NCBI RefSeq assembly: GCF_019649055.1
Contig: NW_026570316.1
Coordinates: 124,001-188,000, forward strand
Direction: 5' to 3'
Source: Paramacrobiotus metropolitanus
Taxonomy: Eukaryota; Tardigrada; Eutardigrada; Parachela; Macrobiotidae
Length of the DNA: 64,000 nt
Shown here: positions 1 to 64,000 of the stretch, piece by piece
Position numbering within the stretch: the first letter of the stretch is position 1
Layout of the letters: the number at the start of each line of letters is the position of its first letter
Notes under the pieces: model-generated
The model's input: the letters and a program-made list of their open reading frames with translations, nothing else
What the model was told of the DNA's origin: nothing
The model's database searches: none
Position numbers and translations under genes: made by a program

Positions 1-44
1 TTTGAATTCCTTATTAATTTTACAATACCACTTCGAATTTTCAG

Positions 45-165
45 GAAGCTTCTAGCTCTGCAGGTTGGAAAAGAATACGAGGTCACCAAAGCAGTTATGG
101 ATGCACAGCATGCACTCATCCGAACAGGAAAACACCGGATCTTGATACCCGATAACGAAGCCTGA
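45..165 (+). CDS. 3' terminal exon of an unidentified gene (partial)
   Basis: A pyrimidine-rich stretch ending in TTTTCAG at 38-44 is followed by an open frame (first full codon at 46) that stops at TGA 163-165. It encodes about 39 residues, starting KLLALQVGKEYEV and ending RILIPDNEA. A poly(A) signal follows 34 bases later. The combination of acceptor, open frame and polyadenylation signal supports a last coding exon whose upstream part lies outside the window. I do not recognise the family. The peptide is mixed polar and looks cytosolic. It is tail to tail with the minus-strand ankyrin gene, whose stop is at 284. Confidence 0.55.
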
Positions 166-198
166 ATTCTCAAACTAAGGCCAAAGAACACGTAGCAA

Positions 199-204
199 AA
201 TAAA
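199..204 (+). terminator. poly(A) signal AATAAA
   Basis: Canonical AATAAA 34 bases after the stop codon of the upstream exon. It is consistent with cleavage shortly downstream, in the roughly 100-base gap before the convergent gene. Confidence 0.5.
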
Positions 205-283
205 TCCAAAGAACTCGTAGCCTGGACGTGGAGTCCATATATGCTTGTTCTCGTAGTTAAGTCGCTCAGTCGCTCAGATCTAG

Positions 284-3200
284 TTACTGGAGAAGGGCCA
301 GTTCCAGTGCATTCCGTTGTAGTGCGTCCAGTCCTACAACAAACAGCAATGAACAGTTAACTGGCGTGTTCCTGAATTATTTAAAATTATATGCACAGGT
401 ACCTGAAGGGGAAAGGCGCTGCGGACTCGCACGCCGGTCCGCACTTTGCACGGTTGTTGCCGGTGTCACTGTGTTATTGCTGGGCAAAACCAAATGGGCA
501 GAGTCACACGAACCGACTGCTCCGGGGTTAAGAAAAATTCGATCTCCATTGTACTCCACTTCCAACACAATCTGGGGATTGTCCGATGGAGATGTGTGCA
601 GCCTGTTCAGCGACAGCGTGGCCCCGATCAGGTCAGTCAGTTGCGGTGACCAGCCTCCGAATTCTTCGGTTTGCACCGACTGAAATGCGTCTTCAGTAAG
701 GATTACGCGCACATTATCGCCACTCTGGATGGAGGAACCGTCGCCGCACAGCACTATAATATGAAGCGTTAGATTTTGAACCGGTGTTACTAGAAATCTA
801 TCTGACCTTTGTCGATCCTTCGCAATGCTTTCATATTGAAACAGTTGACATCCTTGCCGACACTGACTACGGCACCACCATCTTGATCAAAAAATAGAAT
901 TTCCCCCAATTTTCCCAGCGCAGCCAAATGTTCATCATCTAGACCGCCATGATTCTTTTGCAGCTCACGGACGATGTCGAGATTCGCTTCTACGCGCACA
1001 ATATCTTTATCCTTAATCACTTGGCCTTCGGCGTCTCGACCGACGTATCCATCTGCAAAATACAGTAGCATTACATGTTCTTTTAGTCGTCAATCGCTTT
1101 TGTAACTGCGTACCTCGCGAAAGAACTGTTAGGGCTTCCGGATGACACAGCACAATCCGCAGCGCCGGTATTGGGGGCCCATAGAGTTTCACTTCCACGT
1201 CACCGTTGGACGTAATCATCTCGACAACCCCAAAATGGCCACACAGTTCCGCTATAAAATTCAGCTTGTGCTCTGCCTGCTTCATGCGCACCAGTGCCTC
1301 GTCGTGCTTGATTCCGACATGGCTGCCGACAACCGGTCGGCCCAGGCGAAGCGATAAATTGATGGTGCGATTCAACAGTTTCCAGTTGACCAGGTGAGAT
1401 TTCAGCAGCATGGCCGTCTTCAGTGCTTCAGTTGCTGTAATACAACATTCCACATTTACTCAATTACATTTTGGTACACATACAGTGCTTACCTAGAATG
1501 TATAGCTATTTATTTGGTCGTTAACTACGCAGCGAGCGAAGCAAATGCAATTTGTTTCATATCGTTTCTTTTTCGCTACTTTTCTTAAACAACAACTGAC
1601 GTAGCTCGAACTAGAATAGAATGTCTTCGCGCCGCTGCATACTCCAAGAAGCTCCTTCAAGTGCTTTCAAGAACTTGCTATAGCCATAGTAAGTATTATA
1701 GTGCTACTATCCAACTATAGCAAGGCCTGTTACTTAGTATTATAATTTTCCGCTACACATTATCAGACATACCATTACCATTTTTCAAGCGGTCCAACCG
1801 AGAAGCCAGCACTGCTGTGCGATTATTCCGCACGGCATTACACAGACTAATCGCCAAGTCGTCATGATCCCCGCTAATCGCAAACCTTACGCACTGCCAA
1901 ACATCATCCAGCGCATACTGGTCAATGCGTCGGTCCGCTGTTAAACAGTCGGCCACTTTCTCATTCCCAAACATAGCCGCCATCCCGAGAGCGTTGACTC
2001 CGTCTTCATCCTTCAGCGTCGGATCACACTGTGGATGAGCCAGAATGGCGCTAATCATCGTCACACGATCTTCTTCGTCTGCACTGCCACCCGCAAAAGC
2101 ACACATCATTAGCGCTGGCATCTTTTTGAAACCGGTAGATGTCATGTTGATGTCGATGGACGGAGTGTCCACGAGAAGCTGAACAATGGGTGGACTGCGT
2201 CCACATGCGGCCAGCATCAAGGGCGTCAAGCCGGCTACTTTATGGTTAACATAGGCTGATGCTTGTTGAAGGATGGCTTGAACGCCGGCAATGTCTTCTC
2301 TCAAAATGGCGGAATGCAGTGCAGGTACCTCTTCCAGTGGCTGTACTGGTTCGCTTGGGTCGCTCGGTTTCATGTTGTTATTGAGGACCTCTGGAAACAT
2401 AAGTCACCGGCTACAAGCTTGTAGTTGACTGTTTGCTTGGGTTTATTTAAGCTTTGATTTCGATCAGAATCTTGCTGTCTGATCTCAGTGATCTGTGAGT
2501 ACGTACCTTTTGCAGCCGCGAGAAGTACCTTCTGGACCTCTTCGGGAACACTGTCTACAATTGCTCCCACCAAATCCGCATTTTCGCTCTTTACGGCCAA
2601 TGCGCATACTTTGGCGACATCCTCCACTGGATACTGTTTAATCCGATCGCTGCGTAGCAGGCACCCAATGATGGCGGAGTTTTCGGTGCGTACCGCTATT
2701 TCCAGTGCTGTCCAGTTATCGGCGTTCCGCAGACCCAAGCGGCATCGGGGATGTGCCGCTATAAGTTCCGCTTTCTGCAGCTTGCTGGCGTTTGCGCCGG
2801 GATGGCTTGCCAGAAGCACGGCAGTCATCAGCGGAGTATTTCGCTTGGGTGTAGCCGCTTTGTTGACATCCAGGCGTGGACACTGCAGCAGTTCATGAAG
2901 AATGCCTATATCAGCCGTGTCCCGCAGCGACAGTGTTAGGGGTGTTTCTCCGTTGAATTTACGATTGACCGCACTGCTGCTGGCTTTTGAACAGAAGTGA
3001 CGCACTTGCGGTATGTTCCCTTCAGACACGGCTGTGTGCAGAGTTCCTGCTGCAAAAAATTAAATACTGCTTAGTTAATTCGTCATCAGGATTTTAACAA
3101 ACTCACATATGCTACGAAATTGTTTTTCTGAAGGCTTTAGTAAGAGTTAACCCAGATACCTGAAGGCGTATGTAACGGAACCGCGTTAATTACCGTCGGT

Positions 3201-3477
3201 AATTAAAGAGTGTTTTTGCTGACGTCACAGTGACGTGTATCAAAATTGCTCGTAAGAAAATTGTTTAGGAGACGCCAAGGAGCAATCGGAGAAACAACAG
3301 CTGTAGCGCTACGTAATTTAATTTATCGTGAGTTGGAAATTTTCCTAATTACGTGTCTAACAGCGAAAGATTCTAACTTCTCGAAGAAATTTGGTTTTTA
3401 CTTTTTGGTAGCCGATGTGATAACAAAGATCTACACGATGATGTGGGCTTACCTTCTGTGCTAAACGAAGACCCCAT
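284..3477 (-). CDS. Ankyrin-repeat protein with three Mind-bomb-type (SH3_15-like) repeats
   Basis: Seven exons: 3477-3453, 3049-2507, 2390-1773, 1434-1114, 1052-807, 753-403, 333-284. The summed length is 2154 nt, exactly 717 codons plus stop, and all phases agree. The N-terminus MGSSFSTE fits a myristoylation signal. Two blocks of ankyrin repeats follow and resemble each other (DRIKQYPVEDV and DRRIDQYALDDV), which suggests an internal duplication. Then come three repeats with the pattern G-D-x-V-x-V, x-HGG/GGW, G-x-x-G, x-N, as in the REP region of Mind bomb (MIB) ubiquitin ligases. No RING or ZZ finger is visible, and ankyrins precede the REP-like units, the reverse of MIB order. It may be a membrane-tethered scaffold rather than a ligase. 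Family assignment of the repeats is by motif only. Confidence 0.72.
3186..3227. promoter_or_regulatory. Palindrome and CRE-like site in intron 1 of the ankyrin gene
   Basis: A perfect inverted repeat TTAATTACC-GTC-GGTAATTAA spans 3186-3206. The CREB/ATF consensus TGACGTCA lies at 3220-3227, followed at once by a half-site TGACG. They sit in the 403 nt first intron, about 250 bases below the start codon. A role in regulating this gene is inference. Confidence 0.3.
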
Positions 3478-6063
3478 GACAGGATGGAAAAGAGGCAGAG
3501 ATCCTGTTTCGACTGTGTTTGGTTGCCTGTAAACTGTTAGGCTGTTGATTGTTTAAATTCTTGATACTAACGGCTGTGGCTCATGGTCCAGCGCGTATTT
3601 ATATGCCTGAAAAAGTCTTAGCCGTGTTCAGTTTGAGCGTAAAACATGATCTGATCTGGACTTGACGCGCTACTGAATGATGATCTGCAACGATAGTCTG
3701 TAGAATACTAAGCTCACGGCGCCGGGCGCAGCATTGTGACGAAACAACTAGCACTATGAGTCTATGACTATAACTATGACTTCACTACAAATGCATATTT
3801 TATAAAACGATGATTATATCCGTTTCTTACACTTTGGATTTTGTTGCCTGACGCATGAATACTGTCATCTGGATTCACATGTATTTTACTGAAACGTTAA
3901 TTCCAATTTGACGAATAAGCCTAGGCTGCCCAGTGCCTACTTAGCAAAGAAATGGGAAATGCGCCCGTAAACTTTCGTAAGTATCTGTATACGTGCTTTC
4001 TTTTTAACACAGGTGCAATGAATACAATATTCACAATCCTTATGACGGTTTAAGATCCCAAAATATTTTAGTGTTTATGAAATGTTTTATGTTTTAAATC
4101 GTATGTACTTTGGTTTTTTAAAGGGTCGAATAAACAGCAGTCGTTTCCAGACAAAGATCCCCGGACGCCTGCGCTTCGTCTTACGTTCTTCGAAGAAGGT
4201 TGAATGAAGGACGAACTGAATAATTTGACGCAGCATCGAAACACAGTAATATGTAATACAGTACTACAATGTAGGACTAAATGGTCGCATAGCCCCATAC
4301 CCAGCATTCTGTACGCAAGCGGTGCAGTTCACTTGTACGAAACGGATATTTTGAACTCAGTCGTACAGTGCACTGCGCTGCATTCGTACTGAATGTGGAG
4401 ATATTGGGTATGCGACCATTTTGTCCTAAGCTGTATGTAATACAGCACCGCGCTACTGTTCATCTTTACCATCTTGCGTTTTTAAAGCAAAGCAATAATG
4501 CGTTCCTGACTTCCCTGTGTAAAACTCTTTATGCCTCATTAAGTGAACGGGAAAGCTCTGACGCTCAGTGTTTCTTATAAGATTTCGACATCATTCTGTG
4601 TTTCTTTTCCCGGTCAGGGGCCTGAAACTCGCTGTTGGCGCAGAGCCAACGCCAACTTTTCTTCCTCAACACTTTCAAACATTTTCTCCAAGCGTGAGAA
4701 GCAGTATTAACCATTAGTTAGTAAATCGGATAAATTAAAATTGTGCACAAGCGCTCTGGGTAATCTCCAAGACAGTTAGAACGTTCTGTTGCGTCACATT
4801 TGTGTGCCATGCGGTTCGGTCTACGCTATTACAAATACCACATCAGAGCGTTTTGTTAAGAATATTGCACACCTTTTTGTTTCTGCCTGCATTTCGTATT
4901 TAAGGACGCCGAGGCAAAACAAGGTAAGACTACGGACCGTCCGATTGTACGCCGATACCTGCCAGATGCATAAACTACAAACAGTATTTTCACGTGTAGA
5001 AGACTAATAAACAATTGGTCCCCGCCTTTAAAGCAGTTCTAATGCGAAACGTCAACCCAACTTTTGGAACAGCATGGATTCTCACGTGCGCTTTGCTAAC
5101 ACGGGAATTAGTAACTCAACTGCCGTACAGTAATATACAACAACCGGAAAGATCTAGCACTTTACTCTATCTCCTTTGCACAGTCCGGATGTTGGTAGTT
5201 TAAGGGGGTCCGTTGTAATTCTGTTGTAGTTTAAGGGGGATTATCGCCCCTTAATGTCAGATTTGTCCGACATTCCCTATGGCAATAATATGGCTGTTAT
5301 CGTGATTTTGTGCGCGTGAATAAAGGTCACGTCTGCCACTCAATTATTAGAAACCAGTACTCGTATGTATGCAGCAGAAAACCGGGACAAATATGACATA
5401 AGCAATTTCTCCAGTTACAGTAGTTAATTAATCAGCCGACTTTATTAATGAGTCTATAGTATCTTTGACTCGACACGCACCCCCAAACAGGCAGCACAGC
5501 CCGTCGCCTCAGAAGGCGCATCATTACATTGCAGCTGCTACCGGAAATAATGGCTTGTTTTCGGTAGATTTGTGGCAGTTTAATTAAGAGCAAATGTGGC
5601 AACCGGAATACCACACCAAGCCGTGTATCAGCATCTCGTTGATATAGATCTCTTCGATACTTTGACCTTGCGCGTAAGGAAGATGCTGTTCAATGGTGGA
5701 AATACTACAGCTAGGAGGAGTACAAATATTTGTAAGACAGTGTAGGCTGCCGTACAACCTGCAACGTCGCAGTATTTCCGACCATTAATTTCCGGGATTT
5801 CAAAAACTACGGTTTTGAGGATATCAAAATTTAAAGGTACCTAGAGAAATCGCACAGCCGTCAGAAAGCGAAAAGAGCTGAACAGAACAGTCGGAATAAG
5901 CACTTTCTTTTTCCTAATATTTTACTAAAAAATACTACGCCTATCCATTATAGCTCTGGTGGTAATCCGAAGATTAGTTTGTCTTTTCGATCCTTGTTTG
6001 CCTACAAATGTAACCGATCGGCAAATTGACCGCTTTTAATTTTCCAGTTTATAGCGACGAAAC
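3478..6063. other. Intergenic region without a supportable gene
   Basis: Divergent upstream region of the ankyrin gene (-) and the first GPCR (+). Only short open frames without splice context are present. It holds a long imperfect hairpin (annotated separately), a small perfect hairpin TTAAGGGG..CCCCTTAA near 5230-5250, and a likely 5' UTR splice acceptor (TTTTCCAG near 6040-6047) just before the GPCR start. Confidence 0.5.
4252..4447. repeat. Long imperfect inverted repeat (hairpin of about 190 bp)
   Basis: The left half contains TAGGACTAAATGGTCGCATA (4272-4291). The right half contains its complement with one mismatch (about 4409-4429). The inner parts also pair: GTACG..GCAGT.CAC..GTACG against CGTAC.GTG.ACTGC..CGTAC. 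The outer ends share a GTAATACAG-type motif. The whole segment could fold into a stem of roughly 80 imperfect base pairs around 4345. It could be an old foldback/MITE or a small-RNA precursor. Confidence 0.55.
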
Positions 6064-7057
6064 ATGGCGAACAATTCCTCTACACATATGATAATCCCGT
6101 ACGCCATTTTTGGTTGGAGTGCTCTAACAATCTTTAATGTCTTCAGTATGATCTCTGGGATCATCCTGAACAGTGTGGCTATCTATATTATCTACCTGGA
6201 CCGGCAAAACTTTACTCGCTTTCCGCATTTACATCATTAATCTTCTCATTTGCAACTTACTCCATGCCACCATGAATAAACCAGCCGCAATATTGTTGCA
6301 TTGGAACGCAACCAATTTCCACAATCCGGAACTTTGTGACCTTTTTATTTTCGCCACTTCCATCACGCTAACCTCCACGATGCATGCCAACCTGCTGATG
6401 ACGCTGAACCGATTTTGGGCGGTGACCTTTCCCAATTCCTACCGTCTGCGACATAAGGTGAAACTGGCATGTAGCGCATGCGTTATCCTGTTTTTCTACA
6501 GTCAAATTATAAGTCTCCCGGCGTTGATCATCGATTCCTTGTACTACCGTCTCGCTACAACGGTAATCCCAGCGTGCTCGGCCAATCAGCCAGCACAACC
6601 CAGGACACTGGATGCGCGGGCTATTCACGCGTTGTTGTTGCCGGAACTGCTGACCATTGGATTGTTTCCGGTCATCGTTTGGCAACGTCAACGAAGGATT
6701 AGTAAGCGGCTCAGAATAGCACAAAACCCAAACGCGGTTTTACCGGGGGCACTGACCAATTCAGCGCCCCACAAACCTTCTCGGCGGCGCTCGCCCAACA
6801 ACATGGTAACCTTTTATCTAATGATGGGCTCCATCCTGGTGTGCTGGACGCCGATAACCGTAACAACGATTTCGAACTACGCTACGACCGTTTCTGACAC
6901 TCACATTTTTATGGTTGTCGGTAATATGTTCTCCTGCCAGATTATTCTGGATCCGATCCTGCTGATCATTGCCTCCGCGGTTGTGGCGAAATGGGACCGG
7001 AGAGCGGACAACGTGCAAAATGCACGACATACCAACGCTGCGGCTTTATATACATGA
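6064..7057 (+). CDS. Atypical rhodopsin-like GPCR, frameshifted between TM1 and TM2
   Basis: ATG at 6064 opens MANNSSTHMI with an N-glycosylation site and a first membrane helix (FNVFSMISGIILNSVAI). This frame stops at 6238-6240. The frame one base further carries TM2 (RIYIINLLICNLL) to TM7 and is open to 7057. One extra base, or two missing, between about 6175 and 6237 therefore separates them. The class A landmarks are altered. The DRY region is LNRFWAVTFP, TM6 has VCWTP, and the TM7 NPxxY position reads DPILLII. A splice acceptor lies in the 5' UTR at about 6047. The downstream receptor at 8.9-10.0 kb has the same signature motifs, so the two are tandem paralogs of a divergent family. The frameshift could be a real inactivation or an assembly error. 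No ligand can be inferred. Confidence 0.7.
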
Positions 7058-8862
7058 AAACCGAACACTCCTTTTTTCGTAATACTGTTGTCCGTTGTAC
7101 AATAATAGTAATTATTATTTTGTGTACGCCGTACATTATTTTAGTCATAACCTAACTTCTATCGGTACAATTTCGCACTTCGTTTTACAGATGCGAGTTA
7201 GCATTCGTCCCGGTCGTTTAAAACTGCCAAAATTCCGCTTGTCATTTCAGTTTTTTTATAACACAAGTCATAATTAATTTCAGTTCTGTGTGAATAAGCA
7301 GTCACACGACTCAACCCATTTGAACCAGTGAATTTTTGCATTATAATCATACGATTCTGCGGTGATACAGATAATTCTGGTATACAAATTCCTTGATCCC
7401 CGGCCGAACAGCAAACCAATAACAACACCACGTACAGTAATTAAGCATCCCCGTAAATGCCATGGGCTGTATACATCCGACAGCTTTTCACTTTCGTTTA
7501 AGGATTTATCTGACGTTTTTTAGATAAGCAGATTCAAGCCAATCGCAGCCGTTTACAGTGAAAATAAAACTGCATTCGCATGAAATGTTTGCAGAAGGAC
7601 CCGCTTTCGTTAAATCTATAGACGAATATAAAATCTGTAAAACTGGATTGTTTGTAAAACTTGCTTTTGCCTGGTGGCACTTGTCTGCTGGATAATATAT
7701 ATATATATACCATACCTATTCCACTGATTTGATTGTTGTTAATTCAAATAATTTTATTACTTTGGTGCATCTGACTGTCATCTGGTTAGATGTTTGTTGC
7801 GAGATGCCTGCCAAAATAGTTTAACTAACTGGTCGACATTATGTGCCTTCGCAGCATCTCAAATTTGAATTGGCAGTCGCATAAGCAAAGTCACGTATTA
7901 CGAGGAATCCCCTGACTGAAGAATCATCCTGCAGACAGAATGGAGGTGCGGCATACGGTCCGGTAAACATCACTTTTCACATGAATGCATACCGTATTCC
8001 CTCCATGCATAAAATACGGTAAAACAGAATATTTTATTAACATAACAGACTTAGAAAACCGAGCGAAATACGTACCTCTGTATGTGCAAATATGTCTATA
8101 ATTCTGTTCGTCTGCGGAGTATGTATTTAGAACACAGTATCAGCTGCATATGATGGATTTGGACCTGCAAGGCCAAAAACAACCTAATTTTTTTATCAAC
8201 CAGAGGACGGCTCTTACTGCACAGTTTTCCGGGAGCATGAATTTTTTAAACGAAGATTACCATCTTCATAGTAAAATCCTCTTTAGTATTCAGCTAGTTT
8301 CTGCTCGTAGGTACTATAGTTTGTAGTACAGTTTGTGTTTATACTCTCGAGGAACTAACGGTTACCCCAGGAAGCGTTTTTGTATGCGTATCTCCAACGC
8401 GTTTATCTTTATAGAACAATTTTGTCATATCGCTCATCCCACCAAATGGACGACAGGAAGCGGAACCACGAAGTGCACCAGTACAATTTCATCCTGTGCA
8501 GCACGGGTAAAACGGTCGCTCTCCGACAGCTACCCTAGGGTGACACCAGTCGGGCAGTCGATCCACGCATGACCGGATGTTGGTGCGTTGCCCCCACAAT
8601 TCACCCAACTACGCGCAAGTAATTCGGTAATGACACCGGGGCCCTTTATCATTCAATGCGACACGTTTAACCCAAGCACTGGTTGACAGTGGAAAACTTT
8701 CTACAATTTCCGGCATACATACAGAGATACCCAAACCTCCCCAGAGGATTGTGCTGTCAAACTGTGAATGTGAACATCCTCCGAAATCCTAAACTAAACC
8801 ATATAAATATTCCTTTCCACATGCAGATTTTCCAGTGCACAATTTTGTCCTACTTTTGCAAC
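7058..8862. other. Intergenic region between the two GPCRs
   Basis: AT-rich. It holds a short (TA)n run at about 7695-7711 and no convincing coding exon. A TTCCAG acceptor at about 8830-8835, shortly before the second receptor start, mirrors the 5' UTR acceptor of the first receptor. This suggests a 5' UTR intron lies in this region. Confidence 0.4.
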
Positions 8863-10005
8863 ATGAACCGCTCGTGGAATGCCAGTGACCTTTCGGTGAT
8901 CACCACCCGTGTATCAGGGAACGACACTTCATCAGCCGAACCTATCGTCGCTTCCTATGTAGCGCTAGTCGTCGTCCACCTAATCGGCTTCCCCCTGAAC
9001 GCTATCATGGCAATCATGTTCCTCACGCGCATCACCAAAGTTCCGTTCGATTTCTACTTTCTCAGTCTGTTGGCGGTCAACGCGCTCTTCGACGGGATTA
9101 TGCTGCCGTTCTCCTCCATCAACGCGTTCTACCCCCACTTGCATATCGGCGAGGCCGGGTGTGTGTTCTACGTGTACGCCGTCTACGTCTTCAACATCGC
9201 CCAACCGGTCAACCACGCTGTTATCGCCCTCAACCGCATCTGGGCCATGGTCCATCCCATCAGTTTCCGGGAGGCACAGAGTCGCCGCTTAGTCGGCCGG
9301 GTCATTGCGGTCATGTGGATCATCCCGCACGCCATCGCGTTGTCCACGGCGACGGTCAGTGTCACCGCTCGGCACGCCGATCAGATCATCTTCTGCTTCA
9401 ATTTCGTAATTGCGCCCTCGCTGGCGGAGAAGATCTCGGAGAATGTCCAGAAGATCATCGGGCTGGTGTCGTTCCTCATCACCTCCGCGTCCATTCCCAT
9501 GGTGATCTGGAAGCTAAGGAAGCGCGAGAAAGTGAAAGAGAACAGCGTCCACCCGTCGTCAACCGGCAGCAAACGCACCGGGACCACCAGTCAGCCGATC
9601 GACCCGGCGACGAATAGCACCCAGCCGAGTACCCAATCGGCCACCCTTCCAGCGACTAATAACACCTCGGCCACCGCCCAACCGGCGGCCAACCAGCCGG
9701 CTGTCCCTACCCGCCCGCAGGCGTCAGCGCCGTCTAATGAGACGCGCGATCGAGACCGTTCGCAGGAAAACCAGGCGAATCTGTTTATGGGGGTGCTGGG
9801 GATCAGTATCCTGATGTGCTGGGAACCGTATGCGATTTACTTCGGATTCCAGAATGTGTTTGGATATTTCAACGCAGAAGCGTTCGCCACGGTGATTATT
9901 CTGTCCAATTTACAGTCGGTGGCGGAGCCTATTTTGCTATTTCTGACGTTGCCGAAATGGAGGAAAGCCATCACGGATTATTTCGCGGCTTGCCGGACCC
10001 ACTGA
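8863..10005 (+). CDS. Atypical rhodopsin-like GPCR, intact, single coding exon
   Basis: 380 residues from the ATG at 8863. I prefer this start to upstream in-frame non-ATG sequence, because MNRSWNAS begins a short extracellular tail with N-glycosylation sites just before TM1 (YVALVVVHLIGFPLNAIMAI). Seven hydrophobic segments follow. The TM3 end reads LNRIWAMVHP in place of DRY, TM6 has MCWEP, and TM7 has EPILLFL in place of NPxxY. Intracellular loop 3 is long (about 100 residues), rich in Ser, Thr, Pro and Ala, and probably disordered. The codons are clearly GC-richer than the flanks, as expected of an expressed gene. The altered NR(F/I)WA motif, shared with the neighbouring receptor, marks a lineage-specific family. 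G-protein coupling is untested. Confidence 0.85.
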   Translation: MNRSWNASDLSVITTRVSGNDTSSAEPIVASYVALVVVHLIGFPLNAIMAIMFLTRITKVPFDFYFLSLLAVNALFDGIMLPFSSINAFYPHLHIGEAGCVFYVYAVYVFNIAQPVNHAVIALNRIWAMVHPISFREAQSRRLVGRVIAVMWIIPHAIALSTATVSVTARHADQIIFCFNFVIAPSLAEKISENVQKIIGLVSFLITSASIPMVIWKLRKREKVKENSVHPSSTGSKRTGTTSQPIDPATNSTQPSTQSATLPATNNTSATAQPAANQPAVPTRPQASAPSNETRDRDRSQENQANLFMGVLGISILMCWEPYAIYFGFQNVFGYFNAEAFATVIILSNLQSVAEPILLFLTLPKWRKAITDYFAACRTH

Positions 10006-10274
10006 TGCAATCAGACGGAAATTTCGCTGGAAACTGCGAGAAACTGTTAACTTTTCCCTGTTAAAAACCCTTTGTTAAAACAGGAGTGAGGTAATTAAAA
10101 ATTGAACTGGAAAACAATAAGGCTTTAATTTTGTCCCCAAATATAAAAGAAAGTTTAAAAACCTGTTTTGCATTACCGCACCGTGAAACTCAAATTATTC
10201 GCCTACACTTCGCCAACGAAACTTTAGTTCGGGCTTTTGTGAACAAGTACAGCCAGTGAAGCACCATATTAAAT

Positions 10275-10280
10275 AATAAA
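10275..10280 (+). terminator. poly(A) signal AATAAA
   Basis: AATAAATAAA cluster 270 bases after the GPCR stop, the first good signal downstream. Confidence 0.4.
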
Positions 10281-10633
10281 TAAAAAAGTTTTAAGAAAAT
10301 TTGCACTTTTTTCTTGGAATATTTAAAGTATTTTTTTCAAACGAAGTATCTGTACATACAGCAATGTAGTAATTTTTAATTTGTTTTTGCATTTAATGTA
10401 ACGATGTATTTTCATTTCAAACTTCAAACAAGAATAAATACAAGACACGGCGATCCAATACAGACAATGCAACGCTTATCCATTCGCATTAAAATTTTTC
10501 CACATGTAAACTCAAACAAATATCCCACAACAAAAACCACCCATTCATCAACACACAGGAACACAGGGCTGAAAGCATAGTTGAAAAACCCATCACAAAC
10601 CTGAAACAAAGTGCGACAAGGGAGAGACTAGAT

Positions 10634-12638
10634 TCAAAAGTCATTGTGGAACGTCTCGTCGACATTCATCAGCTTGCTCTGCTCGAAGAGATCCCGGTGC
10701 TGCTGCACCTCCTCCAGCGACAGCCGGCCGTCCTGGTTCTCATCCGCCGCGTCGATCAGCTCGTCGGCCTCGGTTTTGGCGTGGATGTGGTTGCGCGGAT
10801 TGAGGAACTGGCCCAGTTCGTCGGGCGACGCCCAGCCGTCCTGGTTGGCGTCGATCACCAGGAATTCCTTCCGTCGCTGCTCCTTGAAACGTGTCTCGTA
10901 GTCCTGTACCGTAAAACCAAGCAAATTTAATACGGTTCAAGAAGCAAAAGATAGGGTTCGAAACATTTCATAATCTTCAATAATTTTAACAATGGCAACG
11001 GCACTACAATTAAAAGATCACGCTCGCCGATATATTGCCACTGCTCTACAAATGCAACGATTTTTGCGATCATTTTATCCTGAGCATGTGCAGCGTACTG
11101 CACAATACACAGTTTCATTAACATTCGTTTATCCGAAAAAAAGCACAAAACAATTTACTGCAATAATTTATTATTAAAAGCAAAATATGTAAAAAAATAA
11201 ACTAAATTTAATTTACTGTTACAAACAAAAAACCTAATGCATTACTACTAAAAAACTGAGCTTTCCCTAAAATTTAAATCCTGTGGCTTGTCATGCTTGG
11301 CCGCTGGCCGTACTTTTTTAAGCCAAACTGTAAATGAAATTTAAAACACAGAAATGCTCCCAATGTCCTGATTACAAAGGAGTTAACTATAGCAATAACA
11401 AGTGGTATATCGACTCAGAAATCGAAAACCAACGCCAGAACAATTCATTTCTTTGCATCTTAAAACTTATTTTAATATATGCGCGTTATCCGCTCACGTG
11501 AACCAAGCGTAGCCTTACCTGAAAACCCTCCTCCACCTGACCAGGCGGTGGCGCCGTGTACTCCTCCTCGCTTAATTTCCCATCATTATTTTTATCCAGA
11601 TTTTTAAAGACATCCTTGGTCAGCTGCAGCAGGGTCTCTTTGCACAGCTCCGGATGGCGGAAGCAGAGGAATTCATGCTGATTCAGCACGGCATTCCGGT
11701 CGGAATCCGCCACGTCCCATTCCTCGCGCAGACTGGACAGATCGTTCTTTTTCGTGCTGGATGGATGTGCTTTGTACCAGGTCTGGAACTCGTCCCACGA
11801 GACCACAGCGTTTCTGTTCACGTCGGATTCAGTGAAGATTTTGCTTAGCTCACCTGCAACGAATTTCCTTTTGGTTTTTATTTGACGAACATGAATTATT
11901 TTCAAGAAAACCAAATTCGTCCCACAATTATAGAACATCAACTTGTAAAATCAACAATCATTCACAAAATAAAAGTTCATATCCAAAAATTTGATTTGAT
12001 TTGAATCGAATTATCGAAACCTATTTTAATAATCAATTTTCATAATTCTGAATGATAAAAAAATTTAAAAATTCGATAAATAAATATTCGACGGGTAAAA
12101 AAATCAAAATAACGAGGAAAAGCACGCCTTTCGAAATCGTTATTGCGAAAAATTCAAGAATAACTTATAACAGTAATAAAAAGTTTTAATCCAGCCTTTA
12201 AATAAAATTAACCAGAAAATAATTGGTTAAATTAAACCAGAAAAAAATTCGCAAAATTGCGCAAAAGTGGCAAAACACGACGATTAACTAGAAAAAGAAA
12301 TCCCGAAAAAAGTAAACTGTAACGATCACGCCAGTACCTTCGCCTTCATCCAGATGCTTCTGCGTTTTATCAACAATCCACTTCTCAATCTCCTCCGCCG
12401 TCAGAAACCCATCCGAATTCTCATCGGCCTTCCTAAATGCATCCTCCAGACTATCCCCACCGTCCACTAACACATCGGCTTTTTTCCGCAGAATATACCG
12501 CTTCCCATCCTGCACAAACTCATCCAGTTCCCGATGGGAGAAGGCATTCCACGAATGCACTATCAGCGAGAGGAAGCCGAGACCAGCGACGACGGCTGCG
12601 ATCTGTATACACGTCCGGACACGCTTTCGTAGCACCAT
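10634..12638 (-). CDS. SDF4: Cab45/SDF4-like EF-hand protein of the secretory pathway (CREC family)
   Basis: Three exons: 12638-12338, 11853-11519, 10903-10634. All splice sites are GT..AG, phases agree, and the total is 301 residues. The N-terminus MVLRKRVRT is followed by a hydrophobic segment (about residues 11-28) that can act as signal peptide or anchor. Six EF-hand loops can be counted: DENSDGFLTAEE, DVNRNAVVSWDE, DSDRNAVLNQHE, DKNNDGKLSEEE, DANQDGWASPDE and DENQDGRLSLEE. Loops 2 and 3 have Ala where Gly is usual, so they may bind calcium poorly. The C-terminus HNDF resembles the HEEF/HDEF retention-type tails of the CREC family. Loop order and the segment around QDYETRFKEQRRKEF match Cab45 (SDF4), a Golgi-lumen calcium protein in cargo sorting, rather than calumenin. 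It is shorter than the vertebrate protein at the N-terminal linker. Confidence 0.85.
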
Positions 12639-12892
12639 TCTACGCGACGACGCAAATGCCCAGGCACAATCTTAGCCACCGAAGACTGCTGTCTTAGCGC
12701 CGCTTCACATGATGCTTGACGTTGCGAAGGCCAATGTTTATACGGGGAAATATGCAGCGATAACGATGTAAACAAAAGGAAGACGATAACGCATGGCCGT
12801 GATAAATCGACGCACAGTCGCTCTGTGAAAGCGCTCAGCGGCCTATCGGGACGTGTATGATTCGGCGGTAAGGATTAAGATTGGTGAATCGT

Positions 12893-15800
12893 GATCATCC
12901 ATCAGGCTGCGAGGATCAGCAAAAACTTCGATAATAAAATTTATCATATTCACTTTTCAAATTGCAAAAATTAAAAATTTAAAAACGCAAAAATGAAAAA
13001 ACCATAACTAATCCGGGCATCTACGCTCTACGGGAAAACGTCTGAAGTCCAATTCCATTGGAATCTGTGAGCGCAGAACTCTGTTCTGCGGCTTCTCCCA
13101 GCGGATGTGACTTCCATTTACCAGTTACTGGTTTTGTCACCGGAACCGGAAATGAGGGAAGTAGTGTAGTCAACGTACACAACGCAGTGAACAGTTTTAT
13201 AGCACTTCAGAAATTTGTCGTTTTTGCAGTTTTACTCTCTTTTTTAAACTTTTGAATTCTGTACAATTGTATACTGTATATAAAACACTTTAGTACTGTT
13301 TTCGATTTCGTGTTTTGTCGTTTTGTGATTGAAATTTTGAATACGAAGTACTGTACTGTATATGAGTGTGTAACTGTGTGTTGAAGAAGCAGAAGCTCCA
13401 TTGATACTGGTCTCATTTTGTCGAATGTGATCACAGTCTGTAAAGTGTGAACCTGCCTACATTTTTTGCCTACCGTGTACCACCGATTTACATCAACGTT
13501 CTTGCTGATGTGCTGCCCCGCTGGTGCTGAACATGTTGTTCGACGACGGCCGGGACTGCAGGAGGCTGATTGAATGGCATCTGTAAGCCTACTTCTATAG
13601 CTGATAGCACCGTGGATGAAGTCGGGAACTTCAGTGCTTGGTAGTCGGTAGATGAGCACTGCGCGCCGTTAACACGTCCGTCTTGAAGCGCACGTTTGAA
13701 GTCCAAAGAATAACATCATCAGATTCATTGGCAGACGTAATTAGCCACGATGCGCATCCCCAACCCCTTGCACCTCATCCAGCGCCTCCTGTGCGACTCG
13801 GGCCTAGTCCAATGCGACGCCTACTTCTCCTTCAGCCTGACCATCACCATCCTGATCTGCGCCCACTTCCTGGGCGTCTACGACATCCTCCTCTTCGAGT
13901 CCTCCTTCCCCTCCGACTTCTCCTGGCCCCCGCACGTCTTCGACGACGCCTCCTTCGAGACGTACCAGCGTAACGCCGACGGTCGCAAAATCGACTACCC
14001 CGAGTTCTCCTCCAGCCTGACCAGCTCCTTCGAAGAGTGGAAGCTCAACGCGGCCTTTTGGCGGCTGGAGAACGCCAACGACTACTCGGACTGGCCGGCC
14101 TTCGCGCCGGGGATGATGAGCATGGTCGGGCAGATCCCGGTGATCAAGACGCACATCAAGTACCTCCAGGCCATCACCAACCCTGTGGATCTCCCCCCGC
14201 CCGTCGCCTGCACCGCCACGGAGGACGCGGCCAAGAGTCTGGGCCTGCTAATCGTCGTCAAGTCGGCGCTGGCGCATTTTGAGCGGCGCGCCGCGATTCG
14301 AAGGACCTACGCCGCCGCAGTGCACCGTCGCGATGCGCAGCGGGATTTCGAGGTGCTGTTTGTGCTGGGAGTGGCCGGGGGGAACGGGGTGTCGGGCAGT
14401 GGGGAGTTCTCGTGGGATCTGCAGGAGCGGGTGGTGCGCGAGCAGGCGGAGTTCGGGGATTTGGTGCAGATGCGCTTTGTGGATACGTATTTTAATAACA
14501 CGGCCAAGACGGTGGCGGGGATCCATTATGTGGTGGATAATTGTCCGGTGCTGGATCCGCGACATGGATTCTTGTTCCTGACGGATGATGATATGCTGGT
14601 TAATGTGGAGAATTTGGAGAAGCTGATTGAGACGGTGAAGGTTCAGCGGGAAGCGGAAGGAAGTAGGTTCTGTTTTTTTAATAACACTTTTAAATCGGTA
14701 TAAAGATTTTTGGTGAATACACCAATGATATTTCGCCTCCGTTTTTCGGAAATTAAATTCTGTTATGAAGTAGATGTATGTTTTAATGATTTTTTGCCTA
14801 TTTTTAATAGAAAGGGATGTTGTACATGATTTTTAAATATTTCTTATCATTCTAAGAGATTGTCAAAGAGTTTTTGCTCGCACTGAATAAAAGAAAAAAG
14901 AGAATAAATTTAATAGAAGTTTTCAAATAAATTATCCGCACTTTATTAGGAATATTTTTAAATTACGGGCGCAGTGTTGAAATGTTTTTCAATCTGAAGA
15001 CGGCGTAATATGCTAGTTAATTTTGCGTACCGTAGAATTCTTAATGTGTGGAAGTGTACTTTTAAAGCTCGTTAGTTTTTTTAAATCTCGCCATGTAAGA
15101 TAATATTGTGAAATTCCTGTTTGTTTGTTGTAGTTAAAGATGTTTATTTGGGCTACAAATTCCCGGGTTCCAAGCCGAAACGCTGGCGATTATCCAAATG
15201 GTATGTGTCCACGAACGAATACCCTTTCTCCTGGTATCCTCCCTACATTACCGCCGCGGCCATCCTCCTATCCAAAGACACGGTAGAGAAATTCTACTAT
15301 GCTTCACACTTTGTCCCGTTATTCCGCTTCGACGACATCTACCTGTCCATCCTGGCGCACATGATGGCCGTGGAGAGTCAGCATTACGGTGACGCATTCC
15401 ATTTTGATCATCTGCCGTTCGATGAGAAGACATACAAATTCTACCGGGACACCGTGGTGGCGGTGCACGGCTACCACGATCCGGATTTATTAGAGAGGAC
15501 GTATGACAAGTTGAAGAAGCTGATGGGACGCGCTTGATGGATTTTTTATCAGTATTATGCGTCGTTTCAGTCTAGTCGCGGGATTCCCGATGTGAACAAT
15601 ATGTACAGTACTGCAGAGTGTTTTAAATTATTTTCACCTTGTTAATGAAAAAACACCGTTGCATTCGGTGAGTTTATCTTGATGAGTGCAGCAAGGCTGA
15701 AATAATGATGATTTTTTCGGTAATTATGTTAATTTTTGAAACATTATTAAATTGTTTTCAGACTGACGTATGAAGATTTGTATCTGGTAAGGTTATTTTG

Positions 15801-16165
15801 AAATAAAATATGTTGGCGAAAATTAAAAATCCAAAGAAACGAATTTTATTTCTTCCCTTAAAAACGCTCGTTTGTCAGCGCGCAAAAATGGTCGCGCTCA
15901 CATTCTCTGCAGCAAAGTATCTTCTAAAAATCAGTCCCAAAAAAATACTAAAATACTAAACGCCACATTAACAGTCGACCGTTAAACAATAAAACGCAGC
16001 CTTCTGGACACTAGTAAATCATTTGTTTAAACAGACAGCCATCGAACTAGTAAAATCAATAACGTTTTCCGATCGGCAAGAGCGCCTCTCCGCTTCCCAG
16101 ATGGTGAGTGGCGTGCGTGATTGCAGTATCAGTTATTCACCTCAGGAAAAATCCCAAAATATTAA
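12893..16165. repeat. Segmental duplication, copy A (intact glycosyltransferase locus)
   Basis: Sequence from the GATCATCCATC motif near 12893 to about 16165 recurs in copy B. 12893-13330 matches about 32085-32440, and 13385-16165 matches about 41893-45300, in the same orientation. Shared landmarks include GTCTCATTTTGTCGAATGT, GGCCGGGACTGCA, the whole GT31 gene, its intron and the downstream GTGCGTGATTGCAGTATCAG. Coding identity looks very high, and non-coding parts are more diverged. Copy A keeps the uninterrupted site ACTGTAT (13355-13361), where copy B carries a transposon. Confidence 0.8.
13750..15537 (+). CDS. GT31-family beta-1,3-glycosyltransferase, intact copy
   Basis: Two exons, 13750-14662 and 15134-15537 (intron 471 nt, phase 1), give 438 residues. 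It looks like a type II Golgi protein: a short N-terminal tail, then a membrane segment (FSLTITILICAHFLGV) at about residues 28-43. The catalytic part has GT31 hallmarks: LGLLIVVKSALAHFERR then AIRRTY, LFVLG, an E..FGDLVQMRFVDTYFN stretch, and the DxD-like TDDDMLVN that binds metal and UDP-sugar. The second exon has the WYPPYITAAAILLSKD segment equivalent to the conserved YPPY-G-GYVLS region, then FDDIYLSILA in place of the usual EDVY motif. Acceptor sugar and exact activity cannot be told. Strong GC bias in exon 1 contrasts with the AT-rich flanks. A broken paralog lies at 42.2-44.7 kb. Confidence 0.85.
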
Positions 16166-16282
16166 TTAATAAATCCCATAACGGAAAGACAAGCTGGTAC
16201 GCAGATCAAGTGGATCTGGCATGCAGACAACACAATGCGGAAACACGATTACACACAGCGTTATCTGTTACAAAGGTAACAC

Positions 16283-17419
16283 TTACTCGCAGATACTAAT
16301 CAATGTGCCAGGGTCCCCTTCCACTACCATTTGGATGACCAGTTTTCCTCGCGCTTCGTAATGGTGAGCAATGGATAGGAAGTAAAAATCTTTCAACTGC
16401 TGATATCCGCCGGACGCTTCCAGGGCTGCATGAACATCTTTACTGTCGGCGGCTGCGTTCAGTTCGTCAAACTGTCCGCCACTGCGGTTAGCTGCAAATC
16501 AAAATCACTTTAAAATCGAACTAACTACCGCGGCTGTTTGAAATGATCTGAAATGATAAATGTTTTAAAAAATAAAATTTGAGTAAAACAACTTAAGCGA
16601 GAAAAGCCACCTAATAAAATTAAGGTCTGACAAAGGACACACAAAAATGTGAGAATGAACGAGAAATTAAAATGCTATTTTAATTACTTACCACCGCAAA
16701 TTTATTTAGGACAAATATTGAGAAAGCAGATATTTTTATGAAGTTGACTTCATCTCAGAAAACGGCTCAAAAGCGTTTGAATTTCAGCCTCATATGTAAA
16801 ATTATTAAACCATGAATCCACATACAAACTTGGATCTGGATTACACCGCGTGCTGGTTTAGGAACTTGAACGCCAGATGGACCCGCGACGTTTTCTATAA
16901 CAGCATAACAAAAAGCGTTATATGAAATTTTGTTGTTATGATACACTGTTTTTGGCATTCAAATGTATTTGGGTTTTCTGATATAAAACAAGCAAATGCT
17001 TACAAAAAAAAACAAATAACAATCTTGCTGATCAACAAAAATCAAACCATTCTCAACGTGCGGTCCAACAATGCACAATATTGTGCCATTACACTACGAT
17101 CGCGTACACAAACAATTATAGCGATTCGATTTCATTAGCACACAGAGTAGCATAGTCTATTTTTATTTCGATAAATGAATATTATGGCTACAGCCCGACA
17201 AAAATTTATCGACAAAAATAACTGTAATAAAACACGTTTATCGAAAAGCCAAATTATTTAGGAATTCTCCAATCAGTCAAGAGAAAAAAGTCAAAATTTT
17301 TTCAATATTTTTGTCGCATTTACCGTTCTGTTTGTCATCGGCAACGCTGCCGTCCACATCCATGGGAAAACCTATCGAGATGTTCGGGTCCGAGTCAAAT
17401 AGAAAGGGGGAATCAAAAT
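16283..17419 (-). CDS. Unknown protein, three supported exons (partial gene)
   Basis: Exons 17419-17324, 16894-16826 and 16491-16283 have GT..AG borders and matching phases (each joins in phase 1). They give a peptide running FDSPFLFDSDPNIS.., ENVAGPSGVQVPKP.., SGGQFDELNAAADSKDV.. and ending GDPGTLISICE-stop. The middle exon donor could also be at CGCG|GTGTAA, and the last codons GA|GTAAGT could be another donor, so the 3' end is uncertain. The 5' end is missing. A possible start exon (MRLLPYFIIGPLVV, ATG at 19409, donor GTAAGA at about 19310) lies beyond the mariner-like element, but its phase does not join directly. I do not recognise the family. The final exon looks helical and soluble. 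Confidence 0.5.
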
Positions 17420-17746
17420 CTAGAAAAATAAGATGCAACGAATTATTGTGGTAAACTGCCGTTAATGTTAATTTGGCCAAAAACCTAAATTTATTGCAGC
17501 TTTTGAGAATGTTATTGAGCCTTAAATGCTTCTTTCGGTATTGCGCAAGTAGTCCAAAGGACATACGCACTGGACATACGCGCACTGGACATTTGCGCAC
17601 TGGACATACGCACAGTTTCGAAGCCATTCAATATAAAATTCCGAATAAAGAAAAAAGGAGAAAGTTAAATTATGTAACAACTTGTATATAGTAATCACTT
17701 AAATTAAAAACAACACGACAGGAATATACGAGTACAAATGCTTCTA

Positions 17747-18859
17747 CAGGGGTGCCGCGCCAAGTTTGGGCAGTTTTTCTTAAAAATCGCTATAGGTCAC
17801 CCACCAGTAATTTACTACTTATTCGATTATTTTATAGTCACCGTGTGTCTGCAGCATCTTTTTCACTACGAGTAACGACGCTGAGGGCGTGGATTGCATT
17901 AGAGCAAGACTTAAATTAAAGCAGACCAGGTTAAAAATGCGGTTAGACCCGTCAACCATTCTTTCCTTCCACCCACTCTGATTTTGTCAAGAAATTCCAC
18001 TAATCCTAAATCTCAAAACTAATTATGCTGGGCTGTTTGCCATTCAAAGCAAAGCTCTTGCTAAATACGTCTGACACCGCTTTATTTCAATAAAGGCTAC
18101 GCGACCTTTGCAATATTACTGGAGGCACTGACAAAATGAAGGATGGTGCCCTTTGCAAGCTTGCGCAGCAATCGCGGAAGGTCGGATGTGCCCATGATAA
18201 GTAAAATATTGCTCGGTAAGCATTGGGAGACAACTGTCGATTGTCATTTTTAGACAAAAAGCCCCCCACATCTCGTTACAAAACCTTTTAGCACCAAGGA
18301 AAACTTTTTTGACCCTCGCTTTGTCGGCTTTTTCTTTGAGTTTGCCGCCAGCTCTATCTTACCGCCTGCTTAGTAGATACCAGAAAAAACACAAAACCCC
18401 TCGACTTTAATGCATGTTTCATTCATCGAAAACATTATCTCGAAGTCGCTTAGCTCTGCGCGCTAGGCAACCGCATTCTTCCGGGAGCACTATTTAACAT
18501 ACAAGTCTATGGGAGCTGCACATTTTTTGGGGGTCACCTCGAATATCAAGCACGCAAAAGTTTTCGCTGACCCATACCACATACCTCTCAGTCTCAGGCC
18601 ACTCAACAGTTTATAAAACTGTCCATGGATGGAAGATTTTCTGGAAGGCCAGTTATAAGCTGTATAAAAGTGACTACTACCCCATCCAGGTTTTAGCCGA
18701 ATGGCAAATTATTGCCACTTTTAACATTTTAGCTTTTAATATATTCTGATCCGAAATGAAAAGTTACACAAGAAATGTGCAAAACGAAAAATAAACCGAA
18801 GTACAGAAATATTTTAAAATTTGATTTACGCTACTGCCCAAACTTGGCGCGGCACCCTG
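17747..18859. mobile_element. Tc1/mariner-like element, 1.1 kb, non-autonomous
   Basis: The left end CAGGGGTGCCGCGCCAAGTT and the right end (complement CAGGGTGCCGCGCCAAGTT) form terminal inverted repeats of about 27 bp. They are flanked on both sides by TA (17745-17746 and 18860-18861), the target duplication of Tc1/mariner elements. The interior has no transposase frame, only scattered stops, so it is a non-autonomous or decayed copy. It lies upstream of the unknown minus-strand gene, probably in one of its introns. Confidence 0.75.
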
Positions 18860-21004
18860 TACGTCAAAAGCCTACTACAATTTTCATCGAAATTCGAAAG
18901 AATAAATTACCATTGTATCAATAATTATTGTGAATTATAATCGTTAACAGCTGAAACCAAAACTTTACCGAAATGAAAAATCTAATGAATTTAAATTAAT
19001 TTTTAAAAAAATTTCAAATACCGAAAAAATACAGTCTCATCTCGTGTTAATCGGGAAAAATTCGTCTTGCAAAAAAAATTTGCAGTCAATGGCAGTTTCA
19101 ACCGCGCATGCCATCCTGGGCGACTGTCGAAACAGCTCGTAACGGTAACACCTAAAAATACGATATACATAGGTCTACATTGACCGGTTACTTGCAACAG
19201 GTGGTTATCATGTGAAACAAGTAAAACAAGACTCTAGGCAAGGGGAAAAAGTAAAGCAAAAAAAGACTCAAGCAAGGCTGCATTAAAACTAATTCCGAGG
19301 GAATTCTTACCATGCGATGTCGACGAAATGTACGGGAATTAGGATTCTGTTCTTCCTTTACAACGTCAACAACCAGTGGACCGATGATAAAGTAAGGCAA
19401 TAAGCGCATTCAACGTTTCAGCTTAGAGATTTCCCAAGATTTCCCAGAACTGGTTCTTGTTGCCACTCGCGCGAAGTGGGACCGATTTTTCATGTGACCT
19501 TAACTGTTGATTTGGCCTACTGACGCTGGCAGTTTTTCAGGGCTCCAGCCAATTAAACGTTAGCCTTGATACGTCAAAGCAAAAAAACTATATACAAAGA
19601 CAGCAGTTAACTATGAAAAAGCGGGAACGCCGGGAAGCGGACAAACAAGAGAAAACCGGCAGGCTAGCAGATTCTAATTAATCAGTAAACCTAACGGTAT
19701 TTTTTCTTTCTACACCGTATTCCTGATCACTTACACTCCGTATGTACGCATAAAGATGTCTATCCCGTAGAAGGCGAGAGTTCCCCACAGTGAACACTGT
19801 CATATACGGAATAGTGCGTCGATTCCGTAAATGGCCATCCTGCTTAATATTCTGACATCCACCAGTCGCATGTCGACCTTGGCCCAAGTTTTCGGTCGAC
19901 CGTCGGGTTCAAAAGGACTGAACCTGCGCACAATATTGCAGTTACACCCAGGGCCATAGCACGCGATATATAAATGTATCTCAACGGAAAATGGCCGCAC
20001 ACGAATTAACTAATGGGCAGCCAAGGCTCCAGCGAAAATAATTGGGTTACACTACCTTTCACTAACTTCTACTCCGTACACTACCTTTCATTCCGTTCTA
20101 AATTTTGGGTAGTTTTTACTACCTTTCATTCGGTACATTATGTTTTCATTGTTTCAAGCACCACCTTTGACTCCGTGCACTGCCATTCGGCACTGCCTTT
20201 ATCTGCGTGCACGACCTTTTAGTCTGTAATTTTTTTCACATCAAAATTATTTCCTTAACTTCCGTTTTTTCATTAACAGTTGTCATTGCTGCGAAATTTA
20301 AGGCATCACCAGCAGTTATAAAATTGAATTCCCGTGCGTAAGTAACTCTCGGCGCCCGTGTGCCGGTTTTTCTTCGCTTTCCGAGCTTGACTTCGCTTTC
20401 CGAGCGCAGTGTCATAGTAAGGAACAGGGCCCATAGTAAGGAACAGGGCCCGTGACCCGCCATATTTCGCCGTCGAAAGTTCGTTGACCGACAGGCCGTC
20501 GAGCAAACACGACGTCGCACCGTCACGATGTCGCGCCATCGTTTTGCTAAACTGTCGTAGTTTTTTTAGTTTTCTTCGCTCTCTAAATAAGGTGATGACG
20601 TTAAGCAGTACGTCGGTGGCTATACCAAGAATTAATTACAAGGAAAAATGAATTACTCGTACTGTATTATAAAGTTGGCTGGTGGTGGCTTGGTGCTGTC
20701 ATTTTCATGTCAAATTGTAAACTTTTTGTGCCCAGTGCAGCAGCGCCTACGCGCCAGGGCCGAGCATTGTGGATCTGCTGATTGCAGAGCCGTGACTAAT
20801 TCTGATAATTGCACTACGCACTTTCAATTATGGTTCACAACACTGCCATTTAGCGGTACAGACGCTGATTCTCATGTGCGTACGGAACAAGGCCTATTGT
20901 ATTAGCGGCAGTGAGCAAATTACTAACATTGGTCGAAGACAAAACAAATACAACGGATTCACTAATCACTTGATGTTGATAAACTGAGATTTATAAACAT
21001 AAAC
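18860..21004. other. Gene-poor region with short repeats
   Basis: No coding exon can be supported apart from a possible start exon at 19310-19409 (-). The region holds a degenerate tandem repeat (20045-20222) and two small direct duplications near 20385-20450: CTTCGCTTTCCGAG twice, and a 19 bp unit containing TAGTAAGGAACAGGGCC twice. Confidence 0.4.
20045..20222. repeat. Degenerate tandem repeat of about 20-25 bp
   Basis: Repeated variants of CTACCTTTCATTCCGTACA occur through this stretch: ACTACCTTTCACT, CTCCGTACACTACCTTTCATTCC, ACTACCTTTCATTCGGTACA, CACCTTTGACTCCGTGCACTGCC, and so on. The copies are diverged and the spacing is irregular. Confidence 0.5.
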
Positions 21005-24000
21005 TTACATTAAGAGATAACTGCGAATGGGCTGCCAGTCCCCGGGATAGTCCAAGGTGCGCACCCAGCGAGCATACACCGCCGTGACCTTTGCTAGCAT
21101 TTCTTCCGTGACCGCTGGAAAGTTGTCGTTCAAAGCGTACATGAAGCGGCTGGCTATGTGCATTTTGTCGTCGTCGCAGCGCAGCAGCAACCGCGGAATG
21201 GTGATGCGCAGTTGGTCGATGGGCAGTTCATACGCCGACTCCTCCGTAAGATCCTGCATGAAGGCCTGCTCGTGCGCTGGTAAGAACGTTCTTTCGGCAT
21301 TGTAAGAGTCTTCTTTAAATACGAAGTACACTGCTCCACCAAAAAGATGGTCCGATGACCAGTTGAGGAGCAGGATGAACTTGCAGTTCTCTTTATGATA
21401 TCTCACCATTACAACTGCAGGATGCTGAAACTCTTCCTCTCTCGTCCAGCCCACTGTGCCGAGACCCATGATCTCATAGTCTTTGAAAACAATTAACGGC
21501 AACGTAATCTTCATGGCAAACAGCACTTCCGATAAAAAGAACGTATTGTGTAGACGAGAAGCTTCCAGTGCGGTAAGGCTTTCGGTGGTGGTGGTGATGG
21601 TGCGGCTCAAGAGCGATAACAGGCGGAAACAGTTGTTGTTGTCGCACTGAATTCCGGCACAGCTTCCTAACGAGATGCTGATGTGCTTAGTTAGACTGGG
21701 ACTACTTAGCAGTAGCCGCCACAACGCACACACCCTGTCGAAGTAGACATACCATTAGAAAACAGACACATTCACACAAGAAGACAGTTAGCAGCGTGTG
21801 TGATCTAACCGCTTCGCCCGCATTTGTGAATGCAGGTCCATGTAGAGAAATATCTGGCTGAAGAGCCACGGCGGCAAATGGCACAGATGACTAGCTGCGG
21901 AGCACGTGTCGGGTTCCGCATCTAAGGAAAGAATTTCATGACAGAGTAACCAATGTACAGCTAAAATCACGTCGAACAACGTACAGCACTACAAAAGAAG
22001 CCAGGGCGACTTCTCGGGTGGACATTATTCTTAACTAATATTAAAGTACTACCAAACTTATGCCGATTCCGGGCACCGTTGAAGCGTAGCTACTGCCGAC
22101 CTAGCGACGTTGGTAGATGGCAGCACTCTGCGGCGGCCAGCTCATGCATGGTATGCTGTGAAAACGCTGAGTATCAGACCATTTCTTGATCAGGTAAACA
22201 CCGGAACAGCGACACTTCGGAATTTTTTGACCAAAGACATTCGCAAAACTCAAACGCACTACGGCCAGTGTTGTATTTACTATTGCCCCAACACCTTTCT
22301 TACTTTTTACTTTTCATCTGGCCGTTGCTTTTACTATTTACTTTTCATAATCGTTCTTCTTTACTTTTACTTACTTTTTACTTTTTTTATCGTAACCTTA
22401 CTTACTTTTACTACTTAGTAATCACTAGTAAAATAGTATTTACTATTCGTGTTTTGCGATAAATCGCAGTACGCGACAAAAGTCCAGTTTTGCTATTCGT
22501 TTCTAAACATATTACGTATCTAAAACAAACATAACTCCTTCATCCTTGTACTCTGTGTCAGTGTGCACACCGATTAATTTTAATTTGTGCTCAGAAATTT
22601 GTTTCAATGAAGCGATTCGGTTCTGTGTAAAATTACAGTACTTATTTATCGACAAAAATTAGCAAAGTCATTACACCGTATCCGGTGCCAAGGTAAGTAT
22701 TGCAGTGAAGCGGCACTAGCTAATATGCCTGGCAGTCACGTAATTCGCCCACCTAAGCGGTTGAAAGCGTCTGCGGTGCAGCGAAATTTTAGCGATTCAG
22801 AAGAAAACCTGTACTGCCAAACGTAAATGCTATGGAAAAAAGCATGTTCAGCAGCATTCTGTTGATGCCCGTCACTTTTATCTGTTGCGGACGCTTAGTA
22901 AAAAGACTGATCTACTAATTAAACTATTCCCGTTTCGCGCCTCTTACTTTTACTTACTATTTACTCCTCAAGCCTCGGCTGCTCTAACTTTTACTTTACT
23001 TTTACTTTTCCGTTTTGCTGCTTACTTACTTTTTACTTAATTAGTAAGAGACAAAAACGGCTTACTGAGTAAGGTTTACTATTTACTTTTACTAAGTAAT
23101 TAAGCAACACTAGCACTACCCCACCGGGATGTGGTAACTGTAACACGAGGAAGGGAAACCTAGTAGGTTTAACGTGGCAACATGTGTCCTTTGCATCTAC
23201 ATCCGACAAGACGGTGCAATAATCAGGATAACACAAACCACTCCATACACTATTGACCATGGTCTAAACAGTATGTGCTGCTCGCTTACAGTGGTGTGAG
23301 CCTTTGAGGTATTGAACTTCTAAGTATGTGTAACAAAATAGTAAAATTCAGACAGTCATTCTTTCCTATCTATCTCGACATTGCCAACGGAGTGTTTGAC
23401 GCTATCGGCTGTGGCTCTAATACGCTCCGAACTGAACTGCATCTGACCATGGGTTCGCTGTCAAATGGGGTTCTTACCAACGAGCAGCGACAGTGTTACC
23501 TGTTTCGTGTAGGCTGCGCTGAACTATACGTCCCTTTTGACCAATCGCTGGCAGGTGGACCCGGCTGGCTAGGTGTTCCTTCAGGACTTGGGTTATCATT
23601 TCCCCCGTAGTCTGTGCCATCTGCGCGTCCATCTCGGGGGTCATGACAACAAAGATACAGGCATCCCGTTCAGTTCGCAAGTGAAAGCGACAACAGTCCA
23701 ACAGGTAGTGCCGGTACAGCTGGGATCTCCAAATCCGTTTAAATGCACGCCGAAAATGCCTGACGAGACGAAATTTGTCAGAGGCGTCACTGAGAAGCGT
23801 CTGAGCTCGGGAAAGGGAAAACGGCACCAGGTACTTGGTGCACTGCAGACCCTTGCCCGAGTGATGCAGTAAAGGGGAACCATCGGGCGGCAGCCGTACG
23901 GTAATTTGACAGTTATCAGCCATCTCACAACCAGGGCTGTCTGGTTGACCGATGCTGCTGGCTCTGTCGGTTTTGATATAGAACACCTCACACTTCTCGC

Positions 24001-24340
24001 ATCCACTTAGGCAGCCCAGCTTCGTGACCGGCCGGAAGCGAAACGGTCCGTCGTCTTCGTCACGCAGTGCCGCATAAACGATGAAATTCTTCGGCTCCGG
24101 AACTGAGCCGGTGTTTATATAGAACGGAAGCGCCCAGACGCGCCCCATGTGCACCCAACGGGCCGTGACCTTTTTGGCGTCAAAGTGGATGAAGGCCTGA
24201 TCGCCGTTCATGTCCTGGATGTACCCTAGCCACCAACTGTCGTCAACATTGTGGACCGCCACCGTGTTCTGGTAGCTGATCTGGTTGACATCCGCCAAGA
24301 GCGGCTGAAACCGCGGCATTATTAACGGTGTACAGTCCAT
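21005..24340 (-). CDS. F-box protein with an N-terminal WWLGYIQD (Tudor/Agenet-like) module
   Basis: Exons 24340-23500, 21921-21810 and 21734-21005 total 1683 nt (560 residues) with matching phases. I chose the ATG (MDCTPLIMPRF) because a TTCTTTAG acceptor lies just upstream. Residues about 20-80 contain the segment DDSWWLGYIQDMNGDQAFIHF and then ARWVHMGRVWALPFY. This Trp-rich beta pattern is reminiscent of Tudor/Agenet folds. After a Cys-containing middle part, LPPWLFSQIFLYMDLHSQMR continuing across an intron into AKRVCALWRLLLSS fits an F-box, the Skp1-binding module of SCF ubiquitin ligases. The C-terminal 200 residues are unrecognised. The first intron (1578 nt) is swollen by a hAT-like insertion. 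A role as SCF substrate receptor is inferred from the F-box only. Confidence 0.7.
22266..23112. mobile_element. hAT-like non-autonomous element in an intron
   Basis: The left end is CAGTGTTG and the right end is CAACACTA (complement TAGTGTTG), with subterminal runs of TTACTTTTAC, as in many hAT elements. GCACTACG (22256-22263) and GCACTACC (23113-23120) flank it as a likely 8 bp target duplication with one mismatch. Two bases (GC) between the left duplication and CAGTG leave the exact left end uncertain. There is no transposase frame. It lies in the first intron of the F-box gene. Confidence 0.6.
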
Positions 24341-26082
24341 TACTGATGGGCCTAAAGAAAAAAATGTGTCAAGTTCCAACAAGCACTTAATCCGATTAGG
24401 CTGAACCGCACATATATATGTAACCGGAACTTCGCTTTATTGCAATTATAATTCACATATGCTCATTTTAGGAAGCATAAATTTTACCGCAAAATTTACA
24501 CTTATATAAATGTGCGTATTGTAAAATTAATTATACTAAAGCAAAGTGCCCGTAAAATACTTGTACGTAAACTTTTACGTGCAGGGTACATGCAGTTTGC
24601 GGGCACATATGCAACCCACAACATCGATCGTGCAATTTGCACGTTATATGTTATAAGAAAATGGATGTTTACAAAAGTTGTCATGTCCGTTGCAGTTTAT
24701 TTTTTTTACTGGTTAGCGGGTACAAGATTTTGTTACGCTGAAGATTTTGCCGATACGTCCGATAAACAATATTCCAGAATCAAAACAATACAATTCAAAT
24801 CCTGTCCGCTGTCCGACCGATTTGGACATCGAAATTCGTATTCTTACTGATGTTTCACGACGATTTATCGCATCAGCGCTGATGTCAGCTTCTCTTTATT
24901 TTATTTTCAGCCGTGAAATTTTTTGGATAAATTTAAGTTGATGCAACTGTAATTTAACTTGATAAAGGTCAAACGTAGCATACACTGCTAGGGCTCTATT
25001 GCCGACAAAGTTTTGTTTGTTATAAAAAGGAACATCAAGTAACATTAAAAATAACCATAAAAAGGTCTTTTTGCCTGGACAACACGGCTGCTCAACCAAA
25101 ATGCCATACTAAAAGTGAAAAGGGCTTCTCTTTCATGACAACTTTCGGTACGGCAGCCAAATCACACGGCCACCGCCGCACCTGGCACTTGCAAATGCTT
25201 CACGCTCCGGAAGCACTGGAATACGCTTGTTTGAAATTATCGTCAGTGAAGGTAATTCATGTGCTCAGAGAGACCTTTACGCAGGGTATTCAGGGCAACG
25301 AGAACAAATCGCTACAGCCTGCAAGCTAGCGAGCGGCGAATCTGTGCGCTTCGTCGGCAGTAAAACGGCAACACTAAAAATTTCGATAAACTAAAGGTTG
25401 CGCATTCACAGCTTTTCACTCGAATACAGATCTCAGGGCAATGTACAGTAGTTCGCAAAATACTTTAAAGATGCGTTTATATTAAATTTTTAACATATGC
25501 AGTAACATCGGAAGACTGACTACTGACACTACTCGTAGAAATTCAGACAACTGGAAAAAACTGACAGATAGGTAGTTGGTTTAGCAACTGAGAGCGAACG
25601 ATATCACTATGCAATAATTTTCATACAGCAGTAGTTCGTAGTAACCATGGTGATTAATTTTAATTGTTTAAATTTCGATCAGTTTTAATAATGTGTTAGC
25701 TGCACTGGCTTATTAGAACGCGAACTGAGTGTTGCCGATTAAAGCAAAGTACCCACTACCCAGTACCCAATGCTGGATTTACAAATAATTTTAAAAAAAC
25801 ACCTTCCGAAATAATCAAAAACGCGCTTTAAATGTAAATAAATTTTCATTTCCATATTCGATCTAAGAACTCAAGTAACGAATTCAGAAAGTCAGTTTGA
25901 TCGAAAAAGTAAAAAAATACTGAGTACAGCTGAAGTCGTTAACTAATTGATCCATGCTGCATCTAAATTATTCTAAATCGTAATCTTGTCACTGTTGAGC
26001 TATGGCCTATGTACATCTATCAATTTTCTACATTATTTGTGCATTATTGCACGGAAAACTAAAAACCCAGGAATGCAAATTA
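24341..26082. other. Intergenic region, nothing coding seen
   Basis: AT-rich upstream region of the F-box gene, without splice-supported open frames. The first part probably holds its 5' UTR intron, whose acceptor lies just above the start codon. Confidence 0.4.
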
Positions 26083-26750
26083 TGCCTTAAGGGATTTGGC
26101 CCGGTACATGGTACCAAATTCGGGTACATCCACGGCAACTTTCGCTGACGCGCACCCCCAAACACTTTTTTGCATTGCATTATGATATTTTGTAGCCAAA
26201 GGATTCGTATACATAGGCGAAAAAACCGTTTGTGCGCGCAACATCTGGTTCGGGAGATATTAGTGAAATAAAATTCCAAAAGTTTAAACGCGCGGCGGTG
26301 TACCAAAAGTCTCATTATGAACCGATGCTCTTCAAATTTTGCACGAAAACGCACATTATCATGAAGATCATTTTGGTACCGAACCAGCTTTCTGCCATTT
26401 TTTTCTTCCATTTTAAAATGAATTTCAAAAAGTTTGAAATTCATTTTAAAATTTGAATGATCTTCATGATAATGTGCGTTTTCGTGCAAAATTTGAAGAG
26501 CATCGGTTCATAATGAGACTTTTGGTACACCGCCGCGCGTTTAAACTTTTGGAATTTTATTTCACTAATATCTCCCGAACCAGATGTTGCGCGCACAAAC
26601 GGTTTTTTCACCTATGTATACGAATCCTTTGGCTACAAAATATCATAATGCAATGAAAAAAGTGTTTGGGAGTGCGCGACAGCGAAAGTTGCCGTGGATG
26701 TATACAGATTTGGTGCTATGTACCGGACCAAATCCCTTAAAAGTTAAAAA
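26083..26750. mobile_element. Foldback element with long near-identical inverted arms
   Basis: The left arm (about 26083-26369) is repeated in inverted orientation in the right arm (about 26455-26745). Examples are CAACATCTGGTTCGGGAGAT on the left with its complement on the right, and GCACGAAAACGCACATTATC likewise. Arms differ at only a few positions. Around the centre lies a second small palindrome, ATTTTAAAATGAATTTCAAA paired with its complement. Open frames on both strands across it are mirror images of each other, so they are not evidence of a gene. No transposase is present. Confidence 0.8.
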
Positions 26751-27725
26751 TCGAAATTAAACTTGTCAGGTTCAATCTGCAAAACGTGATATCCAGTTCC
26801 GTTATAATACTTACCATACTGACTTATAAAGTTATATTATACAAGTATCGGTCGCGCTAGCGCGCGACCAGTTGTGTTCGAGGTATTGAAAATGAAAAAT
26901 ACAAAATATACTTTGTACAGCAATAAAAATGATTTTGAGAAATATTTCAAATATGAAACCCCAGCAAGGCCAGCTACGAAAATACTTTAACATGTAGAAA
27001 TGCGGACAGTTTTCAAGCTTTCCGGTTAAATTCGACCAGTATTACAAAAACTGTGAAAGCCTCCGCAGTTTTTCTTTTTGTTTGCATTTATCACGGTTCT
27101 TTTTCACGTTTTTAATGTAACTTTATATTGCCGATCTAACGAACTGAAAACTTGAATTTTTTTGTACTACCGATAATATTTAAACGGTGATTAAATGAAT
27201 GCAGTGGGATCATTTACACAATGTCCACAAAAACCATTCAGCCGACATTTTAGCGAGAATTAACGGAAACTTGTGAGAAACAATTAACGGTTGCCCAAGG
27301 TGACCTGGCAGGCTGCATCTTTAGCTACTAATTGTAAGAATTTTCAGCCATTCAGTCAAGCTCTTCACTATTTATAAAAATAAAATAAACACATATTAAT
27401 TATTAGATTTTGAGGTTAGTGAATACCCAAGCTACCACCAGTATCACAGAGCCGCTATTTGAGTGAATACGGTAAACGGGCTGCGGACTGGCTTTTAGAT
27501 ATTTAGAAATTACATATAAATTGAACAATTTAGACCGTGAAATATTGAGGTACACAGATTTTTAGATATTTTAAATTTTTAGATATTTTCCACTTTGGAG
27601 TCTCAAAAAATTAGAGGTAACGGCCCCGCTGCGCGGGGCCGAGTCGAAATATTTAGAAATATTTAGAAATTCTTGACATGGAAAAGCTCTGGAGCCGACT
27701 TTCGAAAAATTTATAGTTATTTTGA
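26751..27725. other. AT-rich intergenic DNA
   Basis: No gene seen. There are repeated short blocks of TTTAGATATTT and ATTTAGAAATT around 27490-27680. Confidence 0.35.
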
Positions 27726-28352
27726 GGTACGAGGAGGAGCTACCTTGGCCCGATCAAAGGCATACGCGCGACCATTAACCGATCACTGTGCCCGGGTATT
27801 TACATGCTGGGCCCCGTGGGTGTGTAACACGGCTAGCCACCCAGCGGTGGCAGCGCACTAAAGTCCGCACTTAAAATAGCACAGCAGTTGATCGCTCAAT
27901 TGTTTTTTACTTTTTTAAAACTTTTCCAAACAATATTTTAAAATTTAAAGAAAATAGAACTTTTATACAGATATCCCTTTCATTTCAAACCAAGAAAGTT
28001 ACGCGTGGTGGAATCTCTCGTAGACATAGCATAGGATTTCAGCTAACGGTTCCAAGAAAGTATCTCAAGTTATATTTACGAAAATCCAAAAGGTTGTCAC
28101 TAACTTGGTTCTCCTGGTAGAAATAAAAATTGCCTACTTTTTTCCCATATTTTGAAAAATTATCTAAATTCTTAGAGACACTTAAGAAACGAATGCTATA
28201 AACTGGATTTCTTCTATAAAAAACTATTTACGTGCTGATGCTTGAAAGCTGCCGTCGCGGGGCGGTTAGCCGTGCTGCACACACTTTGAAACAGTGATCG
28301 GTTTATGGTCGTGCGCATGCCTTTGATCGGGCCAAGGTAGGTCCTCCTCATA
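27726..28352. mobile_element. Second foldback/TIR element, about 630 bp
   Basis: The left arm GAGGAGGAGCTACCTTGGCC, continuing through GATCAAAGGCAT to 27850, is matched inverted at about 28245-28352 (complement: GAGGAGGACCTACCTTGGCC.. GATCAAAGGCAT..). The arms are about 110-125 bp and diverged in places. The interior is AT-rich and non-coding. Confidence 0.65.
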
Positions 28353-28584
28353 TTCAAAGAGATTTAAAAACATCTTAAAGGTTTCAAGAATTACAAAATA
28401 ATTATAAGTTTGATGGAATTGACAATTTTAAATAACTATAGTTTAGGTTGCTAAGTTGCGAAACTTGTATTTGCTCATTCGAGACGTTTCTAGAATTTAC
28501 TGGAAATTTCTAAGAACTTTAAACGCTGAGCACTGAAAGTTTGAAAGGGTTTTGAAAACGTTCCCAAAACCAAAATTTTTTTCC

Positions 28585-28905
28585 AAGCTACAGGTAGGAA
28601 GCTTTAGAAGATGCTGGATTTTATAAAATAATCAAAAGCTTCACAAATGGAATCTCGAATTAGGAGATAAATTCCAAAAATAACAACCTTTAAGTACTAA
28701 CAACCTTTAAGTACTACAGCTTCTAAAAATTTTTTTAGACCTTCTCCAAAACTTAAGATTTTTTAAAGATAAAGGTAGGAACGTCTGCGCGATGCAGATT
28801 TTTTAAAGATAAAGGTAGGAACGTCTGCGCGATGCTCTATTTTATAAAATTATCAACTTATTGAAAAAATCCATTTTGATTTAGGAGATAATTTCCAAAA
28901 AATAA
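28585..28905. repeat. Direct tandem duplications
   Basis: A 40 bp unit, GATTTTTTAAAGATAAAGGT continuing to GTCTGCGCGATGC, occurs twice in tandem (about 28757-28834). AACAACCTTTAAGTACTA is duplicated at about 28682-28716. A more diverged longer duplication (AGGTAGGA..TTTATAAAAT..TTAGGAGATAA..TTCCAAAAA) links 28590-28690 with 28775-28905. Confidence 0.65.
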
Positions 28906-31442
28906 GGACGTAAGAATATATGAATCTATTGATATTTATACTTCCGTTACTTATTATATTACGGAGAACTCCCGTTATAAAATATATGGGAATTTCAATC
29001 GGATAAGATTCAGACCTAAGGAACTCATGAAATGTAGGTTTTCTGCCATATCCCAATGTTTAAGACTAAAAAGGTTATTGTGCATAATATAATGCATATG
29101 CTGAATACGTATTTTGCAAAACTCCTGGGACCTTCGAAAGCTTAAAGAAGATTTACAGCGTTAGTTGTCTGTGCGCAGCAACCGTGTGGATGCTGAGTAA
29201 ATATTCAATGCCATTTGCCATTTTTTTATGATGCAGAAAATAGCCCGGAAAGAAATGAACAATTTTCAGTCTTTCTCTGTACAAATAATACACGAAGATT
29301 CCATACATAATTACATTCCCAACATTTTCTTCGTACTTACAATAGCTTGCAGCGTAGGAACTTCAGTTAATCCAGCCAAGCTAGCGTAGAATAAGTCGAT
29401 GCTGACAAATAGCAGACAAACCCATGCGTAAAACCATTACTCGTATGAATTGATCCAATTATAATTTTATTTTCTTAATTGTCGTACGAATCTTGATGCA
29501 AAAAAGCTCAAAACATACAGAACAAACTGTCACTAAATTGTGTGTTTACAGTGTACTGTATGTGTAGAAATATGAGCATGTATAATATTGGTGTAGAAGA
29601 GGAATTCAGTGCCGCATGATAAGTACACGTTCGTCTGTTCTGTCCCAGTCATCCGACTTGATGGCTAGAACAGTGTGTACAGGGAACTTTTGGGAAGGTG
29701 TACAGCGACACGGAGGATTCTCTTCTATGCAGTTCAATAAGTAAGTTACGATTAATATTACCTATATGCACCATGTGATATGTCTCGGGGCTGTTCGCAC
29801 TTACTGCAGCATGCGCATTTCACAGCAAGCACGCAGCGTGCCCAGGGACAGTCAGTCGTGAACAGTAACACGCTGCACGATCAAACTAGCTCTCCCAATT
29901 TTCTCGCATCTGCTGGCCTGCTGCCAGCCAGCGCCGTTAACCACCCCCGTTGGCTGATTCGATTCACATAGTAACCGCTCGCAAACTGTGTCTTACAAAA
30001 ATAAGCTTGCACCGTCGTGACCGTACGATATTTCCTGTGCTTTAGCAGCTGGCATGGTGAACTTTAAACGTTGCGAATGCATGTACAGAGTACAACGTTT
30101 AAACGTAGTTCTGTATTTTCGTTTATATTTAATTGACAGCCGGTGGGGCTCACCGTGCTTCGAATAAAGTTCGAACGAAAACGCAGAACGACGTTCTTGT
30201 ACAGCAATAATAATTAATGGCACTTGCTGTGCCAGTAAGTAGATCTGGTACAGCTAAAGTATCTATATATATAAATATTGTATATATTTGTAATTATATG
30301 AAAATTAATTATTTCTGAATACTGATTATGCATGCTCAAAAATTGTTAGACACGCGTCCCGACTGAGTATTAAGGGCACCGCGACATTTCGCCGTGGCCC
30401 GCGGACAACTAGTCGCAGGACATTCCGACGAAGATAATTTGATGCGAGGCCATTTCGTTTTGCGACCACTCGCCGTCGGACATTATGCCTACTGGACTCT
30501 TGGCCGCGAGACATTTCGGCGCAGGGCCGTTTCGACGCGGAGACATTTCGCCGTGGAGACAAATACTCGTAGCTTGTTTAAGTTTAACAAAAGAGTCACA
30601 AAAACATAAGAAAACATAAGAAACCACAAGAATCCTGTTAGATAAAGATATCACTTTTAATACACAATACCGAAGCTAACTGGTAATTTGGAATAGAGCA
30701 TTTTTTATAACAGAATTCTGTGCGTACTAACAACGGAATTAAAAAACGCGCAAAAGGTTCACCGACATTTTGTCGACTAACATCTTCGTCGACAGTCACC
30801 AGGGCGACAGTTAACAAAATTAAGACAACATAAGAACACAAAGAAACCGAAGAACCTAAGAAACTTCCGATGACATAAGAAAAATAAGAAACCCAAGAAA
30901 ACCTGAAAACCCTAAGTAAACTGAGACGATTTAGGAAAACGGCAGCTCAACTTCGTGACGGGTCGACATCGTGCCTGCTAGTCGAAGCGACGGTCGACGA
31001 TTTTCGTCGATAAAATGGCGAGTCACCCGCGCACGGTATACGTTTCATTCGGCACCAATCATAATAATATTTTGCCACAAACTTCTCCAGATTGCCGATT
31101 GGCAAAGTATGTCATCCGTGATTATTTCACAACGGACATTTTTTCCGGTATATCCGCGTATTCATATAAGAGACTTCCATAGTTAAAAAAACGAGAATTC
31201 TGGTTTAACGATCAGAAATGCAAATGCATTGACTACAGAGCACATACAGAGTACTTACATTAATCATGCTTTAACCGCAGCGCTCTGTACTGTGGTTGTC
31301 ATTTTAACATTTATTTTAACATTTACCAGTACCGGCTGTATGCTTCGTCGGTGGTATCCTGTGTAGTGTGTACCAAGTGCGACTACAAGCGCGCTAATTA
31401 TACGAGCGTATTTTATACGTCAGTGTGTATGTAATTTGCTGA
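28906..31442. other. Gene-poor region
   Basis: No splice-supported coding exon. It includes the degenerate ACATTTCG repeat tract (separate entry) and A-rich tracts built from ACATAAGAAAC-like units at about 30598-30640 and 30825-30925. Confidence 0.4.
30370..30560. repeat. Degenerate tandem tract with GACATTTCGCCG units
   Basis: Variants of GGACATTTCGCCGCG recur about every 15-16 bases: GACATTTCGCCGTGG, GGACATTCCGACG, GGCCATTTCG, GGACATTATGCC, GACATTTCGGCGC, GGCCGTTTCGACGC, GACATTTCGCCGTGG. Weaker related words (GACATTTTGTCG, GACGATTTTCGTCG) continue to about 31010. Confidence 0.5.
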
Positions 31443-31726
31443 TTACAAATGCTCCAACTTGTAGCGATGAAGCCGAAGCCAAGTAGGCTGAGGTGCTAGC
31501 TCTTCGGTGCACCTGATCCCTAAAGGTCTAAGCCACCTAGACGAACGGGCAGGGATGCGTGCAGCTCCACTGTATCGCGAAACAACGGGTCCAGCAATGA
31601 AGAGCTCTTGTGGGGACTTCCAAGCGAGAGAAGTGCACAAGATGTGCACGAGTTTTGGAACGCCCAGACAGCTTGTGAGCAAAAATAACGCTTGGTGATT
31701 GGTATGATTCGTTCGCAACTTCGCAC
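31443..31726 (-). pseudogene. Decayed non-LTR retrotransposon (LINE) fragment
   Basis: The translation contains ASLPVRLGGLDL followed, after a one-base shift, by RDQVHRRASTSAYLASASSL. This resembles the LPxxxGGLGLR...A..A(Y/F)LAS region found near the C-terminal end of LINE polymerases. The shift and stops show it is dead. Upstream parts were not found. Confidence 0.45.
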
Positions 31727-31773
31727 GTCAGCTCAAGTCCGCCCCTCTTTTTTCGATCATCGGTTCAACTTAC

Positions 31774-32049
31774 GCTGGCAATGCAGGGGATCCCAGTAGG
31801 TCCAGTTGGTCTGCCGGTACAACTTTTAGTGCAGGGAAGACACTGGAGAAGCAAAGCGGCATCTGTTCTTTAGGTTTCTGTTCCGCCGGAAAGAAATAGT
31901 TCGGTTCGCGCTTTACCAAAGCGCGAACGGTTGTGTCTTTACCAAAATAACCAAAGTCGCTAACTCTACCGGTACGAGTATGGAAGAAACAGCTCAGTTC
32001 TTTGTCACAACTCACAATACGATATAAATAATTATCATTCGGTCCACCT
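31774..32049 (-). CDS. Candidate internal exon, unknown gene
   Basis: An open frame of about 90 codons runs GGPNDNYLYRIVSCDKELSC.. to ..DQLDLLGSPALPA between a TTGTGCAG acceptor and a perfect donor (CCAGC|GTAAGT). I recognise no family and found no partner exons. The donor would lead into the LINE fragment. It adjoins the left edge of segmental duplication copy B, so it may be a broken gene. Confidence 0.3.
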
Positions 32050-32489
32050 CTGCACAACACATTTGATCGCGGTGTTGCATACACCAGCTTGATTGGCGAT
32101 CATCCATCGTCCATCAGGCTGAGAAAAACCCCAAAAAACAATCAGAATCAATCTGCCGTAACTACGCTTTACGGGAAAACTTGACGGTCTGGACTCGGGA
32201 GTCCATTGGAATATCTGAGTGAGTCTGTTCTGACAACTCATGGGAATCCCGTTTGGTAGTTACCGGCTTTGGAACCGGAAGTGAGGGAAGTAAGGTAGTC
32301 ACATAGCACAGCCACAGCGAATTGCAGGCTCACAGTTTAGAACTGCAGACGTTTTGTCCTTTTCACTCGCTTTTTGAAGTTTTCGAATTTCACAAAATTT
32401 GATATTATTGACTTAACTGTTTTCATTCTGCAGCGTGACAGCGTCTATCAAGGGTTGTCATTATGTGGTCAAAAATTGGACTACTGTAT

Positions 32490-32578
32490 CAAAGTGAATC
32501 TTATTTAAGCAGTGTCGAGGGAAAATCGAATTTACTGAAAATCAAGCGTAACTGGCATTTGACGCGGTGATCGGGGCG
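32490..32578. repeat. Left TIR of the P-like element
   Basis: 89 bp, the inverse of 36970-37058. It ends inward at GATCGGGGCG. Confidence 0.85.
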
Positions 32579-33595
32579 CACAAAAATAGTTAATATACAC
32601 TCTGCAGTATTGTAAGATTGTATACATGCTCTGGTGTGTGACGCAGTGCCCCATGACGTTTTCCGAATTGATTGCGTCTGTTCGGTCGGTAGATTTTATC
32701 TTTTTTGAAGATCTTCTGACTTTCCTGAAATTAGCGACGTGGATGTTTGACATTGCGCAGTATTACACAAACCAGTAAAACCCTTTCAATAAACGTGTGT
32801 TCCTTTGCGTGATCGTGTAATCGTGTATCTATAGTATTTCGTCACACTGGCACCGTATTGATTCTTCTGTTGGCATACGAGTACTGCAAGTACGTAACAG
32901 TGCAACAGGTACTCCAGTGGTTCTTGAACTTGTATCCATTCTATTTTGTCCTTTCACATCGTGCATGCACGGATAACCGCACTGTACACCAGTGTCAATA
33001 TGTAAAAACACAAAGTGCATGCATTTTGTGTTTTTATAATGCCAGTACACTGAGAAGAAAACCGCATTTTCAAATTTTTAAAAAAAACACGTGACCAAAA
33101 ACCACGGGACCAAAATTACGTCATCCGTACCGATAAAAAATGCAGTGAAGTAATAAGGTGCAAGCTTACTAATGGCCAATACTTTTCGATAGGCTACCAG
33201 TAAATTTAATCCGGGTCGGATAGTGGATCCGATAAGAAATTTCATCGTTATCATTTGTTTTACCATCGACCATGTACTATTTTTATAAGTCCAGTCTGAC
33301 CACGTATTAATGTTCAGCGAATTATTCTGCTCTAGAAAATGTTTTTGAAAATTTTTTTCTGGAACAAAATAATTCTGACTGCCGCCTTCCAGGCCACCAC
33401 AGTATTCTGGGCGGTAGCATTGAGATCGAGGGCACAAATATTATTTTCGTCATTTTTACGCAGTTTCTAGGTACATTAATAACGCCAAATTCGGATTTGA
33501 TGTTAGAAAATTGATATTAGCAGTGCGTAAAAAGGTTTTGCTGAGGAGGGTGTCGATAATCGATGTAATGGTTCTAACTGATGTAATTCTGTAGA

Positions 33596-34258
33596 ATGTC
33601 TTACCGAATTCCGCGAATCCCTGAAAAGACCAAGGATGAGATGGAAGCGGAAATTATAACGCTGAAAAAAGATCAGCAGCGAGATGCGGCAAAGATCGCG
33701 GAGATTCAAAAACAGAACAGAGATCTGACACATCAGAACATCCTGTACCAACATCAGTTGACCCAAAGTAAAGTTACCCCTGATGAAGTGCTGGTAACGA
33801 TTGCAAACCAGGCTACTTGTGATGGCTGGATTGAATACTGGTCTGAACGGTTTATTGGCCTTTTCGAAAAGCGCATCAAGCTTACGCCAGTTGTAAAGGC
33901 TCATGTTTCCTGGCGAAAGCAAGTGGCCACCGGCACTATTCCGGAAAACCTGCCGTTAGAGTTTCGTTGTCTGGTAAACGCTCCGGGTGTACTTTTCCCG
34001 GAATACACAAGTCAGGAAGAGTTGCAGCGCCAGAAAGATATGCGTTGGGGATTTTTGTTGAGTGTTCTCCATGATCGTTGCACAAACTTTGATGTCGCAC
34101 GTACAAAGTTTGATGAAGAAGAGGAAAGCAACACTGATTTTGCAATTAAGAATATTGGTTTTGAAAACGTGGTTAAACTGAAAGTTCGCTGTTTGGAACT
34201 AGCCGATGCGCGAGCGCATAATAAGTCGGCGCCTGCAAAGTTTGAAAAGTTGCAGTAA
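33596..34258 (+). CDS. Transposon-borne coiled-coil protein of unknown function
   Basis: 220 residues from ATG 33596 to TAA, with no introns needed. The first 60 residues are strongly charged and heptad-like (KTKDEMEAEIITLKKDQQRD.., KIAEIQKQNRDLTHQNILYQ), a probable coiled coil. The remainder (DGWIEYWSERFIGLFEKRI.., MRWGFLLSVLHDRC, ..GFENVVKLKVRCLELADA) looks like a compact helical domain. It lies inside the P-like element, 255 bases upstream of the transposase start and on the same strand, so it is part of the transposon. I do not recognise the family. A plausible role is DNA binding or assembly of the transposition complex, but that is only inference. A TTCTGTAG just before the ATG may be a 5' UTR acceptor. 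Confidence 0.65.
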   Translation: MSYRIPRIPEKTKDEMEAEIITLKKDQQRDAAKIAEIQKQNRDLTHQNILYQHQLTQSKVTPDEVLVTIANQATCDGWIEYWSERFIGLFEKRIKLTPVVKAHVSWRKQVATGTIPENLPLEFRCLVNAPGVLFPEYTSQEELQRQKDMRWGFLLSVLHDRCTNFDVARTKFDEEEESNTDFAIKNIGFENVVKLKVRCLELADARAHNKSAPAKFEKLQ

Positions 34259-34513
34259 TGTTGACCATGTGTATGAATAAAGCTGCTTGTATTTCAGTAA
34301 AATATGGTAGCGGTCAGTAAACATACGACACAATCAGATTTTGACGTGTAAAAGGCACAGGCTATACAGAAATATCATCCCCTATGGCGGATAAACCGAA
34401 AAACCAATCTAACATGTTCCACAAACAACACTGCAGTAATTCGATATGCGTATAATTAAACGCATATGGGATTGCGATAGAAAAAAATATTTTTTTCTAT
34501 TATTGCAGATACA

Positions 34514-36807
34514 ATGGGCAGGCGCAAATGTATTGCCTGCCCGAATTTCAAGCCGGCAAGCCAGGCAGCGGCTGAATGCTTGCAGACGTACCACAAATTT
34601 CCTGATGCGAGCACTGACGGTTCGCGGTCTGCACTTTGGATAGCGTTTGCACGACAGGGTCCATCATGGAAGCCAACACGTCATTCTTATTTGTGCTCAG
34701 ATCATTTTCACCAAGATTGCTATGAAACTACGGCGAAAGGGGATACCCGACTTCGATCAACAGCAGTACCGTCGATCTTTCTTGGGCATATCCCGGTGGA
34801 AGAAAATCAGAGCGTCCCCCTTGAAATTAGTCAGAGAAAAGCAGTTGAATCACCAAAATTAGGCGCTACGGAACCGCTGCTTGTGGGGCGCGGCAAGCGG
34901 CAAATGAATTCATCTGGTGAGCTGTCACGTGTTGATAAGAAGAAGAATCTGAACGACAGCATAAGTGAACTGAACGCTAGCTTTGGAGGATTGTCCACGT
35001 GCGAGCCAATTGAAATTGACCTTGAAAATGTTGTGTTTAGCTTTAAAATGCTGGAAAATAATCTGGACTTACTGCGCCTTCCTCCGTTTTGGGTCGCATT
35101 TGTAGTGGAAAGCGAGAATGCTGTTGCTGTTCTTCGTGTTGATCCGGTGACCTTTGAGAACATTTTCACGATTGGAATCCAAAGCACGCTGCATATCACA
35201 CTGCGCATTCGCAACAAGTTGTATACCGGAAACGAGATCACTGTGGCTCAGATTTTCAGCTTTCAAACAGTCGTGGATCTGGCATCAACTTTGGAATCCA
35301 GCAAGTTATGTCCGTCGTACGAAACGAATGCTGGCTGCGAACTAGCTTACCTGGGGAAAAAGTCATGTTGTTTATCATGCAAGGAATACCGGAAGCAGTA
35401 CCTGTCAACTGCGAATTACGTGAAAACCCTGCGAAGTCGCTCCGAGTCCGCATCTAAAACCCAGAACGCACTGAGAGCACGCGTCAGTCGACGGGAATCA
35501 AAAGCATCCCAAGCTGAAAAAGCCCATGGTTTATCCCGATGGCTTCAATCAACAGAGGGTTAACTATGCGGCTGTACTGCTGTCAGCATCAAGCGCACGC
35601 ACATTGCAAATGCTTGAGGATGCCGGGCGTATGAGTAAAACCCTCTGCACGCGGCGGTATTGCGAGTTTTTTAATGGTTGCATCGATCACATGAACTCAT
35701 CTTTGGCCGATCCCCACCCTGGGCGCACTCCCATTCGCTTCGAAAATGATGTACTTGACAAGATCCAAGCGGACATTGATCGATTGGTGCGTTGGAAGGA
35801 AACTGTTCACCAGAAAGACAGGCTCTGCAATCGTACAATTAACCACCTCGTTGTGACCCTGGATAGCATAAAGAGGCTTTCTACCGAACTGCTCGCTGAA
35901 GGCCTGCTTTACGTTCAAACGAAGAATTTAAACAACGATATGCACGAGGTAATACTCTACCCTACTAGGCAAACATTTTATAGCTTTTCCATGATTATTT
36001 GTTTTCTAGAGGTACTTCGCACGGTGTCGACAACTGGGAGGATCCTGTATCAACCCAACAGTTGAGAACATGCTGGTTATTTTTCGAATTCTGTCGTTTC
36101 ATAATATCCAGAAAGCTTGCGAGCATCTGAAAACGAACATCGAGCAAATTGACGATGAGAATGTTATTGGTTCAATGAACATTTTCGACTTGTCCGAAGA
36201 GTACTCGAAAAAGCTCGATGCGGCTAAGACCCTGGCGCTGCTGTCACAATCAGATCCAGTTATACCAGAACTAGAACCTTTACCGGAAGGGTTCCAGCTG
36301 GATAACATTGTCAAAAATGCCGTTTATTATTTGAGCGGATTCACAAATAAAAGAAAAGAGCTGGAGGCCGAAGTGTGTGATTCTTGTCGGTTGGAGTTAT
36401 TTTGGTTAGATTCTTCGAAAGGGACTCCTGATTTTGCCCAACTGACAGAAATGAAAGACGACGGAGGTTTGAACTTTGTTGGGGGTGTCTTTTATGACAT
36501 GATGTGCAGTCTTGAGCGGATATTCCAGAAACAGATTGACGAAGTCCTTTACCTTTCTCCGCGCCAATCACTTCTTGCTTTCGCTGAAAAATACGCCATG
36601 GAGAATTTTGTTACCAGAAAATGTAATTTACTGTCCCCATGCCTTGCTGATTGCTCTTGGACCGAAATTTTTCATAAAAGTGCAACTTATTATTTCCAAA
36701 TACGGATTCATTTCTATGTCAAGTTGATGAACGATAAGGTTGGCAAAAAATGGTCAAAAAGTGACGATTCTAAGAAGCGAAAGTTGAAAATTCTCAACGG
36801 TGATTGA
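34514..36807 (+). CDS. THAP-domain P-element-type transposase, frame-disrupted
   Basis: From ATG 34514 (preceded by a TTATTGCAG acceptor) a THAP C2CH finger is visible: MGRRKCIAC.., W at WIAFARQG, then YLCSDHFHQDCY. A middle domain and a coiled coil (..RARVSRRESKASQAEKA) follow. At about 35520-35560 the reading frame moves by one into YPDGFNQQRVNYAAVLLSAS, similar to the start of the transposase core. A 61 nt intron (35949-36009) joins NLNNDMHE to RYFARCRQLGGSCINPTVEN, a P-element C-terminal hallmark. The end has a KNAVYYLSGF..C..C region and stops at 36807. Only about 130 residues separate the core start from NNDMHE, so most of the RNase H-like catalytic core and its insertion domain seem absent. 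The enzyme is probably inactive, or a shortened derivative. Confidence 0.65.
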
Positions 36808-36969
36808 ATAATGTTGTGCAAGCGTTTACAATGTTTTGGATTGCTATTTTTTGGTTTTAAATTTTAATCGAAATTGCTAATAAAATTGTCAGACATGATA
36901 CGGAAAGTTGCGTGTGTGAAGTGCGTTCCGTAAAGTGTACGCAACGTAGCGTATGCAGCAGCGTATCGT

Positions 36970-37058
36970 CGCCCCGATCACCGCGTCAAATGCCAGTTAC
37001 GCTTGATTTTCAGTAAATTCGATTTTCCCTCGACACTGCTTAAATAAGATTCACTTTG
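36970..37058. repeat. Right TIR of the P-like element
   Basis: The inverse of 32490-32578. It is followed by ACTGTAT. Confidence 0.85.
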
Positions 37059-37089
37059 ACTGTATAGTGTTATTGGTGTATAAGATTTC

Positions 37090-37195
37090 GAAGTGGTTAT
37101 TTTGCCGCAGTGTTTGTGGCTAAATAGCAAGTTGGCTATTTTGCCGCACTATGGTGGGCGAAATAGCTATTTGGCTATTTTACCGCACCATTATT
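37090..37195. repeat. Palindromic GCGGCAAAATAGCC-type repeats, left flank
   Basis: Contains TTGGCTATTTTGCCGCACTA and GGTGGGCGAAATAGCTATTT, with internal dyads (AATAGC..GGCTATT). The complement of this block recurs at about 41590-41800. The two blocks therefore bound the interval in inverted orientation. Confidence 0.6.
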
Positions 37196-37841
37196 GCAGC
37201 CTTTGTCGCCGCGCACTTTCAATGAGATCTGTACGGTAAAGTGCCGGAAGTTCTGTGAAAACAGCGTTACTTACTTCAAACAGAATCTTACAGAGCGTTA
37301 CAGAGCAACGAGACAATCCAACACAAAATGTGTCACTGTTAACGGAGGCTATGTATGAGAGGCTTCGCCTTCGCCTGTGCCTTTTAAGCGGTGCGCATTC
37401 GCTTTCGCCTTCCAAAAGATGCACCTTTCATTGGTCTTCTTATGTAATTCTTACGTTTCTTGGGTTTTATTCCAATTTCCGAGGGAATACTGTTAGGTTT
37501 TCTTATGTCTTGGCCTTTGACTACAGTACATATATACGAGCACAGTACATACTGTCAAAATTATTGTGTGCCATTGAGATTCTTGCATGCGGTGTATCAT
37601 GTAACTGTAAGAGCACAGACAGATCTTCCCTCATGAGAAAACATTAAGCGTTCCGCTCCAGCAGATGCATGGAATCTTCAGAGAATAGTCCTGTCTATTC
37701 CGAACTGTTCGTCAAAGTCAGAGCTGTGCTGGCTTAGCGAAACATTCCAGTCTGCACATTAACAAAGTGAAGAAGAAACGGCATTCTGTGAAAAAATTAT
37801 ATGCACCCATATCGGCAAACAACACTCCATTGTCATGTCGG

Positions 37842-38004
37842 CACAGCCGGGAACAGAACACAGCCGGGAACAGAACACAGCCGGGAACAGAACACAGCCG
37901 GAAACAGAACACAGCCGGGAACAGAACACAGCCGGGAATAGAACACAGCCGGGAACAGAACACAGCCGGGAACAGAACACAGCCGGGAATGGCACAGCCG
38001 GGAC
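37842..38004. repeat. 17 bp minisatellite, about 9.6 copies
   Basis: The unit CACAGCCGGGAACAGAA is repeated head to tail with few changes (GGAAACAG, GGAATAG, GGAATGG variants). Since 17 is not a multiple of three and the unit lacks stops in several frames, it creates spurious open frames on both strands. Confidence 0.9.
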
Positions 38005-38229
38005 GGCCAAGAATCGCCGCTCTGAGGGGTAGTCCAGCGTTCTAGCGACGGCGCCAATCCTGGTACCAGCAGCGTTGGTACGGGTTCTGGTTTCAGTCGC
38101 CGGCCGCGAATCCACACATTGCCGCCGCATGCAGCGCTAACAGGTGATCGTTCAGGTTTGCGTCCGTCGGGCCTGGCCGATTCGTCCCCCCTAGGTTTCA
38201 GAAGTTCTAGCCGGCTACATTCCAGCCCC

Positions 38230-40340
38230 TTGGTCAGTTAAGTTCTTGCCGAACTAACCTTCGCCAAAACTGCCGCGGCCCCTACCTCGCGGCTGGCTGA
38301 AATTCCCTCCATAGCAGGGCTTCTGTCATAATTCCAGCCGTATCCTCGAGTGCTTCTACCATAACTGCTTGCCCCCCGGCGGGCTCGGTTGGAACTGTCC
38401 GTCCTGTGGCGGAGATGCAGATGCAGGGCCGAAAAGTGTCCAGTTTACGGTAAATGCATGTCCGGGCGACGCGAATCTTTATGTCGCCTGCACAGCCAGC
38501 ACGAACATCACTTTTCCGGTTGGCAAATCGAGCAGTAAACTTGGCCATCCAGACAACTTACGGCCAACCGTCCTTCTGCTCTTCTGACTTCGGTTCCTAG
38601 TACTAGTCCGCCACATGGCCGTTAGAGCCCGCTCACGTACGACCATGAACTCAGCGATTACTGCGCTAACGGCTAATTCGTGTCTTTTGTATATGCAGCA
38701 AAGCTGGTATACCCATCCGTCCTGCTTTAGCATATCGCCGTCGAACTTGACGCGAGGTCCGTCATCCGGCTGGCCGATATCAGCGCTCGCTCGAGATTAT
38801 TCGATTTGCTAACGTTGTGTCGACTCCGACCGAAATCGACCCGGCTTCTCGGTTTCTCTTTCCGGTCGTGTCGTTGGTCTCGGTCAGCACTGCCCTGGTC
38901 ATCCCGTCGACCAGGGCTCTTCGCGTCCCGGCGATTCTCGCCGAGACAGCTGCCCGGCAAGATGCAATACTGAAGCATTAAAATTGGACAGCTGGTCGGC
39001 AAGATTTATCAGCAGGCCGTATTGCACACGGGCTTAGTGCAGCATGGACAGCAACCCGTCTTAGTCGGAGAGCAGCCTCGCCCGGCACATCTGCCAGCTG
39101 TCGGATAACCATGGCCAGCCGTCGTCACACGACAATCGTAGGATGAACCCTGCCGACCAGAACAGACGGTACGGCAGCCTACGCTGGCGCAAACACGACA
39201 TCGGACTCAGAACCAACATCAACGAAACCTGTCGGAAAGTGACAGCCGGACAAGGGCGGCACAACTACAATGGCCGACATCGAGGATGATCCTTGCCGCC
39301 GACATAATTGGTCCGGCCTCGGCGAGACGCTAGATATACGGCGCCGGAGCAATTGACGCAAGAAGAGTCGCGGTACTGACGCGACCGACCGGGTTCGGCA
39401 GCAAGCCACTGGAAAATCCGGGAGGCGCCGTGCCAGGCTAAAATCGAAAGTTCATCCTGTCGGATGTGCCGCAATCGTCCACCACGTCGATCAGGTTCCT
39501 CGTGTCAGCCTGTTCCTTCCAACGGTTAGCTGCATTGCTCAGGATGAGTTCGTGCAGCTGCGGCGTTCAATCTTGAAGCCTCCTATCTGTTCCGGTCTGC
39601 CTCGACTGTTCTTCCGGCTTCGGTGGGTTTGTCCGTCTCGCCGCATCGGTAGTCCGCGGTGCCGTGCCGTTTAATCCCACCGAACCAAGGGGCCGCGGGG
39701 TAGCGCTCCGCGGCGCCGGGCAGTTGTTAGATTCGTCTTCAAGCCGACTACTCGTTTCTTAAGCTGTTCCGTCCGGTGTATCGCTGTTCTCAGTTCCTGT
39801 TCTAGGTTAACGCATTTCAAAAACACATCCATCTGCGCCTTCGGAGCTTTGACGGTTCATGCGATGAACTCGGTTGATTCGACCAGAGATTATTTGAGCT
39901 TTTCTTCGTACGCGTCCCTTCTTTTGTTGCCGTCCGATGCTGTCGCTGTAGCATCTCTATCGCTTCAGTTATTTTGCTGCACTCCTGCCTAAGGTAGACG
40001 CTCTCGGTTGCGAAAGTGTCCATCTGTTTTTGAAGTCGGTCGGTGGCTTCTGCCATGTCCATATTCTCCGTTTTAAGAAAGGTAATAGTCGCCTCCTTTT
40101 TCGCCAAGGTTGCCTTCTTCCGGTCGATCTTGTTCCGGGCGGCTGCTAACTAGATGGGCCGATTGTCCGCTTATCGTGCCATCGGTGATCTGGTCCGGCG
40201 GCCTGCTAAGTTTCTGGAACTGCTGTTCTTCCGGCGTCTGAAATACCGGTTCGTTCGGGTCGGGTCGAGTTCTGTCCGCCTTCGGTGGAGATTCCGGGCT
40301 GCCGTCTACTAGAGACACTGGAACAATTCCGGCGAACAGT
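38230..40340 (-). pseudogene. Decayed Ty3/Gypsy-like gag relic in a GC-rich block
   Basis: GC content rises sharply between about 38.0 and 40.75 kb. On the minus strand, frame-shifting fragments resemble a Gag. They start with a Pro/Glu-rich N-part (SPESPPKADRTRPDPNEPVF) and a coiled coil (TEATDR-like, then QKQMDTFATESVYLRQECSK). Next comes a LILSNAANRWKEQADTRNLI segment like the L..L.G.A..W core of retrotransposon gag, then an Arg/Asp/Ser-rich linker. DGWVYQLCCIYKRHEL may match the zinc-knuckle region, and the 3' end is Gly/Tyr/Arg-rich. Frames are broken many times and no polymerase was found. Assignment is by pattern only. Confidence 0.4.
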
Positions 40341-40687
40341 GTCGGCCGGCGACGGAATGGTTTACCCGCTCGTCAAGCGGTCGACTGAGCTCTCCGTCGA
40401 ACTCTGCCGAGTAACCGTTGGTGTAAGCTGATCCGCTTCATCTGGGCCGGGTGATCTGGTGGCCGTGCCGGGTTACGATCCACCCTCTGCGGTTTCCGCT
40501 ACCCGTTCTCCGGATTGTGCGTTCACCGGCTCGGTTGGGTCCGCAGTGCTTACCGTGACGCCGGGTTGCCGAGCGGGCGTGTGTGATGCTCGCCCTTCTT
40601 CAGCGGGCTGTCCATGCGTGTCCGGAGGGTGTTCCGTCCGTTTTGTTAAGTGCGGTCCGAATGAAGTGTCAGCTGACTACAGACGTG

Positions 40688-40747
40688 TGTAACCGTCCAA
40701 AACGACCAACGGCTGTCTTAGACGACCGGTCCTTTTGGACGGTTACA
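40688..40747. repeat. 60 bp hairpin with arms of about 18 bp
   Basis: TGTAACCGTCCAAAACGACC pairs with GGTCCTTTTGGACGGTTACA across a loop of about 20 bases. It lies at the right border of the GC-rich block. Confidence 0.6.
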
Positions 40748-41019
40748 GACGCGCACTATGTAAATGTCACAATGAATGACTAATACAGTATCTGTCTGGT
40801 GTCAGTTCGTTATGGCGCACAAAATTCTTTTATTAGAATCTCGGATATAAAAAAAACATTTTTTACCTTTGCCTAAATTTTAAATAACACCAACATTACT
40901 TTCCAGTCTAAAGGAATCGACCTTTGATCGTAGGTGCACCTGAAGCGAAGGCGACAATGGCTCTTGTCTCGTCCATGCTTACGTAACTTGCGGTATAACC
41001 CAAAATATTTTTCAATATG

Positions 41020-41568
41020 GCTGCGTGCACGGGTAAACACGGGCGTTGGATGCGGGCACGGGTGATTTCATTTGTTTCAGAATTATTATATTTTAAAGTT
41101 GGAAGAAGATTATAACCTGGATGGAGGGCATAAAATCGAAGTGAGAGGTGCCAAAAGCAGCGGGAAATGGAATGCGATAGCCGTGGCTACCGCGTTCGTT
41201 TTCAAGATGGATCCTGGAACGGCCGTTTTTGAAGTGGATCCGTTGCGAACTCACCTGGCAGCCGCTTATGAAAGCATGCAACTGACACCATTACCATCTG
41301 CATGAAGCCGCGCCGAAAAAACTCTGAGCCACAAAACAGAAATATTTGTAACTATTTCTAGATTATGGCACATAAAAACATATGTCAGAAAACCGGTAGA
41401 AAAACCTGCTATGACTGACTAAAACGTGGGAAACCACAAGATGTTATTACGACAGAAATTCGGATAACATAAAAACAGAATTTAATCAGCCAATACGTTA
41501 ACGTAAAAAAACGCAAAATTAAAATGCCGTGCACACAGACAACACCCGTGTTTCCCCGTGCACGCAGC
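41020..41568. mobile_element. Small TIR element (549 bp) carrying a candidate exon
   Basis: GCTGCGTGCACGGGTAAACA.. at 41020-41048 and the inverted GCTGCGTGCACGGGGAAACA.. at 41540-41568 are 29 bp terminal repeats with two or so mismatches. No clear target duplication was recognised. Inside lies an open, splice-bounded segment (41081-41305). Confidence 0.6.
41081..41305 (+). CDS. Candidate terminal exon captured in a TIR element
   Basis: A TTTGTTTCAG acceptor (41071-41080) is followed by an open frame to TGA: NYYILKLEEDYNLDGGHKIE.., WNAIAVATAFVFKMDPG.., ending LTPLPSA. Amino-acid composition and length look like real coding sequence. There is no ATG and no upstream exon nearby, and it sits between transposon TIRs, so a captured gene fragment is the simplest reading. 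The family is not recognised. Confidence 0.35.
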   Translation, partial: NYYILKLEEDYNLDGGHKIEVRGAKSSGKWNAIAVATAFVFKMDPGTAVFEVDPLRTHLAAAYESMQLTPLPSA

Positions 41569-41589
41569 AACTACCTTATAATTATCCTG

Positions 41590-41800
41590 TTCCCGTCCGT
41601 AGTGCGGCAAAATAGCCAACGAGCTGTTTTAACGCAGTGTGCGGTAAAATAGCTAACAAGCTATTTCGCCCACCATAGTGCGGCAAAATAGCCAACTGGC
41701 TATTCCGGCGCAGTGTGCGGCAAAATAGCCCTGGCAAAATAGCCTGAGGGCTATTTTGACCCCTATTGTTATACTGCGGCAAAATAGCCATAGCCATAAA
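41590..41800. repeat. Palindromic GCGGCAAAATAGCC-type repeats, right flank
   Basis: Four to five units of TGCGGCAAAATAGCCAAC-like sequence with GCTATTTCGCCCACCATAGT. It is inverted relative to 37090-37195. Confidence 0.65.
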
Positions 41801-42272
41801 ATTTTGTTGTACGTTTTTCTTGATCAAGGGTAGGAGCTACTGCTAGTGGCTGAAAGCGTTGCCCGTTATAAGACCCTTACAAAGGAGATGATACATTGGT
41901 ACCAGTCTCATTTTGTCGAATGTAATCACAATCGTGAAGATCACTCAAGCGTGAATCTGTTTACATTTTTGCCTAGCGTGTGTCATCGATTTACAAGCGT
42001 TTTTGTTGTTGTGCTGCCCCGTGGGTGCCGAGCCTGTTGTACGAACGGCCGGGACTGCATCAGGCTGGCTGAATGGCATCTGTCAGCCTATATGTACTGT
42101 AGTCCCGTGGATGAAGGCAAAGAGCTTCAGTGCTTCACATGGCATCGATGAGCACTGAGTACGCTCGTCTTGAAGCGCACATTTGAAGCCCAAGGACAAA
42201 CATCCTCGGATTCGTCCGTTGGTGTAGACGTAACCAGCCACGAGCGCATCCCCAACCGGGCCAACCCGTTAC

Positions 42273-42349
42273 ACCTCATCCAGCGTCTAACCCGTTACAC
42301 CTCATCCAGCGTCTAACCCGTTACACCTCATCCAGCGTCTCCTCTGCGA
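42273..42349. repeat. 26 bp tandem triplication
   Basis: The unit TAACCCGTTACACCTCATCC followed by AGCGTC is repeated about three times. The intact paralog has one copy. Confidence 0.85.
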
Positions 42350-43804
42350 CTCGGGCCTGGTGCAGTGCGACGCCTACTTCTCCTTCAGCTTGACCATCAC
42401 CATCCTAGTCTGCGCCCACTTCCTGGGCGTCTACGACATCCTCCTCTTCGAGTCCTCCTTCCCCTCCGACTTCTCCTGGCCCCCGCACGTCTTCGACGAC
42501 GCCTCCTTCGAGACGTACCAGCGTAACGCCGACGGTCGCAAAATCGACTACCCCGAGTTCTCATCCAGCCTGACCAGCTCCTTCGAAGAGTGGAAGCTGA
42601 ACGCGGCCTTCTGGCGGCTGGAGAACGCCAACGACTACTCGGACCGGCCGGCCTTCGCGCCGGGGATGATGAGCATGGTCGGGCAGATCCCGGTGATCAA
42701 GACGCACATCAAGTACCTCCAGGCCATCACCAACCCTGTGGATCTCCCCCCGCCCGTCGCCTGCACCACCACGGAGGACGCGGCCAAGAGTCTGGGCCTG
42801 CTAATCGTCGTCAAGTCGGCGCTGGCGCATTTTGAGCGACGCGCCGCGATTCGAAGGACCTACGCCGCCGCAGTGCACCGTCGCGATGCGCAGCGGGATT
42901 TCGAGGTGCTGTTTGTGCTGGGAGTGGCCGGGGGGAACGGGGTGTCGGGCAGTGGGGAGTTCTCGTGGGATCTGCAGGAGCGGGTGGTGCGCGAGCAGGC
43001 GGAGTTCGGGGATTTGGTGCAGATGCGCTTTGTGGATACGTATTTTAATAACACGGCCAAGACGGTGGCGGGAATTCACTATGTGGTGGATAATTGTCCG
43101 GTGTTGGATCCGCGACATGGGTTCTTGTTTCTGACGGATGATGATATGCTGGTGAATGTGGAGAATCTGGAAAAGTTGATTGAAACCGTGAAGGTTCAGC
43201 GTGAAGCGGAAGGAAGTGAGTTTTTTTTTAATAATTATTGCAAATCGGTATATGAACAATCTTTTCGTCTCCGTTTTTCAGAAAATAAATTCGATTGTAC
43301 AATACGTTTTTAAAGAATTTTTTTCATATTTTTTTATAGAAAGGGTACATGAATAATTTGTTAAAATTCTTATCATTTTAAAAGTTTGTCTCAGAGTCTG
43401 AAACCACTGAATAAATAGAAAAGGAGGACAAATAAATAGAAATTTTAAATAAATGATTCATAGGAATATGTTCAGATTGCGGGCGTAGATTTTCACTGCT
43501 TAAACTGTTTATCAATCTGAAGACCTGTAAATTTTGCGCCCAGTAGAATTTTTTAATAGTGTGGAAAAGCAATTCTAGAGCTCGATAGTTTATTTGCACC
43601 ATGTAAAATAATTGGAAATTTCTGATTTTTGTTGTATCTGTAGTTAAAGATGTTTATTTGGGTTACAAATTCCCGGGTTCCAAGCCGAAACGTTGGCGGC
43701 TATCCAAGTGGTACGTGTCGACCAACGAATACCCTTTCTCCTGGTATCCTCCCTACATCACCGCCGCGGCCGTCCTCCTGTCCAAAGACACGGTAGAGAA
43801 ATTC

Positions 43805-44447
43805 AAAAAACACAGCCGGTACTTTGCGATTGCTTTATGCGGCTAGTTGTTTCGAAAACGGCTCGGTTTACATGTTCAGCAATGCATTAATCAGGTGACA
43901 GACAGAACATTTTGTGCAAAGTACGGTAATTCATTCACGCAGAGTTACAATGGAGGCTATAACACTGCAACAGACAGATCGTATGCAGCAGCTCGCAAAC
44001 GCGAGCGCCAGCTTTATTTTAACGCGCAATGGCGCTAACCGGCTCGGGCAGAGCAAGACGTTCAACAGAACCAGACTAAGAGAATTCTAAACAGGTAGAC
44101 AGCAAGCACATCTCTAGGGAAGGCGCCAATCCTCTGCTTCGACTGATCTCCTGTCTCCTTCCATTTGGCACGATTGGTACTGCGGACATCACAGGCCTTT
44201 CAGTCCGCCGTTACTGAGTAGCCAGGGTGGTATTGTGATCCTCCATCTCCCGTGCCCGTCTCCGTGGTGGTATTGCTGCCTCAGCCAAGCACTTCGCACA
44301 CAGGCCTTGCGGGCCGTGCACTCGCAGCCTGAACTCAGAGTGGTCACCCATCTAAGTCCAAACCGCGCTCGATGTAGACTATCTTTCAAAACCCGAAGGT
44401 TTATCCATCTAGCCACAACGAGTGTGCTTGCCACAACGAGTGTGCTA
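43805..44447 (-). mobile_element. 643 bp insertion, SINE-like, in the glycosyltransferase pseudogene
   Basis: The borders are defined by comparison with the intact copy (..GAGAAATTC|TAC|TATGCTTC..). On the minus strand the right end reads TGGCTAGATGG (A-box-like), GGGTTTTGAAAG (weak B-box-like), then CTTAGATGGGTGACCACTC, similar in style to tRNA/5S-derived SINE heads. GCCACAACGAGTGTGCT is duplicated at the right edge. No clean target duplication and no transposase are present. SINE identity is tentative; the insertion itself is certain. Confidence 0.6.
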
Positions 44448-45300
44448 ACTATGCTTCACACTTTGTCCCGTTATTCCGCTTCGACGACATCTACCTGTCC
44501 ATCCTGGCGCACATGATGGCCGTGGAGAGTCAGCATTACGGGGATGCATTTCATTTTGATCATCTGCCGTTCGATGAGAAGACGTACAAGTTCTACCGGG
44601 ACACCGTGGTCGCGGTGCACGGCTACCATGATCCGGAATTGTTAGAGAGGACGTATGACAAGTTGAAGAAGCTGATGGGACGTGCTTGATGGATTTGTAT
44701 CAGTATTATTCGTCTTTTCAATCTAGTCGCGGGATTTTCAATGTGAATAATGTACAATACTACTGCACGGGTGTTTTTATTTATTTACATGTTGTCAGAT
44801 AAAAATGCGTTGCATTCGGTGAATTCTCTTGACGAGCGCAGCTGAGTTAATGATGGTTTTTCCAATAATTTTGTTTATTTTTTAAAAATTAGCAGTCGTT
44901 ACAGGAAGGATATCTGAACATTTATATGTGGTGATATTTGAATATAAAATAAATTATATTTGCGAAAATAAAAGTCCTGAAACGGATTTTATTTCCCTTT
45001 AAATAAGCTCATTTGCCGGTGCCAGCAACTGGCAACGATCGCATTTTTTTTACGGCAGAGCATCTTCCACAGTTCAACCTTATAAAACAGCAAACGCCCC
45101 ATCCATAGTTAAAACAATAAAACGCAGCTTTCTGTACATTAGTACATACAAAACCATTTGTTTAAACAGGCAGCCATCGAACTACGAAAATCGATACTAT
45201 TTTCCGATCGGCAGGAGCGCTTCTCCGCTTTCCAGGTCGTGAGTGCCGTGCGTGATTGCAGTATCAGTCATTCACCTTGGGAAAAATCCCAGAATTAAAA

Positions 45301-46099
45301 TAAACAGCATAATTTATAAAACCGAAAAGTAACATCGGACGGGTCCAGGAATTAATGGCAATCCCTTCCAAAATATGAAGAGCATCAAGCGGTTATCCAG
45401 ACCGAATGCATTCTGCAAAATAAATTGCTGCTAACAATTATTATGACGCAGACTTCTAAGAAACACGGCAAAATAAGCACTGGAAATAACCCAGTAATGA
45501 GTAATCAGTTGTGTCAGTGCGAAATGCACCAAAAAAATCACCGATTGTTTTAATTATTTTTCTTATCTATTCGTATTATCATTGTAATTTGTAAGTACCT
45601 AAAATTTCCTTATACTGATAACTTTCGGCAAACCCAAAAATGCAAATCAATCTTGAAATCCCTAAACCTTTCTTTAACCTTGTATACACCGTACTCGTAC
45701 ACATGCTAATGCACAATATTATGTAAAAATATACTAGTAACCGCAAACGAACTTATAAATAAAACAACAAAAATTTATTTCACACGACTTTGAAATCAAC
45801 TGATTTTTATCACATAAATTCCCACTGAATCCTAATTCATTTTAATTGATTATCAGATAACTTAATTTTAAATTTAATAAATTTTAACCTGAAATTATTG
45901 TTACATAATTTGAATCATGCACATGCAGATATTAGGAATAGAAGAGTAACGTCGAGTCGTCGACCAAACTCCTTTACCGTACATTCGACTGCCTCAAACT
46001 TCAAAACTATTAGGTATAAATAATAAATCAATAATTAAAGAAAGTCACAAAGAATATAATGCGTGCGCGTACCGAGATTTGTGCTCTGTTTAGATGCAC
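45301..46099. other. AT-rich intergenic region
   Basis: No coding sequence seen. It lies beyond the right end of the duplicated block. Confidence 0.4.
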
Positions 46100-46282
46100 T
46101 CAGCAGCAATCGCAGGGGATGGGGATGCAGATGGGAATGGGGAAGCAGCACAGCCAGCACGTAGATTCGCCGTCGCCTCCTTCCTGCGGCGAACGGACGG
46201 GAAGCGTGCTCTTGGCCGAGGGATCCACATTCGGTGGGATGGTGATGGGCTTCTGGACGGACTGCGGGACAGGGGCCTCCAT
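46100..46282 (-). CDS. Small Pro-rich protein with a Cys-rich C-terminal tail
   Basis: 60 residues from a true ATG (MEAPVPQSVQKPITIPPNVD) to TGA. The N-terminal 45 residues are rich in Pro and Ser. The C-terminus is CWLCCFPIPICIPIPCDCC, seven cysteines separated by hydrophobic and proline residues. This could be multiply palmitoylated or metal-binding. The coding block is sharply GC-richer than its AT-rich surroundings, which supports a real gene. A TACCAG acceptor lies immediately before the ATG, suggesting a spliced 5' UTR. The family is not recognised. Confidence 0.5.
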   Translation of the reverse strand: MEAPVPQSVQKPITIPPNVDPSAKSTLPVRSPQEGGDGESTCWLCCFPIPICIPIPCDCC

Positions 46283-48085
46283 GTCTGGTATTCGATTGTC
46301 GACTGTAGGACGCTCAATAGTGCACAGGGGAAATACAACAGATCAGCTGTTTTCGTATCAGCTGGCGAAAATGTAGCGTCTACCTAGCTTGCGGCACGAA
46401 TTAATGATGTTGAGAATAGTGGCGGCTCCCTATAAGGTGATCCTGTTTATTCACGGTCAGCAGTCAGCAAGCTAGCTCACCTCAGCACATTAATTTGTAA
46501 AGTAGTTCAACAACAGTACAATTAGAATCGCCTGCAGAAGTCAATCAAGTGCGGAATAATTTTGAAACTGAAAGCGATGAGAATTTGTGAGCAATGGTTA
46601 ATTGCCTTACGATTAGTAAGTACGAAGTACTTGTACGTACGCCGTTTACTCGTTCGGTGACTATTATAGTAATAAGTCGCTGCTCGGTGGTACAGTACGA
46701 GTACTTCCGCTTTCTGTCTACTCGTTGGTAGTTCAACAGAATTCTGTGTGAATCCGGTCATTCCGCGGTATGGCGGGCAATGCTGTGGCTGTATTGTACA
46801 CGTGCAGGTACATAGTATACTCGTAGATTAAGGATAAATAATAATAATATAATAATAGAAGTTTGTCTGTGTAATGATCAGCAGCATAATTGTATGCCGT
46901 ATATATACTGTACACGCCGGTTAAAATTAATGTTATCATTAATCTTATTACATTAATAATCATTAATCATCATTAATTTTATTCGTGCTGTGAAATGCAT
47001 TAATAATATATCTATACTATTATATCTGTATATTATATAATAATATAGATAATTATACGAGTATTTACGATTATTTACGCACATACAATAATAATCAACC
47101 ATGAGTACTTTTATTGTTATTGTTTGTGCGTACTATGTACCTATCTGATGTACTACTTCTGTCTACATAAACCAGCTATGTACTTGTACAAGTAAACACA
47201 CGTCCAAAAACCACGAAGGACACTAACGGTTTTGGATGTTTTTTTTAATGTTTAAAATTTAATCATTTGAATTAGTGTAAATGTGCGCTCATTTGAATTA
47301 GAGTACATAAACAGTAATGATTACTGTTAGTTTTTTAGTTTTCTGTTATGGTTTGCCCGAGACGATTGATATGCATCGTGCTGACCAGAGTTTATACCGA
47401 CATAATATCAAAATTATATAGAAGTTAGAACAATGTCCAGAGCATATGAATATTATAGTAAGTATTTAATCACTAACAATAAGTGTAGTACTTAATTACT
47501 GCACTTCTGTGAAAGCTTTTAGGGGGAAAATATACAGTAAAAAATTAGGGCAGTCTACAACCCCCAGTTCCATCGTAGCGCAAATACTTTTGCAAATTAG
47601 CAGAAATAATAATACATAACTAGTAATAAAGTAGTAAAAACATTTATTACTGATAGGGAATCTACCTATTAAAAGTATTAACGGTGTACGTACGAAGTTA
47701 CGTCGCTACGAACAATGATACGAACAGAAGTGAAATCCTGTTCGTAGCATATCCGATCGCTGGCCCGGTATGCAACTGGCACCGGAACGCCGGTCGAAAC
47801 GATTTCATTTTGAATTATTATATCTGTAGACTGTAGGAAGTAATGAATTTAGTTTATTTAAATATGCCGAAGCATACTGTACCTAAATTCATCAAAACGA
47901 TTTCCTAGATACTTGCTGTTATCAAGGTAAGAGAATCAATTCGACTTGAATCCTAAACGACGAGTATATATATATAGTATATATGTAGTTATTGAACTAC
48001 ACATAGAACACCCCAGAACAATCCAGAAAGAATCTTTAAAAATATTAAAGCACATGAAGCACAATTTGCATTATATTTCGTGCCA
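46283..48085. other. AT-rich intergenic region
   Basis: Contains ATT/TA-rich simple stretches (about 46830-47070 and 47960-47990) and no supported gene. Confidence 0.4.
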
Positions 48086-50563
48086 CTAAATGACTGCCAG
48101 ACTGATATCCCGTTTACCAGGTACAGCAGTTTCGTGTCCGTCATCTATTGTATGATAAATATTGCTCTCCGGCAAAATACATAGATTAGTTTCCTTGATG
48201 GAATATCTGGGTGGCAACGGCGGTTCTGTTAAACAACAAAAGTAAACAATTATAATGCTGAAAGGGTCGTCTGAACAACATGTTGCGCCTAAGCCAGTTG
48301 CTCTGTATCAAGTATATATTTTTGCAGCGAGATTTACCAACAGATTTGAATACAGGAAGTGTTGTAGTTTTATCTGGTCGAGCGCATGCATCCGCAGGCG
48401 TGCAGTCGATGGTTGCTGGTTTCGCTAACTTGGGTTTCTTTTGCCAGATGTGCATAATCGTTAATAAAAACAGTGCAAGCATAAAGGAGATTAACATGAC
48501 TCCAGAGGTAACGATGACCGGTAGCCTGTAATAGAGTTGTTCGTGGGGACCCTGCTAAAACAAGATCAGAAGATCTGTTACCTCATCTGTACAAACCTGT
48601 TAGCAAAACGACCCAAAAGACGGAGAGATCGAAAACCGTGTACTTATTGTGGCATGGGTTTTGGTGTCGCATCAGGATAAAAGTTGCACATGTTACACAC
48701 AGTGCACTACGGAACACGCGCTGGAACAATTCTGGTTTAGCATACCTGCTTAGCGATATTAACGGCAGGTCGAGAATTTCCGGTTGGTGGAGATAACGTT
48801 ACTTCCAGAGATTTCTCAGATGTATGGGAAGTTATGTTACCTGCAAAGTGTACTTCTCTTGCAGCCGGATACACCTGTAAATAAAATAACGATGCAGCGG
48901 AAAGTTAATCACAAAAAAAACTCTGGAGTGGAAATAAGGTCTCCTGTGCCGCGCGTGTTCATGCCGCGCTATGGAGAGTGCCGTCGTACCTGCAGGAATC
49001 TGCTTGGGTGCGATGCGTGAGATGAATCATCGTACTCGTGTCCATCACTGTCCAAGGCATTCTCGGGTTCCACGTGATGTTTCTCGACACGGTCATCGCG
49101 CGGTATTGATAAACCATCATGCATTTCCGCTGCAAGGCATAAGAAAATTGTAATATCTTACACTATGTTTGGCTAACTAAGTTACAGATCTCATTTACTG
49201 TCAAATTTGTACAAAATGACTACAATATACAAAAACAAAATACTATAATTATATTTATATGCTATTTTGCAATAGAGCCGGGTCGCAAGAAGATTTCGAT
49301 CAACACTGAAACCATACGTTAAATAACTGCTTCATCACGTACATTTAGCAGTATTGCTGTATTACTTCTGATGACAGATATTTTACTATAAGCTGCATCT
49401 GGCTTTTGTTCAGGCGAAATGAAAGATAATGACTACTAACAATGGGTACGGTTCTCTTCCACAATAAGCTCACACTCCATATTTCGCAGCTCATATCGCG
49501 TCAGGATTGTACAGAGATACTTTCCAGCGGAAGCCGAAGCAATTTCACCAAATATGAGAAAGCGTCCTTGTGACTGACAATGAGGTGGCAAGGGCTGATC
49601 ATCGACCCGTGTCCAGGTGTAGCCAATATCAATACGGCCTTCTTCGGGATGCACGCACTCGAAGCTGGCATTCGAGCCGAACCCAATCGGCACTCTCTGT
49701 ATCCACGGCTGAATGTGATACTCACGTTGTGGAATTCGCGTGGAGACTGGAGGTGAGGCCACCGAAGAAAATGGAAGCGCAGCCCCGTCAACCGATATTT
49801 TGCGGACATTGACGAAGCGCTGTTCCAAGTCCAACTTAGGGACCACTGGTGCTTCCAGTTCATCTATATTGGACACAAGCATTTAGAGATGGTAGTGGAA
49901 TCTTTGTTGCTTTTTACAAAATAATGTACCATTACCAACATTATATTATTATCCTGTTTCCTGAAAACGTCCACAAATTCCTAATAATTATTCGTAATTA
50001 GTGAAATTTAAATTAAAAAATTAGTTTTCTGGAAGGTTTTTTGTAGTACAAACGGAACTTGGTAAAATATAAATTATGGTGCTATAGATACATTACCTAA
50101 AATTCGATGACAGGAATTGTTCGTTTGATGTACATATAGACATTTTCCGCTCACCTTTCAGTGCATTGTCACTGTCGCTAATAACGATCAGTTCGTAAAT
50201 AACGACTGTTCCATCTTGATACGATTGCCCTGATATGTAGCATCGAAAAAAGCCCTGGTCCTCATCAGGTGAGGCGTCGGAGATGAGCAGATCGGCGCCA
50301 TTGAATAAACGATAGCGTGGTTCCAACCAGACCTGATGGCTCCCGGAAAATAGCTGTACGTGTCTCTTGTTGATGTCAAAACGTTCCCAACTAACCTGAG
50401 TATGTACATCATCGGTCGCACAATAAAGCTTTACACCTTCTCCAGATTTTACCGTGACGCTAATGGGAGAATGTTCCAGGGATGTTAACTGCATTGAGTG
50501 TACCGATGCGCATGCATAGGTGAGCCATAACAGAACACCGTAATTCCGGAAACAGCTGTTCAT
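48086..50563 (-). CDS. Two-domain immunoglobulin-superfamily membrane receptor
   Basis: Five exons: 50563-50155, 49863-49450, 49129-48990, 48554-48338, 48225-48086. All have GT..AG borders and consistent phases, and sum to 1320 nt (439 residues). I took the second ATG (MNSCFRNYGVLLWL) because it gives a better signal peptide; an in-frame ATG lies at 50596. Exon 1 holds a V-type Ig domain (GVKLYCATDD, VSWERF, DQGFFRCYISG). Exon 2 holds a second Ig domain (ASFECVHPEE, YTWTRVDD, AGKYLCTILT). Exon 3 is a His/Asp/Glu-rich stalk. Exon 4 has the membrane helix (VIVTSGVMLISFMLALFLLT). Exon 5 is a cytoplasmic tail with PPLPPR (SH3-ligand type) and Tyr motifs YSIKE and NIYHTIDD. This suggests a signalling or adhesion receptor. 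The ligand is unknown. Confidence 0.75.
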
Positions 50564-50596
50564 TTCGGTTTTCCTGTCGTAATGGAATAAATTCAT

Positions 50597-52181
50597 AAAT
50601 ATGCTAGAACATTCGCTGAGTCGATCATATATTTATTTGCTAATTATTCATTATGAAAGAGAGCAAGCACAATAATATGGTATTTTACTGATGCACGAGG
50701 AAAAATTGACAAAGGAATGCAGATTACGCTGAATTGTGTTCACAGTTGAAGGCGCGGAACCATTTCTAACGAGGCTTTCTAACGAAGTTTGCACGAGGGA
50801 TTTTTGCATTTCTTAATATTTCATGCGTGAATTCACGTATCCAGAGAAATTCATAACTTTTGTACGTGCTGGGTAGAGATCAATGTGCAGTTAGTAGCTG
50901 CAACTGCACAGAGCTTTTATTAATGTGGATCCAAAAACACGACATCGCGCGCGCCGACCATAATACCAACAATACTTTAATTATCGTATTTATCATACAT
51001 ATCTTAATAGATATTTTATTTGAAATTCTCAACCATTCTTATCTACGACCGAGGATTGATAATCCCGATTTCAATCCCGCTGCTTCCGCGACCGCGTTAG
51101 GCCGCTGCTTCTCGGTGTAGCAACATTGAACATATTTAACAACTTGCTTCCTCTCTCTTCCGGCACATTACACAAGCGGTGCAGCAATCAGTCCCATAAA
51201 TTTGTCTGCCAAATAATTTCTTCCTACTCCGTCTCCAACTCCTGTAGCCTTTTCATTAGCAATGCGCAGTGTAGGGACCATTAAATTTTTATGGTCTTCT
51301 TTGTTCCAGCACAACTCAAACAAATCCGCGCCAAATCGAAATACCAGTGTCCAATAAGGAAACCCCTGGCCAATCAGAGTACCTACAGTATACAAGAAGG
51401 TCATGAGTAGACCAGCCGGTAGCGCAGGTAGACCAGCTACAGCAGGCAATTACTGGTATCGGAAGTTGGCAAGTCGATAAGCAGTCCACAATATGAATGT
51501 CTACTGTGGGGAAAAGGCATTCTTTATTGGTTGCGAACCCAGCCGACAGGTACGTGTTTGCGCAGAGATACTTCCAGAATCTGAAGCCTGATACTTCCTT
51601 TTTAAGAAATCAAGGCATTACCGCATCGAATCGGCGCTGTCCACCCAGGATTCTTTTGGCAACGATGGTACGCACGCTTATGACTTGGTGCTAGTGCTGT
51701 AGGGACGCTAGTGACCAACTTCTGATCCTTTTTGGCTGTATTACAGCTGCTACCGAGAAGTTTCGCCATCGTCAAGCGTGCGATGGCATTGGCTGGATAC
51801 TACTTGTGTGACTATAATTATATCATTGTGTTTGAAGTGCTCCAAAAACCATGTACTTACCTATAATCATACTGGTAGATGAACTGAATTTTACTAAAAT
51901 ATAGTAGATGGGGTATATTACGGCAGATATCCTTTGCCTACGAAGTAATGTACGAGTACAGAATGCAACGCTGTATGTCTCGTACTGTATTTTACGGCCA
52001 AAATCAGAATTAAATTTTACCGGTCGTGAAAGAGTTCTAGCAAATAGTTCTTTCTAGCACCAATTTGCGAGCAATTATTGTTGAATTCCTTGTTATCCAA
52101 CAGCAGTCATTGCCAGTCAACCACTGGTTAATATAGTCACAAACGCGCTTTTAACAGTGACAGTAAAAAGCAAGTAAAGTA
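50597..52181. other. Intergenic region before the retrotransposon
   Basis: An open stretch of about 93 codons on the minus strand (51168-51449: ..LLMTFLYTVGTLIGQGFPYW.., hydrophobic) has no ATG start and no clear partners. It is noted but not called. Otherwise nothing coding is seen. Confidence 0.35.
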
Positions 52182-52532
52182 TTGTGAGACGAGGGCTCAC
52201 TAGCGTTCACGCCTGTGGCGCTAGGCGCTACGCCGATGGATTACGGTCTGTGTTGTGTCTCGCTTCTGATTGGCTCGCGCTTTATTAGTGGGCGCGGTAT
52301 AGCACGTGCTGCACACTGTTGCACAGTGTGGAATTGGCTCTACGATTTGCGATCGAGCTGTGCCGATGAGGATGTTGATTTCTGTTGTGCAGACTTTCAA
52401 TATATTAAAAGTCAGCAATTAGCGGTGCGACGTCTAGTGTTTTCGCTTAGTTCGCAATCCAGATCGCATTGCTCACTCCACAGGATCTATCCCGTTTAGG
52501 TCTCTGTCCCTGGATCACAGTTGGATCTAGCA
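52182..52532 (+). repeat. Candidate 5' LTR (boundaries tentative)
   Basis: Starts TGTGAGACGAG and ends ..GATCTAGCA, giving TG..CA ends, six bases before the PBS. It contains TATATTAAA at about 52400. The 3' LTR needed to fix the borders is outside the window. Confidence 0.4.
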
Positions 52533-52537
52533 TTAGA

Positions 52538-52548
52538 TGGTAGCAGAG
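52538..52548 (+). other. Primer-binding site for initiator Met-tRNA
   Basis: TGGTAGCAGAG is complementary to the 3' end of animal initiator Met-tRNA (..CTCTGCTACCA). It is placed just after the putative LTR end. Confidence 0.7.
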
Positions 52549-52599
52549 CCGACAGCGGTTCTCTGATTGATTTGACTGGACTTGATCTGATTTGATTTG

Positions 52600-52655
52600 T
52601 CAGGCAAAGTTGGCCTGTTATTTGTGCCAGGCAAAGTTGGCCTGTTATCTGCTGT
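52600..52655 (+). repeat. 26 bp direct duplication in the leader
   Basis: CAGGCAAAGTTGGCCTGTTAT occurs twice in tandem with a short spacer (TTGTGC). Confidence 0.75.
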
Positions 52656-52756
52656 GACCAGTAAGGCACAGGTCTGTGGAACAGCAAAGCGCACACCACA
52701 AGCGGTGCAATTTCCCCCATTGGACGCGGATTACCAGCTTTGGTTTTCGGTACAGT

Positions 52757-52894
52757 GTCTTCAGCGAAGACCTGTGCTGTTTCCTCAGCTGTGAAAGAGT
52801 TCAAGAGTTTCAGTCGTCAGTGTTCCTCGGTGTAGAGTCTTCAGCGAAGACCTACACTGGTGTCACTGATACTCGGCAAGGCTTCAGCGAAGCC
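52757..52894 (+). other. Three hairpins with a common TTC-AGC-GAA top
   Basis: GTCTTCAGCGAAGAC (52757-52771), GTCTTCAGCGAAGAC (52837-52851) and GGCTTCAGCGAAGCC (52880-52894) each form a 6 bp stem and 3-base loop. The first two extend further across a one-base bulge (ACAG/CTGT and GTGTAG/CTACAC). The stems vary while pairing is kept. This is typical of structured leader RNA, for example for packaging or dimerisation. Confidence 0.6.
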
Positions 52895-53456
52895 TAAGCC
52901 GTGGGCCGCAAGAGGCGAAGCGCCGAAAGGGGCGCACGGGAAAAGACAGATCAGACTCCTCCAAACTGGAGTAGAGCACCACTACTGTTGCTACGGCAGT
53001 CAGCCGGCACAGTAGCAGACTCAAAGCGTGCGGCACAACCGCTACGGAAAAGCGGCAACGCGGGAGCGGAATTTGGAGAAGAAATTGGATCATTTGGATC
53101 GTTTTCCCGTGGAACGGACGGTGAACAGGTAGAAAAACCGTTATTAATTACGGGATTGGCTAGTCGATAAAATTGGCAATTTCTATTGGTCCGTTCTGAG
53201 CTGAGCATAGACGTAGGCGGAGTTTTGCACGCGGTGCGCATGTCTGGTCGTTGACCGTGACGTCAGGCTGATATAAAATTTAAGTGGACTAACGCTATTG
53301 GTCAGTTATCTGAGCTGTGATTGGCCGAAATTTGAACCGAGTAAATTGAACCAGCGGACCAATAGGAACGAAGTAAACAACGTAAATGGGGATTTTCCGT
53401 TGAACTTGAACGGTAATGAGAAATCTGAATTGAGACGAGATATTTGAAAGGGAAAA

Positions 53457-53856
53457 TGACCTTTTGAGTTGAGACGAGCAGGAAAGTGACCTTTAACACC
53501 GGAAGCTGACCTTTGACTTTGAAAAGTGACCTTTAACGAAAAGTTTTAACTGACCGAAATGAACTTTTGAGTGACCTTTAAGATTCTGAATCGACCAACA
53601 GTGACCTTTTACCGAAGTTGAAATCGAGGCAATTAGTAGTACAGCGATATCACCAGCTGTAGAAAATTGTCCCTAAACTTGTTCTGAACTGTAGAAACGG
53701 TTTCGAAGTTTTGTCTGAAAAGTGACTTTTTAGGGCAAATCTCTCGAACTTTTTATCGAAAAGGTGACCTTTAGACGGAACTTAGTCGAAATTTCTCAAC
53801 TGAAAAAGTGACCTTTAAAAAGGACTTAGAAAATTTTGCAGAATAAGGTGACCTTT
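53457..53856 (+). promoter_or_regulatory. Leader cluster of nine TGACCTTT octamers
   Basis: Exact TGACCTTT begins at 53457, 53487, 53507, 53527, 53572, 53602, 53765, 53809 and 53849, all in the same orientation, plus a variant TGACTTTT at 53723. This is the complement of AAAGGTCA, the NBRE site of NR4A receptors. The layout recalls the clustered protein-binding sites in the gypsy leader insulator, but that is an analogy only. Confidence 0.75.
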
Positions 53857-53931
53857 AAGACAATTCAATAAACCATACAATAACGTGTGTGTGAGAACAA
53901 TTGACAGGAACGTCCAAGTTATCCGATCAAC

Positions 53932-56900
53932 ATGGATAAAGACAACGAACAGCCGACATCTACCGGCAGCCAGGGAAGCACAAGCTCCCGCAGCTCACAG
54001 CAAAGCGCACCGAATCCGTACAAAAAGGATCTGCACTCATATTCACGTCCCGTTGGACATGAACGGAGCACTCGGGCGCCCAAGGCACCCGAGAAAAAGG
54101 ACTCACGGGGCTCTGATAGCACCTATCAGAAGGCGCTCGAGGCGGTCGCCAACCAGGAGAGTTCCAGTGACGACCAGAAACACACTCCCGCGTCTGTGGC
54201 GGGAGGCAAACCGATGAACCAGAAAAAGGTCACGGGAGAGGAAAAATCCACAGAGAAAGGAGTGGAAGCAGTGGGAACATCACAGTTGGATGTCACCACT
54301 GTCAGAATCGATGAGCAGGATAAAAACGTGAACCTGGCTCAAACGGAAGTTGGAAAGACAAAGGTCACCGAAGAGGAATTGGCTGAGCTTGGATTGGATG
54401 ACCTTTCACTGAACGACAGGACTGCAGGTGATGACCTTTGGGCAACTCCAATGGTCTCAGACGAATCAAACGAATCGTACTTCACGGATGATGAAACGAC
54501 GATGAACATGTCCTTCCAATCCGCGATGAGACAAGCCGATCGCGCTGAAGGGATGACACCCTTCAAAGACATACCGGAGCACCTTATTGAACGATCGAAA
54601 ACAGGAAAGGTCATCAACGTACGACCACCATCACCGAACAGTCCCACGTCAACTCTGAGGAGACGCGTGAAGGAGTTGGAAGAAGAACTAGAAGTCAAGG
54701 AAGGCCAGGTGACGAAGAAGAAACAGGAATATCAAAATCGGATAGGATCTCTGGATGCTCGTATTTATGAATTGGAGCAGCAACAAGCTGACTTGGAAAG
54801 CGCAGCGGATGAATGGAAGATCAAATACGAGCGTCAAAAAGAACTCGCTGAGGAATACCTAAAAATGGTAGATGACAGAGAAATGGAAGGTCATCTCGCA
54901 GTCAGTGACCTCAACGAGAGTATGTCAGAGGAATCAGCAGAAAGGTCACGGCACTTAGCCGAATTGAAGGACGAATGTGACTCATTGAAACAAAAGGTCA
55001 CCGAAGCTGAAGCTAAGAGGGACGAATACGCGATCAAACTCGCCGAAGCCTCTCAACGATTGTTGGCAAATACCACTGAAGTATTTAAGCTCAGAAACGA
55101 TCTGAAGCTCCGAGACGAGAATATCGGAATACTCCAACGAGAATCGAAAGGTCATCAGAGGAGAGCTGATGAAGCCGTTCAAGCGGCTAAGGATCTGAGG
55201 GACCTTACAGCCACCGAAGGCGTGAGGCTGAGCAACGAGATAAAGCAGGTTACGGAAGAGAATGGGGTGTTGAAAGAAAACATCGAAAAGGTCACCGAAG
55301 AGAACGAAGAACTGAAAGAAACTGCCAAGACGTTAGCCGAACAAGGCTTAAGTTGGGAGCGAGAAGCGCGCCTTCTGGACACAAAGGTCACGGCGCTCGA
55401 ATTGAAAGACAAAGAGTGGAAACAAATGGTTCATCAGAAGACACAGGAGAGTACAAAACTCAACATGGAGTTGACCGACATGACGCAAACGGTCATGGCA
55501 AGAGACGATGAGCTCACAGCAGTTAAAAACCAATTGAGATCAGCTGCTGAAGAATACCAGAAGCTTGAAGGAGACGTGACCCAGTTGGCCGAACATATCA
55601 AAAAAGTGGAAAACGGCACCGAAAAGATCATTCAGGAGAAAACGTTCCAACTCCATCAGCATATGCTAAAGGTCAACAAGGAGAACCAGAACCTGATAAC
55701 CGAGAAAGAGCAATCGGAGTTGAAAATCAGATGTCTCGAGGATGAGAACAAGGCTCTCAAAATGTCCAATAAGAATAAAGATGAGCAACTCCTTCAATAC
55801 GGAGTTAAGACGGTAACAGTGGAATCACCGCCGCCCAGTTACAGTAAGGCACATGAAACGGGCACGGGCAAAAGCTTCCATTTTGAAATGCCGCTACGAA
55901 CTGGAACCGGTAAAGGAAGCATCAAAGCGGAACGAAATGGCGAAAAGGCAAATGAGGACAAAGAGCAGCCGTCGGAAAGTTACCCGCATATGAGTCGAGG
56001 TGACCTTTCACAATTCCCCCCACACATTGAAACGAATGTGTTCATCGACGAAGGGCACCGAGACAGACCGTCTAGTCAGCAAGAACGCCCACGGAAGTCT
56101 CGTTATACAAAGATGCGACGAAATACAAACGATGACGAAAGTAACGAAGAAGAAGAAGACCCGAGAGGAGGCTTTGCATTAGCGAAAGCACTCAACTCTA
56201 TGGCCAGGAAAACACCACTCGTGACCTTTGACGGCAGTCGCGACACTGTGAATGGTTGGACAAGACTGGTAAGAGATACACAGAGAACGTACCAGCTCAC
56301 CGACGATCAAATCATGATCGAAATAGCCAGTGCGGTGAAAGGTCCTGCTAAAAACTGGTTCGAAAGCGAAAAAGATATTGCATCAGAAGACGGAATCGAA
56401 TACTCAGTAACGGAGTGGATGGACAAATTCAAAGACGAATACGGTGACCGAGATGAAGAAGTCTTAGGCTTACGTGAGGCCTACGCAAGGAAATTCGAAC
56501 TTGGAAAAGAATCACTTGATCAATACTATCAGGCGATGATGCGATTCAAAGCAAAGAGAATCATCACCGAGAAGCAAGCAGTTGGCTTCTTAATCGAAGG
56601 ATGTAGAGTGGATAACGAACTCTACAAGGCATTGCGTACACAGAAATGCAGAACGCCAACTGACGTGAAGGACTTTTTCCGGCATTGGTCAGCCGGGGAA
56701 GAAAAGTACAAAGCCCCTAAAGGTCAACGAAATCAAGACTATGCAACGATCCGTACAGGCCAAGTCGAAAATATGCCGCAACAGAGGATGGCAGCTGCAC
56801 CAACTCAACAACCGGTCGAATACCGAAGGGAAACTCCGGTGCAAGAGGTCACCAGGGAAGTGACCTTTATCGACAGCCAGACTGGGCAGCCGATAACATA

Positions 56901-57711
56901 TGCGATGGTAGCGGCAATACAAGCGGCGGCTCAAGTGAGACCGGCACCTCAGAATGTGGCCCCACCGGCGCCACAGAACGTGGCCCCCTTGAATGTCGGA
57001 TTACCACAGCAGGGAGTGGGTAACGGAAACTTCGGTGGAAACGGCTATAGAAACGGGAACTGGAACGGAGGTCAAGGCAACTTCCAGAATCAAGGCCAGG
57101 GTCAAGGCAACTTCCAGCCGAATAGAGGAAACCAGAACTACCAACAGAATCAAGGGTCACGAACGGAATTCAAATTCCAGATGATCGATGGATGGGTGGC
57201 GAACAATGCGCAGATGTGCCAGTACTGTATGTATGGCAACCATCAGACGCAAGGATGTAAGTTCGCGAATACACCGCCAGAGCAGAACCCAAACCTGTTT
57301 GCCTTTCGAGAATGGCAACGGTTGCGCAACCTTGGTGGTTGGCGCCAAGCAATGGCAAACGGATATGACCTCATCGCCCAATGGTATCAGCACAAAGCGA
57401 ACTCCCCGAATCAGCAGGGAAATGGCAATGGCGGCGGCCAAAATGGCGGCGGCTACGGCCGTGGTGGCTACGGCCGCGGTAACTTCAGAGGAAGGGGCAG
57501 AGGTTACGGCCGCGGAAACTGGAATGGTGGCAACCGAGGCGGCGGAAACGGAGGCGGCCAAGGAAACTACCAACAAGGCGGTGGCCAAATTAATGGCGGC
57601 GGACAGAACCCGGCAAATGATGGCGGCCAACAACAAGGAAACGTGCAAGGAAATGTGCAGGGCGCGCAACAAGGTGGTGCGCCGGTTCAGGGAAACGAGC
57701 AAGATCAGTAG
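53932..57711 (+). CDS. gag: Gag polyprotein, long coiled-coil type
   Basis: 1259 residues from ATG 53932 to TAG 57709-57711. Residues 1-240 are polar and likely disordered. About 240-640 form a very long, Glu/Lys-rich coiled coil (VKELEEELEVKEG.., ENEELKETAKTL..), unusual for Gag. A retrotransposon gag domain follows at about 760-930 (TFDGSRDTVNGWTRLVRDTQ.., VKGPAKNWFE.., EWMDKFKDEYGDRDEEVLGL). A Gln/Pro/Asn-rich stretch leads to a CCHC zinc knuckle, CQYCMYGNHQTQGC (C-x2-C-x4-H-x4-C), and then an RGG/GN-rich tail (GRGNFRGRGRGYGRG). It should bind genomic RNA and form particles. The -1 frameshift signal sits at its last codons. The gene holds 15 or more copies of the AAAGGTCA octamer in either orientation. 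Confidence 0.9.
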   Translation: MDKDNEQPTSTGSQGSTSSRSSQQSAPNPYKKDLHSYSRPVGHERSTRAPKAPEKKDSRGSDSTYQKALEAVANQESSSDDQKHTPASVAGGKPMNQKKVTGEEKSTEKGVEAVGTSQLDVTTVRIDEQDKNVNLAQTEVGKTKVTEEELAELGLDDLSLNDRTAGDDLWATPMVSDESNESYFTDDETTMNMSFQSAMRQADRAEGMTPFKDIPEHLIERSKTGKVINVRPPSPNSPTSTLRRRVKELEEELEVKEGQVTKKKQEYQNRIGSLDARIYELEQQQADLESAADEWKIKYERQKELAEEYLKMVDDREMEGHLAVSDLNESMSEESAERSRHLAELKDECDSLKQKVTEAEAKRDEYAIKLAEASQRLLANTTEVFKLRNDLKLRDENIGILQRESKGHQRRADEAVQAAKDLRDLTATEGVRLSNEIKQVTEENGVLKENIEKVTEENEELKETAKTLAEQGLSWEREARLLDTKVTALELKDKEWKQMVHQKTQESTKLNMELTDMTQTVMARDDELTAVKNQLRSAAEEYQKLEGDVTQLAEHIKKVENGTEKIIQEKTFQLHQHMLKVNKENQNLITEKEQSELKIRCLEDENKALKMSNKNKDEQLLQYGVKTVTVESPPPSYSKAHETGTGKSFHFEMPLRTGTGKGSIKAERNGEKANEDKEQPSESYPHMSRGDLSQFPPHIETNVFIDEGHRDRPSSQQERPRKSRYTKMRRNTNDDESNEEEEDPRGGFALAKALNSMARKTPLVTFDGSRDTVNGWTRLVRDTQRTYQLTDDQIMIEIASAVKGPAKNWFESEKDIASEDGIEYSVTEWMDKFKDEYGDRDEEVLGLREAYARKFELGKESLDQYYQAMMRFKAKRIITEKQAVGFLIEGCRVDNELYKALRTQKCRTPTDVKDFFRHWSAGEEKYKAPKGQRNQDYATIRTGQVENMPQQRMAAAPTQQPVEYRRETPVQEVTREVTFIDSQTGQPITYAMVAAIQAAAQVRPAPQNVAPPAPQNVAPLNVGLPQQGVGNGNFGGNGYRNGNWNGGQGNFQNQGQGQGNFQPNRGNQNYQQNQGSRTEFKFQMIDGWVANNAQMCQYCMYGNHQTQGCKFANTPPEQNPNLFAFREWQRLRNLGGWRQAMANGYDLIAQWYQHKANSPNQQGNGNGGGQNGGGYGRGGYGRGNFRGRGRGYGRGNWNGGNRGGGNGGGQGNYQQGGGQINGGGQNPANDGGQQQGNVQGNVQGAQQGGAPVQGNEQDQ

Positions 57712-57732
57712 GCGCCGGTGAGCCTACTGATC
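57690..57732 (+). promoter_or_regulatory. Programmed -1 ribosomal frameshift signal (gag-pol)
   Basis: The slippery heptamer G GGA AAC (57690-57696) is in the correct Gag phase. It is followed by a 6 nt spacer and a perfect 11 bp stem, GATCAGTAGGC (57703-57713) with GCCTACTGATC (57722-57732), and an 8 nt loop. The Gag stop lies inside the stem. The -1 frame is open from 57621 and leads into Pol. Confidence 0.85.
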
Positions 57733-59363
57733 GCCCCGACCCTAAACCACCGGATAAAAAGGGAACGGAAAGGTCACCACTGCAGAACGGTACTGCAGTG
57801 AACGTGACCACTGCGACGGCTAGATGGATGCCGTCAGCGCAAAACGGAAGTGGACCGGCTACATGGATGCCGCAACCACAGGAAACGGCTAGATGGATGC
57901 CGTCACATAAGTGGAAAGAAACGGCTAGATGGATGCCGTTATATAATCAGAAAGATACGGCTATATGGATGCCGCTACAGCAACAAAAAGAACTGGTTAT
58001 CGGGAAACCAGTACAAATGAATCAAAGGTCACCGCAGAATGGTACTGCGAGTGGAAATGTGCAACGGGACCAAAGGTCACCGCAGAATGGTACTGCGAGC
58101 GGAAATTGTCGTGACGGTAGCGCGACACTGCGAACAGCGCAGGAAAATGAAAGGTCACCGTATTGCAGCGAGAAGGTGTTAGCAGTGCGACGAACATTAC
58201 GCAATGCGAAGATTCAACAAGCGTTACTGAATCAGAAGAAGCCGCAGAACAGTGCTACAGACGAAGATGAAGAAGTGCACCATTCGAGATTCCGAGAGTA
58301 TATGGAAGAGAATGGCCTACCGAATCGTCAGAAGGCAACACCTTCCGTCGGAAAAGTCCAAGTGAAAAGTCAAGGAGCGACTGCGAACGCTAAAAGTCAT
58401 GGCGAAAGCGCCATGTTAAAAGGTCAAGAAACGGACTTGACACTGCGAACAGCGCAGCGACAGCAAAAGAATAGCCAACAGAACTCCGATGACTCACTTG
58501 TGGATGCAGTAACGCTGCAGCAGAAGGAAACGTGGCAAAAGGTGGCCTACAGACCGAATGGGAATCACGGGATGTGGATACCCGTGACACCGAAAGCGAA
58601 ACAGAAAGCGGGAATGTCACAAGAAGATTACTGGGACATGCGAGAATTGCGAACACAAGGCGAAAGGAAAAGATTAGAAGAATTGGTTACCGGGAAACCA
58701 GTTCAAAGGTCACCGAACCGCGTCCCAGTATTCGACGAAGCCGAGTATAAGAAGACACTCGCTGACCTAAAAGATCCACGAAATGCACCGCCAGAGAATA
58801 AACCGCCGAATTATGGAGAAAAAGTTCCCATACAAAAGTTGTCAAGTGGCGGATTTACCATGAAGCGCAACGAAAGGTCATGGGACTTAGCGCAAAATGA
58901 ACAAAAAGGATGGTCAAATGAGATGGCGCAAATGCAACAGAAGAGTGCAGTCGAAAGGTCACGGGACCTATCACAAGCGCTGCAAAAGGATGCCAGTGAC
59001 AAGTCACCAGCCCGAACAGATGGGATGTCGTCGCAAATTGATCCGACGAAAACGAACAACGAAGTGTCAGCGAAGGTGATTGAATGGATGACCCAAAAAG
59101 GATATGATACGGTAACATACGAAAAGTCAACAGAAGAGTCGAGAGACAGCGAAGAAGAAGAGTTGAAACGAGTTGACCAAATAACAAGTGAAGTCATTGA
59201 GAAACTGCGAGATAAACGAAATGATGACCGCAAAGAAGAACTGATCCATCAGACGATAAATGAAGTGACTAAAGGTCATGTGGACTGCACAAAAGCAAAA
59301 GAGCAGGTGCAGAATGTTGAAAATGTCACCACAGATAAAAAGTCTGTAAAAGAAACGACTTAA
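57693..59363 (+). CDS. Pol N-terminal extension (after -1 frameshift), ends at an in-frame stop
   Basis: Entered by -1 frameshifting. There is no ATG near the start, so an independent start is unlikely. It encodes about 556 residues without a recognised enzyme. The first part has short peptide repeats: TARWMPS, ATWMPQ, TARWMPS, TARWMPL, TAIWMPL, then RSPQNGTASGN twice, and LRTAQ motifs. The rest is polar, Lys/Glu-rich and probably disordered. TAA at 59361-59363 ends it, but the same frame reopens at once and runs through protease and polymerase. The stop is therefore either a point mutation in this copy or a readthrough site. About nine AAAGGTCA octamers lie in this part. Confidence 0.65.
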   Translation, partial: KRARSVGAGEPTDRPDPKPPDKKGTERSPLQNGTAVNVTTATARWMPSAQNGSGPATWMPQPQETARWMPSHKWKETARWMPLYNQKDTAIWMPLQQQKELVIGKPVQMNQRSPQNGTASGNVQRDQRSPQNGTASGNCRDGSATLRTAQENERSPYCSEKVLAVRRTLRNAKIQQALLNQKKPQNSATDEDEEVHHSRFREYMEENGLPNRQKATPSVGKVQVKSQGATANAKSHGESAMLKGQETDLTLRTAQRQQKNSQQNSDDSLVDAVTLQQKETWQKVAYRPNGNHGMWIPVTPKAKQKAGMSQEDYWDMRELRTQGERKRLEELVTGKPVQRSPNRVPVFDEAEYKKTLADLKDPRNAPPENKPPNYGEKVPIQKLSSGGFTMKRNERSWDLAQNEQKGWSNEMAQMQQKSAVERSRDLSQALQKDASDKSPARTDGMSSQIDPTKTNNEVSAKVIEWMTQKGYDTVTYEKSTEESRDSEEEELKRVDQITSEVIEKLRDKRNDDRKEELIHQTINEVTKGHVDCTKAKEQVQNVENVTTDKKSVKETT

Positions 59364-62300
59364 AAGACTCGGGAATTCTACGATGTCCGAACAGACGTGC
59401 CACACAGGATTGATAAGCTGAGCGAGATACTGAAAGGTCATGGCACTTCAGCGAAGGGGCAAGTGCTTCCCGATATGGATCCGGGACCGGTATCACTAAT
59501 CCCAGTGAAATGTAAGATCCACACCCTGAAGATTCAAAACGGAAAATTGCCTAAAAGAATTGAAGCATACACACACGAAGTGAAGGTGGGAGACATAAAG
59601 GTCAACGCAATGCTGGACACCGGCGCTGAGACGTCGCTGATCAGTAAACCATTTTGCGAGCAGCATGGACTTCATATGCTCCCATTGCCACCGGACAGAC
59701 TGGTGAAGATAAATGGAATTAGTGGAACGTCGGGGTTTATGGTGACACACTACTGCGTAGCACCAGTGACCTTAAGGAAAAAGACTAGCGAACATTCCTT
59801 CTACGTCCGACCGAAATGTGATGACGTACAGGTGTTATTGGGATTTGACTTCTTGGAAAAGAAATTCGTACTGATGGATAACGAAGGAGAAGAAGAGAAG
59901 GAAGATGACCCGAAACCAGTCGCCAAAGTTCAAGTCGGAAAGGTCACCGAATTTGTAACACAGACGGAAAATTCTCAAATTACCGATAAAACGTTAATCC
60001 CAGTACCAGAGGCACAGGGAAAGGAAAAGAAAAAGACAGCGCAAAAAGAATTGTCCACATTTGAGCAGTTGAAAAGGATTCAGCAAGAGATTGAAAACAC
60101 GTTAAATCGGACACGGCTGACACAAAAGGGAAGAGAAAAGGTCATCCCAGTACCAGAGGCACCGGGAGTGACGCAAGTGCAGCAGAAGGTGACAAAAGTG
60201 CAGCAGGAAGCAATTATCCCAGTACCAGAGGCACTGGAAACGAAAAATGAAAATGGAAACGTTGAAAAAGTTATCCCAGTACCAGAGGCACTGGGAACGA
60301 AAGATGATAGGTCACCAGTACCAGAGCGTACCTCGGATCCTTTCGAACCACGATCTGCTACCCAAAATGAAGCTGTCACACAGAAAGAAGCGCCAGCTGC
60401 AGCGAAACAATCGCTCGTGTCAGGCATGGAGTGTGCAAAGCCTATCCCAGTACCAGAGGCACTGGAAATAAAGACGGCTAAAGTGGAGAAGGATAAAAAG
60501 AGTGAAAGGTTACGAATATTGAAACGAATAGCTGAAGAAGAACAGATGTTCACAAGTGAAATTCGCGACAAAGCGCTTGAGCAGTTAAAAGGTCACCGAA
60601 CTCAGAAGGAACAGGAGATACCTTCCGACGAGGCAAGCGTAATCCAAACTGAAAACGACGTCCAAGAGACATTAACCCCAGAAGAACGAGCCGGGAGTTG
60701 TCACCACGGTTACTACGAGGATCCGTGTAGAGTGCAACCACAATGGAAATGCACTGAATGTCGCCAAAACGCCTCTCAAGATGACCTTTCAGAATGGCCG
60801 AAATGTAATGCCGCGTTAGCGGACCTTAAAGGTCATGTCCAAAAGGAAGTGAGAAGCATCATGCGGACAAATGAAATGTGGAAACCACACATTGAACGGT
60901 ACCATTGGAACAGATACCGGACTTGGCTGTCATGCGTGAAAAACTTCATTGCTGGAAGAGGTAAATGGCTAAACCACTGGCAGCAACGTGCGGAAGATGG
61001 AATCCAAGATACGCTTGACCCGGTATCAACGGAACGAAAACTCGCAAGAGAGATGGACGAAATGAACGAGGAAGTACAGTTGTGGGAAGAAGCGAGAATA
61101 GAACTGTTTTGGGACTTCCGCGTTAATCATATGTACAAAGGTCAAGGGAGAACAGTTATATTCCCAACAGGACTAGGCACACCGGTATATGAGTCAGTGG
61201 TGGTGTTCTGTAAAGCACTCAAAGAAGATGACTGGGACATATTTGGCAAATATTGGACGAAATTTGAAGCGGAGATTCCCACATTTGACGTAAAAGAGAT
61301 ACGAGAATTACAAGTAACCCGGAAAAGAAGGTTACCGGGGTTAATGGAAAAAAAGAAAGTGACCTTTGCACCAGATCCAGATGGAGTTGAATACCCAGAA
61401 CGAGGTGGTGATACGTGGTGCATGTACGAAACTATTCCAAGCGATGACTGGGTCACCGAAGAGCTGATGGCAAACTGCGTCTTCGTCGGTCCCAAACGAC
61501 CTAAAGGTTATGAAACGGTCCAACAGGGCGAAGCCGAGAAAGAGACTGCAAAAGAAGCAGAGAAGGATGAAACAGCTAAAGAGACAGCGGAAGGAGGATC
61601 GAATGAAACGGAAGAATCACACACCTCAGCTTTTAACATTGCAAAGATGTTAACAGATAGAGGAGAAATGTGGAGAAAATTTAAAGAGGAGGTAGAAAGA
61701 ATATCAAATGAGCAGCAAAACCCAGTAACTGAGGCAAAAAACGGGGAAAGGTCACTTGATAACGGTGAGGAATATCCGCCGGTCAAGTTGACCGAAAAAC
61801 CATTAATGAGCTTGGAAGAAATGGATGAACTGGAAAAGTCAAAATCGGATGATGAGAGGTCAAGCTCGGATCAGACGGAAAGGTCATCAACAAGAATACG
61901 GGTAACAAGGAGTCACCCGAGAATCGCTGTACGAAATGGGCGCAAGGGAAAGAAAGCGGATAAACCTCTGCTCGAAAATCAGAAAGCAAAAAAACTTAGC
62001 GATTCGAAAGAAAACGAAAGTGACCTTTCATCAGAAGACGAAGGAGTTGATGAGCGCCCACTTGAAAAAGCTGACAAAGGTCAAGCCACTGCACAGCAGT
62101 ACGAGAGCAGTGAATCAGACTCAGAATGGACAAGTTCAAGCGATAATTCAACGACTTCAGAAGATTCGGGTGTAAATGACCTTTCAGAACAAGAAGATTT
62201 ACTGGACTTGGATGAAGATGACGAAGTGGACGAAGAAAAAGAAAAAGAGATAAAAGTCAGAAGAGTGAAAATAGAAAAAGCAAGACTTTCGAAAGATGTG

Positions 62301-64000
62301 ATTAAAGTCTACAGTGACCAACGAATCAAATTGAAACCGTCAATCTGCACACGCGTAAAGGTCAAGATGGGAAAATATGCACCGGCTCAAAACAAGTTGA
62401 TGTTCACACCGGTCCCACAAGTTGAAACTGATGTGCAACCGTTGGCAGGAGTGACGGACCACAGAGGAAAATATTTCGAAATCGTCATCGCGAATCATAG
62501 TAGTAAATACCAAATCGTGAAGAAAAATCAGCTTCTTGGCTATGTGGAGCCTTACGAACATATGGAGAACGTAAAGGTCAACGCGGGCACAGTAAAGAAT
62601 GTACTTGATGACCCAGAGGTGGATGATACGACAAAAGCTGAATTAACAAAGATAATTGGAAACTTGAAATTAGGACCTGACCTCACTGAAGAGCAAAAGA
62701 ACGACGTGTATAACGCGTTCTGGGAATTTTGGAAAGTCTTGCCGACATCCAAGAAACCGTACGGAGATGTGAAAGGGGTCACTCACGTAATCGATACGGG
62801 AGATGCGAAACCAGTTAAATGTAACCCGGCCAGAACGAGTTGGACAGGCCGTGAGTTCATAACAAAGCACATTGAAGAGATGTTGGCACAAGATGTAATT
62901 GAGCCCTCAGACGCCGAATGGAGCTTTCCAGTTGTGCTAGCTGTTAAAAAGAACGGCGATGGGACAATGGGAACAAGATTTTGTGTCAACTACATCATGC
63001 TGAATAAGTTAACGAGAAAGAACAACTACCCGCTACCGAATCCAGATGAGTTGCTTGATGCGTGCGCAGGAAACAAGTACTACGGGAAAATGGACTTGCA
63101 AAGTGGATTCTGGCAGATCCCAATGGATCCAGCGTCAATCAATAAAACGACCTTTGTAACACAAGATGGAATGTACCGATTTAAAAGAATGCCATTCGGA
63201 GTTTGCAACGGACCAGCAACATTCCAATTGTGCATGGACAAAGTACTGTCGAAAGCGAAAAGAAAAGGCTGCGTTTTCGGGTACATTGACGACGTTATCT
63301 TCGCCGGAAAAACATGGGCGGTTTTCATGCAGAATTTGAGAAACGTCTTAATGAGCCTAGTTGAAGCGGGATTCACGATTAAACCGACGAAATGTGAATT
63401 TGGAATGAGACAAATGGGATTTCTGGGTCATATACTCAGTGAAGATGGAATTCGAATGGATCCTGAAAAGGTCACCGCAGTCTCAGAATTTAAACGACCT
63501 CAAACAGAAAGGCAATTAAGGTCATTCCTCGGACTGGCGAATTATTATCGCAAGTTCATAATGGGATATGCACAGAAGACTTGTCATTTGTACGAATTGC
63601 TGAGACAAGATAAGCAAGTGAAAAAAGACTGGACAAAGGTGCACGAAGAGGAATTCAACAGTTTGAAACAACTGTTGTGTGAAGGTCCAGTATTGGCAAA
63701 ATTTGACCCGGCAAAACCGACAGTTATTGAATGCGATGCGAGTAAAGAGGAAATTGGAGCGGTACTGTCACAAGACGGCCACCCGATCGCGTACGCGAGC
63801 CGCGTCTTACACGGAGCCGAAAGAAATTACGGCGTGACGGAATGGGAATGTCTGGCAGTAGTATTCGCTGTCAGAAAGTTTAAGCCATTCATTGACTATG
63901 CGGAATTCACCGTACGAACGGACCACCAGGCGCTGACAAACTTGTTAAGGTCAGAAACAAATAAAGTCGGAATGAACCCGCGCTTGACAAGATGGGCGAT
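59364..64000 (+). CDS. pol: Pol: aspartic protease, long linker, reverse transcriptase, RNase H (runs off the window)
   Basis: One frame, continuous from 59364 to the window end (no stop found by hand translation). The protease has VNAMLDTGAETSLIS (catalytic Asp codon at 59616) and LLGFDFL. A linker of about 890 residues follows, very long for the family. It has IPVPEA repeats (about 59998-60470), a possible zinc site (CHH..C..CTEC near 60700-60760) and acidic runs. A typical pre-RT segment ends near 62560 (KNQLLGYVEPYE). The RT has KMDLQSGFWQIPMD, MPFGVCNGPATFQ and the active site GYIDDV (63282-63293). RNase H begins with IECDASKEEIGAVL (Asp codon 63735), YASRVLHGAERNY and RTDHQALTNL. Integrase is expected beyond the edge. 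Confidence 0.9.

Follow-up and report, generated by a model that had tools for sequence, protein, structure and literature searches.

One octamer under selection through the genes of a tardigrade Ty3-like retrotransposon: a possible landing array for a host nuclear receptor

Transposons carry transcription-factor sites, mostly in their LTRs and leaders. NR4A nuclear receptors bind AAAGGTCA as a monomer, and the NBREs known to us are single regulatory sites; we likewise know of no motif array through the genes of gypsy. In the transposable elements of C. elegans, motifs of 45 transcription factors are enriched more than 20-fold, but the available part of that report does not describe a single word that is selected for and saturates coding sequence (PMC8896005). 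The DNA transposon VANDAL21 of Arabidopsis, according to the accessible text of two papers, carries one short, dense and family-specific motif, mainly in noncoding repeats (PMC5735166, PMC10398659), and the gypsy insulator is described, in the portion of the source at hand, as a cluster of sites with a TGCATA core in the 5' UTR (PMC2374998). In size, the nearest parallels are Burro of planarians and Ogre of plants, giant gypsy-like LTR retrotransposons (PMC6431247, available text). A paper on tardigrade transposons does not name Paramacrobiotus in its accessible part (PMC11071193). The octamer AAAGGTCA, the term NBRE and the term retrotransposon do occur jointly in one publication (PMC12539977).

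The element described here, from Paramacrobiotus metropolitanus, carries 84 copies of the octamer AAAGGTCA (reading TGACCTTT where it lies on the minus strand) along the transposon, 66 of them in ORFs, unlike the single-site NBREs. It has the same eight letters as the NBRE consensus, including the required first A, and an NR4A domain is present in the host. As in VANDAL21, the word is short, dense and family-specific, and its leader sites lie in short repeats in one orientation; however, the octamers are mostly coding and the element is an LTR element rather than a DNA transposon. VANC is self-encoded, whereas a reader of the element's own is hinted at only by sub-threshold linker-histone and AT-hook matches. 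Similar to gypsy with its insulator, the element is Ty3-like and has clustered sites in its 5' leader, but the repeated word differs from the TGCATA core and 75 of the 84 octamers lie outside the leader. With Burro, the element shares an internal region of more than 20 kb and extra coding capacity, although the extra domains differ, and the available text mentions no motif array for Burro or Ogre.

The element and its octamers

The element is a Ty3-like LTR retrotransposon of ~24.5 kb (52183-76644), the 3' portion of which extends beyond the window, that is, the whole 64-kb stretch of DNA that was analysed. Its two LTRs (52183-52537 and 76290-76644) are identical over 355/355 bp, and the Pfam domain order PR-RT-RNase H-IN is that required for a Ty3/gypsy LTR retrotransposon. 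The features within the window are as follows.

52183..52537, plus strand: 5' LTR, octamer-free, 355 bp, recognized by identity to 76290-76644
52538..52549, plus strand: putative primer binding site TGGTAGCAGAGC, adjoining the LTR and assigned by sequence, presumably a match to the initiator-Met tRNA
53457..53856, minus strand: leader array of 9 TGACCTTT in a single orientation (octamer count), starting at 53457, 53487, 53507, 53527, 53572, 53602, 53765, 53809 and 53849
53932..57711, plus strand: Gag ORF, with a coiled-coil look and a CCHC-like CQYCMYGNHQTQGC, both by eye; 10 AAAGGTCA at 54225, 54360, 54606, 54941, 54993, 55147, 55287, 55383, 55668 and 56719; 5 TGACCTTT at 54399, 54432, 56001, 56222 and 56861
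57621..59363, plus strand: Pol-frame linker ORF, ending with TAA at 59361; 9 AAAGGTCA at 57769, 58024, 58072, 58150, 58419, 58705, 58873, 58954 and 59271
59364..65057 (window ends at 64000), plus strand: Pol ORF (protease, linker, RT, RNase H), with Pfam matches gag-asp_proteas, RVT_1 and RT_RNaseH; within the window, AAAGGTCA at 59433, 59597, 59939, 60137, 60588, 60828, 61137, 61747, 61879, 62076, 62357, 62573 and 63467, and TGACCTTT at 60782, 61360, 62021 and 62177

Past the window follow IN (Pfam rve), five further ORFs and 34 additional octamers up to 76289. Pfam searches of the Gag and linker ORFs returned zero families at E<=0.001, an env family was absent from the Pfam results for ORF3, ORF4, ORF6, ORF7 and two ORF5 pieces, and Rfam and tRNA scans of the 64-kb window gave zero matches.

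The initial annotation had counted about 32 AAAGGTCA and 18 TGACCTTT in 53457-63474, and a recount gives exactly these 50 copies, making the octamer the commonest 8-mer of that segment, with the runners-up overlapping it; the full window holds 34 and 25, respectively. The extent then assigned to the element (53457-63474) proved too small, and the whole element contains 58 plus and 26 minus octamers, on average one per 290 bases across leader and genes. The near misses thought to be frequent are not, the one-mismatch neighbours numbering 0-7 copies each in 24.1 kb as against 84 for the octamer. The word had also been said to occur in all codon phases, which holds for plus sites, whereas minus sites use only two, avoiding a TGA stop. 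The reported dip in density at RT/RNase H is real (9, 12, 7, 9, 10 and 3 octamers per 2 kb from 52183). In all 20 genomic loci compared, including the window copy, the LTR and the first 0.9 kb of the leader (52183-53439) contain 0 octamers, and the remainder of the leader (53440-53931) contains 8-17 per locus, all minus and 0 plus, set in similar short units whose number varies among loci.

Selection on the octamer in genes and among copies

Protein constraint does not explain these numbers, as had been argued initially: codon-preserving shuffles fail to reproduce the 15 octamers of gag, 31 of pol and 3 of IN, yielding means of 0.82, 2.02 and 0.19, and shuffles that also preserve junction dinucleotides yield 1.17, 3.45 and 0.30. 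On the element's own proteins, which may themselves have been shaped by the octamer, it occupies 67 of 88 protein-permitted places (one ORF octamer counted twice, 66 being distinct), compared with 116/2856 for 150 permuted words; occupancy is 54/72 on the plus and 13/16 on the minus strand, and AAAGGTCA ranks first among 8-mers in an unbiased occupancy scan. Octamer-compatible tripeptides are in excess over local shuffles as well (KG[HQ], 18 versus 2.0; [KEQ]RS, 24 versus 7.0). Selection seems to retain the octamer despite some cost to the proteins, which appear altered by it.

Conservation was assessed only in 51957-55957 and 61100-65400, across 20 and 30 genomic loci. Related copies preserve the octamers far beyond their flanks: across five segments they are intact in 77-93% of comparisons (3297/4081, 2876/3758, 5826/6969, 1462/1595 and 4550/4874), versus 27-43% for other 8-mers (39, 27, 37, 43 and 36%), pair counts that are not independent, since the loci were taken as those matching the window copy best and are mutually related. 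Per-base conservation is 0.96-0.98 within the octamer and 0.78-0.91 beyond it, with sharp edges, except for position 9, which is conserved at 0.92 with C in 66%. Where the amino acid is the same, codons in octamers are kept in 1626/1687 cases (96.4%) against 0.691 expected, and equally so on the plus (1221/1267, 0.9637) and minus (405/420, 0.9643) strands. Third positions change less often in octamers than elsewhere (0.63 versus 3.63 and 1.16 versus 3.42 parsimony changes per column), a slowdown reached in 0/5000 permutations in each of both comparisons; at second codon positions, octamers show no such slowdown (1943 and 2917 of 5000 permutations). Many sites are unfixed, octamer columns being present in at least half of the loci in 22/42 and 17/21 cases. 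Collectively, the shuffles and the conservation among copies strongly support the initial proposal that a nucleic-acid motif is selected for within the limits set by the proteins. Of the two outcomes initially named as refuting it, similar counts in codon-preserving shuffles and octamers conserved no better than their flanks, neither occurred. Copy L027 was left out of tree B (parsimony) and included in the intactness, per-base and same-amino-acid-codon comparisons; it had been considered as a relative with a different word, but its linker is swapped for a local repeat and its RT part retains octamers.

The same genome contains a sister family of similar general layout, eight loci of which, taken with their flanks and overlapping slightly, have 0 octamers over 41,054 bases, indicating that elements of this type do not generally need the array in this host. 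Long 3' ORFs likewise occur in the sister copy examined, which has no comparable word. The best candidate words of sister copy C50 are ACCGGAAC (6/15 places), GTTCACCA (6/16) and the 9-mer AGTTCACCA (4/4), and in L085 alone GTTCACCA occupies 5/6; such small numbers bear no comparison with 67/88, and the sister family may have a weak word of its own.

Candidate readers of the array

The element probably uses the octamer to attract a DNA-binding protein. We take AAAGGTCA to be the NBRE, the classical monomeric site of NR4A receptors (Nur77/Nurr1/DHR38), and ERR and FTZ-F1 prefer CAAGGTCA. P. metropolitanus has an NR4A DNA-binding domain with A-box (L082 exons, joined by eye), matching NGFI-B (1cit) at E 1.1e-51. 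In the element, the first base of NAAGGTCA is A in 84 cases, C in 4, G in 2 and T in 3, and only 4 copies of CAAGGTCA accompany the 84 of AAAGGTCA, the first A not being exchanged for C. Genome-wide, AAAGGTCAC occurs 19414 times versus 3461 for the reversed control, and CAAGGTCAC is unenriched (1895 versus 1871). A nuclear-receptor reading of the octamer is therefore plausible on sequence grounds.

The octamer, spread over the later part of the leader and all of the internal region behind it, would be a selected double-stranded protein-binding site, with the host NR4A (Nur77/DHR38-type) as its likeliest reader. Together, the leader cluster and the genic sites may form a dense array to which the receptor and its cofactors are drawn along the element, and such recruitment could raise transcription or resist silencing. 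We consider the chances evenly balanced that the reader of this selected double-stranded DNA array is host NR4A or a protein like it, and that its binding activates or protects the element. A further reading, put forward tentatively at slightly below even chances, is that the element has made most of its body, genes included, into a nearly saturated array on which a single host nuclear receptor lands, and has reshaped its own proteins in doing so. A simple promoter-enhancer would not be expected to leave the LTR and the first 0.9 kb of leader octamer-free, and double-stranded recognition does not need leader sites in a single orientation. Here selection for one exact octamer runs through genes, about three quarters of the permitted places being filled, which makes the element a remarkably clear natural example of dual coding; the array, if true, would be a second, DNA-level code overlaid on coding sequence. 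Were the reader a stress-responsive receptor such as NR4A, element activity would be tied to the physiological state of the host. A single motif, a single candidate receptor and numerous copies, with a motif-free sister family as built-in control, provide a directly testable system, relevant to how mobile elements evade silencing and how host regulators get exploited.

The main rival to the NR4A reading, though an unlikely one, is a protein encoded by an extra 3' ORF of the element that binds the octamer and coats its own copies, a sequence-specific anti-silencing akin to that of VANC. Five extra ORFs lie downstream of pol, the top Pfam family of two ORF5 pieces is Linker_histone (sub-threshold, E 0.049 and 0.085), the IN ORF has a sub-threshold AT_hook (E 0.036), and the absence of the octamer from the sister family would fit a self-encoded reader too. 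We know of no linker histone or AT hook that reads such an octamer. The available account describes VANC arrays as dense, specific to a family and carried by repeats (PMC5735166). However, nine ORF5 homologues lack a Linker_histone match, ORF3, ORF4, ORF6 and ORF7 have no Pfam family at E<=0.1, PDB searches with ORF4, ORF6 and one piece of ORF5 gave nothing convincing, and the AlphaFold model of an ORF5 homologue is unusable (mean pLDDT 34.5). Moreover, the long 3' ORFs of the sister copy come without a comparable word, and on this view the word would be identical to a classical receptor site merely by coincidence. It is quite doubtful that another host protein (ERR, FTZ-F1, HR39 or an architectural zinc-finger) is the reader, with the leader cluster acting as a gypsy-like insulator. 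Domains that we regard, by eye, as ERR-like (L055, L058), FTZ-F1-like (L053) and HR39-like (L067) are present in the host, but ERR and FTZ-F1 are disfavoured because CAAGGTCA is lacking and CAAGGTCAC is unenriched genome-wide. The 8-17 clustered leader sites resemble the 12 Su(Hw) sites in 340 bp reported for the gypsy 5' UTR in the accessible text (PMC2374998), yet an insulator leaves the sites throughout the genes unexplained.

Action on reverse-transcribed cDNA, with an NLS-bearing host transcription factor coating it for nuclear import or guidance of integration, would explain why the sites use both strands and extend along most of the element, genes no less than noncoding DNA, but it does not predict the octamer-free first 1.26 kb and appears improbable. 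An RNA motif for packaging, export, splicing or small-RNA evasion would suit the single orientation of the leader sites in 20/20 loci; nevertheless, in coding DNA both orientations are equally constrained (0.9637 versus 0.9643) and similarly saturated (54/72 versus 13/16), favouring double-stranded DNA and leaving this alternative highly improbable. As for codon usage, base composition, tandem duplication or gene conversion, the leader sites do sit in similar short units that vary in number, but the shuffles, the occupancy against permuted words and the unbiased scan counter the first two, and the fall in conservation within 1-2 bases of the octamer excludes conversion tracts as the cause. Codon usage, composition and gene conversion are thus all rejected for the compared body sites, and the probability of an artefact is close to nil.

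As a purely descriptive look at helical phasing, the distances between octamer pairs lying less than 150 bp apart (n=55) give resultant lengths that reach 0.25 near 10.2-10.5 bp, with 0.32 at 3 bp.

Architecture of the element and distribution of the octamer

The octamer (plus form AAAGGTCA, minus form TGACCTTT) is housed in a Ty3-like LTR retrotransposon of about 24.5 kb at 52183-76644, read in the window to 64000 and then, with its numbering continued along the contig, in loci L051, L052, and L081; the host, the tardigrade Paramacrobiotus metropolitanus, has a genome of 169.8 Mb, and its contig C96 contains the window.

Features of the element (window numbering)
52183-52537 and 76290-76644: LTRs, 355/355 bases identical
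53932-57711: Gag
59361: in-frame TAA, dividing the pol frame into two parts
pol, within the window: protease, RT, and RNase H (Pfam matches)
64898-66631 (L051:898-2631): IN ORF with the integrase, past the window, after RNase H
downstream of pol: five extra ORFs of 533, 424, 787, 512, and 439 aa
69398-71761 (L051/L052): ORF5

The identity of the LTRs points to a recent insertion. No Pfam family was found at E<=0.1 in ORF3, ORF4, ORF6, or ORF7. Some NCBI gene models of ORF5 homologues from the same genome are fused, as judged by eye, to Gag-like or ORF4-like segments (P0124, P0127, P0129; P0123, P0126), hinting that transcripts are spliced.

The initial annotation had put about 50 octamers in 53457..63474; we count 50 there and 84 in 52183-76289. 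In 20/20 loci (window copy included), neither the LTR nor the leader's initial 0.9 kb has any, and the next 0.5-0.7 kb hold 8-17, every one TGACCTTT. Four more TGACCTTT lie upstream of the 3' LTR (75650-75820). The plus-strand excess in coding regions is due to what the proteins permit.

The part of the window outside the element (1-52182; 52,182 bases) has 9 octamers, where Markov orders 1 to 4 predict 1.5-2.1 and order 5 predicts 4.4; C follows 7/9 of them, and 7/9 sit within stop-to-stop ORFs of at least 140 aa. Across the genome, AAAGGTCAC occurs 19,414 times (reversed word, 3,461), CAAGGTCAC 1,895 times (control, 1,871), and AAAGGTCAG 4,042 times (control, 2,427). At 40 AAAGGTCAC per element, the excess would correspond to about 400 full elements, a number comparable in magnitude to the 435 first-look candidates found with the RT stretch (40 of them scored). 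On contig C1, the first 100 forward places in the list include 49, 39, 25, and 9 whose distance to any other place in it exceeds 2, 5, 10, and 20 kb, or 27.5, 21.9, 14.0, and 5.0 per Mb; the unthinned control, with all its forward places counted, gives 10.3 per Mb. An excess beyond clear copies is possible, and its source could be host sites or decayed fragments.

A selected motif absent from the sister family

The octamer is a selected double-stranded motif that extends through the greater part of the element and is absent from a related (sister) retrotransposon family of the same genome. Protein sequence had been held not to explain it, and the counts bear this out: synonymous permutation (1000 per ORF) yields 0.82 octamers in gag and 2.02 in pol, and swaps preserving junction dinucleotides (60 per ORF) yield 1.17 and 3.45, against 15 and 31 observed. 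Six later ORF pieces together hold 21. In an unbiased 8-mer scan, AAAGGTCA ranks first by a wide margin. The octamer is present at 67/88 places where the protein tolerates it unchanged (plus, 54/72; minus, 13/16; the ORFs overlap slightly, and site 68211 enters the counts of two), whereas 150 permuted words occupy 116/2856 possible places. Codon shuffles and this occupancy comparison exclude a coding artefact.

The element's proteins themselves look bent toward the octamer. Compatible tripeptides exceed local shuffles for KG[HQ] (18 vs 2.0), [KEQ]RS (24 vs 7.0), KV[IMTNKSR] (31 vs 14.4), and DL[FLSYCW] (13 vs 5.6), and weakly for [LMV]TF (4 vs 1.8, sd 1.3); in a sister copy, the same five number 0, 3, 5, 3, and 0 vs 0.9, 2.8, 4.5, 3.5, and 0.9.

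The initial annotation had also proposed aligning related copies, and there the octamers proved far better kept than other 8-mers or their flanks. We aligned the leader and gag start of 20 loci (window copy plus 19 others with 80-86% identity to it) and the RT of 30 (window copy plus 29 others, 77-90%), being the best 20 of 42 and 30 of 40 matches listed; the comparison covers 51957-55957 and 61100-65400. In five segments, 81, 77, 84, 92, and 93% of ordered comparisons find the octamer intact, against 39, 27, 37, 43, and 36% for the full set of remaining 8-mers; in a sixth (LTR and early leader), there are 2 comparisons only, at its edge. These conservation counts, like the tree counts below, share ancestry, and their events are not independent. 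Per-base conservation is 0.96-0.98 at all eight positions and 0.78-0.91 in the flanks, except for position 9 (0.92), where C is favoured (66%) and G falls below 1% among aligned loci; in the window copy, G directly follows 2/84 octamers. Sites do turn over: there are 42 distinct site columns in leader/gag and 21 in RT, 22/42 and 17/21 of them shared by half or more of the loci, and 5 and 1 confined to a single locus.

Among octamer cases with an unchanged amino acid, 1626/1687 also have the identical codon, where the behaviour of these codons elsewhere predicts 0.691; the two strands are alike in this (plus, 1221/1267; minus, 405/420). On trees, third-position octamer columns underwent 0.63 and 1.16 changes vs 3.63 and 3.42 (0/5000 permutations each), and noncoding octamer columns 0.32 vs 1.39 (0/5000) and 0.38 vs 1.85 (221/5000). 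First codon positions are likewise slower (88 and 215 of 5000 permutations); second positions show no slowing (1943 and 2917 of 5000). In one family copy, L027, a local repeat with abundant AAGTACAG and CGGCGAAA words stands in place of the linker region.

The sister family matches through protein P0040 (64% identity across 64% of the query). In its copy on contig C50, gag is 28% identical to the window element's over 183 residues, a 1276-aa 3' ORF has no clear match to ORF3-7, and no word comparable to the octamer was found. There are 0 octamers in L083-L090, eight loci of this family that total 41,054 bases with their flanks and some slight overlaps counted in, and 0 in 4,501 bases of a third subfamily, represented by one locus (L091).

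Candidate readers and known parallels

AAAGGTCA is the NBRE of NR4A receptors, as the initial annotation had also noted; ERR and FTZ-F1 favour CAAGGTCA, present in 4 copies in the element. Few 8-mers drawn at random would agree letter for letter with a classical receptor site, which serves as an argument rather than as a test. In the host genome, zf-C4 gives 63 exon matches. A gene on contig C45 has a DNA-binding domain and A-box (three exons joined by eye) that match NGFI-B (1cit) at E 1.1e-51 and in 77/87 residues (hand count from the alignment); RXR follows as the next-best class (E 3.9e-32). Along the element, the octamers would be occupied by NR4A or a similar protein, and such occupancy would open chromatin or raise transcription.

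The element may instead encode the reader itself. For two pieces of ORF5, the best Pfam match is Linker_histone, below cut-off (E 0.049 and 0.085), but the match was not reproduced in nine ORF5 homologues, and the structure predicted for one homologue was an unusable model. An AT_hook match in the IN ORF is likewise sub-threshold (E 0.036); a GRPRK stretch resembling it was seen by eye in sister protein P0040. Another possibility is that an octamer-bound protein coats the cDNA for nuclear entry.

Returning to occupancy by an NR4A-like receptor, the leader cluster may be likened to the gypsy insulator (PMC2374998), and the dense family-specific array to the targets of VANC, the self-encoded anti-silencing protein of VANDAL transposons (PMC5735166, PMC10398659). 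The parts are of known kinds, namely a giant Ty3 element, the NBRE, and motif arrays in transposons; coding sequence saturated with one motif is, to our knowledge, new, and the portions consulted of the open-licence literature yielded no description of a retrotransposon of such build.

Elsewhere in the window lie two very similar galactosyltransferase ORFs (PF01762; 13741-14703 and 42291-43313), about 28.5 kb apart, and a THAP-domain ORF (PF05485; 34481-35563) followed by further ORFs.
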